Assembly: GCF_940670685.1 (NCBI RefSeq)
Contig: NZ_OW711693.1
Location: 2,728,001 to 2,792,000, forward strand
Length of the DNA stretch: 64,000 nucleotides
DNA from: Anaeropeptidivorans aminofermentans
GTDB taxonomy: Bacteria; Bacillota; Clostridia; Lachnospirales; UBA5962
Reading direction: 5' to 3'
Part shown: piece by piece, positions 1 through 64,000 of the stretch
Position numbering within the stretch: position 1 is the first letter of the stretch
How the letters are laid out: every line of letters begins with the position of its first letter
The notes under the pieces: generated by a model
The model's database searches: none
What the model was told of the DNA's origin: nothing
What the model saw: only the letters and a program-made list of their open reading frames with translations
Program-made: the position numbers and the translations under genes

Positions 1-54
1 GCCAAAGTCATAAAGAGTATCGTCGGCGTCTAGTAATATAATTTCGTAAGCCAT
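1..54 (-). CDS. HAD-family hydrolase, N-terminal fragment
   Basis: Only the first 18 codons are inside the window; the gene continues off the left edge. The peptide begins MAYEIILLDADDTLYDFG. It contains the DxDxT nucleophile motif of haloacid dehalogenase phosphatases (DADDT) directly after the first beta strand. The DADDTLYDF form is typical of the YjjG-type nucleotide 5'-phosphatase branch, but 18 residues cannot settle the subfamily. The ATG is preceded by an AAGGAG ribosome-binding site. It is divergent from the gene at 184. Confidence 0.75.
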   Translation of the reverse strand, partial: MAYEIILLDADDTLYDFG

Positions 55-183
55 TTGTTTTCTCCTTCTCCTTGCAATCGTTTTAGTAAAAATATATAAT
101 TATATATTATACACAATTAAACTTAAAATAACTATATTGGAAATTCCCTAAGAATGAAAACAAATATATAATCGAGGTGCTAT

Positions 184-1752
184 ATGTCTGGATACAATGA
201 AGCCGAACTGAAATTAAAATATATCAATCATATTAAGCTGAAGCTGAAAGCAAGCTTTTTAATGCTTTTGGATAACGCTGTAAGGCTCTGCCACGAAAGC
301 GTTCCTTTTGAAGAAGAATTGCCTGAGGATTTAATTGTAATCAGAAAAAGAATCGTACACCATCTTAAAAACCTTCCTGACCTTCTTGATTTAAAAATGG
401 AAGAAAGAACAGAGGCCATTAAGGAGTTTAAGGGGCTTAAGGAAGATATTATTTCCATAGGGGAATCCATCTACTGCTATCATTCGCTTAATAATATTAT
501 TTCTGAAATTTTTCTTCGTTATCATAAGCTTCATCTTATTAGAAGCGAAAAGGAAGTAAAAATTAATCTGAATAATTTCTATAAAGATGCCATTTCCTTT
601 GTCACAAGAGAGCAGCATACCGATACTGCCCCTTATGACATCGCATCCCTTATGAGGTGCTTTCCTTTAAAAATGGCCAGAAACAGGTATTATGATTATG
701 TTTCAAAAGGCATCTACGCCCTTGCAGAAGGCTCCGACGAGGAATACCTTAAAGATATTATCAGCCTTTTTAAACTTAGGTTTTTCCCGGCAGGCTTTGA
801 TTTTTACGGGAAGTATTTCCCATCGGTAAAAAATGAGCTTGATGAATACCTTAAAATAAATTTCGACGACCTTTCCCATGATGAAGTTTTAAGGCAAGCA
901 GATTCTTTGGAAGAGAACATGGAGCTTATAGAAGAAATTTCTTCCTATGCAGGCATGCTCTATGAGAGCATAAACTACCTGCTTATTTTAACTACCTTCA
1001 CTACGAATTTTGAATATATTACGGAAGAAAATCTTATTTATAAGGACATCTACTATACTGTTTCTAAAAATATAAACACCGAAGACTTTGCCCTTTACGA
1101 AGAAAATATATATCACGACCTTGAAGAAGCTACTATAATTGTAGTAGATGAAATCATAGCTCAGGAAAAGAACGGCTTTCTTTCTCTAAGAGCAGAAGAT
1201 TTAAATGAATTAAGCGAAGACATGCTGGAACTTGCAAAAATACAGAGGCTTGAAACAGAAATATATTATGAGATGCTGTCAGACGCTGTGTTTTCCGTGA
1301 AACGCTCCCCTTCTTCCCCTGCGGCAGAAGAGAGTCTCATAAAAGATACCTTAAACTCTTTTGTGGAATATATGAAGGAAATGACCCAAAACCTTCCTCC
1401 GAAAATCCAAAAAATAATAAGACAGATATTCCTTGACGCCATTCCGTCTCCCTTTACAGTAAATGAATTTTATGAATATATGGTATACGCCTTTGAAAAC
1501 ACAGACAGCTTTGAAGAAAGGCTTCTTGCTCTTGATATGGCCGGAACAATATTTGAAGAAACAGGCTTCCTGAAAGAGCTGGAGGAAGAAGACGGTGAGC
1601 ATAGCCACCATCATCATGACTGTGGCTGCGGACACGACCATCATCACCACGACCACGACTGTAACTGCGGACATGACCATCACGACCACGACTGTAACTG
1701 CGGGCATGACCATCACCACCATGACTGTGATTGCGGGCATGACCATCACTAA
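184..1752 (+). CDS. uncharacterised protein with His/Cys-rich metal-binding tail
   Basis: I do not recognise the family of the 522-residue product. Residues 1 to about 465 are acidic and leucine-rich, look almost entirely helical, and have no signal peptide or membrane segment, so a soluble cytoplasmic protein is likely. From about residue 470 to the end the sequence changes abruptly to tandem units of the type HDCxCGHDHH, four Cys-x-Cys units each flanked by His/Asp runs. Such tails are known in nickel, zinc or copper storage and chaperone proteins, so metal binding is a reasonable inference. The function of the main domain remains unknown. The ATG at 184 follows GAGGTGC. A bidirectional terminator lies just after the stop. 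Confidence 0.85.
   Translation: MSGYNEAELKLKYINHIKLKLKASFLMLLDNAVRLCHESVPFEEELPEDLIVIRKRIVHHLKNLPDLLDLKMEERTEAIKEFKGLKEDIISIGESIYCYHSLNNIISEIFLRYHKLHLIRSEKEVKINLNNFYKDAISFVTREQHTDTAPYDIASLMRCFPLKMARNRYYDYVSKGIYALAEGSDEEYLKDIISLFKLRFFPAGFDFYGKYFPSVKNELDEYLKINFDDLSHDEVLRQADSLEENMELIEEISSYAGMLYESINYLLILTTFTTNFEYITEENLIYKDIYYTVSKNINTEDFALYEENIYHDLEEATIIVVDEIIAQEKNGFLSLRAEDLNELSEDMLELAKIQRLETEIYYEMLSDAVFSVKRSPSSPAAEESLIKDTLNSFVEYMKEMTQNLPPKIQKIIRQIFLDAIPSPFTVNEFYEYMVYAFENTDSFEERLLALDMAGTIFEETGFLKELEEEDGEHSHHHHDCGCGHDHHHHDHDCNCGHDHHDHDCNCGHDHHHHDCDCGHDHH
1600..1749 (+). repeat. coding tandem repeat for the His/Cys tail
   Basis: Imperfect in-frame direct repeats of roughly 30-40 bp built from GACTGT(G/A)(G/A)CTGCGG(A/G)CA(C/T)GACCATCA-type units. 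Four Cys-x-Cys units can be counted. A repeat of this type can gain or lose units by slippage, so tail length may vary between strains. Confidence 0.75.
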
Positions 1753-1763
1753 TAAGAAATATC

Positions 1764-1791
1764 AAAAAGCGGCCTTTTGGCCGCTTTTTTT
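1764..1791. terminator. bidirectional intrinsic terminator
   Basis: AAAAAGCGGCC, loop TTTT, GGCCGCTTTTTT. A-tract and T-tract flank the stem on both sides, so it can end the gene at 184-1752 and the convergent DUF445 gene. Confidence 0.9.
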
Positions 1792-1793
1792 AA

Positions 1794-3353
1794 CTAGAGC
1801 AGTTTTATGATTTCAGGTACAAGACCTATTATAAAGCCTAAGACTCCGCCCATATACGTTATATAATTAAGCTCTTTTCTAGCTACATCTATTACGATTT
1901 TCTCTATAGTTCTTACATCCATCTCGTTTATCTTTTCTTCAACCATATGCCTTACATTTAATTTTTCAGATACGAATGAAGCCGCCTTTTCAATTAAATT
2001 ATCCTTATGATTCATTATAAATACTTTTATATTATGATACCTTTCATACCCCAGCCCTTTCATTAGGCTGCCTATTTCAAGGTTCATAAAGTCTCTTATG
2101 AGCTTGTCCGACAATTTATTAAGCATTTCATATGTTTTAGGCTCTATCTCTCTATCCCAAATTTCGGAAAGGAGCTCAAGAGCCTTTTCTTCAAAATCAC
2201 TGCAGAAAATTTCAATAATATCATAAAGAGATTTATCTTCTGGAGATATTTTCCTTCTGAATTTATCTGAAATAAGAGATATAAGCTTCTGAACATTATT
2301 TTCATTTAAGAATAAGCTTTCGCCTTTAGATAAAATTTTACAAATCATATTTTCATCTATATTTTTAATAAATTCTCCCAGGGGCTTATTTAATATTTCT
2401 TCTAAATAACCTTCTGCTTTTTCATAAAGCCCTATGAGCTTTTCCGCATCGGAAATATATTCTATTGTGCTATCCTTAATGCTTTCATAGACCTTCCTGT
2501 ATACCAAAGAGCCTATCAGAGAGCCTACGCTGTCATTTATAACCGTTTTTACAAGCTCCATAAGCCTTTCATTAAGCTCTATATCGCTATTTAATTTTTG
2601 GGCAATGTAAATTCCGGCTTTCGGCATATAATTCAGAAGGCTGTTCTTAATTTCCTCTTGAAGCTCCTCAGGGATATATTCCTTTATATTTTTTGTTTCC
2701 CCTGAAATCTTCAATAAAAAATCCTTAGCCATATCATCAATCAAAGGAGAAAATCCGCCTTTTGATGCAATATCTTTATATTTTTCGAAAACCTTATCCG
2801 AAACAAAACCTTCCAGAAGCAAATAATATTTTTCTGCATCCATGGAAATAAGCTTGCCCTTTATTTCTTCATAGAGTCCTTTTATAACGGCTTTCTTATT
2901 TTCTAAAATATAGCTTTTTATAGAAAGTATAAATTTTTCTTTCATTGATTCTACTGCTTCAGTATTACTCTCTAAATAGCCCGCTAAATAATCAGAAATA
3001 TGCTTATCGCTTTCCGAAAGCTCTTTATAGGTCTTATCTAAAAAGTCGTTTATAATATTTTCTACCCCTGAGTTGATAACAGCTTCTTTTATGGCGCTTT
3101 CCGTTAAAAGATACCCGCCGACGGTTTCTCCCACAGAATGGGCCATACGGCTTTTGGATTTAGGCAGAAGCCCCGGAGTAAAAGGAACTTTCATTCCCAT
3201 GATTCTTTTTTCATATCGCGGAAGAAAAAGCATTTTTATTGCGATTAAATTCGTAAAATATCCTACGACCCCGCATATGGCAGGGGTCACTAATAAACTA
3301 AGTTCTATTTTAAATCTTCCTCTCTTAGGTAAGTGATTCAACTTAAAAACCAT
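1794..3353 (-). CDS. DUF445 family membrane protein
   Basis: Product of about 519 residues, resembling the DUF445/YheB family. A hydrophobic N-terminal segment (TPAICGVVGYFTNLIAIKML) is followed by the family hallmark with P-x-R and FTPGLLPK. A long helical, charged middle follows, and a second hydrophobic segment closes the C-terminus (GGVLGFIIGLVPEIIKLL). The protein is probably anchored at both ends. Its function in the family is not established; YheB of Bacillus is spore-associated. The ATG at 3353 has no clear ribosome-binding site. An AGAGGAAG sits inside the first 12 codons, so translation may begin slightly downstream at a non-ATG codon. Confidence 0.75.
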   Translation of the reverse strand: MVFKLNHLPKRGRFKIELSLLVTPAICGVVGYFTNLIAIKMLFLPRYEKRIMGMKVPFTPGLLPKSKSRMAHSVGETVGGYLLTESAIKEAVINSGVENIINDFLDKTYKELSESDKHISDYLAGYLESNTEAVESMKEKFILSIKSYILENKKAVIKGLYEEIKGKLISMDAEKYYLLLEGFVSDKVFEKYKDIASKGGFSPLIDDMAKDFLLKISGETKNIKEYIPEELQEEIKNSLLNYMPKAGIYIAQKLNSDIELNERLMELVKTVINDSVGSLIGSLVYRKVYESIKDSTIEYISDAEKLIGLYEKAEGYLEEILNKPLGEFIKNIDENMICKILSKGESLFLNENNVQKLISLISDKFRRKISPEDKSLYDIIEIFCSDFEEKALELLSEIWDREIEPKTYEMLNKLSDKLIRDFMNLEIGSLMKGLGYERYHNIKVFIMNHKDNLIEKAASFVSEKLNVRHMVEEKINEMDVRTIEKIVIDVARKELNYITYMGGVLGFIIGLVPEIIKLL

Positions 3354-3393
3354 TTTTTATTTTTAAGCCGGATTCGTTTTCCTTCAGTCTATC

Positions 3394-3428
3394 GTAAATA
3401 AACTGGGGACTTTTCAAGTTTATTTACA
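3394..3428. repeat. family D hairpin repeat, copy D1
   Basis: GTAAATAAACT...AAGTTTATTTAC inverted repeat, arms about 12 bp with a short T-rich loop. It is the same core as the hairpins at 45381-45422 and 60759-60801. Confidence 0.7.
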
Positions 3429-3473
3429 ATCCATAAATCTTAAATATAGTATTCCATTTTTACTCTAAATTAA

Positions 3474-3513
3474 AAAAGGCAAAGCAAGGATTTCCCTGCT
3501 TTGCCCTTTTTAT
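3474..3513. terminator. intrinsic terminator after rex
   Basis: GGCAAAGC...GCTTTGCC stem flanked by A6 on the left and T6 on the right. On the minus strand it lies directly after the rex stop codon. Confidence 0.85.
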
Positions 3514-3517
3514 AATT

Positions 3518-4183
3518 TTATCTTTTGGGCAGAACATTAAAGCGTTCTATAATTTCATCCTCATTTAATTTATACGATAAAGTCATAAGGCTGTCTGTTA
3601 AATGAACATTTTCAAATTTAACACCTGCTTTTTTATCTAAATCAATATGGGAAAAATTCCAAATTCCCTTTACCCCCGAATTGGTGACGATTGCGGCAAC
3701 CTCTTTTGCATTCGCCTTGGGGAGCGCCAAAACAGCTATGTCTATAGGATTATTTTTAAGATAATCAGGAAGAGTATCAACATCTCTTACTTCAATGCCC
3801 CTTATGGTCATGCCGATAAGCTTTGGATTAATGTCAAAAAGCGCTTTGAAATAAAAGCCCCGTCTTTCAAAATTAACGTAATTGGCCAAGGCCTGGCCTA
3901 TATTTCCGGCCCCTATTATCACTATGGAATATTCCTTGTCAAGACCAAGTATCTTCTTGATTTCATTATACAAAAGCTCCACATTATACCCATAGCCCTG
4001 CTGGCCGAAGCAGCCGAAATTATTAAGGTCCTGCCTGATTTGAGATGCGGTTATATTCATTTTATTAGAAAGTTCCTTTGAAGAAATCCGCGTAATTCCA
4101 TTATCAAGTAAATCTCCCAAATATCTGTAGTACCTCGGGAGCCTTTTAATAACTGCAAGAGATACCGATTTTGAATTGTCCAT
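3518..4183 (-). CDS. rex: redox-sensing transcriptional repressor Rex
   Basis: A 221-residue protein matching Rex over its full length. The N-terminal winged helix (residues about 1-80) includes RLPRYYRYL and the recognition segment SSKELSNKMNITASQIRQDL. The Rossmann domain has GAGNIGQALANY for NAD(H) binding, and a C-terminal helix is swapped in the dimer. In Firmicutes Rex represses fermentation and respiration genes when the NADH/NAD+ ratio is low. The gene is monocistronic here, with a strong terminator after it and a long divergent spacer toward the ABC-F gene. The ATG at 4183 follows a GGGAGG-type ribosome-binding site. Confidence 0.97.
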   Translation of the reverse strand: MDNSKSVSLAVIKRLPRYYRYLGDLLDNGITRISSKELSNKMNITASQIRQDLNNFGCFGQQGYGYNVELLYNEIKKILGLDKEYSIVIIGAGNIGQALANYVNFERRGFYFKALFDINPKLIGMTIRGIEVRDVDTLPDYLKNNPIDIAVLALPKANAKEVAAIVTNSGVKGIWNFSHIDLDKKAGVKFENVHLTDSLMTLSYKLNEDEIIERFNVLPKR

Positions 4184-4869
4184 TTTTTTCCTCCCGATAA
4201 TACCTGCCTATAGCATATTTATAAACTGCCAAAGCGGTATTTTATAGAATAAAAATAAAATTTCATGTATAAAAAGCTAAGATCTTTATTTTTCATACTT
4301 AAAATTTTATTGCTTTGAACCAGAAATACATAGTTCTTAGGCCTGCAAACATGCCTTGGAACGTACTTGAAATAATAGGAGTTTTAAAAATCTTCATACT
4401 ATTCGCTATTGCAAATTAAATTAATATTTATAGAAAATTGAGTAATAGCATTCTCCTATACTGTATAGTATAATTTTTCAATAAATTTTTGTCAATCTTT
4501 TATGATAAATTAACAATCCCTTTATTAGACTCGGTTTTTCTGTTATTATGTATAGTGTGATTGAATTTAAATGAAATAGCAGCATTGTCAATTTGTTTTT
4601 CTCATATTTTATGCTCTCTAAAGCCAAATACTTACAGCGGTATAAAAACAAATCGACTATAAGCCTTAAGTTTAATAAAATTTGTTATTATTTTTATCAG
4701 TGCAAATGAATAATAAAACAAATGAATAAATGCTGCAAAAAATGTAGTGTTTCCTAAGAAAAGCCGTGTTTTCAAATCATAGAGAATAGTCTTTATGACT
4801 GCTTTGTTTTACTATAATTAATTTAATTTTCAGCTTAAATCAAGCTGATTGAATATAATCGGAGGAAAT
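4184..4869. other. intergenic region between rex and the ABC-F gene
   Basis: Very AT-rich spacer of 686 bp between divergent genes, without a convincing coding frame. It holds a repeat of family B (about 4586-4661), a small TATACTgtATAGTATA palindrome near 4459-4475, and presumably the promoters of both flanking genes, none of which I can place with confidence. Confidence 0.6.
4586..4661. repeat. family B palindromic repeat, copy B1
   Basis: Begins TCAATTTGTTTTTCTCATA and ends GGTATAAAAACAAATCGACT. The ends are inverted repeats of each other (CAATTTGTTTTT versus AAAAACAAATCG), and related copies occur at 13452, 37956 and 53170. Confidence 0.7.
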
Positions 4870-6759
4870 ATGGTTCTCTCATGTAAAAATGTATCAAAAG
4901 CTTTTGTTACAGACGTAGTCTTAGATAATATCAGCTTTCATCTTGAAGATAATGATAAAATGGCCATCGTAGGCGTTAATGGTGCCGGTAAAACTACCCT
5001 TTTGAGAATTATTACCGGTGAAATGGTGGCGGACAGCGGTGAGATTTATATTAGAAACGGCGCAAAAATGGGCTATATGTCCCAGCTTTTTGAAATGAAT
5101 CCTGAAAACACTGTTGAGGAGGAGCTTACTTCCGTATTTACGGAGCTTATCGCCCTTGAAAAAGAGCTCATGGCCCTTACGGCAAGAATGCCCTCTTTAA
5201 AAGGCAAAGAGCTTGAAGATATTATGAGTGTTTACGACAAAAAGAATTTTATTTTCGAGCAGATGGACGGATATAAATACAAATCAAAAATAAGAGGAAT
5301 TATAAACGGTCTTGCTTTTGACCGTTTCGGAAGCTTAAAAATAGAAAAACTCTCCGGCGGCCAGAAAACTCAGGTAGCCCTTGGCAAGCTTCTTTTAAGC
5401 GAGCCTGATTTGCTCCTTCTGGACGAGCCTACAAACCATCTGGATATAGAGTCGGTAAAATGGCTTGAGGACTTTTTAAGGGCTTATGAAAAGGCTCTTA
5501 TCGTCGTTTCCCATGACAGATATTTCTTAAACCGTATCGTGGGAAAGGTATTTGAAATAGAAAATACCCACGGCTTTATGTATAAGGGCAATTATTCTTT
5601 TTATGCAAAGGAAAAGGAGCTTATACGCCAAAGCCAGCTTAAAAGATATATAGACCAGCAGAAAATAATTAAAAAGCAGGAGGAATCCATTAAGCTCCTC
5701 CGCTCCTTCAATAGAGAAAAATCCATTAAGCGGGCCGAAAGCAAGCAGAAATTATTGGATAAAATTGAAAGGGTCGACAGGCCGGAAGACTTGCCCGATA
5801 CCATAAGAATAGACCTAAGCCCTAAAATTCAAAGCGGAAATGATGTTTTATCCGTTCAAGACCTTTCTAAAAGCTTTGGGAATAAGCTTATATTTGAAAA
5901 TGCCTCTTTTGAAATAAAAAAGGGCGAGAAAATTGCTTTGATAGGTCCTAACGGCGTAGGCAAAACAACATTATTCAGAATAATTATGGAAGAGATTTCT
6001 CAAAACTCCGGCTCCATAAAAAAAGGACGGAATGTCATTGCCGGATACTATGACCAAGGCCAGCTTTCCTTAGATGAAAATAAAACCATAATAGAAGAAA
6101 TTTCAGATGCCTACCCCAAGCTTACAATGGGAGAAATCAGAAATGTCCTCGCCGCCTTTGTTTTCACAGGAGATGATGTATTCAAAAAAATATCCGCCCT
6201 TTCCGGCGGTGAAAAGGGCCGTGTCTCCCTTACGAAAATAATGCTTTCCGGTGCAAATTTCCTGCTTCTCGACGAGCCTACAAATCATTTGGATATGTTC
6301 TCAAAGGAAATTCTTGAAGATGCCCTGAAAGGCTATGACGGGACCCTCTTTTTCATATCTCATGACAGATATTTCATCAATGCCTGTGCCGATAGGGTTA
6401 TAGAACTTAATAAGCATTTTACGACCTCTTATCTTGGTAATTATGACTATTATCTTGAAAAGAAAGCGGAGATTTTTTCTTCTGAAAATGCACCCCAGAT
6501 GATTACAGACGCAAAAAAGGATTGGATAGAGAAAAAGGAAGCCGATGCAAGAGACAGAAAGCTTAAAAACCTGATTAAAACCCTTACCAGAAAAATCGAA
6601 GAAACAGAAACCCATATTGATAAACTGAATCAAGAGCTTGAAAAGGACAGCGTAAACACAGATTATGAAAAATCAGCAAAATTGTATAAAGAAATAGAAG
6701 AAAATGAAGAAATTTTACTTGAGTTATACGAAAAGTTAGATAATGCTAATAATTCTTAA
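4870..6759 (+). CDS. ABC-F family ATPase
   Basis: The 629-residue product has two ABC domains and no membrane segment. Domain 1 has Walker A GVNGAGKTT, signature LSGGQKTQVALGK and Walker B DLLLLDEPTNHLD. Domain 2 has GPNGVGKTT, LSGGEKGRVSLTK and NFLLLDEPTNHLD. A charged linker lies between the domains and a coiled-coil tail at the C-terminus. ABC-F proteins bind the ribosomal E site to relieve stalled translation, and some give antibiotic resistance; the architecture is closest to YdiF-type housekeeping members. An upstream in-frame TTG at 4849 exists, but GGAGG at 4861-4865 sits just before the ATG at 4870, so that start is used here. Which antibiotic or stall it addresses, if any, cannot be told. 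Confidence 0.9.
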   Translation: MVLSCKNVSKAFVTDVVLDNISFHLEDNDKMAIVGVNGAGKTTLLRIITGEMVADSGEIYIRNGAKMGYMSQLFEMNPENTVEEELTSVFTELIALEKELMALTARMPSLKGKELEDIMSVYDKKNFIFEQMDGYKYKSKIRGIINGLAFDRFGSLKIEKLSGGQKTQVALGKLLLSEPDLLLLDEPTNHLDIESVKWLEDFLRAYEKALIVVSHDRYFLNRIVGKVFEIENTHGFMYKGNYSFYAKEKELIRQSQLKRYIDQQKIIKKQEESIKLLRSFNREKSIKRAESKQKLLDKIERVDRPEDLPDTIRIDLSPKIQSGNDVLSVQDLSKSFGNKLIFENASFEIKKGEKIALIGPNGVGKTTLFRIIMEEISQNSGSIKKGRNVIAGYYDQGQLSLDENKTIIEEISDAYPKLTMGEIRNVLAAFVFTGDDVFKKISALSGGEKGRVSLTKIMLSGANFLLLDEPTNHLDMFSKEILEDALKGYDGTLFFISHDRYFINACADRVIELNKHFTTSYLGNYDYYLEKKAEIFSSENAPQMITDAKKDWIEKKEADARDRKLKNLIKTLTRKIEETETHIDKLNQELEKDSVNTDYEKSAKLYKEIEENEEILLELYEKLDNANNS

Positions 6760-6929
6760 AGAATAGTTGATATCGCTACTTTTGGGTGATATAATTGTAT
6801 TAAATAAATATAGAGAATATCAAAGGGCCTGTTTTTAATATCTTATTTTGTTTTACACTTTTGTTATTTCTTTTAGTTTATTTGATATAGTTACGATTTT
6901 ACTATAAAACCGAAAGGAGCTGTTTATGA

Positions 6930-7526
6930 ATGAAAGATTTTTTACAATCACTTGAAGACAGACGAACCTGCTATGCTATTAGTGATAAATCTCCTGTATC
7001 CGACGAGAGAATTGAGGAAATAGTCAAGCACTGCGTAAAGCATGTGCCTTCTGCTTTTAATATGCAAAGCGGAAAAGTCCTTCTGCTTCTGAATGAAAAC
7101 CATAAGGCCCTCTGGGACATCGTAATGGAAGCTCTTAGAAAAATAGTTCCTGCCGAAAAGTTTGTCCCTACAGAAGAAAAGATTAATTCCTTTGCAGCAG
7201 GCCACGGTACAATATTATATTTTGATGATACTGAAATTACAAACGGCCTTGCGGAAAAGTTCGCAGCATATAAAGACAATTTCCCTGTTTGGGCACAGCA
7301 CGCCAACGGAATGCTTCAGCATGCCATATGGTGCGCCCTTAAAAATGAAGGCCTCGGCGCTTCTTTACAGCATTATAATCCCCTCATAGATGATGAAGTT
7401 TCAAAAAAATGGGATGTTCCGAAAACATGGAAGCTTATCGCCCAAATGCCTTTCGGTGAGCCTACTGCAGAGCCCGGCCCCAAGGAATTTGCTCCCATAG
7501 AAGAAAGACTTAAAGTTTATAAATAA
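6930..7526 (+). CDS. nitroreductase family protein (Frm2/HBN1-like)
   Basis: The 198-residue product resembles the small FMN-dependent nitroreductases of the fatty-acid-repression-mutant type. It has the N-terminal RRTCYAI segment, HVPSAFNMQSGKVLLL (the usual PSaFNsQ flavin-binding region), and the C-terminal LIAQMPFGEP block. Members reduce nitroaromatics or similar electrophiles with NAD(P)H; the physiological substrate is unknown. Two ATGs overlap. The one at 6926 opens only a nine-codon frame, and the one at 6930 opens this gene. Both lie at workable distance from AAAGGAG (6914-6918), so some initiation may be lost to the short frame. Confidence 0.85.
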   Translation: MKDFLQSLEDRRTCYAISDKSPVSDERIEEIVKHCVKHVPSAFNMQSGKVLLLLNENHKALWDIVMEALRKIVPAEKFVPTEEKINSFAAGHGTILYFDDTEITNGLAEKFAAYKDNFPVWAQHANGMLQHAIWCALKNEGLGASLQHYNPLIDDEVSKKWDVPKTWKLIAQMPFGEPTAEPGPKEFAPIEERLKVYK

Positions 7527-7536
7527 GATAAAATAC

Positions 7537-7580
7537 ATAAAGAAGCTGTTGCAAATAAACTTTGCAGCAGCTTCTTTATG
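7537..7580 (+). terminator. hairpin after the nitroreductase gene
   Basis: CATAAAGAAGCTG(T)TGCAAA, loop TAAAC, TTTGCA(G)CAGCTTCTTTATG. The stem is nearly perfect over 20 bp, but the T-run after it is short. Its loop-proximal arms echo the GCAGCAAA/TTTGCTGC arms of the adjacent family A repeat. Confidence 0.6.
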
Positions 7581-7583
7581 TTT

Positions 7584-7720
7584 ATAGTAAATTTAAAGTT
7601 AAACAGCAGCAAAGCCGTATATTCACGAAGGCTCAAAAATGTACCGTTTCCGAAGGAAATCCGTGTTTTTGAGCCTTAAGGGAATAGGCTTTTGCTGCTT
7701 CTTTATATGAAATTTACTAT
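7584..7720. repeat. family A palindromic repeat, copy A1
   Basis: 137-bp element with ends ATAGTAAATTT and AAATTTACTAT. Inside lie nested arms GCAGCAAAGCC...GGCTTTTGCTGC, then GAAGGCTCAAAAA...TTTTTGAGCCTTA, with tip TTTCCGAAGGAAA. The whole element can fold into one long interrupted hairpin. Copies: A2 13545, A3 14720, A4 34548 and interrupted A5 at 53475-53659. Confidence 0.85.
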
Positions 7721-7992
7721 TAAGGCCTTTTGCGCTTTAAACAAGATACAGGAATTACTTTAAAATGCTATACCTTCTTCTGATAGCTGGCTGTATTAAA
7801 GTTATGAGGCTAATTTTACATAACTTCTTTTGTTAATATAAAAGGCCTTAGAAAAAGGGCAGCTGTGATTCAAATATACCCTGTTTGCTAAGAAAGTGAC
7901 GGTTTAAATTTGTAAAATAAATCTAAATTTTATTGGACTGAATCTTAATTTAATATTAAGAATTATAACCAATATAGTTAGTTACATCTTAC

Positions 7993-8021
7993 TTGACATT
8001 ATTTTTCAGTTAGAGTATACT
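7993..8021 (+). promoter_or_regulatory. sigma-A promoter of the suf operon
   Basis: TTGACA (7993-7998), a 17-bp spacer, and TATACT (8016-8021). The -35 box is perfect and the -10 box has one mismatch. Predicted transcription start is near 8028, leaving a leader of about 385 nt before sufC. No Rrf2/IscR-type gene lies nearby, and I could not identify an operator. Confidence 0.75.
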
Positions 8022-8170
8022 AACAATAGAATTAAATTGATATTATTTATTTTATTTTTCAGCATAAAATCTAAGGCATTTATGCTTTATGATTCAGAAA
8101 CTTAAAACAATACTATTAAAGCAAATAAACTAAAAAAGTTTTTAAGTTTAGTACTATAATCATAAACAAA

Positions 8171-8230
8171 TACGCACTTGACAAGAGTTTACAAGCTTAT
8201 GCTTGTATTATTTTCAAGTGCCTTTCGTAT
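8171..8230 (+). promoter_or_regulatory. candidate structured leader of the suf operon
   Basis: Imperfect palindrome of about 60 nt. Outer arms ACGCACTTGA and TCAAGTGCctttCGT enclose ACAAGC-TTAT-GCTTGT. It sits midway between promoter and sufC. It could be a regulatory structure or simply another dispersed repeat: similar ATAAGCTTGTAAG and AAGCTTACACTTG words recur at 30660 and 33077 in non-suf contexts. Confidence 0.35.
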
Positions 8231-8413
8231 AAATTAAAATGCCTTATGGTTTTTATTTTTCATATATTTGTTAGCTTAACGCAAGATTATAACTAAAATA
8301 CTTTGTAAAGGAAGTGATGATACTTTAAATTATTCTATAGCAAATTAATTTATCTCAGTAATTTAAAATCAGTAATTTAAAAATAATAAAGATATATTGA
8401 AAGAGGTGCTTAA

Positions 8414-9154
8414 ATGTCAAATCCGCTGCTTAAAATAGATGATCTTCATGCCTTTGTGGAGGATAGGGAAATATTAAAAGGACTTAATCTTACGGTTAAT
8501 ATCGGTGAGGTTCACGTCATTATGGGCCCTAACGGAGCCGGAAAATCCACTTTGGCCAATATTATTATGGGTCACCCGGGCTATGAGGTTTCCGAAGGCA
8601 GTATTACCTTTGAAGGAGAAGATATAACCGAAGAAAAACCTAACGAAAGAGCCAAGAAGGGCCTTTTTCTGTCTTTTCAAAACCCTGAGGAAATCCCCGG
8701 GGTTACTATGGAGAATTTCTTAAGAACTGCCCGTATTGCAATAACCGGTGAAAATGTGAAGGCCTTTGCCTTCCATAAGGAAACGATAGCAAAAATGAAA
8801 GAGCTTGAAATGGATGAAAGCTATGCTTCCCGCTATGTGAATTTAGGTTTTTCCGGCGGCGAAAGAAAGAAAAGCGAAATTTTTCAAATGCTTATGCTGA
8901 ATCCTAAACTTGCAATCTTGGATGAAACCGATTCCGGCCTTGACGTAGATGCCGTTAAAATTGTTTCTTCCGGCGTAAACAAATTTAAGAATGAAAATAA
9001 CGCTATCATTATAATTACCCACAATACGAAAATTCTTGATCAGCTCCATGCAGACTTTGTTCATATACTCATGGACGGAAAAATCGTTAAAACCGGCGGA
9101 ATAGAATTAATCGATAAAATTAATGAATCCGGCTATGTGTCCTTAGAGAGGTGA
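8414..9154 (+). CDS. sufC: Fe-S cluster assembly ATPase SufC
   Basis: A 246-residue cytosolic ABC ATPase. It shows Walker A GPNGAGKST, a Q-loop in LSFQNPEEIPG, signature FSGGERKKSE and Walker B LAILDETDSGLD; the DETDSGLD form is diagnostic of SufC. It energises the SufBCD scaffold on which iron-sulfur clusters are built. It is first in a five-gene operon sufC-B-D-S-U. The ATG follows AGAGGTG. Confidence 0.97.
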   Translation: MSNPLLKIDDLHAFVEDREILKGLNLTVNIGEVHVIMGPNGAGKSTLANIIMGHPGYEVSEGSITFEGEDITEEKPNERAKKGLFLSFQNPEEIPGVTMENFLRTARIAITGENVKAFAFHKETIAKMKELEMDESYASRYVNLGFSGGERKKSEIFQMLMLNPKLAILDETDSGLDVDAVKIVSSGVNKFKNENNAIIIITHNTKILDQLHADFVHILMDGKIVKTGGIELIDKINESGYVSLER

Positions 9155-9161
9155 TTGGATA

Positions 9162-10568
9162 ATGGAAAAGAAAAAGACCTTTGTAGAGGATATAGATAGA
9201 GAGCTTCTGGATTTAAAAAATTCCGATACCGAGAGCTTTAAAATTAAAAAAGGTCTTACGAAGGAAATCGTAAGAGAAATATCTTCAATTAAAAACGAAC
9301 CTGAATGGATGCTTGATATAAGGCTTAAATCCCTTGAGGTTTATAATCATACGCTCATGCCTAAATGGGGTCCTTCCCTTCATGAGCTTAATATGGATAA
9401 TATCATAACCTACGTTAGCCCTAAAACCTCTATGAAAGGAAACTGGGACGAGGTTCCCGAGGACATTAAGGCTACCTTTGAGCGCCTTGGAATTCCAGAG
9501 GCAGAGAAAAAGTCTCTTGCAGGCGTAGGCGCCCAGTATGATTCAGAGGTGGTTTACCACAGCATAAAAGAAGAGCTTACAAAGCAGGGAGTCATCTATA
9601 CAGATATGGAAACTGCCGTAAGGGAATATGAGCCCATGATAAAGGAATATTTTATGAAGCTCCTTCCCCCTACGTCTCATAAGTTCGTGGCCCTTCACGG
9701 GGCTGTATGGTCCGGCGGTTCCTTCGTATACGTTCCCCAGGGAATTGATGTGAAAATCCCTCTCCAGTCTTATTTCAGGTTTAATTCTCCCGGCGCAGGG
9801 CAATTTGAGCATACCCTTATTATTGTTGACAAAGGTGCAAAGCTTCATTTTATAGAAGGCTGTTCTGCCCCTAAATATAACACCATAAACCTTCATGCAG
9901 GCGCCGTGGAGCTTTACGTAAAAGACGAAGCCACTTTAAGATATTCCACCATAGAAAACTGGTCCAAAAACATGATGAATCTGAATACAAAAATAGCCGA
10001 AGTGGGCAAAAACGCCCGCATGGAATGGGTATCAGGTACCTTCGGCTCTCATATAACCATGCTTTATCCTTCCAGTGTTCTGAAAGGCGAAGGAGCGAAA
10101 ACAGAATTTACAGGGGTAAGCTTTGCCTCTAAAGGGCAAGTTCTCGATACTGGAACGAAGGTTATTCATGCGGCCCCTAATACTTCCTCAACCATAAGCT
10201 CCCGTTCTATTTCAAAAGACGGCGGAGTAGCTATATATAGAAGCTCCGTCAATGTTATGCCGGAAGCTCACAATGTAAAATCCACCGTAAGCTGTGAGTC
10301 TCTTATGATGGATTCTATATCCCGCTCCGACACTCTTCCCGTTATGGATATAAGAAACGACGAAGTGGATATGGGCCATGAAGCAAAAATAGGCCGTATT
10401 TCCGAAGAAGCCATATTTTATTTGATGACGAGAGGGCTTTCGGAAGAAGAAGCGAAGGCTATGATCGTCCGCGGATTTGTTGAGCCGATTACAAAAGAGC
10501 TTCCTTTGGAATATGCGGTGGAAATGAATAATTTAATTTCAATAGAGCTTGAAGGAAGCATTGGCTAA
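9162..10568 (+). CDS. sufB: Fe-S cluster scaffold protein SufB
   Basis: 468 residues, the usual SufB length. Characteristic segments include MPKWGPSLHELN, PQGIDVKIPLQSYFR, FIEGCSAPKY (a conserved Cys in the scaffold), and the C-terminal GRISEEAIFYLMTRGLSEEEAKAMIVRGF helix-turn typical of SufB/SufD. It forms the SufBC2D complex with its neighbours and receives sulfur from SufS via SufU. It starts 7 nt after sufC stops, behind GAGAGGTGATT. Confidence 0.97.
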   Translation: MEKKKTFVEDIDRELLDLKNSDTESFKIKKGLTKEIVREISSIKNEPEWMLDIRLKSLEVYNHTLMPKWGPSLHELNMDNIITYVSPKTSMKGNWDEVPEDIKATFERLGIPEAEKKSLAGVGAQYDSEVVYHSIKEELTKQGVIYTDMETAVREYEPMIKEYFMKLLPPTSHKFVALHGAVWSGGSFVYVPQGIDVKIPLQSYFRFNSPGAGQFEHTLIIVDKGAKLHFIEGCSAPKYNTINLHAGAVELYVKDEATLRYSTIENWSKNMMNLNTKIAEVGKNARMEWVSGTFGSHITMLYPSSVLKGEGAKTEFTGVSFASKGQVLDTGTKVIHAAPNTSSTISSRSISKDGGVAIYRSSVNVMPEAHNVKSTVSCESLMMDSISRSDTLPVMDIRNDEVDMGHEAKIGRISEEAIFYLMTRGLSEEEAKAMIVRGFVEPITKELPLEYAVEMNNLISIELEGSIG

Positions 10569-10579
10569 GGAGGTTTCTT

Positions 10580-11674
10580 ATGAATCAAGCATTTACAAAT
10601 ATAAATGAAATACCCGTTAAAACCTGGAGTTGGCTGAAAGTAAATTCCGCAACCATAAAGGGAAATATTCCTTTTATATCAAGCTATTTGAAAAATCCTG
10701 TGGAAAAGCTTCCGGAAGGAATAGAGCTTCAGCCGGTGGAGCAGTATGACCCCCATTTAAACGAGGGAATGCCTGTATCAACGGTAAAAAAAGAGCTTCT
10801 GGACTTTACAAAGGAAAATAGAAACAGCGGATACTTTATCCGTATCCCGGAAAACTTTAAATCGGAAGAACCTCTGATTTTATCCTATGAGCTTAACGAC
10901 AGCTACCCTACTTTGGTTGACGATACTTTTATTCTTGCGGAAAAAGATAGCTGTGCAACAGTAATTATAATATATAAGGCCTCTGGAAATAAGCCCTTCT
11001 TCCATAACGGCATCACAAGGGTTTATGCCGAAAAAGAAGCAGATATTAAACTTATAAAGATTCAGATGCTTAAGGATAATGACATACACTCAGACCATGT
11101 ACTGGGGCATTGTGAAGAAAAGGGAAATATAGAAATCATCCTTTCAGAGCTTGGTGGAAAGGAAGCTGTAGGAAGCTGTTCCATTGACCTTTTAGGCGAG
11201 AAAAGCCGGGGTGAGCTTAGTACAATTTACCTTGGCGATAAAGACAGGGAGCTTGATATGAACTACCGTATCACCCATTACGGCAAAAATTCCGAAAGTG
11301 AAATTCATTCAAGAGGCGTTCTGAAAGACAGAACAAGAAAGGTTTTCAGAGGAACCATTGATTTTATAAGCGGCGCATCAGGCTCCAAGGGCAGCGAAGA
11401 AGAACATACCATTCTTTTAAGCCCCAATATTAAAAATATCTCTACGCCTTTGCTTTTATGCGGAGAAGCAGATGTTGAAGGCGCCCACGCCGCAAGCACG
11501 GGCAAGCTTGATGAAAATATGCTTTTTTATCTTATGACAAGGGGATTAAGCGAAAAGGATGCAAGAAAAATCATGGTAGAAGCGTCCTTTGCTCCTGTGA
11601 TTGAAAAAATTACATTAGACAGTCTGAAAGAGACCCTTTCTTCTTATGTAAGGGGGAAATTGGATTATGAATAA
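10580..11674 (+). CDS. sufD: Fe-S cluster assembly protein SufD
   Basis: 364 residues, homologous to SufB over the beta-helix core. It carries the C-terminal signature ENMLFYLMTRGLSEKDARKIMVEASFAPVIEKI. SufD pairs with SufB and helps iron entry into the scaffold. A strong AAGGAGG lies 7 nt before the ATG. Its last 8 nt overlap the start of sufS, so the two are translationally coupled. Confidence 0.93.
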   Translation: MNQAFTNINEIPVKTWSWLKVNSATIKGNIPFISSYLKNPVEKLPEGIELQPVEQYDPHLNEGMPVSTVKKELLDFTKENRNSGYFIRIPENFKSEEPLILSYELNDSYPTLVDDTFILAEKDSCATVIIIYKASGNKPFFHNGITRVYAEKEADIKLIKIQMLKDNDIHSDHVLGHCEEKGNIEIILSELGGKEAVGSCSIDLLGEKSRGELSTIYLGDKDRELDMNYRITHYGKNSESEIHSRGVLKDRTRKVFRGTIDFISGASGSKGSEEEHTILLSPNIKNISTPLLLCGEADVEGAHAASTGKLDENMLFYLMTRGLSEKDARKIMVEASFAPVIEKITLDSLKETLSSYVRGKLDYE

Positions 11675-12893
11675 TCCCTATATAAAAGACTTTCCTATAT
11701 TAAGTGAAAAATCAAATGCTAAAAGGCTTGTATATCTTGATAACGCCGCTACCACTCAAAAGCCGATTCAGGTTCTCAATGCAATTGATGATTATTACAG
11801 AAAAACCAATGCCAATCCTCACAGAGGGGCATATTCTTTAAGCATAAAATCAACAGAGGCCTACGAAAACACTCGTACAAAAGTTAAAGAATTTATAAAT
11901 GCCGCAAAGGATTCGGAAATCGTATTTACCAAAAGCGCTACGGAAGCCCTAAACCTTCTTGCTTTAAGCTACGGAATGAACTTTATTGAAAAGGATGATG
12001 AAATCCTAATCTCCATAGCGGAGCATCACAGTAATCTCGTTCCATGGCAGCAGGTGGCAAGCATAAAAGGCGCTAAGCTTCACTATCTTTATATAGATGA
12101 AAATGGGGAAATTCCCTTAGCAGAAATAGAAAATAAAATCACTGAAAAAACAAAAATTATTTCCATAGCCCATGTTTCAAACGTACTGGGAGTCATAAAC
12201 CCTATAGAAAAAATAGTGGAGAAAGCCCATTCTAAAGGTGCCATAGTAATCCTTGACATGGCCCAGAGCATTCCCCATATGAAAATCGACGTTCAAAAGA
12301 TGGATATTGATTTTGCTGTTTTTTCAGGCCACAAAATGTATGCTCCTATGGGTATCGGGGTTCTTTACGGAAAGGAAAGCCTTCTTGAAAAAACACCTCC
12401 CTTCCTTTTCGGCGGGGATATGATAGAGTATGTTTTTGAACAGAGCACAACATTTGCCCCTGTACCCCAAAAATTTGAAGGGGGTACGCAAAATGTGGAA
12501 GGAGCTGTAGGCCTTTCCGCTGCCATAGATTATATGAATTCTATAGGCTTTGAAAACATAAGCTCTATAGAAAGCAAACTTACGGCATATGCCCTGGAAA
12601 AACTTCTGGAAAACCCCCATATAGAAATATTAGGCTCAAAGTCTTCCGAAAACCGTTCAGGCGTCATTGCATTTAACGTAAAAGACGTTCACCCTCACGA
12701 TGTTTCATCGATACTTGACGCCGATGGCATAGCCATACGTTCAGGCCATCACTGCGCCCACCCTTTAATGAAATATCTGGGTATCAATGCTTCCTGCCGT
12801 TTAAGTTTAAGCTTTTATAATACAGAAGAGGACATCGATATTCTTTCGGAAAGCCTTAAAAATGTAAGGAGGTGGCTTAGAATTGAATCTTGA
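11667..12893 (+). CDS. sufS: cysteine desulfurase SufS
   Basis: 408-residue PLP enzyme of the group II cysteine desulfurases. It has YLDNAATTQKP near the N-terminus, AEHHSNLVPW, the PLP lysine in FSGHKMYAPMGIG, and the persulfide cysteine in RSGHHCAHPLMKYLG. It converts cysteine to alanine and passes the sulfur to SufU. The ATG lies inside the end of sufD. Its 3' end overlaps the sufU start by about 11 nt. Confidence 0.97.
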   Translation: MNNPYIKDFPILSEKSNAKRLVYLDNAATTQKPIQVLNAIDDYYRKTNANPHRGAYSLSIKSTEAYENTRTKVKEFINAAKDSEIVFTKSATEALNLLALSYGMNFIEKDDEILISIAEHHSNLVPWQQVASIKGAKLHYLYIDENGEIPLAEIENKITEKTKIISIAHVSNVLGVINPIEKIVEKAHSKGAIVILDMAQSIPHMKIDVQKMDIDFAVFSGHKMYAPMGIGVLYGKESLLEKTPPFLFGGDMIEYVFEQSTTFAPVPQKFEGGTQNVEGAVGLSAAIDYMNSIGFENISSIESKLTAYALEKLLENPHIEILGSKSSENRSGVIAFNVKDVHPHDVSSILDADGIAIRSGHHCAHPLMKYLGINASCRLSLSFYNTEEDIDILSESLKNVRRWLRIES

Positions 12894-13317
12894 TGATATT
12901 TATACAGAAGTTATCGCAGAACACAGTAATTCAAAAGCCAATAAGAGAGAACTGTCTTCTCCTGATATGGTTCTTGAGGGCGTTAATCCAAACTGCGGAG
13001 ATGAACTTAAAATCGCCTTTAAAACCTCAGAGGGAAAAATAGATGACCTTGCCTTTACAGGCATAGGCTGTGCCATATCTCAGGCTTCCGCTTCTATTAT
13101 GTCGGAGCTTTTAAGGGGCCGTACATTAGAGGAAGCAAAGCATCTTATAGCGCTTTTTCTAAAAATGATTAAGCGCGAAGTAACAGAAGAATCGGCCCTT
13201 GAGGAATTGGGAGAAGCCGTAGCCTTAAAAAATATTTCCAATATGCCTGCCAGGGTAAAATGCGCCGTGCTTGCGTGGCATACATTGGAAGAAGGCATAA
13301 ATAAGCTTGAAGAATAA
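12883..13317 (+). CDS. sufU: SufU, zinc-dependent sulfurtransferase
   Basis: 144-residue SufU-type member of the IscU superfamily. The three zinc-binding cysteines are visible in NPNCGDELK, GIGCAISQAS and ARVKCAVLAW, and the SufU-specific insertion (LRGRTLEEAKHL...) is present. SufU accepts the persulfide from SufS in Gram-positive bacteria. The start is a TTG at 12883, supported by AAGGAGGTGG eight nucleotides before it; no ATG is available in frame nearby. It is the last gene of the operon. Confidence 0.95.
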   Translation: MNLDDIYTEVIAEHSNSKANKRELSSPDMVLEGVNPNCGDELKIAFKTSEGKIDDLAFTGIGCAISQASASIMSELLRGRTLEEAKHLIALFLKMIKREVTEESALEELGEAVALKNISNMPARVKCAVLAWHTLEEGINKLEE

Positions 13318-13397
13318 TTTATTATAATATAAGAACCTATTATTTTGAATTTTATACTATATTTTAATAAATATAAAATAGTAGTATTGTAAAACGG

Positions 13398-13546
13398 AAC
13401 AGGAAAAAATCCTGGCTAGATTAAAATACCGTTTACGGCATTTTACTTTTATGGTATTTTGCGAAGAAAAATTCTTATTGCTTTTCTCTTATTTTAGCCC
13501 TCAAAAGCCGAATATTATCTTTGGTATAAAAACAAATTGACTATAC
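13398..13546. repeat. family B palindromic repeat, copy B2 (long form)
   Basis: The core 13452-13546 begins TGGTATTTTGCGAAG, continues with ATTGCTTTTCTCTTATTTTA and ends GGTATAAAAACAAATTGACT. Upstream it shares AACAGGAAAAAATCCT with copy B3 at 37931. Its 3' end runs directly into the family A copy at 13545. Confidence 0.7.
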
Positions 13547-13679
13547 AGTAAATTTAAAGTTAAACAATAACAAAGCCCCCTATTCACGTGAACTAAAAAT
13601 ATACTGTGTTCGAAGGAAACCCGTGTTTTTAAATTTTTAGTGAATAGGCTTTTGCTCTTTCTTTATATGAAATTTACTA
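13545..13679. repeat. family A palindromic repeat, copy A2 (diverged)
   Basis: Ends CAGTAAATTTAAAGTTAAA and ATATGAAATTTACTA. The inner stem differs from A1 but still pairs: CTAAAAAT...ATTTTTAG and CCTATTCAC...GTGAATAGG. It lies between sufU and the DtxR-like gene. Confidence 0.8.
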
Positions 13680-13787
13680 AAATAAAAGAAGTAAAATCTT
13701 TTGAAAAACTCCTTAAACCATGGAATTCTTACTGTAAATTTTTTGGCATTATTAAAGTTTATTTTAAATGCTTGGAGGTATATAACT

Positions 13788-14225
13788 TTGAAAAAGCTTA
13801 CCACTTCAAGACAGCACTATATTAAAGCCGTATATGAACTGGATAAAGGCAGCGGCGCAAGGATATCTGATATCGCTATAAACCTAGGCCATACAAAGGC
13901 AAGCGTATGCGTTGCCATGAAGGGCCTTGAAGACATGGGCTATATCAGAAGGGACGAAAACAGGCTTGTCCACCTTACAGACGACGGCAAATGGCAGGCT
14001 CTTGTGCTTTTAGACAAATTCGCAATCGTAAAGTATTTTCTTACGGAAGTACTCAAGGTAGACCCTGAAACAGCAGAGGTAGACTCATGCTCTATAGAGC
14101 ATGTTATCAGCAATGAAACTCTTTGTTCCATATGCAGGTTCATCGATTATAAATCCGAAAGGAAAGCCTGCTCAGGTAAATGTCATTTGCTTGATAAAAA
14201 GACAGAAAGTATAGCAATAAATTAG
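13788..14225 (+). CDS. DtxR/MntR-family metal-dependent regulator
   Basis: The 145-residue product has an N-terminal winged helix (residues 5-65: HYIKAVYELDKG, ISDIAINLGHTKASVCVAMKGLEDMGYI, RLVHLTDDG). A metal-binding and dimerisation domain follows (VDPETAEVDSCSIEHVISNETLCSICRFI), typical of short DtxR-family proteins. Members repress iron or manganese uptake genes when loaded with metal. The start chosen is TTG at 13788, because GGAGG lies 9 nt upstream; an in-frame ATG at 13701 has no ribosome-binding site and its extra residues are not family-like. No transporter is adjacent. The nearby suf operon suggests, but does not prove, an iron role. Confidence 0.85.
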   Translation: MKKLTTSRQHYIKAVYELDKGSGARISDIAINLGHTKASVCVAMKGLEDMGYIRRDENRLVHLTDDGKWQALVLLDKFAIVKYFLTEVLKVDPETAEVDSCSIEHVISNETLCSICRFIDYKSERKACSGKCHLLDKKTESIAIN

Positions 14226-14231
14226 CATTAT

Positions 14232-14282
14232 AAAAAGACAAGGAATAAAAGGTGTTAAAGCCTTTTATTCCTTGTCTTTTTA
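14232..14282. terminator. bidirectional intrinsic terminator
   Basis: AAAAGACAAGGAATAAAAGG, loop of 8, then the exact complement, with A and T tracts on both sides. It ends the regulator gene and, on the other strand, overlaps the stop codon of the VOC gene. Confidence 0.9.
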
Positions 14283-14693
14283 CGGCCAAAGCACAAAGCA
14301 AAAAGGGTGCCCGGCAGGGTCTGTCATTGTAATCCATTTATCCCCGCCGTACTGTTTTTCCGCCATCTTTGCTCCGCAGGAAAGGGCATGGCTTACGGCA
14401 CGCTCCATTTCCTCTTTGCCTCTTACGGCAAAATCAAGATGGGTCATCTGCTGCTGGGCTCCTTCCTCCTCAGGCCATATGGGAGGAATATAAAGATCAT
14501 TTTTTTGAAAGGCAATTTTTGTGCCGCCTGTGGGAGAAATAATATCCGCCCATTCCGCTTCGTCACTGTAATTTTTCTTCCAACCTAAAAGATTGACATA
14601 AAAATCCGCCAATGCAGAAGGATCCTTGCAGTCCAACACTGCAGCATCAAGTCCGATGGGAAAATTAGGTTTGTTATTTTCATTCTGATTCAT
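14280..14693 (-). CDS. VOC-family (glyoxalase/bleomycin resistance fold) protein
   Basis: 137-residue single-chain VOC protein with two beta-alpha-beta-beta-beta modules: LDAAVLDCKDPSALADFYVNLLGW and HLDFAVRGKEEMERAVSHALSCGA. It ends in MTDPAGHPFCFVLW, the usual C-terminal metal-side strand. This is the small glyoxalase-like subfamily, often called PhnB or glyoxalase-like, with no assigned substrate. It sits between terminators and appears monocistronic. Confidence 0.85.
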   Translation of the reverse strand: MNQNENNKPNFPIGLDAAVLDCKDPSALADFYVNLLGWKKNYSDEAEWADIISPTGGTKIAFQKNDLYIPPIWPEEEGAQQQMTHLDFAVRGKEEMERAVSHALSCGAKMAEKQYGGDKWITMTDPAGHPFCFVLWP

Positions 14694-14719
14694 TTTAATC
14701 CTCCTTATAAATGTAAATT

Positions 14720-14856
14720 ATAGTAAATTTAAAGTTAAATTGTAGCAAATCCGTATATTCACGAAGGCTCAAAAATGTACCGTTTCCGAAGGAAATCCGT
14801 GTTTTTGGGCCTTAAGGGAATAGACTTTTGCTGCTTCTTCATGATAAATTTACTAT
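14720..14856. repeat. family A palindromic repeat, copy A3
   Basis: 137 bp, ends ATAGTAAATTT and AAATTTACTAT, closely similar to A1 over the core. The inner stem GGCTCAAAAA pairs with TTTTTGGGCC through a G-T wobble. It lies in the spacer between the MerR gene and the VOC gene. Confidence 0.85.
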
Positions 14857-14874
14857 ATATTGATTTTTAGGTGC

Positions 14875-15705
14875 TTAATTTAATAAGCCCACATGAATAG
14901 ACACCTTAATTACATATTCCTCAGGGTCTTTTGCCGACAAATAAGAAATCATATCCTGCTCATAGGAATCTCCTATAATTTCCATCTCATTTTCTTCTAT
15001 ATAGTTTATAAGCTTTTCATAGGTTTCTTTAAGCCTGTTATAATCACCCTTATGAATCATAACGGCGTAAAGGCCTTTCGGCTTTATATAGAGCCTCTCG
15101 CTTTCAACCTTTTTACTTATCCTGCTGCTGTAATAATCGAGGTTTGAATAAAATCCCTTTTTGATATTTTCCTTTTTTAAGATAGCCCCAATGGGAAATT
15201 CGCCGAACACATCTATAGCCTTGCAATAATCAAAATGCTCTTTCATTTTCTCCATTGTTTCCTTATCGCTGTCACCAGGCTCTACCTTTGCGGCGATGTA
15301 ATATTCTTCGTTGCATTCTTCTGTATAAATGGCGCCGTACTCTGCTTTTAATGCTCTTTCGGTTATATGAATGGTGTTTTGGAGCATTTTTCTCATTCTT
15401 TTTATTTTTCCCATTTCTTCTGCAAGGCTTTTATCCTTTTCCTTTAATATGGAAAGAAAATAAGAAGCGTTTCGATTTGCAAGATACTCCCTTATTTCGC
15501 CTAAGGAGCTTCCCGCTTCTTTTAATACAGCAATTAAATCATAGGTGAAAAACTGGTTTATGGAATAGTAGCGATAGCCGTTTTTCCCTTTGATTTCCGG
15601 CTTCAGTATGCCTATTTCATCATAATGAAACAATGTATGCTTTGTTACGCCGCAGATATCCGCAAATTCTTTTGTTGTAAAATACTGAATATTTTTTTCA
15701 GACAT
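14875..15705 (-). CDS. MerR-family regulator with GyrI-like effector domain
   Basis: 276 residues with BmrR-like architecture. The N-terminal MerR helix-turn-helix is FTTKEFADICGVTKHTLFHY followed by DEIGILKPE and YRYYSINQF. A dimerisation coiled coil (about 75-120) and a GyrI-like ligand-binding domain (about 125-276, including LYAVMIHKGDYNRLKETYEKL) follow. Such proteins bind cationic drugs or lipophilic compounds and activate efflux genes by twisting promoters with a long spacer. It is divergent from an ABC exporter whose promoter has exactly this form. The ATG follows AAGAGGT. Confidence 0.88.
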   Translation of the reverse strand: MSEKNIQYFTTKEFADICGVTKHTLFHYDEIGILKPEIKGKNGYRYYSINQFFTYDLIAVLKEAGSSLGEIREYLANRNASYFLSILKEKDKSLAEEMGKIKRMRKMLQNTIHITERALKAEYGAIYTEECNEEYYIAAKVEPGDSDKETMEKMKEHFDYCKAIDVFGEFPIGAILKKENIKKGFYSNLDYYSSRISKKVESERLYIKPKGLYAVMIHKGDYNRLKETYEKLINYIEENEMEIIGDSYEQDMISYLSAKDPEEYVIKVSIHVGLLN

Positions 15706-15717
15706 ATTATATACCTC

Positions 15718-15748
15718 TTGACATTCGGGTTACTCTATACTTTATAAT
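15718..15748 (+). promoter_or_regulatory. MerR-type promoter of the ABC exporter operon
   Basis: TTGACA (15718-15723), a spacer of 19 bp, and TATAAT (15743-15748). Both hexamers are perfect, and the 19-bp spacer is the hallmark of MerR-activated promoters. The spacer holds a weak dyad (GTTACTCTATAC). It faces the exporter genes and starts 13 bp upstream of the merR start codon. Regulation by the adjacent MerR protein is inferred. Confidence 0.7.
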
Positions 15749-15803
15749 GGCATAGTTATCTAATTCAGTCAAGTATAGCAATAAACTTTAAAAAGCTAAG
15801 TTT

Positions 15804-15931
15804 ATTGTAAAATAGCTTTAAGGCAGAAACAAAAACCTGTTTTTCATAAACGGCTTCATATAATAAAAGCGCCTATATGAAGCCCTTCAAATATACGGTT
15901 TTTGTTACTGCAATCAAATTATTTTACTATA
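15804..15931. repeat. family C palindromic repeat, copy C1
   Basis: Ends TTGTAAAATAGCTTTAAGGC and CAAATTATTTTACTAT. Inner arms ACAAAAACC...GGTTTTTGT surround GGCTTCATATA...TATATGAAGCC. It lies in the predicted leader of the exporter mRNA. Copies C2 (21433) and C3 (53267) are related. Confidence 0.75.
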
Positions 15932-15986
15932 CTTTCTATAGAGTTTATAAGTATAAGCAACGCTTTTTTATTTTCAGGAGGACATC

Positions 15987-17732
15987 ATGAGAAAAGTATT
16001 ACCCTATATAAAACCCTATCAGAAGCTTTTTGTCATAGCCGTATTTTTTCTGATACTGCAAAACTCAACGGCTCTGCTTCTGCCTACCTTTACGGCAAAT
16101 ATTATAAACATAGGGGTTCAGAATAAGGATTTAGATTATATATACCATACCGGCGCACTGATGCTCATTATCACTATTCTTGGGGGAATCAGTGCCGTTA
16201 TCTCCACAATTTTCGCTTCAAAGGCCACAGCGTCTTTCGGAAGAGATTTAAGAGAAGCCATTTTTCTAAAGGCACAGAAATATTCTCTAAGCGATTTTCA
16301 AAAAATAAGCACGGCTTCTATGATTAACCGCTGTACAAACGATATTACCACCATCCAAAGGTCTTTAATGATGTTTTTAAGGGTCCTTCTTCCGGCGCCT
16401 ATTATGACGATGGTAGGCCTTGTCCTTGCCTTTCGGACAAATGCTAAAATGGCCCTGTTTTTCATCGGTATCATCGTTATTTTTGCTGTTCTTGCCTTTC
16501 TTATCGGGAAGAAAGCAATCCCCTTATTTAAAGAAATCCAAAAAAGAATGGATAACCTTACTTACGTTCTCAGAGAGACCATAACCGGAGTAAGGGTCAT
16601 CAGGGCCTTTAACAAAGAAAGCTTTGAAAAAGAACGTTTTGAAAATACCTGCGATGATTTCAAAGAAATTTCCATAAAAACCAATAAAATATTTGCAATG
16701 CTTCTGCCTACCCTTTTCCTTGTTTCGGATTTAAGCGTCGCTTCTATCGTATGGTTCGGAGGAATACAGGTTTCCCAAGGTTCTATGCAGGTAGGAAGCA
16801 TTTTTGCCCTGATTGAATATATCACCATTATCCTTTTTTGCGGCATTATGGCTGTGCTTGTTTTTATGGAGGTTCCAAGGGCTTTAAGCTGTGTTCAAAG
16901 ACTCAATGAAGTTTTGGACCTTGAGCCTGAAATAAAAGACCGTAAAGAAAGCGTTATAAAAGAAGATATAAACGAAAATGTATTGGAGTTTAAAAACGTA
17001 ACTTTTCAATATCCCGGAGCAGAAAATGCCGTTTTAAGCGATATTTCCTTTAAAGCAATGCCTGGAGAAACTACTGCTGTCATCGGCGGAACAGGCTCTG
17101 GGAAATCCACTGTAGCCAATTTAATTCCCCGTTTTTATAATATTCAAAAGGGAGAAATCACCATCGGCGGTATCAATATTGAAAATTACACCCAGCATGA
17201 CCTTCGGAAAAAACTGGGCTTTATTCCCCAGAAGGCCTTTCTCTTCAGCGGCACTGTAGAAGGCAATATAAAATACGGAAAAATAAACGCCAGCCGTGAA
17301 GAAGTAATCCATGCCGCAAAAATAGCCCAAGCTCATGATTTTATTTCAAAACTTGAAAAAGGCTACGATTCCTTTGTGGCCCAAGGCGGAACTAACTTCT
17401 CCGGCGGTCAGAAACAGCGTATAGCCATCGCAAGAGCCTTGGTAAGAAAGCCGGGAATCTATATCTTTGACGACAGCTTTTCGGCCCTGGACTTTAAAAC
17501 TGACGCCCTTTTAAGAAAGGCGCTCAAACCAGAGGTCAAGAATGCAACACTTTTAATCGTTGCCCAGAGAATCAGCACCATTATGGACGCAGACCAGATT
17601 ATTGTTTTAAATGAAGGTAAAATTGTAGGCAAAGGAAAGCATCAGGAACTTCTGAAAAGCTGTTCTGTTTATCAGCAAATTGCGGCCTCTCAGCTAAGCG
17701 AAAAAGACGAGTCCTTAAGGGAGGTAGTATAA
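15987..17732 (+). CDS. heterodimeric ABC exporter, subunit 1 (degenerate Walker B)
   Basis: 581-residue half-transporter: type I exporter membrane domain with six predicted helices (about 10-310), then an ATPase domain. Walker A is GGTGSGKST and the signature NFSGGQKQR. In Walker B the catalytic glutamate is replaced by aspartate (IYIFDDSFSALD). The second subunit has a canonical glutamate but an altered signature, so together they form one active and one degenerate ATP site, as in BmrCD, LmrCD and TM287/288. It probably exports drugs or lipids. It overlaps the second gene by one nucleotide (TAATG). A strong AGGAGG precedes the ATG. Confidence 0.92.
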   Translation: MRKVLPYIKPYQKLFVIAVFFLILQNSTALLLPTFTANIINIGVQNKDLDYIYHTGALMLIITILGGISAVISTIFASKATASFGRDLREAIFLKAQKYSLSDFQKISTASMINRCTNDITTIQRSLMMFLRVLLPAPIMTMVGLVLAFRTNAKMALFFIGIIVIFAVLAFLIGKKAIPLFKEIQKRMDNLTYVLRETITGVRVIRAFNKESFEKERFENTCDDFKEISIKTNKIFAMLLPTLFLVSDLSVASIVWFGGIQVSQGSMQVGSIFALIEYITIILFCGIMAVLVFMEVPRALSCVQRLNEVLDLEPEIKDRKESVIKEDINENVLEFKNVTFQYPGAENAVLSDISFKAMPGETTAVIGGTGSGKSTVANLIPRFYNIQKGEITIGGINIENYTQHDLRKKLGFIPQKAFLFSGTVEGNIKYGKINASREEVIHAAKIAQAHDFISKLEKGYDSFVAQGGTNFSGGQKQRIAIARALVRKPGIYIFDDSFSALDFKTDALLRKALKPEVKNATLLIVAQRISTIMDADQIIVLNEGKIVGKGKHQELLKSCSVYQQIAASQLSEKDESLREVV

Positions 17733-19498
17733 TGAAAAAGAGAAAAAAGAATGTTGTCATAAGGCTCATGCAATTTTTTTCGGGCCTTGAAATAAAGATG
17801 ATTGTCGTACTGGTTTCTTCTATACTAAGTATGGGGCTTTTCGTATCCACTCCTGTATTTCTCGGCCAGGCCACAGACATTATCGCAAATGGGGTCATGA
17901 ATTCCGTAAAAACCGGCGTTCCCTTTCAAGTCAATATGGAAAGCATGGGAAGAATTATACTGATACTATTAACCCTTTATTTATTCAGCTTTATTACCAA
18001 TTATTTGGGTAATTACATTATGTCTTCCGTATGCGAAACCGTAGGCTTTAATATGAGAACAGCTTTAAGTCACAAGCTTCATAGGCTTCCTCTTAAATTT
18101 TTCGACGGTACAGAAAGAGGAGAAGTTTTAAGCCGTGCCACAAACGACATAGAAAAGGTTGTGGAAAGTCTTAGAGAAGGGCTGAATAGGCTTATCGGCG
18201 CTTTTATTTCTATCCTCATTGCCGTTATTATGATGCTTAAAATAAGCCCTGTTTTATTTTTAGCGGCATTTTTCACTATCGGCCTTGCCGTAGGAATTAC
18301 TTATGTAATCGCCAGAAGTTCAAGAAAAAGCTTTTTAGAATACCAAACATCTTTAGGCTCCTTAAACGGCAATATTGAGGAATCCTTCACGGGCCAGTTG
18401 ATTATTAAAGCATTTAATTATGAAGAAAAATCCTTTGAGGAATTCCAAGAAATCAACAACAGGCTTTTTAAAGCAAGCCATCGTTCCCAAGTGGCGCAGT
18501 TTATCATCATTCCCGTCATACGTATCGTGAATAACCTAGGCTATGTACTTATCGCCCTTATGAGCGCTTTTTATGTTTTTCAGGGAAGAATGACCATTGG
18601 AACGGTACAGACCTTTATCCAATACGTAGATAAGGCGGCTGAACCTATTGTAGACCTTTCTCAAATACTCAATACCATGCAGCAGGCCGTAGCCGCTTCC
18701 CAGCGTTTTTTTGAAATCATGGATGAAGAGGACGAAGAGCCGGATAGAGCAAAAGAAGGCCTGATGCTTCCTCAAAAGGGTGAAGTATCATTCGAGCATG
18801 TAAAATTCGGCTATAACGGCGAGCTTTTAATGCATGATATAAACCTAAGCCTTAAGCCCGGGGAAAGAGTAGCAATTGTAGGCCCTACAGGAGCAGGGAA
18901 AACAACCATCGTAAACCTGCTTATGCGTTTTTATGAAATAAACGGCGGAAAAATATCCATAGACGGCATTAATACAAGGGATTTAACAAGAAAAGACCTG
19001 CGAAGCCTTTTTGGCATGGTTTTACAAGACACTTGGCTTTTCGGCGGAAGCATCAAGGATAATATCGCCTACGGCAATGAAAATGCCGATGAAAACGCCA
19101 TCATAAACGCTGCAAAATCAGCCGGCGCAGACTTTTTCATCAGAACTCTTCCCGACGGCTATCATACGGTTTTAAATGAAGATAGCTCCAATATCTCTCA
19201 AGGGCAGAAACAGCTTCTTACCATAGCAAGAGCCTTTCTTAAAGACCCGGCTATCTTAATCCTTGACGAGGCCACCTCCAGCGTGGACACACGAACAGAA
19301 AAGGAAATACAAAAGGCTATGGATAAGCTTATGAAGGGAAGAACCAGCTTCATCATCGCCCATAAGCTTTCAACCATCAGAGACGCCGACCTTATTATTG
19401 TTATGGAACAGGGAAATATTGTAGAACAAGGCACCCATGAAGAGCTTATTGCAAAGAAGGGCTCTTATGAGAAGCTTTATTATAGCCAGTTTGCTTAA
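17732..19498 (+). CDS. heterodimeric ABC exporter, subunit 2 (canonical Walker B)
   Basis: 588-residue partner of the preceding gene. A cytoplasmic N-terminal elbow and six transmembrane helices lead to an ATPase domain with Walker A GPTGAGKTT, signature NISQGQKQL and Walker B ILILDEATSSVD. The GG of the signature is changed to QG, which complements the degenerate Walker B of subunit 1. Expression is expected from the MerR-type promoter at 15718. A terminator lies 5 bp after the stop. The substrate is unknown. Confidence 0.92.
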   Translation: MKKRKKNVVIRLMQFFSGLEIKMIVVLVSSILSMGLFVSTPVFLGQATDIIANGVMNSVKTGVPFQVNMESMGRIILILLTLYLFSFITNYLGNYIMSSVCETVGFNMRTALSHKLHRLPLKFFDGTERGEVLSRATNDIEKVVESLREGLNRLIGAFISILIAVIMMLKISPVLFLAAFFTIGLAVGITYVIARSSRKSFLEYQTSLGSLNGNIEESFTGQLIIKAFNYEEKSFEEFQEINNRLFKASHRSQVAQFIIIPVIRIVNNLGYVLIALMSAFYVFQGRMTIGTVQTFIQYVDKAAEPIVDLSQILNTMQQAVAASQRFFEIMDEEDEEPDRAKEGLMLPQKGEVSFEHVKFGYNGELLMHDINLSLKPGERVAIVGPTGAGKTTIVNLLMRFYEINGGKISIDGINTRDLTRKDLRSLFGMVLQDTWLFGGSIKDNIAYGNENADENAIINAAKSAGADFFIRTLPDGYHTVLNEDSSNISQGQKQLLTIARAFLKDPAILILDEATSSVDTRTEKEIQKAMDKLMKGRTSFIIAHKLSTIRDADLIIVMEQGNIVEQGTHEELIAKKGSYEKLYYSQFA

Positions 19499-19503
19499 AT
19501 TTT

Positions 19504-19545
19504 AAAGGAGTGGCTGCAAAATAAATTTTGCAACCACTCCTTTTC
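19504..19545 (+). terminator. intrinsic terminator of the exporter operon
   Basis: AAAGGAGTGG(C)TGCAAAAT, AA loop, ATTTTGCA-ACCACTCCTTTT. Directly after the exporter stop codon. Confidence 0.85.
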
Positions 19546-19562
19546 GTTTAAAACTCTCTAGA

Positions 19563-19613
19563 AATAAATAGCTATTCCATCGCTTTTCTTACGAAAAGCT
19601 CGAAATACGCTAT
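19563..19613. repeat. nested hairpin between convergent genes
   Basis: AAATAGC...GCTATTT arms enclose GCTTTTC-TTAC-GAAAAGC, followed by ATGGGGC-AA-GCCCCAT (about 19623-19638). It may act as a terminator for the minus-strand D-aminoacylase transcript. Confidence 0.45.
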
Positions 19614-19725
19614 TTTCCTCAATGGGGCAAGCCCCATTTACGGAATTAAATTAGAACGTTATGGATTCCTTGGACTGTCGGTTATATTGAAATTATAAGT
19701 GTTGATTTCGTAACAGCCTCTTTTT

Positions 19726-21318
19726 CTAGTTTTCTTTGATTATAAAATTACCTAAAAGTGCTTCTGTCTGCTCACCGTTCTTTAATGCAAAGCGCCCATT
19801 CATTAAAACATGTTCTATGCCTTCGCATTTTGAGAAGGGGTCTTCAAAGGAATTTGTATCCGTTACTGTATCGGGATTAAATACAGTGATGTCGGCAACA
19901 TATCCTTCGGCTAAAAGCCCTCTGTCTTTAAGGCCTATAATATCTGCGTTCATTTTAGTCATTCTGTGAACACGGCTTTCAAGGGTTCCCAAATTGTTTT
20001 CTCTTGCAAGCCTTAAGAATCTTGGGAAGGTTCCGAAATTTCTTGGGTGGGGCTTTCCTTTGTTTTCCGCAGGGTCTAAAGGCATGCCCGAACCGTCGCT
20101 TCCTATACCTATGTTTTCTTGTCCAAGAAGATACATAACGTCTTCATTGGACATGGCAAAGGATATACATGTAGCGTGGGAATTGGTTTCTATGGTGGCC
20201 TTTGCTATGGTTTCCGGAATACTTAAACCAAGCTCCTGGCTAAGCTGCCAGATGTTCTTTCCGTCGGCCTGGGGATAACGGCCGAAGGTAGTAACGACAT
20301 AAAGGCCTTCTGCATCTTCCTTGGTATTGAAATTTTCTTCAAGGAATGCCATTATTTTTTCTCTTTCAGGGCCTTGAAGTCTTTCGGCAGCCTTTTCCGT
20401 TCCTCCTTCGATAGACCATTTAGGGAAGGAATTGGTGATGCCTGAGGAAGCAGCTATGTAAGGGTACATATCGGCGGTAACCTTTATGCCTTCTTCTTTT
20501 GCTTTATTAATATTTTCAATCAGCTTATCCGCGCCGCCCCAGTTTCTCTTGCCTGAAAGCTTCAAGTGGGCTATATGCACTCTTGCTCCGCTTTTTCTGT
20601 AGATTTCATACATTTCTTCAAGGGCTTCGTAAATATGGTCTCCCTGATCCCGCATATGGGAAGTAATAATTCCGTCGTATTTTTGAACTACCTTGCCAAG
20701 CTCTATCAGTTCTTCAATATCGGCGTTAAGCCCGGGAGAATAACCAAGGCCTAAAGAAAGACCCCATGCGCCGTTTTTCATGTCCTCGTCGAGAAGGCGG
20801 CACATTTCGGCTATTTCTTCTTTTGTGGCTTTTCTTGCCTCCTGGCCCAAAACCCCTACTCTTAAGGCTCCATGACCTATAAGAGAAACGAGATTTGTAC
20901 CCATTTTCTTGTTTTGCTCTTTTGCCTTTTCCATAAATTCTTCGTAAGAGGAAGAGGCATAGTAGTCAGAATCAAATAAGCCGCTCTTTGCATATCTTTT
21001 TATATTTTCCATTCTGTCCTTAGGGCATGGATATATGGTTGAGCCGCATTGGCCTGCCAATTCGCTTGTAACCCCTTGGGTTACCTTTGATTCGCAGCGT
21101 TCATTCCAAAGGAAGGAAGTATCTGAATGAGAGTGTACGTCTATAAATCCCGGGCTTACGGCAAGGCCTCCTAAATCTATAATCTCTTTAGCCTCGTCGT
21201 TTAAGTTTTCTCCTATTTTGGAGATAAGCCCGTCCTTTATGGCTATATCAGCCGTATAGGCTTCTTTGCTGCCGCTTCCGTCATAAATACGTCCGTTTTT
21301 TAAGATAATATCCTGCAT
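19726..21318 (-). CDS. D-aminoacylase (N-acyl-D-amino-acid deacylase)
   Basis: 530-residue amidohydrolase matching the D-aminoacylase family. It opens with DIILKNGRIYDGSG and has the metal site HSHSD after SPGFIDV, and TQGVTSELAGQCGSTIYP. The zinc-ligand region includes ITSHMRDQGD and HIAHLKLSG, and a late conserved block is GIGSDGSGMP. It hydrolyses N-acyl-D-amino acids to the free D-amino acid; acyl and side-chain preference cannot be read. A repeat-filled gap of 420 bp separates it from the peptide transporter, but it is on the same strand and probably belongs to the same nutritional unit. AAGGAGG precedes the ATG. Confidence 0.92.
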   Translation of the reverse strand: MQDIILKNGRIYDGSGSKEAYTADIAIKDGLISKIGENLNDEAKEIIDLGGLAVSPGFIDVHSHSDTSFLWNERCESKVTQGVTSELAGQCGSTIYPCPKDRMENIKRYAKSGLFDSDYYASSSYEEFMEKAKEQNKKMGTNLVSLIGHGALRVGVLGQEARKATKEEIAEMCRLLDEDMKNGAWGLSLGLGYSPGLNADIEELIELGKVVQKYDGIITSHMRDQGDHIYEALEEMYEIYRKSGARVHIAHLKLSGKRNWGGADKLIENINKAKEEGIKVTADMYPYIAASSGITNSFPKWSIEGGTEKAAERLQGPEREKIMAFLEENFNTKEDAEGLYVVTTFGRYPQADGKNIWQLSQELGLSIPETIAKATIETNSHATCISFAMSNEDVMYLLGQENIGIGSDGSGMPLDPAENKGKPHPRNFGTFPRFLRLARENNLGTLESRVHRMTKMNADIIGLKDRGLLAEGYVADITVFNPDTVTDTNSFEDPFSKCEGIEHVLMNGRFALKNGEQTEALLGNFIIKEN

Positions 21319-21432
21319 AATATCCTCCTTATACTTTTAAACCATACACTTTGAGGGCATGCGAAAAACATGCCCTAACACTTCTCATTCATATTTATAC
21401 GAAGCAAACTTAAAAATTATACAAGCATAATG

Positions 21433-21665
21433 TATAGTAAAATAATTTAATTACAGTAACAAAAACCGTGTATTTTATACTTAGTGAACCTGTAAACACT
21501 TACCGAGAAGCTGTAAAAGGGTTTTTAAATGAACATTTCCTTATAGTCAACAAAGCTCTTTTCATCTTTTTTGACTATAGACGGCTTAATATAAGCGCTT
21601 TCATTATATTTAAGCCATTTATGAAAAATAGGTTTTTGTTATTACCTTAAGATTATTTCACTATA
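21433..21665. repeat. family C palindromic repeat, copy C2, with nested hairpin
   Basis: Ends TATAGTAAAATAATTTAATT and GATTATTTCACTATA. Arms ATTACAGTAACAAAAACC...GGTTTTTGTTATT and GGCTTAATATAA...TTATATTTAAGCC are conserved. About 90 bp extra lies in the middle, including a separate hairpin TATAGTCAAC...TTGACTATA (21542-21580). This looks like one element inserted in another. Confidence 0.75.
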
Positions 21666-21696
21666 AATATTTCTAAGAGAATGCTTCTTTATAGTT

Positions 21697-21735
21697 AACA
21701 AACAGGCTTTCATGTTTGCTAACCATAATATATAA
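21697..21735. repeat. family D hairpin repeat
   Basis: ATAGTTAACAAAC, short loop around GGCTTTCATG, TTTGCTAACCAT. It lies just downstream of the oppF-like stop codon on the minus strand and could act as a 3' stem. Confidence 0.5.
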
Positions 21736-21738
21736 AAA

Positions 21739-22719
21739 TTAATTATATACTACTTCCTTCATAAACTTTTCAGCATTGCAGCAGGCAACAAAATGGCCCG
21801 GCTTCATTTCCCTAAGCTCAGGATTTCCTTTAAGGCACTCTTCCGTCACGTAAGCACAGCGTTTTGCAAAACGGCATTCATCGGGAAGATTTACAGGAGA
21901 AGTAATTTCTCCTTTCAGTATGATTCTTTCTCTCTTGGGCCCTCCCACCTCGGGAATGGGTATGGCGGATAAAAGGGCCTCTGTATAGGGGTGAATAGGA
22001 TTATCAAAAAGCTCTTTTGCCGATGCTTTTTCAACCATCTGCCCTAAATACATAACAGATATATCATCTGAAAAGTAATTGACTACGGAAAGGTCATGGG
22101 TTATAAAAATATATGTAAGGCCAAGCTGTTTTTGAAGCTTCTTTAAAAGATTCAGTATCTGAGCCTGAATGGAAACGTCCAAAGCGGAAACCGGCTCGTC
22201 ACAAACGATGAATTTAGGGTTCATGGCAAGGGCTCTGGCGATTCCGATACGCTGCCTTCTTCCTCCGTCAAGCTCATGCGGATAGGAGTTATAAAGCCTT
22301 TCCGCAAGGCCTACAAGCTCCATCAGCTCATAAACTCTTTTTTTAACCTCATTTTTATCCGTTAATATTTTATTTGCAGTTATCGGTTCGGATATGGTCT
22401 GGCTTACGGTTTTTCTAGGGTCAAGGGAGGAAAAAGGGTCTTGGAATATAAGCTGCATATCCTTCCTTTTTTCATTCATCTTTGTGTTGTTAAGCTTCGT
22501 AATATCCGTTCCTTCAAAAATAACTTCCCCGTCGGTAGGCTCAATAAGACGTATGATTGCCCTTCCCGTAGTAGATTTTCCGCAGCCGGATTCTCCAACG
22601 ATACCAAGGGTTTTCCCTCTTTCTATGGTAAAGCTTACACCGTCAACGGCATGAAGGAGGCCCTTCGGGGTTTTAAAATATTTTTTTAAGTTTCTCACTT
22701 CTAAAATATGATCAGCCAT
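21739..22719 (-). CDS. oligopeptide/dipeptide ABC transporter ATPase (OppF type)
   Basis: 326 residues. Walker [10 protein letters not shown], a Q-loop in [13 protein letters not shown], Walker [14 protein letters not shown] and the C-terminal oligopeptide-transporter extension with C-x-F-x-x-R-C and C. The signature region reads [16 protein letters not shown], so serine of LSGGQ is replaced by aspartate. A longer frame reaches 22842, but AAGGAGG sits just before the ATG at 22719, which is chosen. It overlaps the OppD-type gene by 8 nt. Confidence 0.93.
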
Positions 22720-23761
22720 TTTTCTGCCTCCTTTTGATGCGGAATTCCGGGTCTTCATAGGCCAAGCAGGAAACCTTATGGGTTCCGCCGGCAGAAATAA
22801 GCTTCGGCGGCGTATTTTTGCACTTTTCCAGAGCATAAGCACATCTGGGGTAAAAAGCGCAGCCCTCCGGAAGATTTGTCGGGTCCGGCATAAGGCCAGG
22901 GATAGGCTTAAGCTCCGATTCCCTGTCGTTTACATTGGGCAAAGAGTTAAAAAGCCCCTCTGTATAAGGATGAAGCGTATGGTTAAATACCTCGTCGAGG
23001 TTTCCCTGTTCAACGATGCTTCCGGCATACATTACGGCTACCTCGTCACAGATTTCCGCAACGATACCAAGGTCATGGGTAATCATAATCATTGCCATAT
23101 TATATTTTTCCTTCAGGCCTCTCATTAAATCCAAAACCTGAGCCTGTATGGTAACGTCAAGGGCCGTTGTCGGCTCGTCCGCAATCAAAAGCTTGGGCGT
23201 ACAGGCAAGAGCGATGGCAATACCTACCCTCTGCCTCATACCGCCGGAAAACTGATGAGGATATTCGGCTCCCCTGCTTTTTGGTATTCCAACAAGCTCC
23301 AGCATATCAAGAGCCTTTTCATAAGCTTCCGTTTTATTTAAATCTTCATGGAGGAAAATGCTTTCCGCAATCTGCTCTCCTACAGTAAATACGGGATTAA
23401 GCGATGTCATAGGGTCCTGAAAAATCATGGAAATATCCTTTCCTCTGATTTTTTCAAGCTCCGGTATGGACATTTTCAATACGTCTTTTCCGCAAAGATT
23501 GATGGTGCCGCTTTTGATTACCCCGGGTGGTTCCGGAACAAGCCTTAAAAGGGAGAGGGCCGTCGTGGTTTTCCCTGCTCCTGTTTCCCCCACAAGGCCT
23601 ATGGTTCTTCCTTCCCGAAGCTTTATGCTGATATTGTTTACGGCTTTAACCGTTTCAAACTCCATTTCGTAATGGATTGTAAGATTTTCAAGGTCAAGAA
23701 TAAGGTCGCTGTCCAGGGCCTCATTCGGCAGGTTTTTTTCAAGCAGTTCAGTATTGTTCAT
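22712..23761 (-). CDS. oligopeptide/dipeptide ABC transporter ATPase (OppD type)
   Basis: 349 residues. Walker A GETGAGKTT, LSGGQ-equivalent FSGGMRQRVGIAIAL, Walker B KLLIADEPTTALD and the C-terminal CAFYPRCAYALEKC cysteine block common to OppD/DppD. It pairs with the OppF-type ATPase to drive the two permeases. It starts 11 nt after the permease gene stops. Confidence 0.95.
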   Translation of the reverse strand: MNNTELLEKNLPNEALDSDLILDLENLTIHYEMEFETVKAVNNISIKLREGRTIGLVGETGAGKTTTALSLLRLVPEPPGVIKSGTINLCGKDVLKMSIPELEKIRGKDISMIFQDPMTSLNPVFTVGEQIAESIFLHEDLNKTEAYEKALDMLELVGIPKSRGAEYPHQFSGGMRQRVGIAIALACTPKLLIADEPTTALDVTIQAQVLDLMRGLKEKYNMAMIMITHDLGIVAEICDEVAVMYAGSIVEQGNLDEVFNHTLHPYTEGLFNSLPNVNDRESELKPIPGLMPDPTNLPEGCAFYPRCAYALEKCKNTPPKLISAGGTHKVSCLAYEDPEFRIKRRQKNG

Positions 23762-23772
23762 TTCTATACCCC

Positions 23773-24618
23773 CTAATCCTTAAGTTTCGGGTCGAGGGCA
23801 TCACGGAGCCCGTCACCCAAAAGGTTTAAAGATAATACCGTAATCATGATTGCAAGGCCGGGAAATAACGTCATATAATTATAATCGCGAATGAATTTCC
23901 TGCCTGCGGAAAGCATGCTTCCCCATTCAGGGTTGGGCGCCGGTATACCAAGGCCAAGAAAGCTTAAGCTGGAGGCCGATATAATAGCCGATGCAACCCT
24001 TAATGTTACCTGAACAATAATAGGAGACATGCAGTTTGGAAGTATGTGGAAGAAAATAATCCTGAATTTACTTAAACCGATTACCCTTGAGGCCTCAATA
24101 AATTCCTGATTTCTTACAGTAAGCACCGCCGCTCTCGTTATTCTAACGAACTGAGGGATACTTGTAAGGCCGATAGCAATCATCAAGTTCAGCATGCTTT
24201 GCCCCATAGCCGCAACGATAACAATCGCCATCAGCATATTGGGAACAGCACCGAATATATCCGTAGCCCTCATGATAATTTCCTCGACGGCCCCGCCGAA
24301 ATATCCGGCAATGGCGCCTAAAGTTACCCCGAAAACCAATGCTATGGCAACCGCTACAAAGCCTACGGAAAGAGAATACTGCGTTCCGTAAAGGATACGG
24401 TAGAATACGTCTCTTCCGTATTCATCTGTACCCATAATATGAGTACGGCTTGGCTGCTGAAGCCTTTCGGCCGTATTCTGGCCGATTACCTGAGTGTCAT
24501 AGTCAAGAAAATATCTGGAAAATATCGCTACTAAAACTAAAAGAACCACTACAATAAGCCCAAGCATAGCGCCTTTGTTTTTCTTAAGTCTGTGCCATAC
24601 TTCTTGGGTCTGGGTCAT
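23773..24618 (-). CDS. peptide ABC transporter permease (OppC type)
   Basis: 281 residues with an N-terminal transmembrane helix (MLGLIVVVLLVLVAIFS), DYDTQVIG, the TDEYGRDVF motif of OppC/DppC, five further helices and the EAA loop in VIGLSKFRIIFFHILPNCMSPIIV. An in-frame ATG at 24669 overlaps the upstream gene, but AGAAGGG directly before the ATG at 24618 favours that start. Confidence 0.93.
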   Translation of the reverse strand: MTQTQEVWHRLKKNKGAMLGLIVVVLLVLVAIFSRYFLDYDTQVIGQNTAERLQQPSRTHIMGTDEYGRDVFYRILYGTQYSLSVGFVAVAIALVFGVTLGAIAGYFGGAVEEIIMRATDIFGAVPNMLMAIVIVAAMGQSMLNLMIAIGLTSIPQFVRITRAAVLTVRNQEFIEASRVIGLSKFRIIFFHILPNCMSPIIVQVTLRVASAIISASSLSFLGLGIPAPNPEWGSMLSAGRKFIRDYNYMTLFPGLAIMITVLSLNLLGDGLRDALDPKLKD

Positions 24619-24637
24619 TTCCCTTCTTTTCTCATGA

Positions 24638-25615
24638 TTAGGCCGCTGCTTTTTTCTTATTAGTTCCAACCTTGTCCTCCCCTTTCTTGCTGGCGTACTG
24701 TGCCTTTATTCTTGGGTCTACAACTCCGTACAGGAGGTCCACCAAAAGAAGTACAAGGCTAAGAAACAGTGTTGTAAGAATGATAGAGCCTGTTACCTGC
24801 GGCGTGTCTCTTGAATTCAGAGAATCTATAATAAGGCGGCCTACTCCTGGCCATGAAAAAACGGTTTCCGTAAGCACGGCGCCTCCCAGTACCGTAGCCA
24901 TCTGGGTACCAATAATAGTGATGATGGGTATAAGAGCATTTTTAAGGGCGTGTTTATTGATAACTACCTTTTCCGTAACGCCCTTTGCTCTGGCCGTCCT
25001 TAAATAGTCCTGTTTAATAACCTCAAGCATAGAAGACCTTGTGGTTCTTGTAAGGGTTCCGATAAGGCCTGTGGCAAGAGTTAAGGTAGGAAGCACAATG
25101 CTTCCGAAGCCTTGGGTTCCGCCTGAAGGAAACCAGCCGAGCTTAAGCGAAAATACAATAATAAGCATTAATCCAAGCCAGAAGTTCGGCATGGAAAGAC
25201 CTGCAATGGCAAAGGCCATACATAGATTATCCCTGATGGTTCCCCGGTGGATGGCCGAATATATGCCCAGCCACATGGATATGACCACAGCGACAAATGT
25301 GGAGGAAAACCCTAGCAACAGCGTATTGGGAACCTTCTCCATAAATGTTTTAAATACGTCTCGTCCCGTTAAATAAGATGTGCCTAAATCTCCCCGTAAA
25401 AGCCCTGACATGTAATCGCCATATCTTAGAACAATGTTTTTATCAAGGCCCAGTTCTTTTCTAAGCTCTGCTTTCTCTTCTATTGTCGCGTCGTCGGGAG
25501 CAAGCACATCAACTGCGTCTCCGGGAGCAAGGTCCAATATAAAAAAGACTAGAAATGATACGCCTATCATTACAGGGATCATAAGCAAAAGCCTTTTGAT
25601 TATATACCGATACAT
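24638..25615 (-). CDS. peptide ABC transporter permease (OppB type)
   Basis: 325 residues with an OppB/DppB profile: YIIKRLLLMIPVMIGVSFLVFFILDLAPGD at the N-terminus, RGDLGTSYLTG, the EAA loop in RTARAKGVTEKVVINKHALKNALIPIITI, and FSWPGVGRLIIDS. There are six predicted helices and a lysine-rich end. AGGAGGAG precedes the ATG. It follows the binding protein gene after a gap of 483 bp. Confidence 0.95.
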   Translation of the reverse strand: MYRYIIKRLLLMIPVMIGVSFLVFFILDLAPGDAVDVLAPDDATIEEKAELRKELGLDKNIVLRYGDYMSGLLRGDLGTSYLTGRDVFKTFMEKVPNTLLLGFSSTFVAVVISMWLGIYSAIHRGTIRDNLCMAFAIAGLSMPNFWLGLMLIIVFSLKLGWFPSGGTQGFGSIVLPTLTLATGLIGTLTRTTRSSMLEVIKQDYLRTARAKGVTEKVVINKHALKNALIPIITIIGTQMATVLGGAVLTETVFSWPGVGRLIIDSLNSRDTPQVTGSIILTTLFLSLVLLLVDLLYGVVDPRIKAQYASKKGEDKVGTNKKKAAA

Positions 25616-26098
25616 ACAACTCCTCCTACAAACATATAGTAAATTAACTTTTACACCCCAAGAATTTACTTAAAACTAAAGCTAATTCACCAGTGGTCCC
25701 TTTAAAGTTTGACGGCTATATTGCAGATGTAATATACAAATCCGCAATACTGCCTTTTCAATCAATCGTCGTGTTTATTAAGCAGTATTCGAAAATAAAA
25801 AACCGGCGGATATTTTGCAAGAAAACGTGAACTTGAATGGAATGGTCAAGAAGTCCGGCCGTAAGGCATAATGCCAAAGGCGTTATACTCAGGTTTTTGC
25901 ATAACAAAAATTCTGAGAATTTTCAACGATGAAGCCGCGTTATTATGGCAAAACAAACTAGAGTTCTGACTTTTCAAATATGCTCCAGGGCGTGTATGAA
26001 ATTTACAAACACGCCCTTTTCTTGTTCACCCTTGATTTATTTATGATATTATCCGCTTTCAGTATAAATGCTTAATCTTAAATTAACTGCTGTATAAT
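25616..26098. other. spacer between binding-protein gene and permease genes
   Basis: 483 bp without a gene. It contains a family E-like repeat (TATAGTAAATTAACTTTTAC, 25634-25690), several GC-rich imperfect hairpins (25800-25900), and the AGGGCGTGT...ACACGCCCT stem at 25987-26014. On the minus strand this region would sit inside the operon mRNA between the abundant binding protein and the permeases. Confidence 0.55.
25987..26014. promoter_or_regulatory. intercistronic stem-loop downstream of the binding-protein gene
   Basis: AGGGCGTGT and ACACGCCCT, perfect 9-bp arms, loop of about 10. The T-run is on the plus-strand side only, so it is not a normal terminator for the minus-strand operon. It may stabilise the 3' end of the binding-protein mRNA. 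Confidence 0.4.
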
Positions 26099-27679
26099 TT
26101 ATTTCTCAAGCAAATATACATTTGAAAGGTCGTGGTGTGTAGTAGGATAGTAGTCAATGCCGCCTACCCCTTCTTTAACGCCGAAGAAGCCGTCTGCAAA
26201 GTAAAGAGGAACATAAGCACCGTCTTCAAAAAGGATTTGCTGAACCTGATGATAATATTCTGTACGCTTTGTATCGTCTGTTTCTTTAACTGCTAAATCC
26301 ATAAGCTCATTAACCTCAGGATTATCATAATGGGATTTGTTAACTCCCGTTCCGGGGCATATAAGGCGTCTGATATCGTCGCCGAATATATTAAATCCGC
26401 AGCCGTATACTGCCGCCTGATGTTCTCCGTTTGTGGTGCTTGTACTAAGACCTGCTGTATCCATCTCAACGATATTTACTTCAACGCCTATTTTCTTAAG
26501 CTGGGCCTGAAGAAGCTCCGCTATAGCCTTACGGTCGCCGCTGCTTACGGAAATATCGAATTTAGCTCCGCCGTTGGGATATGCCTTTGCAAGATACTCT
26601 TTCGCTTTTTCCACATCATATTCGTATGGTGTAGTTCCTCCATTATAGCCGTAAGAGCTCCAGCCCCATAAGGAATCAGCGGATTTTGCATAACCGTTTC
26701 TAACAACATTAATAAGTTCTTCCGTATCTATGCCGTAGCAGAGAGCAAGACGGAAATCTCTGTTGTTAAAAGGCTCTTTCTTATAGTTCATAGCAAGGTA
26801 TGTAAGAGACGCGCCTTCATAGGACTGAACTTCAAGGCCGTTTTCCTCTTCGATATATTTAAGCTCAAGAGTATCCGGATCTTGACATATATCAATTTCT
26901 CCCGTCTGAAGAGCTATAAGCCTTGGGGAGTTTTCAGGCATATATCTGATGGTAAGAACTTCTGTTTTAGCCTTTTCGCCCCAGAAATCATCGTTTCTTA
27001 CAAGCTTAATATAATCGCCGAACTCATAGGAATCTATGATCCATGGGCCTGAGCCTATGCCGGGGCCTTCTATTTCATCTTCATTAACAGCCTTTTCGTT
27101 GATGATAGATGCTGTAGGAAGGGTAAGCATATAAGGGAAGTCAACATTGGGAACAAAAAGCTTCACGCTTACGGTATAATCCCCGTCTGCCCATACGTCT
27201 TCCATCATTTTTCCTAAAGTGCTTGAAGAATCTGTTCCAGGTGCTCTTTTAAAGGAGAACACTACGTCGGAAGCCTTGAGGGGCTCTCCGTTATGGAATT
27301 TCACATCTTCTCTCAACTTAAATGTGTATGTTTGAGCGTCTTCTGTGGACCATGATTCCGCAAGGCACGGCTTAAGCTCACCTGTTGCGTTGTCGAAGTC
27401 TATCAGCGTGTCAAAAACAGTCCTGAAAATGTAATTATGCTGGGTATTACTCTGTGTCTGCGGGTCTATGCTTATTATTTTTCCGCTTATACCCATAATG
27501 ATTTCTTTTTTGTAGGTTCCTCCTTCTGATGCAGCAACCTGCGCCTTTGAAGAATCATCCCCCTTACTTGCCTCTGCTTTTTGCTCGCTTCCTGCCGGTG
27601 CCTTTTCACCGCTGCCGCAGGCTGATACCATACCGGCGGTCATCATTAAGCAAAGTGCCAACGCTAAAAATTTCTTCAT
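26099..27679 (-). CDS. peptide-binding lipoprotein of an ABC transporter
   Basis: 526 residues of the SBP_bac_5 type. The signal peptide MKKFLALALCLMMTAGMVSAC ends in a lipobox with Cys21, followed by an acidic linker. The family core includes LAESWSTEDAQTYTFKLREDVKFHNGEPLKASDVVFSF and YRPLALCYGIDTEEL-like text (FRLALCYGIDTEEL). It captures peptides at the outer membrane face of the cell membrane for the permeases encoded downstream. The ATG has a GGGGGAAA ribosome-binding site. Confidence 0.95.
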   Translation of the reverse strand: MKKFLALALCLMMTAGMVSACGSGEKAPAGSEQKAEASKGDDSSKAQVAASEGGTYKKEIIMGISGKIISIDPQTQSNTQHNYIFRTVFDTLIDFDNATGELKPCLAESWSTEDAQTYTFKLREDVKFHNGEPLKASDVVFSFKRAPGTDSSSTLGKMMEDVWADGDYTVSVKLFVPNVDFPYMLTLPTASIINEKAVNEDEIEGPGIGSGPWIIDSYEFGDYIKLVRNDDFWGEKAKTEVLTIRYMPENSPRLIALQTGEIDICQDPDTLELKYIEEENGLEVQSYEGASLTYLAMNYKKEPFNNRDFRLALCYGIDTEELINVVRNGYAKSADSLWGWSSYGYNGGTTPYEYDVEKAKEYLAKAYPNGGAKFDISVSSGDRKAIAELLQAQLKKIGVEVNIVEMDTAGLSTSTTNGEHQAAVYGCGFNIFGDDIRRLICPGTGVNKSHYDNPEVNELMDLAVKETDDTKRTEYYHQVQQILFEDGAYVPLYFADGFFGVKEGVGGIDYYPTTHHDLSNVYLLEK

Positions 27680-27813
27680 TAAGCTTTCCCCCTATCTTCT
27701 TTTTTATAAATAATTGAATCAGGATACACCCAGACCGATCTCTCGACTTATTTTTATAGCCGCTTCGTTTCAAAGATATTCCCTTTCAAAAATTAACCGC
27801 TAAAATTTCTATA

Positions 27814-28995
27814 TTACAAACTCATATCTGCATAGACGGGAACAGTCCTGTCAAATTCATCTTTAATTTCTTTTCTTAAGTTTTCATCTGTCAGTATTTC
27901 ATAAGCCGTAGCCGCAAGCGCCTTTGCTGCTTTTATGCCGGCCTCCTGGGCCCTGTCGGTAATGGCGGCCTCCGCAAAGCTTTTATTGTGAGCCACAACA
28001 CCCTTTTCCGCAATTTTTATATAAGCGTGGATGGCAGGCATTTTAAGAGAAACGTTGCCTATGTCGGAAGAGCCTATTTTTGCATTAGGGTCAGGATATT
28101 CGACTACTTCTCCCTGAAGCTCCATATATTTTTTAAACACTTCATCAATTGCAAGGTTTGAATATCTTTCGGAATAAACAAGGTCGGTTTCTACCGCTGC
28201 TGTGGCTCCTGTAAAAAGCTCAACGGCCTTAACCGTATCCTTTATCATGTCCACAACCTTTTTTAAATCTCCAAAGGTTGCTGCCCTTACGGAAAAAGCA
28301 CATTCGGCATAGCCGGGAATAATATTTGTGGCTTCTCCGCCTTTTAATATTATTCCGTTTATATTTGTTTTAAGAGGCATTCTAGCCCTTATGGAATCAA
28401 GAAGATTAAAAGTTTGAATAACTGCCTGAAGCGCGTTGATTCCGCTTTCAGGAGCTGCTGAATGTGCTGCCTTGCCTGTATAAGATATGGTCACTGCAGT
28501 TGTGGCAAGACCGCCTCTGTTTATAAGATTCACAGTGCTTGGATGTGTCATAAGAGAATAATCTATGTCGTCAAATTCGCCTTTATCGAGGAGGATAATC
28601 TTTCCGCCTTTGCCTTCTTCCCCTGGTGTTCCCATGAGAACGATTTCTCCGGGAATATCTTTCATAAGCTTACTTAATCCTATGGCAGCCCCCGTTGACG
28701 CAGCTGCTATAAGGTTATGGCCGCAGGCATGCCCCATTCCCGGAAGAGCATCGTATTCTGCAAGAAAGGCTACCGTTACCCCCGGGCCATTTCCCTTGAA
28801 TCGGGCCTTAAAAGCCGTATCCATCCCCCCGGATTTATCCTCTATGGAAAACCCGTGCTTCTGAAGAAGCGCCTTAATAAATCCGGCAGATTTGTACTCA
28901 TCAAAGGCAAGCTCAGGATTTTCATGAATATTTTTGCTAAGCTCGAGAATTTCAGCCCTGATTTCTTCAATGCTTTCAAAAATTGCTTCTTTCAT
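27814..28995 (-). CDS. M20-family amidohydrolase (N-acyl amino acid or peptide deacylase)
   Basis: 393-residue metallopeptidase of the M20D (AbgB/HipO/IAA-amidohydrolase) type. It has the first metal motif GHACGHNLIAAASTG, GTPGEEGKGGK with the catalytic glutamate pair, a lid domain around 185-290, and the late histidine in AHNKSFAEAA. Family members cleave N-acyl or aminobenzoyl groups, or hippurate-like compounds. Placement next to a peptide importer and D-aminoacylase suggests intracellular processing of imported conjugates. GGAGGG precedes the ATG. Confidence 0.9.
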   Translation of the reverse strand: MKEAIFESIEEIRAEILELSKNIHENPELAFDEYKSAGFIKALLQKHGFSIEDKSGGMDTAFKARFKGNGPGVTVAFLAEYDALPGMGHACGHNLIAAASTGAAIGLSKLMKDIPGEIVLMGTPGEEGKGGKIILLDKGEFDDIDYSLMTHPSTVNLINRGGLATTAVTISYTGKAAHSAAPESGINALQAVIQTFNLLDSIRARMPLKTNINGIILKGGEATNIIPGYAECAFSVRAATFGDLKKVVDMIKDTVKAVELFTGATAAVETDLVYSERYSNLAIDEVFKKYMELQGEVVEYPDPNAKIGSSDIGNVSLKMPAIHAYIKIAEKGVVAHNKSFAEAAITDRAQEAGIKAAKALAATAYEILTDENLRKEIKDEFDRTVPVYADMSL

Positions 28996-29015
28996 ATTTC
29001 CCTCCTATATTCATT

Positions 29016-29092
29016 TGTATAGCAAATTAACTTTTGCACCTTCTGAAAAGTATCGAGAGGTTACTTTAGAATCAAGCAAAGGTTAATTCGCA
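29016..29092. repeat. family E inverted repeat
   Basis: TATAGCAAATTAACTTTTGC...AGCAAAGGTTAATTCGC. A shorter relative begins TATAGTAAATTAACTTTTAC at 25634. It lies between the M20 gene and the RpiR gene. Confidence 0.5.
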
Positions 29093-29122
29093 AATAATTT
29101 TTAAGGCTTATGGTTATAGTTT

Positions 29123-29977
29123 TTATTCTGAAAAGTCTATAAACTCCTCTTCCATATTTTCAACTTCTTTTTGCACCGAAAGAAGCTTGTCCTTAAGCTT
29201 TGAATAGGTTAATGTTGATAAAATGTCCACAAGACTTATTGCAGATTGTATGGAGTTATAGAAAAACATGGATTCGTTGTCACAGATAAAGGTAATGCTG
29301 CTGTTATTGACTAAAGGAGAGGATTCTTTATCGGTAATGGCGATAACTTTATAATTTCTTGCTTTAAAATGCTTCATAAGTTTAATAACAACCTGAGAAT
29401 ATCGGGGATAAGAAACACATATGTACAAATCATCTTCTGTAAATTTCAGTGTTCTTATAAAGAAAAGAGCGTTAATTTTGCTAAGATCTACGATTTCTGT
29501 TTCCATCGTTAAATTGTCGAGCCTTATTTTAAGGTACTCACATACTACTTTGGAAAGGCCCACACCCAAAATATATATCTTCCTCGCTTCGCTGATAAGG
29601 CTTACGGCTTTTTCAAGTTCCGGCTCTCTCAGCCTGCAAAGGGCCCTTCTATGGCATTTAAGCTGCTGATCTATAATTTTTATCGATAAGTCGTTCAGCT
29701 TTATTTCTTCCGAAACGCTTTGGAACAATTTCTTTGAAGGGCTTAATTTATTTAAAGCCTCTTTCCTGTACTGCTTTTTTAGCTCTACAAAATTCTTATA
29801 TCCTACGGCTCTGCAAAAGTTAATCACAGTAACTTCCGTCACACCTACGTCTATGCTGATGCCCTTTAATGTCTTATAGCTTATTTCCTCCTCGTTTTCG
29901 ATGAAGTAATTGGCTATCTGCTTTTGCTTTTTGCTGAGCTTGGGATATTTTGTCTTAATCGTATCATTGGCAGTCAA
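29123..29977 (-). CDS. RpiR-family transcriptional regulator
   Basis: 284 residues. N-terminal RpiR helix-turn-helix (about 1-78: LSKKQKQIANYFIENEEEIS, VTEVTVINFCRAVGYKNFVELK) and a C-terminal SIS domain (about 115-255: ARKIYILGVGLSKVVCEYLKIRLDNL, YICVSYPRYSQVVIKLMKHFKARNYKVIAITDKESSPLV). SIS domains of this family usually bind phosphosugars; MurR for MurNAc-6-P is one example. It lies upstream of the peptide/deacylase genes on the same strand and is the likely local regulator. The start is a TTG at 29977 behind AAGAGGTG. Confidence 0.88.
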   Translation of the reverse strand: MTANDTIKTKYPKLSKKQKQIANYFIENEEEISYKTLKGISIDVGVTEVTVINFCRAVGYKNFVELKKQYRKEALNKLSPSKKLFQSVSEEIKLNDLSIKIIDQQLKCHRRALCRLREPELEKAVSLISEARKIYILGVGLSKVVCEYLKIRLDNLTMETEIVDLSKINALFFIRTLKFTEDDLYICVSYPRYSQVVIKLMKHFKARNYKVIAITDKESSPLVNNSSITFICDNESMFFYNSIQSAISLVDILSTLTYSKLKDKLLSVQKEVENMEEEFIDFSE

Positions 29978-30759
29978 GTTGTATACACCTCTTGCCTCTC
30001 TTTAATATTTATTGGTCACATTTAAGTATGAATTTTCAAAAAATAAATTAATACTTATAAAAATACCAATTAAAAAATTCTTAAAAAATATTTATATGTA
30101 TTTTAAACAAACACAAGTGTAAAAGTCAATGGTATTTATAGCATTTCCTGTTTTTTTCTGTATTAATTAAAATTTTTATATTAAAAGCTATAATTTCAAT
30201 CAATTATTCAGCTTTATTAACAATTTATCCATTTCAATTTATCGTTTATATACAAATAAATTAATAATTTTACAATAAACATAGATTAAGTTAATTCAAT
30301 ATTTTACCAATTCAGAATTAATCCTCTATAGCCCCAATGAATTTTATCTGCATTTTTCTATTAAATTTTATTATTTTCTTAATATTCAAATATCAAAGGC
30401 CCAATTTTTTTCATCTTAGAGACGTTTTTTGTATTTTTATTCCTGCGTAGTTGTCTATTGTTCCAAATATTGGTATACTACAAAGATATAATATAATGGT
30501 TTTCTTTTAGATCATAATTTATAAATATACGTTTTAATTAATTTATACTAGGGCGTGTCTATTTTCAGACACAGCCCACAACGTGTTTTGGAACTCCAAA
30601 TCTTAATTTATTTTCTGATTTCAAACACACCCTAAGCAAGCTTAAAAATTTATACAGGCATAAGCTTGTAAGCAGTTTTTCAGGCGAGTGCCTTCTTTAT
30701 AGTTTTTGCCGGATACTTTACTTTAGCTGCATAGCATATTCTAAAATTGGGATGGTATT
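29978..30759. other. long divergent intergenic region
   Basis: 782 bp, extremely AT-rich from 29995 to 30540, with no coding frame. Near 30548-30632 an imperfect inverted repeat runs AGGGCGTGT...ACACACCCT. From 30640 the region has a hairpin related to repeats seen elsewhere (AAGCTT...ATAAGCTTGTAAG). Promoters for the RpiR gene and the EAL gene should lie here, but I cannot place them. Confidence 0.55.
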
Positions 30760-32934
30760 ATGGATTTTTCTGAAAAAATTGAAAGTTATATGAGTAAAAT
30801 AAGTGAATTAAGGGTTTTTATAGCTGTAAGGCGTGGATTTATGCTTATTATTCCGCTGATATTAATAGGGTCCGCGGCTACGGTTATAAACAATTTTCCC
30901 GTTAGCTTCTATCAGGATTTCATGGTTTCTTTCTTTGGAGAAAATTGGACGGATTTCGGCTCTTATTTGTATCAGGCGACCTTTGCCATTATGTCTTTAA
31001 GCCTTGTAATTACAATAAGCTATTCTTACGCAAGCTTAGAGCCCTACAATTCAAGCTATGAATCCAGCCCTCCCATTTCATCGGTTGTATCCCTCATATG
31101 CTTATTTGCTATACTCTATACTGAAAATGATACCGTATCCTTTAGAAACCTAGGCGTAATGGGGGTTTTTATAGCAATCGTCACAGCCCTTGTTTCTTCT
31201 TTTTTATTTACATTACTATTGAAAATACAGGCAATAAAGCTCCATATTGACAGCAACGCCTCCGATCCTAACGTAAGCATGGTTTTTGCTTCTCTTTTTC
31301 CTGCCGCAATAACTGTATGCCTATTTATATCTTTTCGGATAACGCTTTCTAGAATCGGCATAGAAAATATTCATGAATCTTTTTATAAAAGCTTTGAAAG
31401 CATATTCTTCGAACCCGAATCCTCTTTGAAAAACGCATTGGTGTTTATTACTCTTATTCACTCGCTATGGTTTTTAGGCATCCATGGAAGCAATATGCTG
31501 GAATCTGTTACTCAGTCGGTATTTGTTCCCTGCCTTCAAAGCAATATAGAACTTGTAGCATCAGGGCAGGCTCCGGTACATATATTTACAAAGGAATTTT
31601 TTGACATATTTGTTCTCATGGGCGGCTCCGGCACTACCCTTTGCCTTGTAGTAGCTTTTCTTTTACGCTCAAGAAAAAGTAATGCGCAAAACGTAAGCGT
31701 ATTTTCGTTATTTCCGGGGCTTTTTAATATTAATGAGTCCATGCTTTTCGGAATCCCTGTGGTTTTAAATTTTTATCTTCTCATTCCCTTTATTCTTACC
31801 CCTATCGTCCTTACGCTCATAACCTACGGCGCAATGTCCATAGGCCTTGTTCCCCTTGTAACCTCAAGCGTTCAGTGGACAACCCCTATATTCTTAGGCG
31901 GATATAAGGCTACAGGCTCTTTGGCAGGCGCACTTTTACAAGGGGTAAACTTCATTATCGGCGTTATGATATATCTTCCCTTTGTCAAAATAAACGAAGA
32001 AAGTACTTTGAAAAAAAATAAACTCATTATAAACTCTCTTATTGATTTAGCTCTTGAAAGGCAGGATGGCATTTCGAGAAACCTCATCCAAAGAAAAGAC
32101 GCCATCGGCAGCCTTGCAAGAAACCTATCTGTAGATTTAAGACAGGATATGATAAAAGGAACCGGTCTGTGGCTTGAATACCAGCCGAAGATCAATTACG
32201 AAGGGAACGTCGTAGGCATTGAGGCCCTTTTAAGATGGAAGCACCGATTATTTGGATTGCTCCCGCCGCCTCTTGCCATAGCCCTTGCAGAAGACAGAGA
32301 GTTTATCCATCTTTTAGGGGGCTGGATATTTGAAGAAGCTTGCAAACAGCTTAAATCCTGGGAGGAGCAGGGACTGAAGGACGTCACTCTTTCCGTTAAT
32401 ATTTCTCCTTTACAGATGGATAAAAATATAATAATATCTCAATTTGACGGCATAACAAAGAAATTTGGTATAAAGCCCCATAATATAGAAATAGAAATCA
32501 CAGAACAAGCTGCATTAAATCAAATCCGGTCCGCCCTTGAAATCATCGGAAAACTGAAGGAAATGGGCTTTAAAATAGCTATAGATGATTTTGGCATGGG
32601 GCATACCTCTCTTGTGATTCTTAAGGAATTTAGTATCGATACCATTAAAATAGACGGTTCTCTCGTTAAAGATATGATGAATCATAATAGCAGCAGAGAC
32701 ATTATATCTTCAATTGTATACCTTGCCCGTAAAAGCAATTTTTCCGTCGTGGCAGAATATGTCCAGACGGAACAGCAAAGGGACCTTCTTCATTCTTTAG
32801 GCTGTGACATATACCAAGGCTGGCTTTACAGCAAGGCCCTCATGCCGGAAGCGCTTTTTGACTATTATATCCGCTCATTAGAAATAACAGGAAACCTTTC
32901 AAAGGAATATATAAAAGCATCTTCTGCAAAATAA
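30760..32934 (+). CDS. PTS EIIC-like membrane domain fused to an EAL c-di-GMP phosphodiesterase
   Basis: 724 residues. Residues about 1-420 resemble the lactose/cellobiose-type EIIC permease (IAVRRGFMLIIPLILIGSAATVINNFP near the start, eight or more helices, WFLGIHGSNML, GGSGTTLCL, NINESMLFGIPVVLNFYLLIPF). The EAL domain spans about 455-705. Catalytic residues are all present: EALLRW (E488), VNIS (N547), EITE (E579), DDFG (D609, D610), K630 in IKIDGSLV, and E666 in VVAEYV. It should therefore hydrolyse c-di-GMP. No EIIA or EIIB gene is adjacent, so the EIIC part may sense a sugar rather than transport it. It is monocistronic with its own terminator. Confidence 0.9.
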   Translation: MDFSEKIESYMSKISELRVFIAVRRGFMLIIPLILIGSAATVINNFPVSFYQDFMVSFFGENWTDFGSYLYQATFAIMSLSLVITISYSYASLEPYNSSYESSPPISSVVSLICLFAILYTENDTVSFRNLGVMGVFIAIVTALVSSFLFTLLLKIQAIKLHIDSNASDPNVSMVFASLFPAAITVCLFISFRITLSRIGIENIHESFYKSFESIFFEPESSLKNALVFITLIHSLWFLGIHGSNMLESVTQSVFVPCLQSNIELVASGQAPVHIFTKEFFDIFVLMGGSGTTLCLVVAFLLRSRKSNAQNVSVFSLFPGLFNINESMLFGIPVVLNFYLLIPFILTPIVLTLITYGAMSIGLVPLVTSSVQWTTPIFLGGYKATGSLAGALLQGVNFIIGVMIYLPFVKINEESTLKKNKLIINSLIDLALERQDGISRNLIQRKDAIGSLARNLSVDLRQDMIKGTGLWLEYQPKINYEGNVVGIEALLRWKHRLFGLLPPPLAIALAEDREFIHLLGGWIFEEACKQLKSWEEQGLKDVTLSVNISPLQMDKNIIISQFDGITKKFGIKPHNIEIEITEQAALNQIRSALEIIGKLKEMGFKIAIDDFGMGHTSLVILKEFSIDTIKIDGSLVKDMMNHNSSRDIISSIVYLARKSNFSVVAEYVQTEQQRDLLHSLGCDIYQGWLYSKALMPEALFDYYIRSLEITGNLSKEYIKASSAK

Positions 32935-32941
32935 AATATAC

Positions 32942-32986
32942 AATAACCCCCAAATCTCGGTTAAATAGAGCTTTGGGGGTTATTTA
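32942..32986 (+). terminator. intrinsic terminator of the EIIC-EAL gene
   Basis: AATAACCCCCAAA...TTTGGGGGTTATTTATT, 13-bp stem directly after the stop codon. Confidence 0.85.
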
Positions 32987-33182
32987 TTATAAAATCAATA
33001 AAATACAAGTTTTATTTCTCTTTGTTAATTATAGTAAAACAAGCAAATATAGTTACCAAACATAAAAAAGGAGTATAAGCTTACACTTGTATCTTTTTCC
33101 AAGCTCGCTGGCATAAACGCTATAATTCCTTATATTTCGGAATAAGCTTTTGCGGCTGCTTTATTTTTATTTAGCTATAATT

Positions 33183-33515
33183 TTAAAATACAGTCTGCAC
33201 CAGTACCATATAAACAACTGTTCCGCTGCCGATACTGAGAAGTACGTTGCTTTTCCATTTATGGATAAAAAATATGACTAAAACGGCAATTATTTCGGGT
33301 ATTCCGTGAGAAGCCTCCCCTAACTTTATATCCTTAAAGCAGTATATCACCAAAAGCCCCATCATTGCCGGCGGAAGAACCTTTCCTAAATACGTAATAA
33401 TTTCAGGAGGCTTTTTCATTTCGGGGAACAAAATAAACGGGGTGATTCTCGTGGCTAATGTGCCCAAAGCAACAGAAAGTATAATAATCACTATTTCTAT
33501 AGGGGTTAAAAGCAT
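33183..33515 (-). CDS. azlD: AzlD-like branched-chain amino acid export subunit
   Basis: 110-residue membrane protein with four predicted helices and the conserved TRITPFILFPEMKKPPEIITYLGKVLPPAMMGLLVIYC block of AzlD/YgaH. AzlC and AzlD together export branched-chain amino acids or analogues such as 4-azaleucine. It overlaps azlC by 10 nt and has GGGGAGG before its ATG. Confidence 0.92.
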   Translation of the reverse strand: MLLTPIEIVIIILSVALGTLATRITPFILFPEMKKPPEIITYLGKVLPPAMMGLLVIYCFKDIKLGEASHGIPEIIAVLVIFFIHKWKSNVLLSIGSGTVVYMVLVQTVF

Positions 33516-34207
33516 ACTTTTTTCCTCCCCGCAAGTAAAATAAGCAAAATAAATATCATAGAAGGAATAATCATACGATCTGCGCCGAAAACAAAAAGCC
33601 CTGATAATGTTCCTAAAATTCCTATAGCTCCTGAAATTCTATTTTCCTTTTTCTTCATCTGTTCCATAAAAAGCACAACGAAAAGAGCCGTAAGCACGAA
33701 ACTAAGGCCTTCCGTATTAAAATTAATAAATTTTCCGAGGATGCTTCCGATAAACGTTGCTGTAACCCAATATATGTAATTAAGAAAAGAAATGGATAAA
33801 TAAAAGTATTTTCTATCTATGCCGTCAGGGGGACTTACACTGGACGAAACGGAAAATGTCTCGTCGGAAAGGGTATAAATCAGAAGCCCCTTCGCCTTTC
33901 CCAGCCCCTTATACTTCTCAAGCATCGAAAGACCGTAAAACAAATGCCTTGCATTTACCATTAAACTAAGTAAAAATGCCTGAACAGGGTCAAAGGCAAT
34001 TGTGAGAAGAGTAATAGCGACGTATTGCATGCTTCCGCAGTAGGCAATTGCACTCATAAGCACTGCCCACAGTGCATCGTATCCTTTGGTTCTCATAAGC
34101 ACGCCGTAGGTAATCCCTAAAACCATATATCCTGTCAATACAGGTACTGTATAGGGAAATGCAGCAGACAGCGCTTTTTTAAAATTCTTGTTTTTCTTTT
34201 CCTCCAT
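33506..34207 (-). CDS. azlC: AzlC-like branched-chain amino acid export subunit
   Basis: 233-residue membrane protein of the AzlC family: AFPYTVPVLTGYMVLGITYGVLM near the start, YCGSMQYVAITLL, and NARHLFYGLSMLEKYK, which is diagnostic. Seven or more helices are predicted. It is the first gene of a two-gene operon. A near-consensus promoter lies about 65-95 bp upstream. Confidence 0.93.
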   Translation of the reverse strand: MEEKKNKNFKKALSAAFPYTVPVLTGYMVLGITYGVLMRTKGYDALWAVLMSAIAYCGSMQYVAITLLTIAFDPVQAFLLSLMVNARHLFYGLSMLEKYKGLGKAKGLLIYTLSDETFSVSSSVSPPDGIDRKYFYLSISFLNYIYWVTATFIGSILGKFINFNTEGLSFVLTALFVVLFMEQMKKKENRISGAIGILGTLSGLFVFGADRMIIPSMIFILLILLAGRKKVCF

Positions 34208-34271
34208 GTTTCTGATACTCCTAATCTTTATGCTAAGTATTTAATTTTGTAAACGTATTTCGTTTTTGTAT

Positions 34272-34300
34272 ATTTTATTCTTACACTTCGTAGATGTCAA
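34272..34300 (-). promoter_or_regulatory. sigma-A promoter of azlCD
   Basis: On the minus strand: TTGACA (34300-34295), 17-bp spacer, TAAAAT (34277-34272). Perfect -35 box and one mismatch in the -10 box. Confidence 0.7.
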
Positions 34301-34493
34301 TCCCTTAAAGGTAAGTATAGTAAAATTAGATTGTAAAGACAGCCAAACTCAAAAAATCTTTTTGTTTTTAAGTTTATTACTGTATAGTTAAATCCAAATG
34401 CAACCTTTAAAGTTTTGACTTTGCAGCAGACTGTTCACTCAAGGCCAATGGCCCTCATTGCCCTATAGCATAGGCAATAAATACTGTAATAAA

Positions 34494-34540
34494 AAAACAA
34501 GGGATATAATTAAAATAAATAATTATATCCCTTGTTTTAT
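34494..34540 (-). terminator. intrinsic terminator after NUDIX-MutY
   Basis: AAAACAAGGGATATAATTA...TAATTATATCCCTTGTTTT. On the minus strand the 19-bp stem is followed by seven T residues. Confidence 0.8.
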
Positions 34541-34547
34541 ATAAGAT

Positions 34548-34684
34548 ATAGTAAATTTAAAGTTAAACAGCAGCAAAGCCGTATATTCACACAGGCTCAA
34601 AAATGTACCGTTTCCGAAGGAAATCCGTATTTTTGGCCCTGATGGGAATAGGCTTTTGCTGCTTCTTTATATGAAATTTACTTT
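34548..34684. repeat. family A palindromic repeat, copy A4
   Basis: 137 bp, ends ATAGTAAATTT and AAATTTACTTT. The inner stem has CAGG paired with CCTG where A1 has AAGG with CCTT, a compensatory change. Confidence 0.85.
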
Positions 34685-34896
34685 AATTATGAAATTGATA
34701 TTAAATCCTTTTAAGATACCTAGTCTTTAAGCTTTAAGAAGCTTTTTTAAATTATTGCCTATGCTGATATTTTTTAGAAAGCGTTATTGACCTTTTTAAA
34801 AGGGTTAAATTCATTTGTTCCAAAATAATGCCCTCGAAATTTATTTTAATTGCCCTATTAAAAGGCAGTATTCATTTAAAATATATTTTCTTTGCT

Positions 34897-36543
34897 TTAT
34901 TCTAAAGACAGCTGCTGAAAGTCCGTTTCCTCAGGCAGCAAAAACTTCTTAAAAGCAGTAGGCAGCGATATTTCTGTGTCCAGCTTGTCTTCATCTGCCC
35001 ACAAATAATCACCAAAGGGCTTTTCGCAAGTAATCTTATAACAGCGTATCCGCCACTCTATATGGGTAAAAATATGCTTGCCCTGATTCATATTTCCGAT
35101 ATGGCCCGCTCCCTTCTGCTCCTGAAGCCAATGCTTAACGTCTTCCCTATCTAATTTCCCATATACATTGGGAAGCTCCCACATATCGTGAAGCACCCCT
35201 TTTTCACGCCGTTTTCGAAAGGCAATTTTATTTCCCCAGGTGAGAATAAAGAAAGTAATCTCCTGAACTTCTCTGGCCCTCTTTTCTTTTCTTATGGGTA
35301 AAAGGGAATATCTTTTGCTTTTATATGCTATGCAAATATCTTTCGCGGGGCAGCTTCCGCATTTTGGTTCCCCATTGGGCAGGCAAATGGTGGCCCCCAG
35401 CTCCATGAGACTTTGGGTGAAATCACCGCAGTGCCCTTTAGGATAAATCTCCGCTAATTGCCTGCCTATTTCTTTTTTTGTGTTTTCTTCATCGATACAG
35501 CGGTAATCCTCTGTAATTCTGGATATCACCCGCAATACATTGCCGTCTACTGCCGGCATAGGATAGTCAAAGCAAATGGAAGCAATCGCCCCTGTGGTAT
35601 AAATACCGATACCGGGCAGCTTATTAATTTTAGCAGGATCTTTGGGAAAATTACCGCCGAACTCCGCCATAATATTCTTCGCCGCCTTTTGAAGGTTTCT
35701 TGCTCTGGAATAATACCCCAGGCCTTCCCATAGTTTCAGCACTCTTTCTTCATCGGCATCGGCCAAGGCTTTAATGGTAGGAAACTCCATTAAAAAGCGA
35801 TTATAATAGTCTATCACTGTATCCACTCTGGTTTGCTGAAGCATAATCTCTGAAAGCCATACATGATAAGGGTCCTGGTCTTTCCGCCAAGGTAAATCCC
35901 TGGCGTTTTTTTCATACCATGGCAGCAATCTTTCCGGTAATAATTGATAGTTTCTTTGTTTTTCCGTCATTAACTTAATAACTTGCCTGATATTATCCTC
36001 ATAAATAGGAACCATATCCTCTTCTGAACATAGTTCAGTCAATTTATTAATATCCAGCCATGCAACGCTGCTATTTTCATCCGGTTTAATACTGAGGCGC
36101 TGATTATCAGGACAAATAAAACCGAAAGTTACATTGTGATGATAGTGAAAAGCTACCTTCTTTCCTCTTTTTATATGTTCCGGTACCGGAAGAGACTCAA
36201 CGGACAATAAACTCCTGCTGACAGGATACAATCTCTCTACACCCGTTTCTTCCCGAGCTTCCCTGTAAGCTACTGTATATAAATCCTGTTCCTCGTCAGC
36301 ATGGCCGCCGGTCCATGAATAAGAATTATAGATATTATGATAAACCATCAAGGTTTTATCTAAGCTGGGATTTAATATAATGGCAGATGCAGACATATGG
36401 GCATGCAATGTATCCCTTGAATATAATCTTTCTCCGTATTGCAAAAGCTCGGCTAAAATAAGCTCTTTGCTTTTTTGCTGAAGCTCCGTACGGGGGGTAA
36501 ATTCTTTAATCAAATCTATTATATCCATATTGCTGTCATCCAA
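34897..36543 (-). CDS. mutY: NUDIX hydrolase fused to MutY adenine DNA glycosylase
   Basis: 548 residues. Residues about 45-190 are a NUDIX domain with GGHADEEQ...REAREETGV; the REXXEE core is intact, and the glutamate usually found 8 residues before the REXXEE arginine is Gln. Residues about 200-410 are MutY: LPWR, catalytic E in LSEIMLQQTRVDTVIDYY, catalytic D in LPGIGIYTTGAIASICFDYPMPAVDGNV, and a [4Fe-4S] set C-x7-C-x2-C-x5-C. The last 130 residues are the MutY-type C-terminal recognition domain. MutY removes adenine opposite 8-oxoG; a NUDIX partner could clean oxidised nucleotides. The start is probably TTG at 36543; ATG at 36528 is an alternative with weaker ribosome binding. Confidence 0.9.
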   Translation of the reverse strand: MDDSNMDIIDLIKEFTPRTELQQKSKELILAELLQYGERLYSRDTLHAHMSASAIILNPSLDKTLMVYHNIYNSYSWTGGHADEEQDLYTVAYREAREETGVERLYPVSRSLLSVESLPVPEHIKRGKKVAFHYHHNVTFGFICPDNQRLSIKPDENSSVAWLDINKLTELCSEEDMVPIYEDNIRQVIKLMTEKQRNYQLLPERLLPWYEKNARDLPWRKDQDPYHVWLSEIMLQQTRVDTVIDYYNRFLMEFPTIKALADADEERVLKLWEGLGYYSRARNLQKAAKNIMAEFGGNFPKDPAKINKLPGIGIYTTGAIASICFDYPMPAVDGNVLRVISRITEDYRCIDEENTKKEIGRQLAEIYPKGHCGDFTQSLMELGATICLPNGEPKCGSCPAKDICIAYKSKRYSLLPIRKEKRAREVQEITFFILTWGNKIAFRKRREKGVLHDMWELPNVYGKLDREDVKHWLQEQKGAGHIGNMNQGKHIFTHIEWRIRCYKITCEKPFGDYLWADEDKLDTEISLPTAFKKFLLPEETDFQQLSLE

Positions 36544-36676
36544 CTTTCTTCTTTAAAAGCCATATTAATTAAACTTTAAATGACCTTTTATTTTTGAATC
36601 TGAGGGGTTTACTGTAATACCATTTTATCAAATGAGCGGAAGGGATTCAACAAGGAGACTTCATGCTATTCTCAAA

Positions 36677-36740
36677 CAAAAAAATAGAGCATATAAGAAG
36701 ATATCCTGCAAGATATTTTCTTCTTATACACTCTATTTTA
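36677..36740 (-). terminator. terminator after tRNA-Ser
   Basis: Long stem AAATAGAG(C)ATATAAGAAGATAT...ATATTTTCTTCTTATA(C)ACTCTATTT with a T-run on the minus-strand side, 39 bp past the tRNA 3' end. Confidence 0.75.
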
Positions 36741-36778
36741 CCGCTTCCACTAAACCAATAAAGGTATCAGTGAATGAA

Positions 36779-36866
36779 CGGAGAAAGAGGGATTTGAACC
36801 CTCGCGCCGTGTTACCGACCTACCCGCTTTCCAGGCGAGCCTCTTCAGCCACTTGAGTATTTCTCC
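36779..36866 (-). tRNA. tRNA-Ser (anticodon GGA)
   Basis: 88-nt class II tRNA with a long variable arm. The acceptor stem is GGAGAAA/TTTCTCC with discriminator G. The anticodon loop is CTGGAAA with anticodon GGA. The variable arm includes GGTCGGTAACACGGC, and the T arm is GAGGGTTCAAATCCCTC. CCA is not encoded, so it must be added after transcription. Confidence 0.97.
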
Positions 36867-36923
36867 AAATGCTTAAATAATGTTTTTGGTTTAAGGAAAA
36901 CCTTGTTTATATTACAACATCTG

Positions 36924-37166
36924 CTAGGTTTTGTCAATCCCTTTTACAATATCTGATGAATCTTTTTCTGTGTTTTTATTTTTCACTCGATCTCTGTTGG
37001 CTTTTGCAATAAGGCCTCCTATTCTCCCGCTTTCCTTAGCTGTAAGGCTTTTCCAGCCCCTTGCATTAATTTTATCCATTAAGCCAAGCTCATTGGCAAT
37101 TTCATATTTTAATATATCATTTGGGGTAAGCTTCTTTTCTTTTTTCTCTTTTTGTGGTTTCTTCAT
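36924..37166 (-). CDS. probable alpha/beta-type small acid-soluble spore protein
   Basis: 80-residue Lys-rich protein with two blocks of the SASP family: ILKYEIANELGLMDKI and GWKSLTAKESGRIGGLIAK. The first matches the N-terminal helix (canonical LKYEIAxELG), and SGRIGG is the variant of the canonical NGxVGG found in clostridial minor forms. Such proteins coat spore DNA. The N-terminal KPQKEKKEKK stretch and C-terminal charged tail are longer than usual. AAGGAGG precedes the ATG. Confidence 0.75.
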   Translation of the reverse strand: MKKPQKEKKEKKLTPNDILKYEIANELGLMDKINARGWKSLTAKESGRIGGLIAKANRDRVKNKNTEKDSSDIVKGIDKT

Positions 37167-37393
37167 TATAAAGCCTCCTTAAATAGTATAATGATAGCTT
37201 CTGCTCGTATATTTTCTTTATAAAATCGATTTATATTGCGCCCATTTGATCTATAAAAAAATATAATCCCTTCCTTTATGAATTATTTTTAATGAGCATC
37301 TTCTTCGCTAATTTTTCTTTTATATTTTCATATAGTAATTATCTCAATTATAGCCACCATTTCAGCTATCTATAATTAAGAATATTTGGAAAT

Positions 37394-37418
37394 AAAAAAA
37401 GCATGGTTTCCCATGCTA
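37394..37418 (-). terminator. intrinsic terminator
   Basis: GCATGG-TTTC-CCATGC with seven A on the left, giving a T7 run on the minus strand. It overlaps the stop codon of the gene at 37416. Confidence 0.8.
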
Positions 37419-37622
37419 TATAATGTTTTCGTATTCAGAATCGTAGAATATTTCCCTTTTAGGGCGTTTTTTAGAAAAAGCATCATCCCCTGCCTTATTC
37501 TTTCCACCTTTCTTTTTATCATATTCAAAATCATCATCGATTTCCTTCATTTTATGAAGGCTTAATTTCTTTTCAAATCTTTTTCTTCTGTCAAAGCGGT
37601 CAAATTCTGTTTCCTTAGCCAC
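37416..37622 (-). CDS. small highly charged protein of unknown function
   Basis: 68 residues, about half Lys, Arg, Asp or Glu (MAKETEFDRFDRRKRFEKK..., then DDDFEYDKKKGGKNK), with no hydrophobic segment. I do not recognise a family. Translation signals are good: GGAGGAG lies 8 nt before a GTG start at 37622, and a terminator overlaps the stop, so it is likely a real gene. Being next to a SASP gene it may be spore-related, but that is only context. Confidence 0.65.
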   Translation of the reverse strand: MAKETEFDRFDRRKRFEKKLSLHKMKEIDDDFEYDKKKGGKNKAGDDAFSKKRPKREIFYDSEYENII

Positions 37623-38141
37623 TTAATACTCCTCCTAAAAACAAGCAAAAGCAGTTTTATTAACCTAATAAAATCAGGAACAAATATATTATTATTCCAA
37701 ACCATAAAAAAGTCAATACCTTTAACGCATTTTAATGAGAAATGAATTATTCTTATTTGTATTCTGCAAAAATCAACCTTTAAGGTATGGGTTCTGATTT
37801 ATAAAGTCATAGATATGAATAAAAAATTATATATTATACTCAGTGAATTTAAAAAAGCTTGTGAAGAGCTGCAATCCATAATTTTTCCTTATACTTGATT
37901 CAATATAAAAGAATATCATTGTCAAATAGAGCAGGAAAAAAATCCTACGGTATTTTGCAGAGCAAAACTTCTTATTGCTTTTCTCTTATTTTATGCCGTC
38001 TTAATCCAAATATTCACTTCGGAATAAAAGCAAATTGATTATACAGCATTATTATAGTAATTTAAAGCTTAAAATGTTCGTTAAAAATATTTACAGCCCC
38101 TTGAGATATTTTATGACATCATAGAATAAAAGGGTATTATT
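37623..38141. other. intergenic region upstream of spoIID
   Basis: 519 bp with no gene. It contains the long-form family B repeat (37931-38045). The spoIID promoter should be close to 38100-38130; CATAGAAT at about 38119 resembles a sigma-E -10 element, but no matching -35 is found at the right distance. Confidence 0.5.
37931..38045. repeat. family B palindromic repeat, copy B3 (long form)
   Basis: Shares GCAGGAAAAAAATCCT, CGGTATTTTGC, TTATTGCTTTTCTCTTATTTT and the end AAAAGCAAATTGATTATAC with copy B2 at 13398. Confidence 0.7.
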
Positions 38142-39071
38142 ATGGGAGATACTATGAAAAAAATAATGTATTATATATTTTTTACCGCTATTGCCATGAC
38201 TTTCATTCCTGCCGTCATAAGCCTTCTGTTTTTCAATCATGATAAAAATATTAAAGAACCCTCTTATTTAAAAGAAAGCCCTCCCAATACTAAGCTTGAA
38301 GAATATATTATAGGGGTAGTTGCTGCAGAAATGCCTGCAACATTTCCTGAAGAGGCCCTTAAAGCCCAGGCTGTGGCTGCAAGAACTTATGCCCTTAGAG
38401 CAATGGAAGCATCGGGCACATCTAAAATAGAACCTGATAATATCGGTCAAGCCTATGATACTAAATTGAAGCTTATGGAAAAATGGGGAGATAATTTTGA
38501 CATCCATTATAAAAAAATAGCCGATGCGGTAAAAGAAACCGAAAGGGAGATTCTTGTTTACGAAGGAGAGCTTATAGAAGCCGTATTCCATTCTACAAGC
38601 GGCGGAATGACGGAACGCTCTGAAAACGTATGGAAGAGTGAAAGACCTTATCTTGTAAGCGTAGATTCCTCTTTTGATGAAAAATCCCCCTATTTTAAAG
38701 ATACAAAAAGCTTTAAAGAGGATTTTCTAAGAAAGACTTTGTCTGAAAATATCCAGGGTCTTCTATTATCAAACAGCCCCCTATACGAACAAATAAAAAT
38801 ATCGGAATATACCGACGCAGGATACGTAAAAAAAATAATAATAGGAAATAAGGAGATTTCAGGAAACGACATAAGAATGCTCCTTGGGTTAAGGTCTTCC
38901 ATGTTTGAAATTGAAGAAAAAAACGGAGAAATACTTTTTTTAACGAAAGGCTACGGCCACGGGGCAGGCATGAGCCAATACGGAGCCAAATATCTTGCAG
39001 AAAGCGGATTTACATATGAGGATATCCTGAAATATTATTATAAAGGCGTTGTTGTAGAAAAATATCATTAA
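38142..39071 (+). CDS. spoIID: stage II sporulation protein D (SpoIID)
   Basis: 309 residues. One N-terminal transmembrane segment (KKIMYYIFFTAIAMTFIPAVISLLF) is followed by the SpoIID lytic transglycosylase domain: EYIIGVVAAEMPATFPEEALKAQAVAARTYAL with the catalytic Glu in AAEMP, AVFHSTSGGMTERSENVW, and the C-terminal GYGHGAGMSQYGAKYLAESGFTYEDILKYYY. It trims peptidoglycan during forespore engulfment. A second ATG at 38154 behind GGGAG is an alternative start. The spoIIQ-like gene follows 88 bp later, as is common in Clostridia. Confidence 0.96.
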   Translation: MGDTMKKIMYYIFFTAIAMTFIPAVISLLFFNHDKNIKEPSYLKESPPNTKLEEYIIGVVAAEMPATFPEEALKAQAVAARTYALRAMEASGTSKIEPDNIGQAYDTKLKLMEKWGDNFDIHYKKIADAVKETEREILVYEGELIEAVFHSTSGGMTERSENVWKSERPYLVSVDSSFDEKSPYFKDTKSFKEDFLRKTLSENIQGLLLSNSPLYEQIKISEYTDAGYVKKIIIGNKEISGNDIRMLLGLRSSMFEIEEKNGEILFLTKGYGHGAGMSQYGAKYLAESGFTYEDILKYYYKGVVVEKYH

Positions 39072-39159
39072 TTTTCAATTAATATTTTCCTAAATTGCCA
39101 TTTAATATGAATAAGCTGTATTTCTGCGGGCAATAATACTGCTGGAGGTGTTAATAATT

Positions 39160-40137
39160 ATGAATAAAAAACCAACGCCAAAGCAGGAATCCCTATTTCA
39201 TAAAAGAGGATTTTATATTGCTCTTTACTCCTGCGTGGCAGTATTATTAGTTACGGCAGCGGCCATTACCTACAGCTCCTTAAAGGAAGAGGAAGGCCAG
39301 AATAAAGTAGCCGATAGTTATGCAGAAGCAAATTCAAAAAATGTTTTGCCTGAAAAATCAAATCCTGCTGCCTCAAAACAAGAAGATGTAGAAAACAATG
39401 TAAAAGTCGAGCTTAAAGAAAACCCGGCATTAGAAAAACCAGAGACAGCCGAAGCTCCAAAAGTAGCCCAGGCCCCTTCGCCTAACGAAGAAGCTCCAAA
39501 GAAAAGCTTCATAGACGAAAGCCCGTCTTCACAGGCAAACGAACCGTCTGTTGAGGCAAGCGCACAGCAGGTAGAGCCTTTAAATATATTAGAGCTTAAA
39601 CCTGTGGAAGGACCGGAAGCTTCTGCTTCTGAAAAAGAGGAAGAAACAAAACCTGCTTCTTCTTCAACAGACACAAGCTATACGGAAATGCTTGCAGACC
39701 CTGTTTTTAAAACCTATGACGGAGAAAGCGACATGCTTTGGCCCGTATCCGGAAGCGTTGTTATGAACTACAGCGTAGACAGAGTAATTTATGACGTAAC
39801 TTTAGACCAGTATCGTACAAATGATAATATCTGCATCTCCGGCTCTGTTGGACAGCCTGTAGTTGCCGCCGCAGACGGAGTCGTAGTAGACATCAAGACC
39901 ACAAGAGAAGATGGAAATACCATAGTAATAGAACATGGCAATGGCTGGAGCACTACATACAGTCAGCTCCAGAGCGATATGCTTGTATCCGTAGGCGATG
40001 TAATAAGTGCAGGTCAGGAAATCGGCTATATAGCCAATCCCTCAATTTATTCTGTTCTGCTTGGCAACCATCTTGAATTTAAAGTTGCAAAAGATAACGA
40101 AACTATAGACCCAAATATGATTCTCGTTCAAAAATAA
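39160..40137 (+). CDS. spoIIQ: SpoIIQ-like protein with degenerate M23 domain
   Basis: 325 residues. One transmembrane helix near residues 20-40 (FYIALYSCVAVLLVTAAAITY), a long Ala/Glu/Pro-rich linker (about 50-180), and a C-terminal LytM/M23 fold (about 195-320: DMLWPVSGSVVMNYSVDR, GQPVVAAADGVVVDI, NTIVIEHGNGWSTTYSQL, VSVGDVISAGQEIGYIA, GNHLEFKV). The zinc ligands of active LytM proteins appear lost: the HxxxD position reads NDNIC, the HxH region reads HLEF, and YAHL reads YSQL. It probably acts structurally with SpoIIIAH across the intermembrane space. GGAGGTG nine nt before the ATG at 39160 fixes the start. Confidence 0.85.
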   Translation: MNKKPTPKQESLFHKRGFYIALYSCVAVLLVTAAAITYSSLKEEEGQNKVADSYAEANSKNVLPEKSNPAASKQEDVENNVKVELKENPALEKPETAEAPKVAQAPSPNEEAPKKSFIDESPSSQANEPSVEASAQQVEPLNILELKPVEGPEASASEKEEETKPASSSTDTSYTEMLADPVFKTYDGESDMLWPVSGSVVMNYSVDRVIYDVTLDQYRTNDNICISGSVGQPVVAAADGVVVDIKTTREDGNTIVIEHGNGWSTTYSQLQSDMLVSVGDVISAGQEIGYIANPSIYSVLLGNHLEFKVAKDNETIDPNMILVQK

Positions 40138-40172
40138 TCAATTGATTTCTCTTTACCTTTAGTCCTTATAGT

Positions 40173-40206
40173 AAAAGCCCCGCGAAATATTTTGCGGGGC
40201 TTTTTT
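40173..40206 (+). terminator. intrinsic terminator after the spoIIQ-like gene
   Basis: AAAAGCCCCGC...GCGGGGCTTTTTT, an 11-bp stem with T6. Confidence 0.9.
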
Positions 40207-40326
40207 ATGGATTATAAAAACATGAATTTATAGTTAACGAACTTGAAAACTGCTTAAAATCTTACCTTGCATATTTTTTAAGTTCACTTATATAAATAAG
40301 AATATTTTAAATTACATATCCGGATT

Positions 40327-40824
40327 TTATTTTTTAGTTCCTTTGTTGATGCCTTCAAGAAGCTCGTTAACATTATTCTTCTTCTCTGCAGCCTTTTCAG
40401 GAAAAATAAGATCTCCTACGGCCAAGTCACTTATATATATACCGCTTAGCTCCCCTGATTCTATATGTTCTGAAAGCTTCTCCATAACCTCATTTTTTAT
40501 ATACTCTACTCCGCCTTCTCCTGAAATCTCTTCGTATTTAAGCTCATCTACGGCGTCCTTGATATAATTTTGCAAATCACTTTTTCTATAAGATTTATCC
40601 CCGTCTATCGTTATGCTGAAATTGACCCGAAGCCTGTGCTCTTCTCCGTCTTCAGATTTCACATAGGATTCAATGGTGGGTATATCCATACGGTTTCCGT
40701 CTTTTGAAAGATTAATGGAAGTTGATCTAAACACTTTAGGGAAAAATATAACAGATATAATAGCAATAATAATTAGTGCGGCAAATATCCCTATAACAAT
40801 TACAGCATTTTTCTTATCCTTCAA
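40327..40824 (-). CDS. single-pass membrane protein, FliL-like
   Basis: 165 residues. One N-terminal transmembrane helix (AVIVIGIFAALIIIAIISVIFFP) is followed by an extracytoplasmic domain with an extended strand (HRLRVNFSITID), a helix pair (KSDLQNYIKDAVDELKYEEISGEGGVEYIKNEVMEKL) and a final strand (GIYISDLAVGDLIF). The order resembles FliL, the flagellar basal-body stator protein, but no flagellar gene is in the window and similarity is weak. It could be a sporulation or envelope protein. The start is a TTG at 40824 behind AAGGAGGGG. Confidence 0.5.
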   Translation of the reverse strand: MKDKKNAVIVIGIFAALIIIAIISVIFFPKVFRSTSINLSKDGNRMDIPTIESYVKSEDGEEHRLRVNFSITIDGDKSYRKSDLQNYIKDAVDELKYEEISGEGGVEYIKNEVMEKLSEHIESGELSGIYISDLAVGDLIFPEKAAEKKNNVNELLEGINKGTKK

Positions 40825-41144
40825 AATAAACCCCTCCTTAAAGCAAATTACCCTTTTAATTTAAAAATCATCTTTATTATATCTAATCTTAGTATACCAT
40901 AAATAATAAGTTTACTCATGGATTATGGTACAAATTCCCATTTATTTAATACAAGATGTATTTCTATATTTTCTGTGTCAGTAAATATAGAAGCTGTTCT
41001 CTGTTATTATGTCTCTTTATAAGCCTTTATGGCAGACGATTCCTCTGATTAAATACAATCTTAACCGATATGTAACAGATTTTAAATAATTAGAGTGTAT
41101 ACTAATAGTAATAATATTATTAAGAAGTAATAGGAGGGGTGCAT
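40825..41144. other. intergenic region before the exported HEXXH gene
   Basis: 320 bp between divergent genes. No repeat of the main families and no coding frame. TATACT at 41098-41103 could be a -10 element for the gene at 41145, but no convincing -35 is present 17 bp upstream. Confidence 0.45.
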
Positions 41145-42593
41145 ATGAAAAAAATTAAATATATCTTTTGTTTATTTGCGGTATTTACGCTTTTTTCAAA
41201 AACTGCATATGCCTCTGATTATGAATATGAAAATATATACGGAAAAATAAATAAAAACGGCCTTGAGTTTATATCCTATTCGGACAAATGGGATTATGTA
41301 AAGCTTGAAGCCCTTTATGCAGAGCTTTTAAATAATTTTCATTCAGGGGAAATAAGTTATTTATCTAAAATCGTCATCTATCCCGATTCACCTGAAGGCA
41401 AAATGGGCCTTTATCATGAGGATATTGCAGTAAATAAGCTGGGTAATTTCGCCTTTGGGAAAAATGCCTATATAGAGCTTTTTTACGGTGACACCAACGA
41501 TACGGTAGAAAGTATGGCCCCCTTTTTAAGCCATGAATACGGTCATCACTATACTCTTTTTAATATGATAAATTATGAAAATAAATATTACAGCCATTGG
41601 CAGGACTCGGAGTACGCAAAAATAAGAGAGCTTAATAAATATCCTGTAATCTATGACCTTGGCACCTTGGAAAGCTACAGCAGGTCATGGGATATAGCAG
41701 AGATTGCAGCCATTGACTACGTTCAGCTTCTTGGTTCTCCTTTGGCAAAGAAAAGCATTATCTATAAAGACAGCAAGCAGCTTGCGGAAGCAGGCACAGG
41801 ATACAGCGAATATATTCCTCTTTCCTTTAACTCCCTCCCTCAGGAAAATCTTGAGCTTCCTCTTGCGGCAGAAGTAAAGGGCTTATATGAATACATGCTT
41901 AAAATAGGAGGATATCAGGGCGAGTCTCCTTCAATCATAAAAAAGCCTGAAATAATGCATATTACTTCTGAAAAAGCTTTCATAAATAAAACTTATTTTC
42001 TTTCATTTAATCCTGCAAAAGGAAACGGCCCTTTTGAATATACGGCGGTAATGTATCCTGCGGAAGGAACTTTCCTTCCTACCCCTCTTAAAACCATACA
42101 AGAAGGTGAGAATTTAACCGTTACCTTTGGAACTTTCCTTCATGAAGAAAAAGGAAGGTATACAGGCATTCTTGATTATTATGCAGGAGAATATGAAATA
42201 GTCATCTATGCAAAGGATAAAAATAATTTCATCTACAGCTCCGACCCGCTATATTATGATTTTGGAACAGATTATTTCGATGTTGATTTTTACTACGGCA
42301 AAAAAGTTCTTGCAGGAAATCCATCTTCCGAAAGCTCCGAAACAGAAAAATTTAATTATACCCTTAAAGCATTACCTTATGATAATTACGCATTTATAGA
42401 AAATCAGCACTCTCCAATTAAATCTTTTCCAAGGCTTATGCATAAAAGCAGCAATGTATATGTGTTTTCCAAATTTATAGAATTATACAAAAAAGATGAG
42501 ATTATAAGACCTATAGCCATAAACACTATGCCCTTTAGCTATAAAGACCCTTATGTAAAAATACTCTTCAACAGCCAGAAAAAAATCATTTAA
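41145..42593 (+). CDS. exported protein with HEXXH motif, putative metallopeptidase
   Basis: 482 residues. A signal peptide (KKIKYIFCLFAVFTLFSKTAYA, cleavage after AYA) precedes a domain whose centre has SHEYGHHYTLF, an HEXXH zinc-protease motif near residue 130. The nearby E in TLESYSRSWDIAEIAAIDY could be the third ligand. The C-terminal part (about 270-410) looks like a beta-rich Ig-type domain. I do not recognise the family. A secreted zinc endopeptidase is plausible. AGGAGGGG before the ATG at 41145 fixes the start. Confidence 0.7.
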   Translation: MKKIKYIFCLFAVFTLFSKTAYASDYEYENIYGKINKNGLEFISYSDKWDYVKLEALYAELLNNFHSGEISYLSKIVIYPDSPEGKMGLYHEDIAVNKLGNFAFGKNAYIELFYGDTNDTVESMAPFLSHEYGHHYTLFNMINYENKYYSHWQDSEYAKIRELNKYPVIYDLGTLESYSRSWDIAEIAAIDYVQLLGSPLAKKSIIYKDSKQLAEAGTGYSEYIPLSFNSLPQENLELPLAAEVKGLYEYMLKIGGYQGESPSIIKKPEIMHITSEKAFINKTYFLSFNPAKGNGPFEYTAVMYPAEGTFLPTPLKTIQEGENLTVTFGTFLHEEKGRYTGILDYYAGEYEIVIYAKDKNNFIYSSDPLYYDFGTDYFDVDFYYGKKVLAGNPSSESSETEKFNYTLKALPYDNYAFIENQHSPIKSFPRLMHKSSNVYVFSKFIELYKKDEIIRPIAINTMPFSYKDPYVKILFNSQKKII

Positions 42594-42628
42594 AGCCTGA
42601 GGAAAAAGCCTTAGGCTTTTTTTTTATA
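42592..42628 (+). terminator. intrinsic terminator
   Basis: AAAGCCTGAGG, AAAAAG loop, CCTTAGGCTTTTTTTTT. It overlaps the stop codon region of the HEXXH gene. Confidence 0.85.
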
Positions 42629-42676
42629 AGAAAAACTGATATACTAAAATTTGATAATCTAAAAGGAATGATTTTT

Positions 42677-43291
42677 ATGAAAAAATCGACTGATACGAAA
42701 GATTATATTCCTTCATGGGAACTTATAGAAAATGCAAGTCTTCCTCTTCTGATTTTAGATCCTGTGTGGCTTGCCCTTTTCCCCAAAGAAAAAAAAAGCC
42801 CTGAAATGCAAAAATATGAAAGAGCCTTAATTAACCTTATAAAAAAGCAGTCTGCTTTTATGGAAAATAAAAAGGCCCTGGAAGCTTTAAAGAAAAAAGA
42901 GCTTGATAACATACATTATTATTCTGGAAAAATACATAAAGATAATGACAGCACAGCAAAGCCGCTGATGAAATTAAGCAGAAGCAATTATCTGTCTGCT
43001 AAAAGTAAGCTTATGGAAGCAGAAGAAAAGCTTTTGGATATAGAAGTAAGAATTCAAAGAGTAAATAAGCGCTTATTGGCGGAAACTATAAATAAAAGCT
43101 ACGGACTTATGACAGAAGCAAGAAAAAACATTGAAGAAGCGGACGAAAAGGCAGAAGCCCTTAGAAAAGAGCTTAAAGAAACCATTGCCTTCCGTTACGA
43201 TAACGAAGAAATATTCAACAATACCTATCATCTTCTTCATCGGTTAATGGGTTCTGAAATTATAGATGCTCTTGACAGAGAAAACATATAA
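42677..43291 (+). CDS. uncharacterised coiled-coil protein
   Basis: 204 residues, Lys/Glu/Ala/Leu-rich, with heptad-like patterns from about 45 to 175 that predict long helices. The N-terminal part has a short hydrophobic stretch (SLPLLILDPVWLALFP) that is probably not a membrane helix. I do not recognise it. It lies just upstream of acpS (38 nt gap), so the two may be cotranscribed. The ATG at 42677 is preferred over 42668 because AAAAGGA would overlap the latter. Confidence 0.65.
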   Translation: MKKSTDTKDYIPSWELIENASLPLLILDPVWLALFPKEKKSPEMQKYERALINLIKKQSAFMENKKALEALKKKELDNIHYYSGKIHKDNDSTAKPLMKLSRSNYLSAKSKLMEAEEKLLDIEVRIQRVNKRLLAETINKSYGLMTEARKNIEEADEKAEALRKELKETIAFRYDNEEIFNNTYHLLHRLMGSEIIDALDRENI

Positions 43292-43328
43292 TCTCGCTGT
43301 TTTTAAACACAAATATAAGGAGAAAATA

Positions 43329-43694
43329 ATGGTTATAGGCATAGGCACGGATATTATAGAAATTAAAAGAGTGGAAAAGGCCATAAGCTCAAAAAGCTTT
43401 TTAAATAGATATTATACCAGGGCCGAAATAGCCCTTATCCAAAAAAAAGGGCCTTCTACGGCAGCAGGAAATTTTGCTGCAAAGGAAGCTTTGGCAAAAG
43501 CTCTGGGAACAGGCTTTTTCGGTTTTTCTCCTATCGATATTGAAATATTAAGAGATGAAAAGGATGCTCCCTATGCTCTTTTTCATAAGGAAGCGAAAAA
43601 AATCGCTGATAGTCTAGGGGTTCAATATATAAAAATAAGCATCTCCCATTCAAAAGAAAATGCCGTAGCCTTTGCCCTTTTAGGAGGTAATTAA
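43329..43694 (+). CDS. acpS: holo-[acyl-carrier-protein] synthase
   Basis: 121 residues, full AcpS length. It transfers 4'-phosphopantetheine from CoA to acyl carrier protein. It has the Mg-binding start VIGIGTDIIEIKRVEKAI, RYYTRAEIALIQ, the second motif GNFAAKEALAKALGTGF, and ISISHSKENAVAFAL. The longer frame from 43266 overlaps the previous gene; the ATG at 43329 has AAGGAG at the right distance. Two nucleotides separate it from the next gene. Confidence 0.96.
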   Translation: MVIGIGTDIIEIKRVEKAISSKSFLNRYYTRAEIALIQKKGPSTAAGNFAAKEALAKALGTGFFGFSPIDIEILRDEKDAPYALFHKEAKKIADSLGVQYIKISISHSKENAVAFALLGGN

Positions 43695-43696
43695 TT

Positions 43697-45235
43697 ATGT
43701 ACGTTGTTGGCAGCGAAGAAATGAGAGCCATTGAAAAAGACGCTATAGAAAATAAATTAATCCCTGCTGAAATACTGATGGAAAACGCCGCCATAGGAGC
43801 CATTGAAGAAATACTAAAGGCTATTTCAGATACTGCTTCAAAAAAGGTACTTATTATAGCAGGAGCCGGAAATAACGGCGGTGACGGCTTTGCAGCCGCA
43901 AGGCTTTTATTCTGCAAGGGCATAGATGTTTCCATTGCTTTTATGGGAAATATCAATAAGCTGAAACCGGAATCTCTTATGAATTATCATACGGTTAAGC
44001 GCCTTCATATCCCTTTTATTTCCATAGAGGACGACAAAAGCCTTTCAGAGCTTAAAAGCCTTATTTCTTCTTCTCTCGTCGTGGATGCGCTTTTTGGCAC
44101 CGGCCTTTCTTCCCCTGTAAGGGATCCTTTTTATTCAATCATAAGCCTCATAAATGAAAATGCCCCTTATGTTATTTCTCTGGATCTTCCTTCGGGTATT
44201 CATGCAGATACGGGAAAGGCCATGGGAATTGCTGTAAAAGCCAATGAAACCGTTACCTTCGGATACGGTAAAAAAGGCCTTTATGCAGGTGAAGGAAAGC
44301 TTTACAGCGGAAAAATCCATATAAAAGAAATAAGCCTTCCTCCCGGCAATACGTTTGAAACATTTATTTTAAACGATAAAGAAGCGGCAAAAATGCTCCC
44401 CGAAAGACATGCCCGCTCTAATAAAGGAAGCCATGGAAAGGCCTTTTTATTTGCAGGCTCCAAATACATGGCAGGGGCGAATATTCTCTCTTCCAATGCC
44501 CTTTATAAAGCCGGTGCAGGCCTTATACTAAACTGCTGCCCTGCCGCCATAGCCCCTATCATCTCCAATAACTGCCATGAAGCTGTTATTCATTTCCTGC
44601 CTGATAACGAGGGCTGTCTGTCCTTTCAAAGCTTCCTTGCTGTAAAGGAAAGCATAAAAGAAGCGGATATTATCGTAATAGGCCCGGGGCTTTCCGTAAA
44701 TGAAAATACGGAAACTTTCACGGAAAATATTTTAAAATCCTCCGCCTGCCCTGTCATTATAGACGCCGACGGTCTTAATATCATAAGCCGCAGGAAAGAA
44801 CTTTTAAAATATATCAAAGACAGAGGAATCATAACCCCCCATCCGGGGGAAATGAGCAGGCTTTCGGGCCTTCCCATAAATGAAATTCTTGACGATACAA
44901 TCAATGCCGCCAAATCCTTTGCAATGGAGCATGAAATAACAGTGCTCCTAAAGGACGCTGCAACCATCGTCGCTTCTCCTGGGGGAAAAACATATATCAA
45001 TACCAGCGGAAACCAGTCTATGGCAAAAGCAGGTTCGGGAGATGTTCTTACAGGGATTATCGGCGGGCTTTTAGCTCAGGGATCAGGCCTTTTTGAAAGC
45101 GCCTCTCTGGGTGCTTATATTCACGGGAAATCCGGCGAGTACGCAAGTACATTTTTAAGTATTTACGGAGTTACGGCAAATGATTTAATAGATGCTATAC
45201 CGTATGCCATCAATAAGATAGCAAGAACTCTTTAG
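43697..45235 (+). CDS. nnr: bifunctional NAD(P)HX epimerase/ADP-dependent dehydratase
   Basis: 512 residues, two domains. The N-terminal YjeF epimerase (about 1-215) has AGAGNNGGDGFAAARLL and VDALFGTGLSSPV. The C-terminal ribokinase-like dehydratase (about 225-510) has IGPGLSVNENT, ITPHPGEMSRLSG, and the nucleotide motif AKAGSGDVLTGIIGGLLAQG. It repairs hydrated NADH and NADPH. The order acpS-nnr is common in Firmicutes. AGGAGG precedes the ATG. Confidence 0.96.
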   Translation: MYVVGSEEMRAIEKDAIENKLIPAEILMENAAIGAIEEILKAISDTASKKVLIIAGAGNNGGDGFAAARLLFCKGIDVSIAFMGNINKLKPESLMNYHTVKRLHIPFISIEDDKSLSELKSLISSSLVVDALFGTGLSSPVRDPFYSIISLINENAPYVISLDLPSGIHADTGKAMGIAVKANETVTFGYGKKGLYAGEGKLYSGKIHIKEISLPPGNTFETFILNDKEAAKMLPERHARSNKGSHGKAFLFAGSKYMAGANILSSNALYKAGAGLILNCCPAAIAPIISNNCHEAVIHFLPDNEGCLSFQSFLAVKESIKEADIIVIGPGLSVNENTETFTENILKSSACPVIIDADGLNIISRRKELLKYIKDRGIITPHPGEMSRLSGLPINEILDDTINAAKSFAMEHEITVLLKDAATIVASPGGKTYINTSGNQSMAKAGSGDVLTGIIGGLLAQGSGLFESASLGAYIHGKSGEYASTFLSIYGVTANDLIDAIPYAINKIARTL

Positions 45236-45380
45236 AAAGTTTTTTCAATTTTCTTTTACTTAGGCTGTATTGATATATTTAAAATAAAAGCAAATTAACT
45301 ATATAATAAAACCGAAAGCAAGTATCCTTATTAAGCAACGGTCTTTTTATTTTTAAGTTTAATAAGGCTTCCTTCCGTTT

Positions 45381-45422
45381 TATAGGAAATAAACTTGGTC
45401 TTTTTTAAGTTTATTTCCTATA
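45381..45422. repeat. family D hairpin repeat, copy D5
   Basis: TATAGGAAATAAACTT, loop GGTCTTTTTT (approximately), AAGTTTATTTCCTATA: perfect 16-bp arms. A second, imperfect palindrome (CCTTATTAA...TTAATAAGG) lies just before it at 45328-45367. Both sit upstream of the helicase gene. Confidence 0.8.
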
Positions 45423-45452
45423 AAACCCAAATTTCTTATTTACGGGTGCTAT

Positions 45453-48400
45453 ATGGAATTTAAAATAGATAAAAAAGATATTCTTCAAATAGCCTCCTCT
45501 GCAGACGTTTACCGCAGGGGCGTACGGTATTTTGAAGAAAACAGAGTAAAATATATTTCTTATGAAAAAAGGGATACGGAAATACTTATAAATACCACTG
45601 TAGACGGAAACTACAAAAGCTATAATATTAAAATCCGCTTCGACAAGTCCGGGGTATTATTAAGCCATAGCTGTAACTGTCAGGCCCATGAAATATGGAA
45701 GGGCGCCTGCAAGCATGTTGTATGCGCCATGCTTAAGGTTTATGAAAATAATCTGAACTACAGCAAGGCCGCCATTAATAACAGCAAGGCTTTTAATATT
45801 ATAGAAGGCTTTGAAGAAAAGACTTTTTCAGAAATAGATAAAAGGCTTAAAGCATTGGCCAAGGCTTCGGGAGAAGTAAAACTTATCCCCCTTATAAAAA
45901 CCGATGGGAAAGGAGCCGCTTTTCTCGGCCTTTCCATAGGAATAGATAAAATGTATGTAATTAAAGATATTACGGAGCTTCTTGAAAATATCAAAGAAGA
46001 GAAATTTTATTCCTACGGAAAAGAGCTTTCTTTGAACCACACCATAGATATTTTCGACGAAAAAAGCAGAAAACTCATTGAAGTCATAGCGCCTAACAAA
46101 GAAAAATATTCCGGCGGAAAGTATATTCCTTTAATCTCAAGCTTACTGGACCATATTTTTGATATTTATGAAAATGAAATAATACAATCAGATATTCATG
46201 GCTTTTTTGAAAAAACGTTTCTGCTTAAAAGCGATACTCCAAGCCTTGACATCAATATCTCCTTAAATAGCCATGAGAAAAAAGCCATTATATACCCGCC
46301 TGAATTTAATTATCATTTCCTTGAAGGCGAGAAAAAATCTTATATTTTAGTGGAAGGGGGACTGTTCTCCCTTGAAAAAAGCCTTGGAAAAGCCTTAAAA
46401 ACCCTCCTTTCAGAGCTTTCAGGTCAAAAGGAAGGGATTTCTTTTGAAGATAAGGCGTTTTTCGGCTTTATGAAATATATCTATCCCTTTTTCAAAGGCC
46501 CCGATGAAGAAAGCATTCTCTTGCCGGAGCTTTATTTTGATATGCCTTTAGGAGACATCAGCGTAAAAATAAAATATCCTTCCGATGATTATGAGAATGA
46601 CCATTATAAGGACCCGGCAAAATATGAAACAGAAAAATATCTGGAACTTTGGGGATTTCATAAGAAAAGTGAAGAAGATAATGAGTATATATTAAAAGGC
46701 GACGATAAAATATATGACTTTCTTTCAAGCTCCTTTTCAGGAATAAAGGAAAACGCCGCCATATTTGTGACAGACGACTACAGGAAAAAAGACATTAACG
46801 CAGGTGTTAAGCTTTCCGCAGGAATACGCCTTGAAGGAGAGCTTCTCAATATATTTGTGGATACCGGCGAATATTCTTTTAACGAGCTTTTAAATGCCAT
46901 TCAGGCAATTGATATAAAAAAGAAATTTTTCCGTTTTAAAAACGGCAGCTTTATTGATTTTAGAAATAAGGAAATCAACACCTTTAAAGAGCTTTCCGAG
47001 GAGCTTAATCTAAAAGGCGATAAAAAAAGCATATCCCTGACCTCTCCTAAATACAGGGCAATGTTTTTAGACGGAATGCTTTCCGAAGGAAATATTTCTT
47101 TAAACAAGGATTCAAGCTTTCAGAATTTTATAGACAAATTTAAAAAAAGCAGAGAAGTAGAATTTGAAATCCCTGAGTTTCTTAAAAACACACTCCGCCA
47201 ATATCAGAAAACCGGCTATAAGTGGCTTAAGAGCCTCTCAAGCCTCGGTCTTTCGGGTATACTTGCAGACGAAATGGGTCTTGGAAAAACCATACAAATC
47301 ATAGCCCTTTTATTAAGCGAAAAGGAAGATTTCAAAAACCCTTCTATTGTTGTAAGCCCAACCTCCCTTATTTATAACTGGCAGAAGGAAATCAGCCGCT
47401 TTGCACCGGAACTGAATGCCGTCGTATTAAGCGGCACGGCAAAAGAACGGCAGGAGATTTTTGCATCTTCTGAGAAGGCCCATGTTTTTATCATAACCTA
47501 TGATACATTAAAAAGGGATATTAACCATCTTAAAAATATTGAATTTAATTATATTATATTAGACGAAGCCCAATATATAAAAAATCCCCTTACAAAGGCT
47601 GCGGGAGCCGTAAAAAGCCTTAAATCAAGGCGCCGCTTCGCCCTTACGGGAACCCCTATTGAGAATTCCCTTTCGGAGCTTTGGTCTATATTTGATTTTT
47701 TAATGCCCGGCTATCTCCATAGCTATTCGAAATTCCAGAAGCTCTATGAAAGACCCATAGTTTTGGACAATAATGCAGATGCCCTTAAAAGCCTTAGAAA
47801 CCACACGGCACCCTTTATATTAAGGCGTACAAAGGAACAGGTTTTAAAGGACCTTCCCGATAAGGTTTATTCCATATTATATGCAGAACTTACGAAGGAG
47901 CAGAAAAAGCTCTATACGGCAAATTTCCTAAAGGCCAAAGGCGAATTCGACGCATATCTTTCAGAAGAATCCTTAAGCAAAAATAAATTCAGAGTATTAA
48001 GCATGCTTACAAGGCTTCGGCAGATATGCTGCCATCCTGCTATGTTTGTTGAAAATTATATAGGGGGAAGCGGCAAGCTGGATATTACCCTTGAAACCAT
48101 AAAAAACCTTGTCGACGGCAAACATCGGATTTTGCTTTTCTCTCAGTTTACTTCTATGCTTGATATCATAAAAAAAGGCCTTGAGGCCATGAATATATCT
48201 TATTATTATCTTGACGGAGGAACCCCTTCGAAGGAACGGGCGCTTCTTACAGAGGAATTTAACAAAGGCGGCGCTTCAGTATTCCTTATTTCATTAAGAG
48301 CCGGCGGTTCCGGCCTTAATCTTACAGGGGCAGATATTATTATTCATTTTGACCAGTGGTGGAATCCTGCCGTTATGGAGCAGGCCTCTGACAGAGCCCA

Positions 48401-48590
48401 CCGTATCGGCCAGAAAAAAACCGTGCATGTATATAATATTATAGCCAAGGATACCATAGAAGAAAAGATTATAGAGCTTCAAAATAAAAAAAGAGACCTT
48501 ACCCAAAATATCATACAAGACGGAGAAACCTTCATTAATCTGATGGCAGAAGATGAGCTTAGAAAACTTTTTATGAGTTCGGATCGTTAA
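45453..48590 (+). CDS. SWIM zinc-finger SNF2-family helicase-like ATPase
   Basis: 1045 residues. An N-terminal SWIM zinc finger has CNC (Cys74, Cys76) and CKHVVC (Cys86, His88). A large poorly conserved middle region follows (about 100-570). The SNF2 motor has Walker A DEMGLGKT (about 604-611), SPTSLIYNWQ, DEAQ box LDEAQYIKN (about 703), and ALTGTPIENSLSELWS. The C-terminal helicase half has LLFSQFTSMLDII, LISLRAGGSGLNLTGA and QASDRAHRIGQ. Such proteins are dsDNA translocases, probably remodelling protein-DNA complexes. It is monogenic between intergenic regions; no restriction or defence gene is adjacent. Confidence 0.93.
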   Translation: MEFKIDKKDILQIASSADVYRRGVRYFEENRVKYISYEKRDTEILINTTVDGNYKSYNIKIRFDKSGVLLSHSCNCQAHEIWKGACKHVVCAMLKVYENNLNYSKAAINNSKAFNIIEGFEEKTFSEIDKRLKALAKASGEVKLIPLIKTDGKGAAFLGLSIGIDKMYVIKDITELLENIKEEKFYSYGKELSLNHTIDIFDEKSRKLIEVIAPNKEKYSGGKYIPLISSLLDHIFDIYENEIIQSDIHGFFEKTFLLKSDTPSLDINISLNSHEKKAIIYPPEFNYHFLEGEKKSYILVEGGLFSLEKSLGKALKTLLSELSGQKEGISFEDKAFFGFMKYIYPFFKGPDEESILLPELYFDMPLGDISVKIKYPSDDYENDHYKDPAKYETEKYLELWGFHKKSEEDNEYILKGDDKIYDFLSSSFSGIKENAAIFVTDDYRKKDINAGVKLSAGIRLEGELLNIFVDTGEYSFNELLNAIQAIDIKKKFFRFKNGSFIDFRNKEINTFKELSEELNLKGDKKSISLTSPKYRAMFLDGMLSEGNISLNKDSSFQNFIDKFKKSREVEFEIPEFLKNTLRQYQKTGYKWLKSLSSLGLSGILADEMGLGKTIQIIALLLSEKEDFKNPSIVVSPTSLIYNWQKEISRFAPELNAVVLSGTAKERQEIFASSEKAHVFIITYDTLKRDINHLKNIEFNYIILDEAQYIKNPLTKAAGAVKSLKSRRRFALTGTPIENSLSELWSIFDFLMPGYLHSYSKFQKLYERPIVLDNNADALKSLRNHTAPFILRRTKEQVLKDLPDKVYSILYAELTKEQKKLYTANFLKAKGEFDAYLSEESLSKNKFRVLSMLTRLRQICCHPAMFVENYIGGSGKLDITLETIKNLVDGKHRILLFSQFTSMLDIIKKGLEAMNISYYYLDGGTPSKERALLTEEFNKGGASVFLISLRAGGSGLNLTGADIIIHFDQWWNPAVMEQASDRAHRIGQKKTVHVYNIIAKDTIEEKIIELQNKKRDLTQNIIQDGETFINLMAEDELRKLFMSSDR

Positions 48591-48611
48591 CAGGAATTTA
48601 GGCATAAAAAT

Positions 48612-48751
48612 AGATTAACCTGCATAGGTCCTTGGACGGTTATTTATAATCATTAGATATGCTAAACATTTCAATAATATGGCAAAATATCATGCCCTCA
48701 AATGCATAAATGATTATAACTAAGCCTTAACGGACAAACACAGGTTAATCT
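48612..48751. repeat. large imperfect palindrome
   Basis: Outer arms AGATTAACCTG and CAGGTTAATCT are perfect. Inside, GGTTATTTATAATCATT pairs imperfectly with AATGATTATAACTAAGCC. About 140 bp in total. It is not related by sequence to families A-C, but has the same size and architecture. Confidence 0.6.
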
Positions 48752-49166
48752 GCTTAAATTCAATTATTTAAATCACCCTTTATTAAATTTTTGTGGAAAT
48801 AAAGTCCTATATTGCCGGTATTGTTTTTGGCGGAATCATCTCCTCTTTTACTTTTGTCAAGGCCAAGGGTTAAGCCTTCAAAATTTTTAAAGATTTACTG
48901 CTGAATAACAACACTATCCATACAATATATCTTAAAAAGCTTCTAGCCTTTTATAAAAATATACCAAGTCCACATATGTTAATGGCCTAGACTAAGATGT
49001 ATACCTTTTTAAAAGAACTATTTGCTTTGTACTTATATTATATGCTTTATTGTGTATAACGTCAATATTTTTTTACGGATATTATTATCTTTGTTTGTTC
49101 TGTCAATATCCTTTGGCAGTGTATGTAAATAGTATACATAAATTTATATTGACTACTATAATTCTA

Positions 49167-49195
49167 TTAACTATCTGACTCTTTTATGGTAAAAT
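49167..49195 (+). promoter_or_regulatory. extended -10 promoter before the ECF sigma gene
   Basis: TTAACT (49167-49172), a 17-bp spacer ending in TGG, and TAAAAT (49190-49195). The start would be near 49202, about 50 nt before the ATG. It reads as a housekeeping promoter, not an obvious ECF-type autoregulated one. Confidence 0.5.
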
Positions 49196-49254
49196 ATATG
49201 GTATGTATTTGCCTGTAATATAAAAGAGTTTATTTTAAGCAAAGGAGGGAGTAT

Positions 49255-49833
49255 ATGGACGAACGTGAAACAAGGCTGTTTTACGCTGCTTCCAAAGGTG
49301 ACACAGAAGCCTTTGAAAGCTTCATCATTAAATACGAAAAGTTAATATATAATGCTGCATACCGTATGCTTCCCACTCCTTCCGATGCCGAGGACATAGC
49401 CCAGGAAGTAATCATAAAGGTTTACAATAATCTTGAAAAATGCAAAAATCCACTGGCCTTTAAAAGCTGGCTCTTTCGAATAATAAATAATACCTGTATC
49501 GACGAAATACGAAAGCGAAGTAAAAATAAAACTCTTAGCCTGGATAAGCCCATAGAGGAAGACGACGGGCCCATGGAAATCAATATTGCTTCAAAGGAGC
49601 CTACCCCTGAGGAAAATCTCATGAGAAGCGAAAATATCAAAGAATTGGAAAAGGCTATCGGCCTGATGTCTGATAAATATAAATCTATCGTTGTTTTAAG
49701 AGATATTAACGGGCTAAGCTATGAAGAAATCGCCTATGCTACAAAGCTTAATCCGGGAACCGTAAAAAGCCGGCTTTCCAGAGGCCGGAAAAACCTTAAA
49801 GATATTCTTCTATCCCTCAGGGAACAAACTTAA
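49255..49833 (+). CDS. ECF (extracytoplasmic function) RNA polymerase sigma factor
   Basis: 192 residues. Sigma region 2 (about 20-90: FESFIIKYEKLIYNAAYRML, DAEDIAQEVIIKVYNNL, FKSWLFRIINNTCIDEIRKRSK) and region 4 (about 130-185: LEKAIGLMSDKYKSIVVLRDINGLSYEEIAYATKLNPGTVKSRLSRGRKNL). No region 3. It is followed immediately by an anti-sigma factor, so it is probably held inactive until an envelope signal arrives. AAAGGAGG precedes the ATG. Confidence 0.96.
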   Translation: MDERETRLFYAASKGDTEAFESFIIKYEKLIYNAAYRMLPTPSDAEDIAQEVIIKVYNNLEKCKNPLAFKSWLFRIINNTCIDEIRKRSKNKTLSLDKPIEEDDGPMEINIASKEPTPEENLMRSENIKELEKAIGLMSDKYKSIVVLRDINGLSYEEIAYATKLNPGTVKSRLSRGRKNLKDILLSLREQT

Positions 49834-49870
49834 ATGAAATTCGTCTTAAACTATGAAAGGAGGTATTCAG

Positions 49871-51136
49871 ATGAATAATTGCCATAAATACCAAGAGCTC
49901 ATGTCATTATACTTGGATAATATGCTTTCGGCAAAAGAGAAGGAAGAATTTGAAAAGCATATGGAATCCTGCGAAGAATGCAAGCTTGAGCTTTTAGGGC
50001 TTAAAGAGCTTATGTCTGAATTAAACAGCCTCCCTGAGCTTGATTTACCGGACGGATTTCATCAAAGAGCAATGGCTAAAATTAAAGAAGGAAATACCAA
50101 AAAGCATGCTTTTAACTTTTCATTCAGAAACTTTGCTGCCTTTGCACCGGCGGCGGCCTCCATGGCTATATGCTTTGTGGCATTAACATGGGCCTTATCC
50201 TCGTTTGATTTATCGGGAGGAAGTACTAAGCTTTCTTATTATTTAGAGTCTCCTGCATCGGAGGAAATAAATGAGAAAAGCGCTGCAGCAGACGCCCTTC
50301 CCGAGTTAGGCACTCCTGCTGAGAAGGCGCCGAAGCTTTCTTCAGGAAGATCAGAAGAAGCCGCGGCAGCCCCCGAGGAAGACAGCAGTTCAAATGACCT
50401 TGAGAAAAACGCACCTTTCATGTTGGCCCCAATGGAAAGCGCCGGCATGAAAATACAAGGCTATGCTTTAGAAAACAAAGAAACCTATGCTCTTGTAAGT
50501 AATTCTCTTATAAAAACAAGCTCCATCAACATTAAATCAGAAGATATTTCCAATGCGGAAGCATTTGTAAATTCTCTTCCGGTAACTGTAGAAAGCTCTT
50601 ATGTAAATCAATATGAACTTCATTATACCTTAAGAGTATCCTCTTTAGATTATAATTATGTCATTCTTTCCCTTAAGGACCTTGGCGAAGTGGAAAGAAT
50701 AAACGAAAACAGCGAAGATGTAACAGGCCGCTTAAATGAAGACATCACCCGGCTTAATGTAAAGCAGGAGGAAAAAGAACGGCTTAAAAACATGTTTGAA
50801 AAGGCTGAAACCGTAAGCGATATGCTTAAAATAGAAGAACAGGTCATAAACGCAGAAGCGAGGGCTGAAGAAATCTCCGCAAGCATCTCCCAGCTGAGTG
50901 CCCAGTCTGAAAGGCCTGCGATTTATCTTACGGTTTATCAGGAAGACGACACCCCTTCCTACAGCGACCTCTCCTTTGGAGATAAGCTGCATTCGGCATT
51001 TGTATCTTCTGTTAACTTTACATCTTATGCATTTGAAGAAATACTTATAGGAATATCCCAAGTCATATTGCCTGCTATAATAATTGCTTTAGTTTCCTTT
51101 ACCGGATACTTTCTGTTTGATAAACGGAGGCGATAA
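49871..51136 (+). CDS. anti-sigma factor with zinc-binding ZAS motif and DUF4349-like extracytoplasmic domain
   Basis: 421 residues. The N-terminal zf-HC2/ZAS domain has CHKYQELMSLYLDNML followed by H-x3-C-x2-C in EKHMESCEEC. A transmembrane helix lies at about 85-105 (FAPAAASMAICFVALTWALSSF). A disordered Glu/Ala/Ser region follows, then a DUF4349-like domain (about 215-375) with a long coiled coil (VTGRLNEDITRLNVKQEEKERLKNMF) and a C-terminal helix (ISQVILPAIIIALVSFTGYFLF). It should bind the preceding sigma factor in the cytoplasm and sense the envelope outside. The ATG at 49871 follows AAAGGAGG; the frame from 49853 begins inside that site. Confidence 0.88.
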   Translation: MNNCHKYQELMSLYLDNMLSAKEKEEFEKHMESCEECKLELLGLKELMSELNSLPELDLPDGFHQRAMAKIKEGNTKKHAFNFSFRNFAAFAPAAASMAICFVALTWALSSFDLSGGSTKLSYYLESPASEEINEKSAAADALPELGTPAEKAPKLSSGRSEEAAAAPEEDSSSNDLEKNAPFMLAPMESAGMKIQGYALENKETYALVSNSLIKTSSINIKSEDISNAEAFVNSLPVTVESSYVNQYELHYTLRVSSLDYNYVILSLKDLGEVERINENSEDVTGRLNEDITRLNVKQEEKERLKNMFEKAETVSDMLKIEEQVINAEARAEEISASISQLSAQSERPAIYLTVYQEDDTPSYSDLSFGDKLHSAFVSSVNFTSYAFEEILIGISQVILPAIIIALVSFTGYFLFDKRRR

Positions 51137-51137
51137 T

Positions 51138-52040
51138 ATGAAAAAAACTTTATTCCCTGTTTTTCTAGCTGCTTTAATTCTTATTTCAGGCTGTGGCTCA
51201 AAATCAAATTCCGCAGTCAATATAGAGGCTGAGTCCCAATCTGCAGGGGGATATGGAAGCTCAGTAGCACATGATGCCATCGAAGCACCTCAGGCTTCTG
51301 CAGTTCCGGAAGAAGAAAAAATACCCGACGGAAGCTTAGAGGCCCAAGACAGCAAAATCATTAAAACCGGAAACATGAGCATTTCCGTAACTAATTTTGA
51401 TGAAAAGATAGATGCCATAAAAAGCTTTGCCGAAGAGAACGGCGGCTATATACAAAACTCAAATATTTATAACCGCACTTCCGGCGGAAGGGAATACAGA
51501 AGCGCAAACTTCACCTTAAGAATTCCTGCCGAAAATTATGATTTGCTTAAAGAGTATTTGATTTCTCTTGGAAAGCTTGAAGATTACAGCGACCAGATAG
51601 ACGATGTAACAAATGAATATTACGATATAGAAAGCCGCCTTAACACAAAGCGCAGAGAAGAAACAAGGCTTCTGGAGCTTTTAGATAAGGCAGATAAAAT
51701 TGAGGATATTATAACCATTGAAGCTCGTCTTTCAGAGGTTCGCTCGGATATTGAAATTTATGAAATGCGAATGAAAGGCATGGATGAACTCGTATCCTAC
51801 TCTACTTTATATCTTAATGTAAAGGAAGACTTATCCGGCTCTATTCAGCCTGTAGGAGATAATCTTGGTTCAAGAATCCTTTCGGGATTAAAATCTTCTG
51901 TGAATAATACCGTAAGATTTTTTGAATCCTTAATCGTAGGCATTGCCTATGCATTCGTTCCCCTTGTTTCCATAGGAATAATTATTATAGTGGGATTATT
52001 CGTATATAAAAGGACGAATAAAAAGAAAAATCAAGAATAA
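51138..52040 (+). CDS. DUF4349 lipoprotein
   Basis: 300 residues. The signal peptide MKKTLFPVFLAALILISGC ends in a lipobox with Cys19. The DUF4349 domain (about 75-250) contains TGNMSISVTNFDEKIDAIKSFAEENGGYIQNS, VTNEYYDIESRLNTKRREETRLLELLDKAD, IEARLSEVRSDIE and VSYSTLYLNVKE. A C-terminal transmembrane helix is followed by a Lys-rich end. It is paralogous to the outer domain of the anti-sigma factor, and starts 2 nt after that gene stops, so the two probably act together at the membrane. GGAGGCG sets the ATG at 51138. Confidence 0.9.
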   Translation: MKKTLFPVFLAALILISGCGSKSNSAVNIEAESQSAGGYGSSVAHDAIEAPQASAVPEEEKIPDGSLEAQDSKIIKTGNMSISVTNFDEKIDAIKSFAEENGGYIQNSNIYNRTSGGREYRSANFTLRIPAENYDLLKEYLISLGKLEDYSDQIDDVTNEYYDIESRLNTKRREETRLLELLDKADKIEDIITIEARLSEVRSDIEIYEMRMKGMDELVSYSTLYLNVKEDLSGSIQPVGDNLGSRILSGLKSSVNNTVRFFESLIVGIAYAFVPLVSIGIIIIVGLFVYKRTNKKKNQE

Positions 52041-52081
52041 ACATCCTAAAAATTAAACCCAAAAAGGGGCTATAGCAAAAG

Positions 52082-52105
52082 AAAAAGGTGCTACGGCTCC
52101 TTTTT
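52082..52105 (+). terminator. terminator-like hairpin of the sigma operon
   Basis: AAAAAGG(T)GC-TACG-GC(T)CCTTTTT with one T-T mismatch, 41 nt after the DUF4349 stop. Confidence 0.6.
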
Positions 52106-52116
52106 CCATAGGCAGA

Positions 52117-52155
52117 CCCGGAAAGCCGGGAGAAGACAGCCTTCTCATCACCCGG
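52117..52155 (+). other. compact GC-rich double stem of unknown role
   Basis: CCCGG-AAAG-CCGGG followed by AGAAG-ACAG-CCTTCT and then CACCCGG, which could compete with the first stem. It stands out from the AT-rich surroundings. It does not match any riboswitch consensus that I know in full. Confidence 0.35.
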
Positions 52156-52390
52156 TTAACATTTTGAAAGATGCACTTCTTTTCTAATAGAAACCGTTAT
52201 GCTCGAATAAAAGTAAAACAGTATCGTTATAAATTTGCTTTTCCTTGATTTTATGTCTTCTTGGAGCCTGTTTCTTACTGCGGAAGAAAAGCAAATTTAC
52301 TATATGCTGCAACGATACAATAAGGGAAATATAAGATAGGCAATTAATATAGTGCAGTACTATTAAAGCAGTAAATAGGAGAGAGATGTT

Positions 52391-53071
52391 ATGAACAAGG
52401 CGAACTTTTTCTGCTTGGCCATTCTGATTTTTTTGTTGGGAGGATGCACCCAGCAAAAGCAATATGAAAAAGTGGCTCAATCCTTTGACTATGAGGAATT
52501 TGGCCGCATAACCGACGAAGTCGTGGCTACTTACACCGTCGATTCCTTTGAACAAGAGGTGTATCGCATAGACGAATACCATTTCGGCTCATTTCTTTCC
52601 TATAACGGCATGAAATACGTCCTTGGAGAATCGATGAGCGCCGAGATGCTGCTGCAGAAAACACCTCTTGTGTTCTGCGGCACCGATGTATATTCATGGG
52701 TTGAGGTCAAAGGGGCCGCCTACAGTGTCACACGGTTTTTAACGATTTACAATAATGAGCCCATTCAGGCCCTCTCACTGGAGGGACAGGTTCTTTACCA
52801 TGACTTTGACGGCGACGGAAAGGTCGAACTTGTCGTATCAAGCACGGGGTCTATTCCGTCACAGCTTTCCATTGTGTTTTGGGACGAGAAGGTCGTTTCA
52901 GACGAAGAGGAGTATAACGGAACTCTGTCAATTGACGTCAATTCGGCCATTGGCGAGCATGCCTTCAGCGTACGGTATGACGAGGGGTATATCTATGCCC
53001 ACAGCGGAGAGAACGGAACCGACGAAGTTCAGTATACTTTCGACGGAAAGCGGTTTATAAAGGCAGAGTAA
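52391..53071 (+). CDS. lipoprotein of unknown function with an EF-hand-like loop
   Basis: 226 residues. The signal peptide ends in LLGGC (lipobox Cys19). The rest is soluble and beta-rich. DFDGDGKVELVV (about 138-149) is a calcium-binding type DxDxDG loop, as seen in FG-GAP or dockerin-like repeats. I recognise no family. The base composition is visibly higher in G+C than neighbouring genes (many GTC, GCC, GAC, CGG codons), consistent with recent acquisition. AGGAGAG precedes the ATG. Confidence 0.75.
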   Translation: MNKANFFCLAILIFLLGGCTQQKQYEKVAQSFDYEEFGRITDEVVATYTVDSFEQEVYRIDEYHFGSFLSYNGMKYVLGESMSAEMLLQKTPLVFCGTDVYSWVEVKGAAYSVTRFLTIYNNEPIQALSLEGQVLYHDFDGDGKVELVVSSTGSIPSQLSIVFWDEKVVSDEEEYNGTLSIDVNSAIGEHAFSVRYDEGYIYAHSGENGTDEVQYTFDGKRFIKAE

Positions 53072-53169
53072 GGGGCAAGGCAGGGGCATATCAATAATGT
53101 CCATTTTTATGAGATAAGGCTTTTTATTACCTTAATTTTTTATACTTGGATTCGTATGAAACAATCTGA

Positions 53170-53247
53170 TATCAATTTGCTTTTCTCTTATTTGATGTCC
53201 CCTAAAATTAAATGCCTATAAAGGTATAAAAGCAAATTGACTATACA
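53170..53247. repeat. family B palindromic repeat, copy B4
   Basis: ATCAATTTGCTTTTCTCTTA...GGTATAAAAGCAAATTGACT with terminal inverted arms CAATTTGCTTTT/AAAAGCAAATTG. Confidence 0.75.
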
Positions 53248-53266
53248 AAGGCTTAAAGATGGGTTT

Positions 53267-53396
53267 TATAGTGAAATATCCTTCAGGAAGTAACAAAAAT
53301 CTATTTTTCATAAACGGCTTAATATAATAGAAACGCTTATATTAAGCCATTTAAAATATACGATTTTTATTACTGTAATTAAACTATTTGACTATA
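53267..53396. repeat. family C palindromic repeat, copy C3
   Basis: TATAGTGAAATA...TATTTGACTATA ends; GTAACAAAAATC...GATTTTTATTAC arms; core GGCTTAATATAA...TTATATTAAGCC. It is the most compact copy, without an insert. Confidence 0.8.
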
Positions 53397-53474
53397 TAAA
53401 TCGCCTTTGGAAAACTGCCTTTATTTGATTTTATATATGAAAGCCCTATATCTATTGCGGTATAAAGACAACTT

Positions 53475-53659
53475 CACTATGTTTCCTGCGGAAATCCGTG
53501 TTTTTATACGAAGCTTACTTAAAAAAAGGATACAGACATACGTCTGTATCCTTTTTTTAAGTAAGCGTTTTCTTTTTGTTATCAAACTTGTTTTTATTTG
53601 TTAACCATAAGTCTGCTGGGAATAGGCTTTTGCTGCTTCTTTATAATAAATTTACTATA
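53475..53659. repeat. family A repeat, copy A5, interrupted
   Basis: The tip sequence CTATGTTTCCTGCGGAAATCCGTGTTTTTA and the right end GGAATAGGCTTTTGCTGCTTC...AAATTTACTATA are recognisable. About 100 bp of unrelated hairpin sequence (53506-53603) sits between them, and the left arm is missing. Confidence 0.65.
53513..53566. terminator. perfect long palindrome, possible bidirectional terminator
   Basis: 25-bp perfect arms: GCTTACTT, A7, GGATACAGAC, loop ATAC, then the exact complement. The A7/T7 tracts flanking a 10-bp GC-containing stem make an efficient intrinsic terminator in either direction. It lies downstream of the GAPDH gene. Confidence 0.7.
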
Positions 53660-53666
53660 GTTTCTG

Positions 53667-54920
53667 CTAAATCAAGTTTTTATTGATATATTTAGCAAGC
53701 TTTCCCATACAGTTTACATAGCAGCCAAATTCATTGTCATACCAGCCGAATATTTTCGCATGGGTTACGGGAATATTCATATTGCCGCTTGCCTGCAGAT
53801 TATGGCGGCGGAGGGTTTCTTCATCAATCTGTAAAAAGCCCGTTCTCGTATGGCTTTCAAGGCCTTCTATAACGACTGCCGCAGGGCAGCCCATTAAGTC
53901 GGAAGAAACGTTTTGATTTTCACTGAAAATCAGCAGGCCCCTCTGCCCTCCCTCAGCGGATTTTTTATAAATATCGTTAATAAATTCTCTTGTAATAATC
54001 GGGTTTCCCGCTTCATCAAATATTGTATGAAAAGTAAGATTAAGGGAAATCAAAGAAACTGTGCTTGTGGGAACACGAATAGAGTCCGCCATGAAGCCGA
54101 CTTTTTTCATTTCAGGAATAATTTCTTCCAATGTGCTTGCAGCGCCTGTAGAGGTTGGGATAAGATTATTAAATACAGAACGGCTGCGCCTTAAATCCTT
54201 GCTTCCAGCCTTTGGGGGCACATCAAGAATGCTCTGGTTATTTGTCGAAGCATGAACTGTCGTCATAGAGGCCGTTATAATATCCGTTGTCTCCTTCGTA
54301 TCCACAAGGGGCTTAATCATATGAGCAAGGCCTGTTGTGGTACAGCTTGCAGCAGAAATAATATTATGTTTTAAAGGATTATATGAAAAATGATTTACAC
54401 CGTAGACGAAAGTCGCGCTGTCTTCCGGGGCCCCGTGAGAGACATCTTTAATCTTAAAGGGGGCGCTGACGATTACCTTTTCGGCTCCTGCCTCCAGATG
54501 ACCTCTTAAGCTTCCTTTCGGGTGGTCTGCCGGAAGGGAAGGGTCTAAAAACGCACCGGTACAGTCAATAACAAGCCTTACCCCTTCTTTCGCCCAATTA
54601 ATATCCCTTGGATTTCTTGCCGCTTTTAAAAGCTTAACAGGAACACCGCATAATTCTATAAGGCAATCGGAACGGCTGATTATTTTTGCTTCACAGGTAT
54701 TTCCTGTATAGCCGAATAAAAACCTGTCAAGGGTACCATAAGTAGAATCTGACGTAAGATAGGAAATTGCATCTTCAAGACTCTTGCCTATTTCCCTGCC
54801 GGCATTTAATACGATGCCGTCATAGTATTTTTGATACAGATTATTCCAAAGCGTAAGCTTTCCGATTCTGCCGATGCCGTTAATGCCCAGTACTTTTTTG
54901 CCTTCCATTTTCATTTCCAA
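53667..54920 (-). CDS. atypical glyceraldehyde-3-phosphate dehydrogenase family protein
   Basis: 417 residues against about 335 for normal GAPDH. Homology covers the whole enzyme: NAD-binding INGIGRIGKLTLW; active-site SAASCTTTGLAHMI with Cys193 (usual form NASCTTNCLAP); TVHASTNNQ with the catalytic histidine; phosphate-site IPTSTGAASTLEEIIPEM; and C-terminal WYDNEFGCYVNCMGKLAKYI. Extra length lies mainly in insertions around residues 40-110 and 330-370. The change of Asn to Thr after CTT is unusual. It may be a GAPDH with altered substrate or cofactor use rather than the glycolytic enzyme. The likely start is TTG at 54920, eight nt after AGGAGG; ATG at 54914 is an alternative. Confidence 0.85.
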   Translation of the reverse strand: MEMKMEGKKVLGINGIGRIGKLTLWNNLYQKYYDGIVLNAGREIGKSLEDAISYLTSDSTYGTLDRFLFGYTGNTCEAKIISRSDCLIELCGVPVKLLKAARNPRDINWAKEGVRLVIDCTGAFLDPSLPADHPKGSLRGHLEAGAEKVIVSAPFKIKDVSHGAPEDSATFVYGVNHFSYNPLKHNIISAASCTTTGLAHMIKPLVDTKETTDIITASMTTVHASTNNQSILDVPPKAGSKDLRRSRSVFNNLIPTSTGAASTLEEIIPEMKKVGFMADSIRVPTSTVSLISLNLTFHTIFDEAGNPIITREFINDIYKKSAEGGQRGLLIFSENQNVSSDLMGCPAAVVIEGLESHTRTGFLQIDEETLRRHNLQASGNMNIPVTHAKIFGWYDNEFGCYVNCMGKLAKYINKNLI

Positions 54921-54941
54921 AACAAATGCCTCCTAAAGCGA

Positions 54942-55169
54942 TTAATTTTCTATAATGTAATGTGAAAAGTCCAAAGGACTTTTCACATTATGAGTATCAA
55001 TTTGCAGCGTTTTTCTGCAAATTTGTACGAATAGCTTCATAAATTCAGCAGAGATGCAATCGATACCGCCTGCCCCCCCTTGGCTTGTCAAGGGAAAGTC
55101 CAAAGGACTTTTCACGTTACAAGTACCAATTTGCAGTGTTTTTCTGCAAATTTGTACGAATAGCTTCAT
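54942..55169 (-). other. 75-codon frame across the tandem repeat, doubtful gene
   Basis: The frame would give two similar 25-residue units beginning MKLFVQICRKTLQI and ending NVKSPLDF. No ribosome-binding site precedes the ATG, and the DNA is better explained as a structured repeat. It is listed because the frame is maintained, but probably it is not translated. Confidence 0.2.
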
Positions 55170-55207
55170 AAATTCAGCAGAGATGAAATCGATACCGCCT
55201 GCCCCCC
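54961..55207. repeat. 129-bp tandem repeat, two copies
   Basis: Two copies, offset exactly 129 bp, about 93% alike. Each has hairpin AAAGTCC-AAA-GGACTTT, a second hairpin AATTTGCAG...CTGCAAATT, then ACGAATAGCTTCATAAATTC and ATCGATACCGCCTGCCCCCC. Because 129 is a multiple of three, a minus-strand frame stays open through both copies (55169-54942). Confidence 0.85.
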
Positions 55208-55254
55208 GCAGTCTGAGTAAATTTCTTTATAAGAAATATACTGTAATCAAATCT

Positions 55255-58200
55255 TTAATCCTGATTGACTGCATATGCGCCTCTGAATATGTTGCCTTGC
55301 TCGCCTTCGATGGAAATAGGGTCGCCTGAACGGATAATATTTCCGTTTATCATACACATGTTTTCAGATTCTTTTACATGAAGCCCCTGGCATTTTACGA
55401 TGCAGACCTTTCCCAGATTAACGGCAGTAACAGCGGCATGAGAGGTTGCGCCCCCTTTGGCTGTAACAAGGCCGTCACAGGCAAAAAGCATAGGGATATC
55501 GTCTGGAACCGTATCGGGGCGAATCAATATAATGGGCTCATTTGGCTTTTCTTCCTTTATGCGGTTCATATCCTCCATATCAAAGGCTGCAATACCTGAT
55601 AAAGCGCCGCCGCTTATGCCGATTCCTCTGCCTATCATCTGCATTTCATTAGGGGAAGCTTCAAAATAGCGGCTGGTTTTCTTCCCTATGACCTTTTGGT
55701 TTCGGGTCTGCAAAATATAAATGCTATCCGGGTTATCGTCTTCAAAGGTAAATTCTATCTCCTGATGGACAAATCCGTGCTGTTCAATAAGCTGCCTTGC
55801 ATATTGATACAAGGTCTTGTAAACCTCGGGAAATTCCGATTCCAAAGAAATTTCTCCCTGATACTGGCTTTTACGCTGGGTTTCGGAAATAGGCAAGGTG
55901 TTTACAAGCCCTGAAACCACGTCCTCCCCCTGGCCGCATATGGCAAAGTCTCCGTAAAGATTAATACTCGAATAATCCTTTAAAGGGCTGCTAGTAAATA
56001 TAACCCCTGTTCCCGATCTTTTAGATAAATTCCCTAAAACCATTTTCTGTATTAAAACTGCCGTTCCCCATTCGCTTGCAATCTGCATATAATCCCTAAA
56101 AGATACGGAGCTTTCAGATTCCCATGAATCAAGAACGTATTGTATGGCAATTTTAAGCTGTTCAATAGGCTCCGTTTCTATAATAATGCCATGGTCAAGA
56201 ACAGCTTTTTTGTAGTCAAAGGCCATATTGCGCATTTGCTCTTTTGTAAACTCTATTTTAAGCTCAATACCCGCCCGTTCTTTATGCTCGGCCATAATTT
56301 TATCGAATATATCCCTGTTTACGCCAAAAGCCATTCCCCAGCTTTGCAAAAACCTTCTGTAGCAGTCCCACGCTGTCCAGCCGTAAGGTTCGTTTTCTCC
56401 CCAAGCCTCTGCGATTTCATCATTCATGCCCACATTTAAAAATGTTTTCATAGCCCCGGGAAAAGATATAAAAGAGCCGGAACGGACGGAAAAGAACAGC
56501 GGATTTGAAGGATCTCCGAAGATTTTACCTGTCTGCCTTTCTATGTCTGCTATGGACTGCTCTATGGCTTTAATAAAGTCCTGAAGCATATAGCGGTTCT
56601 GATATAAAGGTTCAATATGGCGGAAGGCCTCCGTCGTTATAACAAACCCGGGAGGAACCGGAAATCCGTAGGCTGAAAGCTTTTTCAAAAAGAAGGCCTT
56701 TGCCCCTAAAAAGATAGGGTTATCAAGCTCCGTAGTACTTTGGGAAAGAGGGCTTACAGTAAGGTCCGGGTCGTAGGTGAGCATGTTTTCAATAAAGCTT
56801 TCTGAATAAGTATCAATCATATTCCGAAGCATGCCTATGGTGTTTGAAATGAACAAATCAAGCTCTTGTATAAGAAAAGCCGAGGAAAGAATATCTCTGA
56901 AAAATTTCTCCTTTTCCATTTGTATTCTTTCTTTTGTGCATTCATGTTCGGGAAGCCCCTGAGATGTAAGAAGCCTCGGTATAATTACCGCAAGAGGGCG
57001 CTCATAGACATTGAGGAAATATCCTTTAATAATCTGGCTTACGTCTTGGCCGAGAAATTGGAATATGTTGATATACTGGCTTAAGGAAAAGCTTGGTGAG
57101 GTTAAGCTGTATTTAAACATCTCCAAGTGGGAATTAAAGCTTTGGTCATAAATTCCGTCAAGAGCAAGGCCCTCTTTCAGTAAAACCAGCACATCATAAA
57201 TTTGGCGCAAGGTCTTTGCGGTTATATATTCATGAGAAATAGTGGAAAGAAGACCTGCCATAAGCTTGGAAACCACCCGCTCAAGCCTGTACATAAGCCC
57301 CAGAGCCTCAAATTTAGGCTCTTTATACTGTCCGTAGGTGGAAGGTATCCCTGCGGCAATATGGCGCTTATATTGTATGTTTTCAAAGGCCTCTGTTTTT
57401 TCCGGATCTAATATTACGGCCTTTAAATGATTCATCATTTTATAAAGAAGCCCTATTGCCTTGTCATTGTATTTATTCTTTAAGTAAATCCGCAAGTGCT
57501 CTAAATCGTCTTTACTGAAAAACAAGGTCTTTTCCACAAGAGAAATCACGTCGTCTGTCTCAAAGGAGTATTTTTCCAGAAGCAAGGCGTGAATATGTAT
57601 AATGTCTATGACCTTGCTCAAATGGACATTTACGTCCTTTCCTTCAGGCTGAGCCAGTTTTTCAAGGTCTTCGGCCCTTAGCTTAAGAAGCTCAGGAAGG
57701 CTTAAAGAAAGCTCTTCGCATAAACGCATCATGGCCTCATGGGCCTTTTCATGCCAGTCTTTATCCTCTTCTAAGGTATTATAAAGGGCTTCCGGCAAAA
57801 GGTCCTTAAGGACGGTTTTATCCCCGTCATACCAATACTGTATGATGCTTCTCGTAAGGGCAACATTTGTATTATTGCTTTCAACATGAATCTGTACCCG
57901 TAAAAAGTGGATAAGGCGGTCTTTTCTCATGGAAAGGCCATCGATAGCCGTCGTGACCTTCCTTAAAGTTCCTTCTGCGCCAATATCCTGAAAAAACACG
58001 GGGAAAATACGGGTAAGCTGCTTAATTTCCCTATAAACAGGGCCTATGTCTGAATTTAAAAGCTTTGTCACGTCCCTCTGGAAAAGGTCCGTATCAGAAA
58101 TATAGATGCCACCCAGCTTAAGCTCTACAATCATAGCGTTAAAAAGCTCCCTCATTAAAAAAGGGTCCTTTTCTATGATTTCTAAAAATACACGGATATT

Positions 58201-59340
58201 TTTTACATGATTGGTATTAAACTGTACCTGCCAATCGCTGTTAAGCTTGATATTTCCCGGATATATGAAGCCGAATTGTATCATTCGTTTTATAAAATAG
58301 GAAATTGCCGCCTTGTTTTTAAGGCTTGCCACTTCTTTACCTAAAGTGGTTATACAGTCAAGAACGGTTCTTGTATGGTCTTCTTTTAACTCTTCAAGCT
58401 CTCCTAAGATGGAATTCAGAAAGTCTGAAACCTTATCCTGGGGCAGCTCTTTGAAAACACTCCTTAAATTACGGTTCATATCATACAGAAGATGGTCATA
58501 AAGAGTTGACATCAAAGGCAGATGAAGCAAGTATATAAGATATTGAATTGCCTCCAGATTAGATTCAAATTCCTTCGTGAAGTTTCTGAAGTAGTTGGAA
58601 ATATCTTTAAAAAATAGTACATGGCGTATTTCCTGCCATGACCCGGCATTTTTAAGCTCTGCCCGCAAATGCGCAAAAAACGAATGACCTATTTTTGTGA
58701 TTTTTTCTTCATTCATTACAGTAAAAAGATGCCTTTTCGTCCTAAACCATTCTTCGGCCTTGGATGTTTCCTCCCAATAATCAAAACATTTCTCAAGTGT
58801 GTAAGAAGTTATCTGCATAATTAAGGGAAGATATTCCTCATGACGGGCAAGCTTATCAAAGCCTGATTTGAAATAGCCTGAATTTCTTATGTAAATTTCT
58901 TCATGGAAGGGAATGTCTTTTTCAATAATTGAAAAGCATCTTGAAATGATTGCCTTTGAAAAGTTTTCTTTCGTTGAAAGCCTATCTATAAATTGAATAA
59001 AGGTCGTCACCAAAACTTCCCTGTCGGCTTCTTTCTTTACGGAAACCATAAGCTTTTCGAATATATCCACAATGATTGAAAGGGCCTTCTCCGAATCCGT
59101 AAGAGAATGATAAAACCAGTAATCTTCAAGGCAAATGCTATGAAGTAAATCTATCACATGCTTATCGTTTCTGAATTCATGATTTAATTCCGTAAGAAAC
59201 TCCTTTGCCCTGTTGTGAATGCCCCAGGTGGAGGCAGAAACATTCATAAGCCATTGCTGATCTTTAGGGATTTCTTGAATTTTATCAAGTGTACGGGATA
59301 AATTAGCTTCCAATGCCATAGAAGAAAGCATATTTTTCAT
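55255..59340 (-). CDS. large PEP/pyruvate-binding domain protein (PEP synthase/PPDK-like, no PEP barrel)
   Basis: 1361 residues. Residues 1 to about 865 are helical and Leu/Glu-rich, with no family I recognise. About 870-1215 is the PPDK_N ATP-grasp domain: NPIFLGAKAFFLKKLSAYGFPVPPGFVITTEAF, PLFFSVRSGSFISFPGAMKTFLNVG, WDCYRRFLQSWG, and the late HGFVHQEIEFTF. The mobile phosphohistidine domain ends the chain, with GGATSHAAV (His1301). The C-terminal PEP-binding TIM barrel of PEP synthase and PPDK is absent. It may transfer phosphate from ATP via the histidine to another substrate, as rifampin phosphotransferase and glucan water dikinases do. A TTG two codons upstream is in frame, but ATG at 59340 fits GGAGAG best. 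Confidence 0.85.
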   Translation of the reverse strand: MKNMLSSMALEANLSRTLDKIQEIPKDQQWLMNVSASTWGIHNRAKEFLTELNHEFRNDKHVIDLLHSICLEDYWFYHSLTDSEKALSIIVDIFEKLMVSVKKEADREVLVTTFIQFIDRLSTKENFSKAIISRCFSIIEKDIPFHEEIYIRNSGYFKSGFDKLARHEEYLPLIMQITSYTLEKCFDYWEETSKAEEWFRTKRHLFTVMNEEKITKIGHSFFAHLRAELKNAGSWQEIRHVLFFKDISNYFRNFTKEFESNLEAIQYLIYLLHLPLMSTLYDHLLYDMNRNLRSVFKELPQDKVSDFLNSILGELEELKEDHTRTVLDCITTLGKEVASLKNKAAISYFIKRMIQFGFIYPGNIKLNSDWQVQFNTNHVKNIRVFLEIIEKDPFLMRELFNAMIVELKLGGIYISDTDLFQRDVTKLLNSDIGPVYREIKQLTRIFPVFFQDIGAEGTLRKVTTAIDGLSMRKDRLIHFLRVQIHVESNNTNVALTRSIIQYWYDGDKTVLKDLLPEALYNTLEEDKDWHEKAHEAMMRLCEELSLSLPELLKLRAEDLEKLAQPEGKDVNVHLSKVIDIIHIHALLLEKYSFETDDVISLVEKTLFFSKDDLEHLRIYLKNKYNDKAIGLLYKMMNHLKAVILDPEKTEAFENIQYKRHIAAGIPSTYGQYKEPKFEALGLMYRLERVVSKLMAGLLSTISHEYITAKTLRQIYDVLVLLKEGLALDGIYDQSFNSHLEMFKYSLTSPSFSLSQYINIFQFLGQDVSQIIKGYFLNVYERPLAVIIPRLLTSQGLPEHECTKERIQMEKEKFFRDILSSAFLIQELDLFISNTIGMLRNMIDTYSESFIENMLTYDPDLTVSPLSQSTTELDNPIFLGAKAFFLKKLSAYGFPVPPGFVITTEAFRHIEPLYQNRYMLQDFIKAIEQSIADIERQTGKIFGDPSNPLFFSVRSGSFISFPGAMKTFLNVGMNDEIAEAWGENEPYGWTAWDCYRRFLQSWGMAFGVNRDIFDKIMAEHKERAGIELKIEFTKEQMRNMAFDYKKAVLDHGIIIETEPIEQLKIAIQYVLDSWESESSVSFRDYMQIASEWGTAVLIQKMVLGNLSKRSGTGVIFTSSPLKDYSSINLYGDFAICGQGEDVVSGLVNTLPISETQRKSQYQGEISLESEFPEVYKTLYQYARQLIEQHGFVHQEIEFTFEDDNPDSIYILQTRNQKVIGKKTSRYFEASPNEMQMIGRGIGISGGALSGIAAFDMEDMNRIKEEKPNEPIILIRPDTVPDDIPMLFACDGLVTAKGGATSHAAVTAVNLGKVCIVKCQGLHVKESENMCMINGNIIRSGDPISIEGEQGNIFRGAYAVNQD

Positions 59341-59346
59341 AATCAA

Positions 59347-59721
59347 CTCTCCAAATAAATATTTCGCATTTTATACGACATGATTATATCACTATAATTC
59401 CATAATACCTACCTTCAAAAAGGGTATTACAGAAATACTGGAAAGATGTAAGGCTTAAAATATTTAAAATCAGCACAACGACTAAAATATATAATTTTCT
59501 GCAAATCAACAGCAGATTACGTCATCCTGTTTTTATCCTTCTGTAGCCCCTATGTCCAAGGCTAAAAGTCAAGCATTCCCGAAGGATTGCATAGAAGAAA
59601 TAGTATTATTTTTTATTCAAAATATAAAAACTCCATTTGTATAAATATACTAATTTATAGAGTACTATGTTACAAGAAAATTGCCATAAGGTAAGACAGG
59701 CCTTAAATCAACTGTAAAGTA
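59347..59721. other. intergenic region upstream of the PEP/pyruvate-binding gene
   Basis: AT-rich, about 375 bp. An extended -10 promoter is at 59383-59391. Near 59409 an AATACC...GGTATT hairpin. I see no gene; no main-family repeat. Confidence 0.5.
59383..59391 (-). promoter_or_regulatory. extended -10 promoter of the PEP/pyruvate-binding gene
   Basis: On the minus strand TGATATAAT, a TGn extended -10 with a perfect TATAAT, 40-50 bp before the ATG. No good -35 is visible, which is tolerated for extended -10 promoters. Confidence 0.5.
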
Positions 59722-59757
59722 AAAAAGGTATATTCCACTTTAAAGTGAAATATACCC
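59722..59757 (-). terminator. intrinsic terminator after the decayed GNAT gene
   Basis: GGTATATT(C)CACTT-TA-AAGTG(A)AATATACC, with A6 on the left giving a T-run on the minus strand. Confidence 0.75.
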
Positions 59758-59761
59758 CTTA

Positions 59762-60241
59762 CGCTACAGTATTTAAACTTATTATTTCATTTTCAGGCAG
59801 AAGATTTCTTCGAGATATCTGCCGCCGTCATTATCTTCTCCTATTGGAACAAAGCCTGCTTTTTGGCAAGATGTTTCCGGCAGCTATTCTGATATTAATG
59901 CTTAAATATATTTCTTCACATTGGAAAAGCCTACTTATTTCATCAATAATAATTTTCAGCGCTTCTTTTCCATAGCCCATGCTTTAACATCTTTCATCGG
60001 TTGTAAAATGACAAATATCATATTTTTTTCTTCTTCACTATAGCCAGCCGATGATGCAATCAATTTTTGCTATGGCCTTTATTACCCAGCCCTTTTCATC
60101 AGCAGGTTAAGCAATAGAATAGGAATTGGGAGCGCCGAAGTCCTCTGCTTCTTTCCCCAGTTTTAAATGGCATACTGTTCGCCAGTTTTCATTTGCTATA
60201 TCTGCCAGCTTTATATTATGCATTCCTTTGGCAACTTCCAT
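59762..60241 (-). pseudogene. decayed GNAT acetyltransferase gene
   Basis: The minus strand reads MEVAKGMHNIKLADIANENW, then VCHLKLGKEAEDFGAPNSYSIA, and then a TAA stop. This matches the start of BltD-type polyamine or small GNAT acetyltransferases (LKLxxEQxxFVAPNxYSIA). Later pieces in other frames resemble the acetyl-CoA region and the end: GYGKEALKIIIDEISRLFQCEEIYLSINI and GDDNGG-like text. Hence at least one nonsense and two or more frameshift changes. It lies directly downstream of mscL, with an intact terminator at its end. Confidence 0.75.
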
Positions 60242-60258
60242 AATAAACAATTAAAAGA

Positions 60259-60687
60259 TTAGTTTAAATCTGAGGTGCAGTTGGGGCATTTTACGGCATT
60301 TATATTGATATTGGATTTACAGTAAGGGCATTCTTTGGTTGCAGGGGCTGATTCTGCCTGCTCCGGCTTTTTCTTTCCCATGTCCATAGCCTTATTTATG
60401 AATTTTACCAGAATAAAAATAACAAAAGCAATTAAAAGGAAATTAAGAATGGCAGATAGAAACATACCGTAATTAAGCTTTGACCCATCGCCTTCGGTGC
60501 TTAAAATTATGTACCAGTTTTGAAAATCGCTTCCGCCTGTAATAAGGGAAAGTACAGGCATCAGTATATCATTCACGAGGGAATTGACAATGGCAGTAAA
60601 TGCGGAGCCGATAATAACTCCCACTGCTAAATCCATAACATTTCCTCTGTTTATAAATTCCTTAAACTCCTGAAATATCTTCTTCAT
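60259..60687 (-). CDS. mscL: large-conductance mechanosensitive channel MscL with C-terminal zinc ribbon
   Basis: 142 residues. The channel part is complete: FQEFKEFINRGNVMDLAVGVIIGSAFTAIVNSLVNDILMPVLSLITGG with TM1, a periplasm-side loop, TM2 (FLLIAFVIFILVKFINKAM). The usual cytoplasmic helix is followed by CPYCKSNININAVKCPNC, a four-cysteine zinc ribbon not present in classic MscL. The channel opens under membrane tension to release solutes on osmotic downshock. AAGGAGG precedes the ATG. Confidence 0.96.
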   Translation of the reverse strand: MKKIFQEFKEFINRGNVMDLAVGVIIGSAFTAIVNSLVNDILMPVLSLITGGSDFQNWYIILSTEGDGSKLNYGMFLSAILNFLLIAFVIFILVKFINKAMDMGKKKPEQAESAPATKECPYCKSNININAVKCPNCTSDLN

Positions 60688-60758
60688 AGAATCCTCCTTA
60701 AATATCTTACTTATTAAGCTTAAAAACAGTCTTTTTGTTTTTAAGTTTTCTTTCTGTT

Positions 60759-60801
60759 TATAGTAAATAAACTTGACTTCTTTTCAAGTTTATTTACTAT
60801 A
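60759..60801. repeat. family D hairpin repeat, copy D6
   Basis: TATAGTAAATAAACTTG, loop ACTTCTTTT, CAAGTTTATTTACTATA: perfect 17-bp arms. This is the cleanest member of the family. Confidence 0.85.
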
Positions 60802-61011
60802 GTATCTCAAAAACAGCTTTTTGTAAATATTTCTCATATTCATTGTTTAAATAGAATATTATGATATATAGTAATTTTTTTTGAATATAGCCCTTCTAAT
60901 TTGCCGGATATTGATATGCATTTTTAGGTTTTTCGCAGATTTTATTACAAAATAGTACCTGTACTCTTTTATATAATTAAATATGCTTTCAATACTATAA
61001 AGGCACCAAAC

Positions 61012-61048
61012 ATTAAATAAATCTTTTATGAATTAAGATTTATTTAAT
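61012..61048. repeat. perfect inverted repeat upstream of spoIIGA
   Basis: ATTAAATAAATCTT, loop of 9, AAGATTTATTTAAT. 14-bp perfect arms, 68 bp before the spoIIGA ATG, so within the probable 5' leader. Confidence 0.6.
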
Positions 61049-61115
61049 TTAAGCAAAAACACCGGTATTTTTCTAAATCTATAAATCTTAATCACTATGC
61101 CTGCGGAGGTAAAAA

Positions 61116-62012
61116 ATGGAAGTTGTAATTTATGCCGACGTGGTTTTTTTTATCAACTTAATCATGGATCTGCTTATTTTTTGGATGGTGTCTAAGCTTC
61201 TTAAACGAAAAACCAATATCTTCAGGCTTTTATTAGGGGCTTTTTCTGCATCTATGCTATACTGCGCACTTATATTTTATTTTAATAAATACTATAACAT
61301 TTTTTCCTCTTTCATAATATTAATGTTAAGCCTTATCATAAGCTTTGGTGTAAGGACGTTTAAGGATTTTATCAAGTCCCTGTTTTACGCGCATATTTCC
61401 GCATTTGCCGTCGGCGGATTCGGTATTGCCCTATTTTATTTTACAAATATCGGGGATCTTTTAGGAAACGCCCTTGGGTTTACCATAGAATATTTTTCTT
61501 TCAAAATACTGATTATAACCATATCCATTACATATATAGCTGTTAAGCTTGCAAGTATATTCATAAGCAAGGTTTTCATGAAAAAGCATGCTCTTTATCT
61601 TACGACAATAACTTTAGGGGATAAAAAGGTAAGCATTAATACTCTGGTAGATACGGGAAATTCACTCTACGACCCCATAACGAAAAACCCCGTTATCATA
61701 GCCGAATTTAACAGCATAAAGCTATTTCTTCCCGAAGGCCTTCGGCTTATGTTCTACGAAAACAAGGAAGATGATTTCCAAAGGCTTGTAGAAAGCATGG
61801 AAGAAGCGGGCACCCCTATGATACGCATGATTCCCTTTAAGTCCATAGGCAAATCCAGCGGCATGCTTCTAGGCTTTAAGCCTGATAAAGTAGAAATATT
61901 GAAAGACGATGAAAGCATAATAGTATCTGATGTACTTATTGGTATTTATAATTTAAGTCTTTCTCCCAAGGGAGAATATCAAGGGCTTCTAAACCCTGAA
62001 ATTATTAAATAA
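61116..62012 (+). CDS. spoIIGA: sporulation sigma-E processing peptidase SpoIIGA
   Basis: 298 residues. Five predicted N-terminal transmembrane helices (about 1-155) precede an aspartic protease domain with the active site NTLVDTGNSLYDP, a KPVIIAEF-like segment (KNPVIIAEF), and the C-terminal SSGMLLGFKPDKVEI and VLIGIYNLSLSPKGEYQGLLNPEI. It cleaves pro-sigma-E in the mother cell in response to SpoIIR from the forespore. GCGGAGG precedes the ATG. Confidence 0.95.
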   Translation: MEVVIYADVVFFINLIMDLLIFWMVSKLLKRKTNIFRLLLGAFSASMLYCALIFYFNKYYNIFSSFIILMLSLIISFGVRTFKDFIKSLFYAHISAFAVGGFGIALFYFTNIGDLLGNALGFTIEYFSFKILIITISITYIAVKLASIFISKVFMKKHALYLTTITLGDKKVSINTLVDTGNSLYDPITKNPVIIAEFNSIKLFLPEGLRLMFYENKEDDFQRLVESMEEAGTPMIRMIPFKSIGKSSGMLLGFKPDKVEILKDDESIIVSDVLIGIYNLSLSPKGEYQGLLNPEIIK

Positions 62013-62090
62013 AGCCCTATGCTATTTACACTTATTTAATTTTAAAACTATTCCTTTTCTTTTAATCTTAAATAAGTTTTCCTTAGTGTT

Positions 62091-62132
62091 TATAGTAGAT
62101 TAAATTGAATTCTTTCACTTTAATCTGCTATA
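62091..62132. repeat. family D hairpin repeat, copy D7, between spoIIGA and sigE
   Basis: TATAGTAGATTAAA...TTTAATCTGCTATA, with 14-bp arms and one mismatch. It lies in the 160-bp spacer of an operon that in other species is tight. It could modulate sigE expression. Confidence 0.7.
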
Positions 62133-62172
62133 TTTGACCAATTCTATTACAAATATTACAGGAGGTATGAAA

Positions 62173-62913
62173 ATGCTGCTTAGTGTTCAATTGTTTTATT
62201 TTAACCTGAGGGACTTTTTTAAAAATATAACGAGAAAATTCCGTAAAGATGACGCTCAGTCTATATATTACATAGGCGGAAACGAGGTTCTGCCAACCCC
62301 TTTAAATGTTGACGAGGAATCAAAGCTCCTTGCCATGCTTGGCACAGAAGACGATATTGCGGTAAAAGGCATTCTCATAGAGAGAAATTTACGGCTTGTT
62401 GTGTACATAGCAAGAAAGTTTGAAAATACCGGCATAAACGTAGAGGACCTTATCTCCATAGGAACCATCGGGTTAATAAAGGCAATCAATACCTTTAAAA
62501 CAGATAAAAATATTAAGCTTGCCACTTATGCCTCAAGATGTATAGAAAACGAGATACTCATGTATTTAAGAAGAAACTCCCGGGTCAAAAACGAGGTATC
62601 CATAGATGAACCTTTAAACGTGGACTGGGAAGGAAATGAGCTTTTGCTTTCAGATATTTTAGGAACGGATATTGACGTAATATATAGAAATATTGAAGAA
62701 GAAATTGATAAAGAACTTCTCCAAAGAGCAATGGAAAAGCTCTCAAGCCGTGAAAAAAGAATTGTAGAGCTAAGGTTCGGCCTGATTGCAAACGGAGAAG
62801 AAATGACTCAAAAGGAGGTAGCCGATCTTTTAGGCATATCCCAATCTTACATATCAAGGCTTGAGAAAAAAATTATCAGCCGGTTAAAAAAAGAAATAAG
62901 TAAAATGCTTTAA
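62173..62913 (+). CDS. sigE: RNA polymerase sporulation sigma factor sigma-E (pro-protein)
   Basis: 246 residues. A pro-sequence of about 25-30 residues with an amphipathic helix ([20 protein letters not shown]) is followed by the conserved [13 protein letters not shown] cleavage-site region. Sigma region 2 ([50 protein letters not shown]) and region 4 ([42 protein letters not shown]) are almost identical to Bacillus SigE. It directs mother-cell transcription after engulfment begins. The frame reaches 62134, but GGAGG at 62161-62165 points to ATG 62173; ATG 62167 is too close. Confidence 0.97.
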
Positions 62914-62932
62914 AGCATTAAAAATACCATTT

Positions 62933-62962
62933 AAACCTTTCTGCATATGCAGAAAGGTTTTT
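62933..62962 (+). terminator. intrinsic terminator after sigE
   Basis: AAACCTTTCTGCAT, ATGCAGAAAGGTTT and following T residues: perfect 14-bp arms. Confidence 0.85.
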
Positions 62963-63071
62963 GCTGAGTTTAATCATTTTCTTTTTACAGCTAATAAATT
63001 TAGATATATTCATAGATATTAAAATTATGATATACTAACTATAAAATATAATTTCTAAAGGAGGGCAATAT

Positions 63072-64000
63072 ATGATAAAGCCTGAGAGGATTAAGCTTGC
63101 AAATCTTCCTACCCCGATATTTGAATTTAATAAAGTGAATCCCGATACTTCTTTTACAAATCTCTATATTAAAAGAGACGATTTCAGCGGTGTGGAAATG
63201 ACAGGAAATAAAGTTCGAAAGCTCGAATTTTCCTTTAAAGAAGGTCTTTCACAAGGCGCCGACGTATTTATAACCTGCGGAGGCCCCCAGTCAAACCATG
63301 CAAGGGCGACGGCTGCCGCTGCGGCTTCCCTTTCAAAAAGATCTCATTTGGTATTGAGGTCTACAGAAGGATACCCCGATGGAAACTTATTTTTAGATAA
63401 ACTTTTCGGAGCTGAAATCACATTTATAACTGCCGAAGAATACAGTGAAAGAATTTTAGAAATAATGGAAGAGATAAAAGAAGACTATGCCCAAAAGGGT
63501 CTTAAAGCCTATATCATGCCTACCGGAGCCTCCAACGGCATCGGCCTTTTCGGATATTACGCTGCCTTTGAAGAAATACTTGAGCAGGAAAAGCAGATGG
63601 GTATAAAGTTTGATACCATCTGCCTTACAGAAGGAAGCGGCGGAACATATGCAGGCCTTTATGCTGCCAATGAAATATATAAATCAGGAAGGAATATATT
63701 AGGCTTTCAAATATCCGATATAAACGGAGACGTTACGGAAGAAATCGTAGGCATTACGGAAGAAGCCTTGAAAATAGGCTGCCATGAAGAAAAAATCTCT
63801 TATGACAATATACATATGATTTATAAATACGCAGGGGAAGGCTATGCTATTGCTTCAAAAGAAATTATCTCTTTTATAAAGGATACGGCAAAATCAACAG
63901 GTGTGGTTTTTGACCCTGTATATACGGGAAAAGCCTTTTTCGGCCTGATAAATGAAATTAAAAACAACAATCCTCTGCTGAAAGGCAATGTACTTTTTAT
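63072..64000 (+). CDS. D-cysteine desulfhydrase / ACC deaminase-like PLP enzyme (3' end outside window)
   Basis: At least 309 codons, open to the window edge. It opens MIKPERIKLANLPTPIFEFN and has YIKRDDFSGVEMTGNKVRKLEF with the PLP lysine in GNKVRK, CGGPQSNHARATAAAA, MPTGASNGIGLFGYYAAFEEI, and TEGSGGTYAGLY for phosphate binding. This is the DcyD/ACC deaminase branch of the tryptophan synthase beta superfamily. D-cysteine breakdown to pyruvate, sulfide and ammonia is more likely in an anaerobe than ACC deamination, but sequence alone does not decide. AAAGGAGGG precedes the ATG. A terminator separates it from sigE. Confidence 0.9.
   Translation, partial: MIKPERIKLANLPTPIFEFNKVNPDTSFTNLYIKRDDFSGVEMTGNKVRKLEFSFKEGLSQGADVFITCGGPQSNHARATAAAAASLSKRSHLVLRSTEGYPDGNLFLDKLFGAEITFITAEEYSERILEIMEEIKEDYAQKGLKAYIMPTGASNGIGLFGYYAAFEEILEQEKQMGIKFDTICLTEGSGGTYAGLYAANEIYKSGRNILGFQISDINGDVTEEIVGITEEALKIGCHEEKISYDNIHMIYKYAGEGYAIASKEIISFIKDTAKSTGVVFDPVYTGKAFFGLINEIKNNNPLLKGNVLF

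Follow-up and report, generated by a model that had tools for sequence, protein, structure and literature searches.

In the genome of Anaeropeptidivorans aminofermentans, one gene joins the membrane domain of a PTS sugar permease (EIIC) to an EAL domain, and the question that it raises is whether the product imports a sugar, reports on one, or does both. The gene lies in the 64,000-nucleotide stretch of DNA analysed here (the window), where it forms an intact single ORF that opens with ATG and encodes 724 amino acids:

30760..32934, + strand: EIIC-EAL fusion gene (ORF, domain matches and AlphaFold2 model)
30787..32019, + strand: Lac/cellobiose-type EIIC membrane domain, about aa 10-420 (TIGR00410; 3qnq by sequence and by fold)
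32143..32835, + strand: predicted EAL phosphodiesterase domain, aa 462-692 (PF00563; fold match to 8arv)

The first-pass annotation of this DNA had recognised an EIIC permease domain and an EAL domain in one ORF, and searches against Pfam, NCBIfam and the PDB bear this out. Pfam places PTS_EIIC at aa 24-348 (122.5 bits, cut-off 30.7) and EAL (PF00563) at aa 462-692 (204.1 bits, cut-off 31.3), while the NCBIfam profile TIGR00410, of the lacE subfamily, covers aa 12-421 of the EIIC part with 281.4 bits against a cut-off of 236. By sequence, the best PDB matches are ChbC (3qnq; aa 10-418, E 6.6e-67) for the EIIC half and the EAL domain of BifA (8arv; aa 455-703) for the EAL half. An AlphaFold2 model of the protein, built from 23 sequences, reached a mean pLDDT of 84.2 and a pTM of 0.73, and Foldseek ranked 3qnq first against it (E 1e-20), with EAL structures next. 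Superposition with VIA-align gave a Z of 33.8 and an rmsd of 1.6 over 254 aligned residues for 8arv, and a Z of 28.1 with an rmsd of 10.3 over 373 aligned residues for 3qnq; this high Z combined with a large rmsd would fit two bodies that are placed differently in the model, as in another elevator state. Taken together with the genome-wide lack of Lac partners described below, the domain matches indicate that the EIIC-EAL fusion is no chance match.

Close inspection of the EAL half points to an active enzyme. The alignment contains all seven core residues (E488, N547, E579, D609, D610, K630 and E666), which form the catalytic/metal set of these domains. An AEYV stretch stands where the usual form is AEGV, with Y or F at position 667 in 58 of 67 aligned fusions. 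The initial claim that every catalytic EAL residue is present thus holds for these seven but not for the position of RocR E355, the second Glu of the ExxE pair, which is Glu in 65 of the 67 fusions:

32764..32766, + strand: Q669, at the RocR E355 position (alignment of 67 fusions)

In TBD1265, mutation of the equivalent second Glu (E706) had no reported effect (PMC12943098). Activity of the Q669 protein is therefore to be expected, and since the second Glu is reportedly dispensable in TBD1265, it is not a defining feature and its replacement is not taken to exclude an EAL phosphodiesterase; judging from its residues, the fusion EAL is expected to hydrolyse c-di-GMP. The loop-6 stretch reads DDFGMGHTS, with M613 found in 63 of the 67 fusions, as compared with the usual DFG(T/A)GYSS (PMC12943098). 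All seven core residues are retained in 64 of the 67 fusions. The three exceptions (L047-L049), from one genus of the same order, have degenerate EAL domains that lack one or more catalytic residues, and their EIICs also lack the sugar-contacting Glu; this joint decay fits a coupled loss in the sequences compared, but it occurred in one clade only.

The surroundings of the gene contain no sign of a sugar operon. Upstream and divergent lie an RpiR regulator and then genes for an M20 peptidase, for an oligopeptide transporter (SBP5, two permeases and two ATPases) and for an amidohydrolase; downstream, azlD and azlC converge on the fusion gene. The earlier statement that no EIIA, EIIB or sugar-utilisation genes are adjacent is accurate, as the genes adjoining the fusion, RpiR and AzlD/AzlC, include no PTS or sugar-utilisation gene. 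The nutrient link that had been suggested with the RpiR cluster is unsupported, its members being an oligopeptide ABC transporter, an M20 peptidase and an amidohydrolase. Between the fusion gene and azlD there is one further element:

32942..32984, + strand: 17-nt inverted repeat separating the fusion gene from the convergent azlD (arms 94% complementary, 9 nt between them)

From its sequence this repeat is probably a terminator shared by the two genes; it is absent from the list returned by the terminator scan. The fusion gene looks like a single transcription unit, because the divergent RpiR cluster bounds it upstream and the convergent azlD/azlC pair and the inverted repeat bound it downstream. 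The DNA 5' of the gene (30000-30759) is AT-rich (GC 0.265 over 30000-30999) and holds several promoter-like matches. A regulatory RNA for the fusion gene was considered and rejected, as Rfam found no riboswitch or other element near it and a tRNA was its only match in the window. Further downstream, one ORF on the - strand (34897-36543) encodes, from N to C terminus, a NUDIX domain, a MutY-like HhH-GPD domain and NUDIX_4 and is, by these domain assignments, a MutT-like and MutY fusion.

A sugar imported by a Lac-type EIIC is phosphorylated with the help of Lac-type partners, and the host genome, complete in one contig of 3.757 Mb, was searched for them. No Lac-type EIIA (PF02255) was found in it, while control profiles matched, and there is no credible Lac-type EIIB (TIGR00853): the sole match is weak (E 4.7e-5), falls below the family cut-off and lies on the EIIB of another PTS (L011). 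The genome encodes five PF02302 EIIBs, which are of the fructose type (L009) or, where seen, stand beside galactitol- or ascorbate-like PTS genes (names assigned by eye), and HPr is represented by four matches above the cut-off. Its three PF02378 EIICs are the fusion itself, a 486-aa EIIC-containing protein that adjoins a putative murQ (again named by eye) and a fructose-type EIIC accompanied by its own IIA and IIB. Five EAL proteins, at least two of them with GGDEF, indicate that a c-di-GMP network exists in the host.

To place these findings in a broader context, we turned to relatives of the protein. None of the six other genomes of the family group holds a full-length fusion at E 1e-30, and 27 of 392 genomes of the order, the host included, contain a match at E <=1e-60; nearly all of these are full-length EIIC-EAL proteins with 30-40% identity (three rows, L040, L048 and L049, begin a few codons upstream of the start codon). 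A wider contig search produced at least 42 loci (L052-L093) that match both domains, among 80 listed of 582 confirmed candidates. The first-pass annotation had described similar fusions as reported in some clostridia, where they do occur, but that range was too narrow: among the matches listed, full-length relatives come from at least five phyla (Bacillota, Synergistota, Spirochaetota, Thermodesulfobacteriota and Pseudomonadota). Gut bacteria are among the carriers, including Clostridioides difficile, whose protein (WP_003435700.1; 39.5% identical across 96% of the query length) is on a record filed as a plasmid and is annotated only as 'EAL domain-containing protein'.

The lack of partners recurs across these genomes. 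The comparison covered 40 fusion-bearing genomes, made up of 24 of the 27 order genomes with matches (the three with a degenerate EAL were left out) and of 16 of the 42 loci of the wider search. EIIA-Lac (PF02255) was present in six of the 40 and lacking in 34, as against 37 of 37 control genomes that hold a stand-alone EIIC and no fusion (Fisher p 8e-16, a value to be read in the light of related genomes not being independent). The TIGR00853 EIIB, at E <1e-15, occurs in the same six, and three further fusion genomes, the host included, have weak matches alone (E 4e-7 to 4e-4). Among the 24 order genomes, searched for both EIIA and stand-alone EIIC, EIIA occurs in four, the very ones in which a stand-alone EIIC is also present. 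In four of the six EIIA-positive genomes (those covered by the stand-alone EIIC search, which left aside G392 and G404), the genes for EIIA and EIIB are found within a few kb of a stand-alone EIIC, on a contig other than that of the fusion.

Phylogeny separates the fused EIICs from the transporters. Three trees, all of them 'quick' trees with midpoint roots, divided stand-alone from fused EIICs by one branch: 25 from 67 in tree 1 (SH-aLRT 96), 40 from 59, the latter from five phyla, in tree 2 (SH-aLRT 100), and 39 from 60 rows in tree 3 (SH-aLRT 99), which added the most difficult cases, among them a Listeria transporter with 37% identity to the query. Most of the stand-alone EIICs come from Clostridia, and both sets consist largely of Bacillota. 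Tree 1 was built without L048, L053, L060 and L070 (short, same contig twice or fragment) and without the window's own copy; tree 2 dropped 27 earlier rows (long, degenerate, duplicate or near-identical), and tree 3 six more. A single conversion of an EIIC into a receptor appears to be the simplest reading of these trees, and only that, because their roots are midpoint roots.

A comparison of conservation reveals which parts of the EIIC fold were given up and which were kept. The positions concerned are:

31240..31287, + strand: cytoplasmic TM4-TM5 loop segment, aa 161-176, transporter motif lost (conservation comparison)
31402..31404, + strand: aa 215, where the amphipathic helix joining the scaffold to the transport domain ends (conservation comparison)
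31483..31485, + strand: H242, equivalent of the sugar-contacting H250 of ChbC (alignment with 3qnq)
31735..31740, + strand: E326 (equivalent of the sugar-contacting E334 of ChbC), kept, followed by S327 in place of the transporters' Pro (conservation comparison)

In 40 stand-alone EIICs, 35 positions are conserved at 90% or more. Eight of these fall below 25% in 59 fused ones; six of the eight lie within aa 161-176 (Fisher p 1.7e-5 for the clustering) and the other two are 215 and 327. Written as a regular expression, the loop motif, which was defined in this analysis from the very sequences compared, matches 41 of 42 stand-alone rows and none of 84 fused ones (two of which, L053 and L060, come from the same contigs as L026 and L030), and a similar pattern is present in 3/3 stand-alone and 0/3 fused proteins added after the motif was defined. 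The model helices, together with the known N-in topology, assign aa 155-169 to the cytoplasmic TM4-TM5 loop, which in a related EIIC extends to the neighbouring protomer's transport domain (PMC12900739). Position 215 is Ile here, Pro in all 40 stand-alone EIICs and Pro in 8 of the 59 fused ones. The hinge of IICB-Glc is a double proline in the linker between TM5 and the amphipathic helix (PMC11393339), which may not be the same proline as P215. The sugar contacts are retained: His occupies the 242 position in 57/59 fused and 38/40 stand-alone EIICs and Glu the 326 position in 59/59 and 40/40, their ChbC counterparts, H250 and E334, being contacts common to the superfamily (PMC11393339 and PMC8193941). 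The Pro directly after the pocket Glu (327) is found in 38/40 stand-alone and 6/59 fused EIICs. The first-pass annotation had also spoken of EIIC residues for phosphotransfer, a wording that needs correction: an EIIC itself lacks a phosphotransfer residue, and the phosphate is supplied by EIIB (PMC11393339). Overall, on the sequences aligned, the fused EIICs are a lineage separate from the transporters, in which the sugar contacts were kept and transporter-only positions lost.

The output attached to this lineage is not always an EAL domain. In one relative (L050, genome G115; 782 aa) the EIIC is followed by an MCP signalling domain; the protein is 35% identical to that of the window over EIIC and linker (BLASTP) and groups with the fused rows in trees 1 and 2 as drawn. 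Its gene belongs to a cluster with EAL, HD_5, hemerythrin, CheW-receiver and two further MCP genes:

L152, 6496-8841, - strand: EIIC-MCP gene and its chemotaxis/c-di-GMP cluster (neighbour-gene scan)

The EIIC is therefore carried on two kinds of signalling output. L050 is a single case, with no further EIIC-MCP fusion in 391 genomes of the class; a second candidate, L174, was rejected as actually a stand-alone EIIC followed in frame by EIIA-like sequence. The scan of neighbouring genes in other genomes (90 of the 112 nearest flanking ORFs at 58 loci, the 22 omitted including very long or overlapping ORFs) found GGDEF in seven of the 90 ORFs and no PTS or glycosidase family that was matched two or more times among the 25 commonest of 131 families, so that a conserved neighbourhood of the sugar type, one of the points initially raised for checking, did not emerge there.

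How the two halves might communicate is suggested by the segment between them:

32020..32157, + strand: helical linker, aa 421-466, with a conserved D..G..AR pattern (alignment, BLASTP and model helices)

The same D..G..AR linker precedes the MCP output of L050. It looked HAMP-like by eye, a reading that the searches did not support: seven linker fragments gave no Pfam HAMP match, and a PDB profile search was likewise free of HAMP, its top matches being designed armadillo repeats. The model has a long helix at 388-435, the last of the EIIC, and a linker helix at 448-466. The C-terminal half of an EIIC is the moving transport domain, and in IICB-Glc the phosphorylating IIB follows IIC at the transport-domain end (PMC11393339). 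In the model, the EAL domain occupies the place that IIB has in IICB-Glc, by way of these two helices. We propose that the EIIC would dimerise through its scaffold domains, as in solved EIICs, and that a sugar would bind the pocket of the transport domain, perhaps a beta-linked disaccharide, because the fold is of the lactose/cellobiose/chitobiose type. Binding would move the transport domain relative to the scaffold, and this movement, relayed through helices 388-435 and 448-466, could change how the two EAL domains of the dimer pair or how active they are, and hence c-di-GMP hydrolysis.

From these comparisons we read the protein as a PTS-transporter-derived transmembrane receptor, probably sugar-sensing, that would tune c-di-GMP breakdown by an elevator movement, and we put the probability of this reading at roughly two in three. 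The original proposal of a sugar-transport fold controlling c-di-GMP breakdown thus gains comparative support, namely the distribution of EIIA-Lac (6/40 against 37/37), the lineage split, the loss of the loop motif with the sugar contacts retained, and the EIIC-MCP relative. Among the points against a receptor are the following: the retained H242 and E326 would be equally expected of a passive sugar carrier, HPr and the other-family EIIBs of the host might engage in cross-talk, and Q669 deviates from what is, in the aligned fusions, a near-invariant Glu. One alternative is an uncoupled facilitator or 'transceptor', through which sugar would pass unphosphorylated while the protein signals. Retention of the pocket residues and of most of the helical core favours it, yet the changed positions include those that PMC12900739 and PMC11393339 tie to the moving parts of the elevator, and sugar-use genes neither adjoin the gene nor are common to the scanned flanks of its relatives (25 commonest of 131 families), which leaves this idea unlikely.

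Alternatively, the protein might still transport and phosphorylate sugar as part of a PTS, relying on an EIIB encoded elsewhere in the genome, and the EAL would then only add c-di-GMP control. An intact EIIC fold with its sugar-contact residues, the HPr matches (four above the cut-off), the five other EIIBs of the host and the Lac EIIA and EIIB of 6/40 fusion genomes all favour such a transporter. Against it stand a host with no Lac EIIA or credible EIIB, the 34/40 fusion genomes that have no Lac EIIA, the location of the partners beside a stand-alone EIIC and off the fusion's contig in 4/6 EIIA-positive genomes, and the disappearance of a loop motif found in 41/42 stand-alone EIICs; we consider this explanation quite improbable, and net sugar uptake with phosphorylation by the fusion protein unlikely. 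Control could also run in the reverse direction, the EAL mainly binding c-di-GMP and gating the EIIC. Some EAL domains, such as those of FimX and LapD, act as c-di-GMP receptors, and three relatives have degenerate EALs; these three, however, also lack the EIIC Glu, and the full catalytic set of 64/67 fusions argues for an enzyme, so that reversed control seems very improbable. Returning to the receptor, we lean slightly towards a wider proposal, in which one ancient conversion turned a Lac-type EIIC elevator into a dedicated, non-transporting sugar receptor, now present in at least five phyla with exchangeable outputs, mostly c-di-GMP hydrolysis and, in at least one case, chemotaxis.

Ks-Amt5, CbrA and Snf3/Rgt2 are transporter-derived receptors that resemble the fusion in having a transporter fold joined to, or serving as, a signalling module, but they use other transporter folds and other outputs. 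The signals that set the activity of most c-di-GMP enzymes are, to our knowledge, an open question. Since the fold of the sensor domain is solved, its sugar pocket is known and H242, E326 and the loop motif offer simple point tests, the ligand and mechanism of the fusion are directly testable. If the receptor reading is true, the protein would be a clean example of a transporter turned receptor, the pocket kept and the partner-facing parts dropped, and annotation of such proteins as PTS permeases or phosphoreceiver domains would have to end.

The PTS Lac-family EIICs (ChbC, CelB; 3qnq) share with the fusion their fold, a TIGR00410 score above the cut-off and the sugar-contact His and Glu, whereas the fusion has an EAL, no cognate EIIA/EIIB and its own tree branch, and is without the TM4-TM5 loop motif and two further prolines. 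In Vibrio cholerae, EIIA-Glc and PdeS let sugar status govern a c-di-GMP phosphodiesterase (PMC6877527), as is proposed for the fusion; there it is the phosphorylation state of a soluble EIIA, here a membrane EIIC built into the enzyme. The EIIC-EAL architecture itself is already in print: PMC8846402 lists PTS_EIIC among the domains of c-di-GMP enzymes, but terms the domain a phosphoreceiver, whereas the present results argue for a lineage that has no phosphotransfer partners. No study of an EIIC-EAL protein was found in the literature searched, in which subscription papers were mostly beyond reach; as far as that literature goes, the comparison of partners, the split into two lineages, the lost motif and the EIIC-MCP relative are new.

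Several relatives have features of their own. In Duganella radicis (L090) there are two EIIC-EAL copies (3542-5686 and 9062-11551, both +), and the large protein encoded between them has a C-terminal sequence that is GGDEF-like by eye. At four loci from rumen Lachnospiraceae (L082, L083, L084 and L089) a large ORF ends 0-3 bp 5' of the EIIC-EAL gene, the one in L083 encoding a 7TM hybrid histidine kinase. Finally, two divergent EIIC-EAL proteins of marine Proteobacteria (L210 and L211, from Tritonibacter and Pseudoalteromonas) have NISE replacing NINE.

Follow-up and report, generated by a model that had tools for sequence, protein, structure and literature searches.

The locus and its genes

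The window, the stretch of 64,000 nucleotides that was analysed, carries a gene for a large dikinase-type protein and, directly 3' of it, a gene for a distinct GAPDH:

55255..59340, minus strand: barrel-less dikinase gene, 1361 aa from the ATG at 59340, stop included
53667..54920, minus strand: member of a 417-aa GAPDH subfamily, obligate downstream partner of the dikinase (Pfam Gp_dh_N/C; TIGR01534; adjacency in 21/21 loci)
54966..55207, minus strand: spacer containing a 113-nt direct repeat in two copies (95% identical), a window-specific enlargement of the kinase-GAPDH spacer

The longer open reading frame of the dikinase gene has 1363 codons and runs from a TTG at 59346 to 55255 on the minus strand. 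Because a GGAG ribosome-binding site precedes the ATG at 59340, this ATG is, judged from the sequence, the better start, and it yields the 1361 residues given in the original prediction. Residue numbers of the kinase refer throughout to the 1363-aa frame, in which His1301 of the 1361-aa numbering becomes His1303. Full-length relatives of about 1355-1360 aa were found at 16 other loci, and the dikinase is therefore a genuine, conserved protein rather than a fortuitous reading frame. Searches of plasmids, phages and viral contigs gave no match, and a mobile or phage origin was rejected. Near the two genes Rfam finds only the tRNA and no RNA regulator, and our literature search returned no paper on the pair.

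Catalytic domains and the missing PEP barrel

Two domains and the catalytic residue could be placed in the C-terminal part of the kinase:

55672..56712, minus strand: PPDK-type ATP-grasp domain, residues 879-1225 (Pfam PPDK_N; phmmer to PPDK 1kbl; catalytic residues)
55276..55644, minus strand: swivelling phosphohistidine domain, residues 1235-1357 (Pfam PEP-utilizers; phmmer; Foldseek 2fm4)
55438..55440, minus strand: codon of the catalytic His1303 (GGATSHAAV), equivalent to PPDK His455, invariant in 21/21

The helical N-terminus is thus followed by the ATP-grasp domain and then directly by the His domain. Pfam recognises PPDK_N (residues 923-1225, E 3.1e-30) and PEP-utilizers (1270-1351, 5.6e-16), and phmmer aligns PPDK 1kbl to residues 879-1218 and 1235-1357. 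Kinase residues K883, R955, E1141, D1142, E1198, Q1213 and R1215 correspond to PPDK K22, R92, E279, D280, E323, Q335 and R337. Among these and the T-S-H phosphohistidine motif, which is also present, K22, R92, E323, Q335, T453 and H455 (PPDK numbering) are kept in all relatives and R337 in most, while the position of Asp321 is occupied by Glu in nearly all members. The dikinase-type ATP-grasp and swivelling His domains that had been read from the sequence are therefore well founded. By profile and phmmer comparison, the ATP-grasp domain is closer to PPDK than to PEP synthase.

With PPDK (EC 2.7.9.1) the kinase shares these two domains, at about 30-39% identity and with conserved catalytic residues. 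It differs in having no PEP/pyruvate barrel, in its 870-residue helical N-terminal extension and in its obligate GAPDH neighbour, and a separate PPDK is found in the same genomes. Neither Pfam nor phmmer detects the barrel (PEP-utilizers_C) in the kinase protein, which agrees with the original prediction. The original prediction had left room for a barrel encoded next to the orthologous genes; this was rejected, since the genome's own PPDK barrel had no match in 23 kinase neighbourhoods (294 kb). Nor does a stand-alone barrel exist in the carrier genomes tested: a PF02896 search of 17 carriers and 6 other genomes finds only frames of about 890 aa (PPDK) and about 570 aa (PTS enzyme I-sized). 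The ordinary PPDK of about 890 aa is present in 17/17 carriers tested.

The helical N-terminal region

The remainder of the kinase contains two conserved islands:

56737..59346, minus strand: residues 1-870, N-terminal region, all helix and unrecognised, presumably the acceptor or partner part (AF2, profile searches, Foldseek)
57847..58242, minus strand: conserved island 1, residues 369-500 (HVKNIR, SDTDLFQRDVTKLLN, IGAEG-LR, HF-R-Q-H-ESNN), from the density of invariant residues in 17 full-length proteins
57277..57384, minus strand: conserved island 2, residues 655-690 (KRHIA-GIPS-YG-Y-EPKFEALG), the densest invariant stretch of the protein

The AF2 model of this region is all helix (pLDDT 76.5), and residues 1-870 have no convincing match in Pfam, NCBIfam, PHROGs or PDB sequences, which agrees with the unrecognised helical N-terminus first described. 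Profile matches to COMMD8, UTP10 and Tc3 transposase (Pfam, PHROG, PDB) were rejected as homologues because they are scattered, not common to the members and of E 0.03-1. Foldseek searches with two models likewise gave no known fold, returning only karyopherin-like or generic solenoids whose TM does not exceed about 0.2 and whose rmsd is above 20 A. The region resembles the barrel of PPDK or PEP synthase in neither sequence nor fold and matches no module of these enzymes, a possibility that the original prediction had raised. Pfam, NCBIfam, profile and Foldseek searches of the kinase found no carbohydrate-binding, starch-binding or RPH-type/RIF-binding domain either. Within island 2, 16 of the 20 residues at 661-680 are invariant in the 17 full-length proteins. 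Parts of the islands fall where the structure models are least confident. The helical N-terminus is presumed to be the acceptor part, being the only candidate for it.

The partner GAPDH

The 417-aa GAPDH has the NAD(P)-binding and catalytic GAPDH domains and scores 296.8 bits against TIGR01534 (GAPDH-I), below the cut-off of 367.2. It carries three conserved insertions and is about 34% identical to the glycolytic GAPDH of its own genome. The catalytic Cys and His are present: Cys193, His223, Thr226 and Arg282 correspond to the classical C149, H176, T179 and R231. Since these catalytic and phosphate-site residues are all kept, the enzyme plausibly still acts on a phosphorylated substrate. The NAD-selective Asp after beta-2 appears to be replaced by N-[A/T/V/M]-G-R, present in 21/21 members, although the exact Asp column varies between aligners, and the top PDB profile matches are variants altered in the NAD-specificity loop (1dbv, 3dbv). 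In E. coli GAPDH, the substitutions D34A and D34K confer NADP activity, and GapB of B. subtilis is an NADP-dependent, gluconeogenic GAPDH isoenzyme (PMC9145139). The 417-aa GAPDH is thus probably NADPH-dependent. It resembles type I enzymes of the GapB kind in its catalytic Cys, His and phosphate-site residues, in its probable NADP preference and in being a second GAPDH beside a glycolytic one; its length, its insertions, its score below the TIGR01534 cut-off and its operon with a dikinase set it apart.

Linkage of the two genes

In 21/21 loci, which represent at least five families, the 417-aa GAPDH gene lies directly 3' of the kinase gene and shares its strand. It is the next gene in the window too, as had been noted, at a distance of 334 nt; in 20 relatives the spacing is -1 to 83 nt. 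The genes flanking the pair otherwise differ between families, and the two gene trees broadly agree. Among 98 genomes of one class, a complete 417-aa GAPDH never occurs without the kinase. Two apparent counter-examples were rejected, one as a fragment (G802) and the other as a deletion remnant (G796), in which one in-frame deletion took out most of both genes and joins the N-terminal ~20 residues of the kinase to the C-terminal half of the GAPDH, with the flanking genes intact. These comparisons show that the kinase cannot be separated from its partner, which forms a distinct subfamily of GAPDH. Whereas the original prediction mentioned the GAPDH as context only, this invariant neighbour is the main clue to function.

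An ordinary GAPDH is present in 17/17 carriers and an ordinary PGK in 16/17, the sole PGK-negative carrier being an 85%-complete genome. The pair is therefore an addition, and replacement of PGK or GAPDH as its sole function can be rejected. A 3-phosphoglycerate dehydrogenase (SerA) lies near the pair in one clade only, and no catabolic gene, be it for a sugar transporter, an isomerase or another function, is conserved alongside it.

Proposed function and alternatives

The constant pairing suggests an undescribed two-enzyme metabolic step, and the invariant GAPDH neighbour indicates a phosphorylated C3/C4 compound from central metabolism. The identity of the acceptor and the direction of the reaction we infer as follows. 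We tentatively favour, at somewhat less than even odds, an AMP-forming small-molecule dikinase that works with a dedicated, probably NADPH-dependent GAPDH through an acyl phosphate, in the gluconeogenic direction. ATP would phosphorylate His1303, with release of AMP and PPi or Pi, and phospho-His1303 would swing to a site for the acceptor within the helical N-terminus; there the invariant basic and polar residues of islands 369-500 and 655-690 may bind the phosphorylated acceptor. This acceptor would most likely be a carboxylate, with 3-phosphoglycerate as the first candidate, and the product an acyl phosphate, 1,3-bisphosphoglycerate or an analogue, which the partner GAPDH would reduce to the aldehyde, probably with NADPH. 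The pair would then correspond to PGK and GAPDH, but run irreversibly and under a strong driving force. PGK/GAPDH, LysC/Asd, ProB/ProA and ArgB/ArgC each combine a kinase with a GAPDH-fold or other acyl-phosphate reductase; the present pair may follow the same logic, but its kinase is a phosphohistidine dikinase, unrelated to those kinases.

The superfamily's characterised dikinases phosphorylate hydroxyl or enol oxygens and not carboxylates, which counts against the proposal, as do the Asp321 to Glu exchange, the restriction of SerA to one clade and an N-terminus with no recognisable substrate-binding fold. In favour of the proposal, a phosphohistidine relay on to a carboxylate has been described for ADP-forming acyl-CoA synthetases (PMC11494057), and SerA is close to the pair in the one clade. 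As the carriers already have GAPDH and PGK, the proposed step would be redundant unless it serves direction or cofactor. In its most specific form, a 3-phosphoglycerate dikinase with a phosphohistidine carrier and a new helical acceptor domain that forms AMP and feeds 1,3-bisphosphoglycerate to a dedicated NADPH-dependent GAPDH, as a second, irreversible and evolutionarily independent PGK step in gluconeogenesis, the proposal is possible but doubtful. If true, PGK, which serves one of the most universal metabolic steps, would have a non-homologous, two-bond-driven alternative.

Unlikely, yet to be taken seriously, is a dikinase that phosphorylates an aldose or hydroxy-aldehyde such as glyceraldehyde or erythrose, the GAPDH then oxidising the phosphorylated aldehyde in a catabolic or detoxifying pair. 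The relatives that have been characterised, namely RPH, phenylphosphate synthase, HpeHI and CreHI, all phosphorylate hydroxyl oxygens (PMC4844700, PMC12167813), and the conserved catalytic and phosphate-site residues of the GAPDH would suit this reaction; its predicted NADP preference, however, fits reduction better, and the pair lacks the conserved catabolic company. We regard it as distinctly unlikely that the kinase phosphorylates the GAPDH protein, or serves it as a scaffold by way of the helical solenoid, phosphorylation switching a second GAPDH according to the AMP/ATP state. One-to-one adjacency and joint loss fit an enzyme and its target, and the modelled N-terminus resembles a protein-binding solenoid, but its densest islands are compact, basic or polar and look like a small-molecule site. 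In addition, no dikinase of this fold is known to phosphorylate a protein acceptor beyond its own domains, which counts against such a role.

Alternatively, the pair could conserve energy in reverse, the GAPDH making 1,3-bisphosphoglycerate from which the dikinase, with AMP and PPi, would form ATP, as an alternative to PGK that is linked to PPi. The PPDK reaction is reversible and involves PPi, and the PPDK-like rather than PEP-synthase-like ATP-grasp domain would agree with this; the predicted NADP preference of the GAPDH and the retained ordinary PGK make it improbable. That the kinase is a divergent PPDK or PEP synthase, its helical N-terminus replacing the barrel and still binding pyruvate, is highly improbable: its best domain matches are to PPDK, but all carriers tested already have one, the N-terminus is unlike the barrel, and the GAPDH would be left unexplained. 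To the glucan or antibiotic kinase of the original prediction we give next to no credence, as the kinase shares its carrier domains with glucan water dikinase and RPH but has none of their acceptor-binding domains, resembles RPH in the His and ATP-grasp domains only and less than it does PPDK, and is linked invariantly to a GAPDH.

Comparison with other dikinases

In the dikinase superfamily the acceptor domain has been exchanged several times, to act on pyruvate, glucan, rifampin and phenols. The kinase described here would be a further exchange of this kind, its acceptor part having no known fold; unusually, it also has a strictly conserved partner gene, which points to the type of metabolite. 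Glucan, water dikinase and phosphoglucan, water dikinase also have a large N-terminal part followed by the carrier domains, and no PEP barrel. Both have N-terminal starch-binding domains and the His domain before the ATP-grasp domain; our kinase shows the opposite order and no starch-binding domain. RPH and other small-molecule dikinases share the ATP-grasp and swivelling His domains, an exchanged acceptor domain and the AMP-forming logic (PMC4844700). However, RPH is ordered ATP-grasp, acceptor, His and the kinase acceptor candidate, ATP-grasp, His; the acceptor domain of the kinase is unrelated and its ATP-grasp nearer to PPDK. Against the RPH profile NF041857 the kinase reaches 33.5 of 999 bits, with no RIF-BD match between the domains. 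PpsAB (phenylphosphate synthase), HpeHI and CreHI are likewise barrel-less dikinases with other acceptors (PMC12167813), but they consist of two subunits with a PEP-synthase-like ATP-grasp domain and phenolic acceptors, whereas the kinase is a single chain in 17/17 full-length members and is partnered by a GAPDH.

Gene and catalytic domains

The dikinase is real and conserved, and its gene precedes that of an atypical GAPDH of about 417 residues (417-GAPDH):

59346-55255, minus strand: dikinase open reading frame, 1363 codons counted from TTG
59340, minus strand: ATG preceded by GGAGAG
55440-55438, minus strand: catalytic His codon of the dikinase
53667-54920, minus strand: 417-GAPDH

Translation from the ATG gives the 1361 residues originally predicted; residue numbers here follow the 1363-residue frame. 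In Pfam, the C-terminal third matches PPDK_N (3.1e-30) and PEP-utilizers (5.6e-16), with no match to PEP-utilizers_C. The top NCBIfam model is PPDK (361 of 843 bits), phmmer aligns residues 879-1218 and 1235-1357 to PPDK 1kbl, and Foldseek matches the C-terminal part to PPDK over about 535 columns (E 1e-24). Mapped on PPDK, residues K22, R92, E279, D280, E323, Q335, T453 and H455 are kept in every family member containing the region (n=21); the R337 position is Arg or Lys across the family, and that of D321 is Glu in nearly all members. Pfam, NCBIfam, phmmer and residue mapping bear out the original prediction of ATP-grasp and phosphohistidine domains with no PEP barrel.

The N-terminus, which had been called unrecognised, stayed so: residues 1-870 match nothing in Pfam, NCBIfam, PHROG or PDB sequences, singly or as a six-member family, and the Foldseek hits there were confined to karyopherin-like helical solenoids of a generic kind, with TM at most 0.2. 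AlphaFold2 models it as all-helical (pLDDT 76.5); a second model, of residues 164-1363 and built with 20 sequences, reached 79.5. Invariant residues form two islands, 369-500 and 655-690, in which K, R, H, D, E, N and S are abundant. Among 17 full-length proteins, 16 of the 20 residues at 661-680 are invariant, a density equal to that of the phosphohistidine loop. Model confidence is low in the His loop and in parts of both islands, which may contain the acceptor site.

Within the window's order the dikinase is confined to its own genome (1/392); it occurs in 6 of 398 genomes of a phylum sample and in 18 of 98 of one class. One close relative (76% identity), in a 'Eubacteriales bacterium' MAG (L033), comes from the genome collection, and searches of plasmids, phages and viral contigs found no relatives. 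This patchiness suggests horizontal transfer or repeated loss.

Linkage to the GAPDH

The main result is a strong functional link between the dikinase and 417-GAPDH, to which adjacency, co-occurrence, shared deletion and tree agreement all lead. As predicted for the window, 417-GAPDH is the next same-strand gene, here in all 21 loci whose contig continues past the kinase. The pair spans at least five families (f1, f44, f58, f110, f117) with differing outer flanks. In one class, (nearly) complete 417-GAPDHs score 600-830 bits against their profile, versus at most about 150 for ordinary GAPDH, and all 17 genomes with the 417-type carry the kinase. The sole kinase lacking the GAPDH is an 89-residue fragment at a contig end (G784). 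Remnants persist in two kinase-less genomes, as a fragment in G802 and a fusion in G796 (L093:7256-8100). The latter joins the first ~20 dikinase residues, in frame, to the C-terminal half of the GAPDH, the junction lying at a short ETRET motif common to both genes; the flanks are syntenic, with nagB, DUF362 and serA still present. Unless an assembly artefact, it is a single deletion that took out most of both genes. Well-supported groups agree between the two protein trees.

Spacing is -1 to 83 nt in relatives versus 334 nt in the window, where the spacer contains two 113-nt direct repeats (54966-55078 and 55095-55207, 95% identical) with palindromic AAAGTCCTTTGGACTTTT ends; the relatives have almost no spacer.

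The pair is an addition to the ordinary enzymes, since carriers keep ordinary GAPDH (17/17 tested), PPDK of about 890 aa (17/17) and PGK (16/17, the exception being a genome 85% complete). The window's own genome also holds an ordinary PPDK (892 aa) and GAPDH. The barrel might have lain in a separate gene; no stand-alone PEP barrel was found in the 17 carriers tested.

Possible reaction

By membership the dikinase is not a PPDK, PEP synthase, RPH or GWD. It is a new architecture in a known superfamily; its acceptor part is unrecognised, its GAPDH partner is obligate, and it would work like the small-molecule dikinases. A kinase gene beside a GAPDH-fold dehydrogenase is the usual sign of acyl-phosphate chemistry, in which the kinase makes R-CO-OPO3 and the dehydrogenase reduces it. 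The dikinase would autophosphorylate on its phosphohistidine domain and could form an acyl phosphate, spending two phosphoanhydride bonds; 417-GAPDH would then reduce it, a direction made nearly irreversible by that expenditure. In ADP-forming acyl-CoA synthetases a phosphohistidine passes phosphate to a carboxylate (PMC11494057), although the acceptors of the dikinases known so far are hydroxyls (PMC4844700, PMC12167813).

417-GAPDH retains catalytic Cys193 and His223 and equivalents of T179 and R231, and has three conserved insertions. Because it still looks suited to a C3 phosphate, 3-PG is the simplest candidate acceptor. In the f44 clade (L069, L071, L072, L074, L075, L076), nagB (glucosamine-6-phosphate deaminase-like) recurs upstream of the pair, while downstream of it recur a DUF362/ferredoxin protein and SerA, a 3-phosphoglycerate dehydrogenase whose presence hints weakly at 3-phosphoglycerate.

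At the site of N-D in NAD enzymes, 417-GAPDH has N-[A/T/V/M]-G-R, and its best PDB profile matches include B. stearothermophilus GAPDH sequences altered in this loop (1dbv, 3dbv). E. coli GAPDH gains NADP activity when the NAD-site Asp becomes Ala or Lys, and B. subtilis GapB, a gluconeogenic isoenzyme, uses NADP (PMC9145139). We predict that 417-GAPDH prefers NADP.

Neighbouring features

Other features lie near the dikinase:

59800-60260, minus strand: degenerate frame that we take to resemble a GNAT acetyltransferase, EVAKGMHNIKLADIANENWRTVCHLKLGKEAEDFGAPNSYSIA followed by stops and frame changes
60259-60687, minus strand: MscL with an extra C-terminal zinc-ribbon-like tail, CPYCKSNININAVKCPNC
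49255-52040, plus strand: ECF sigma factor, then a zinc-finger anti-sigma/DUF4349 fusion and a second, lipoprotein-like DUF4349 protein

The GNAT-like frame, between mscL and the dikinase, is probably a pseudogene.
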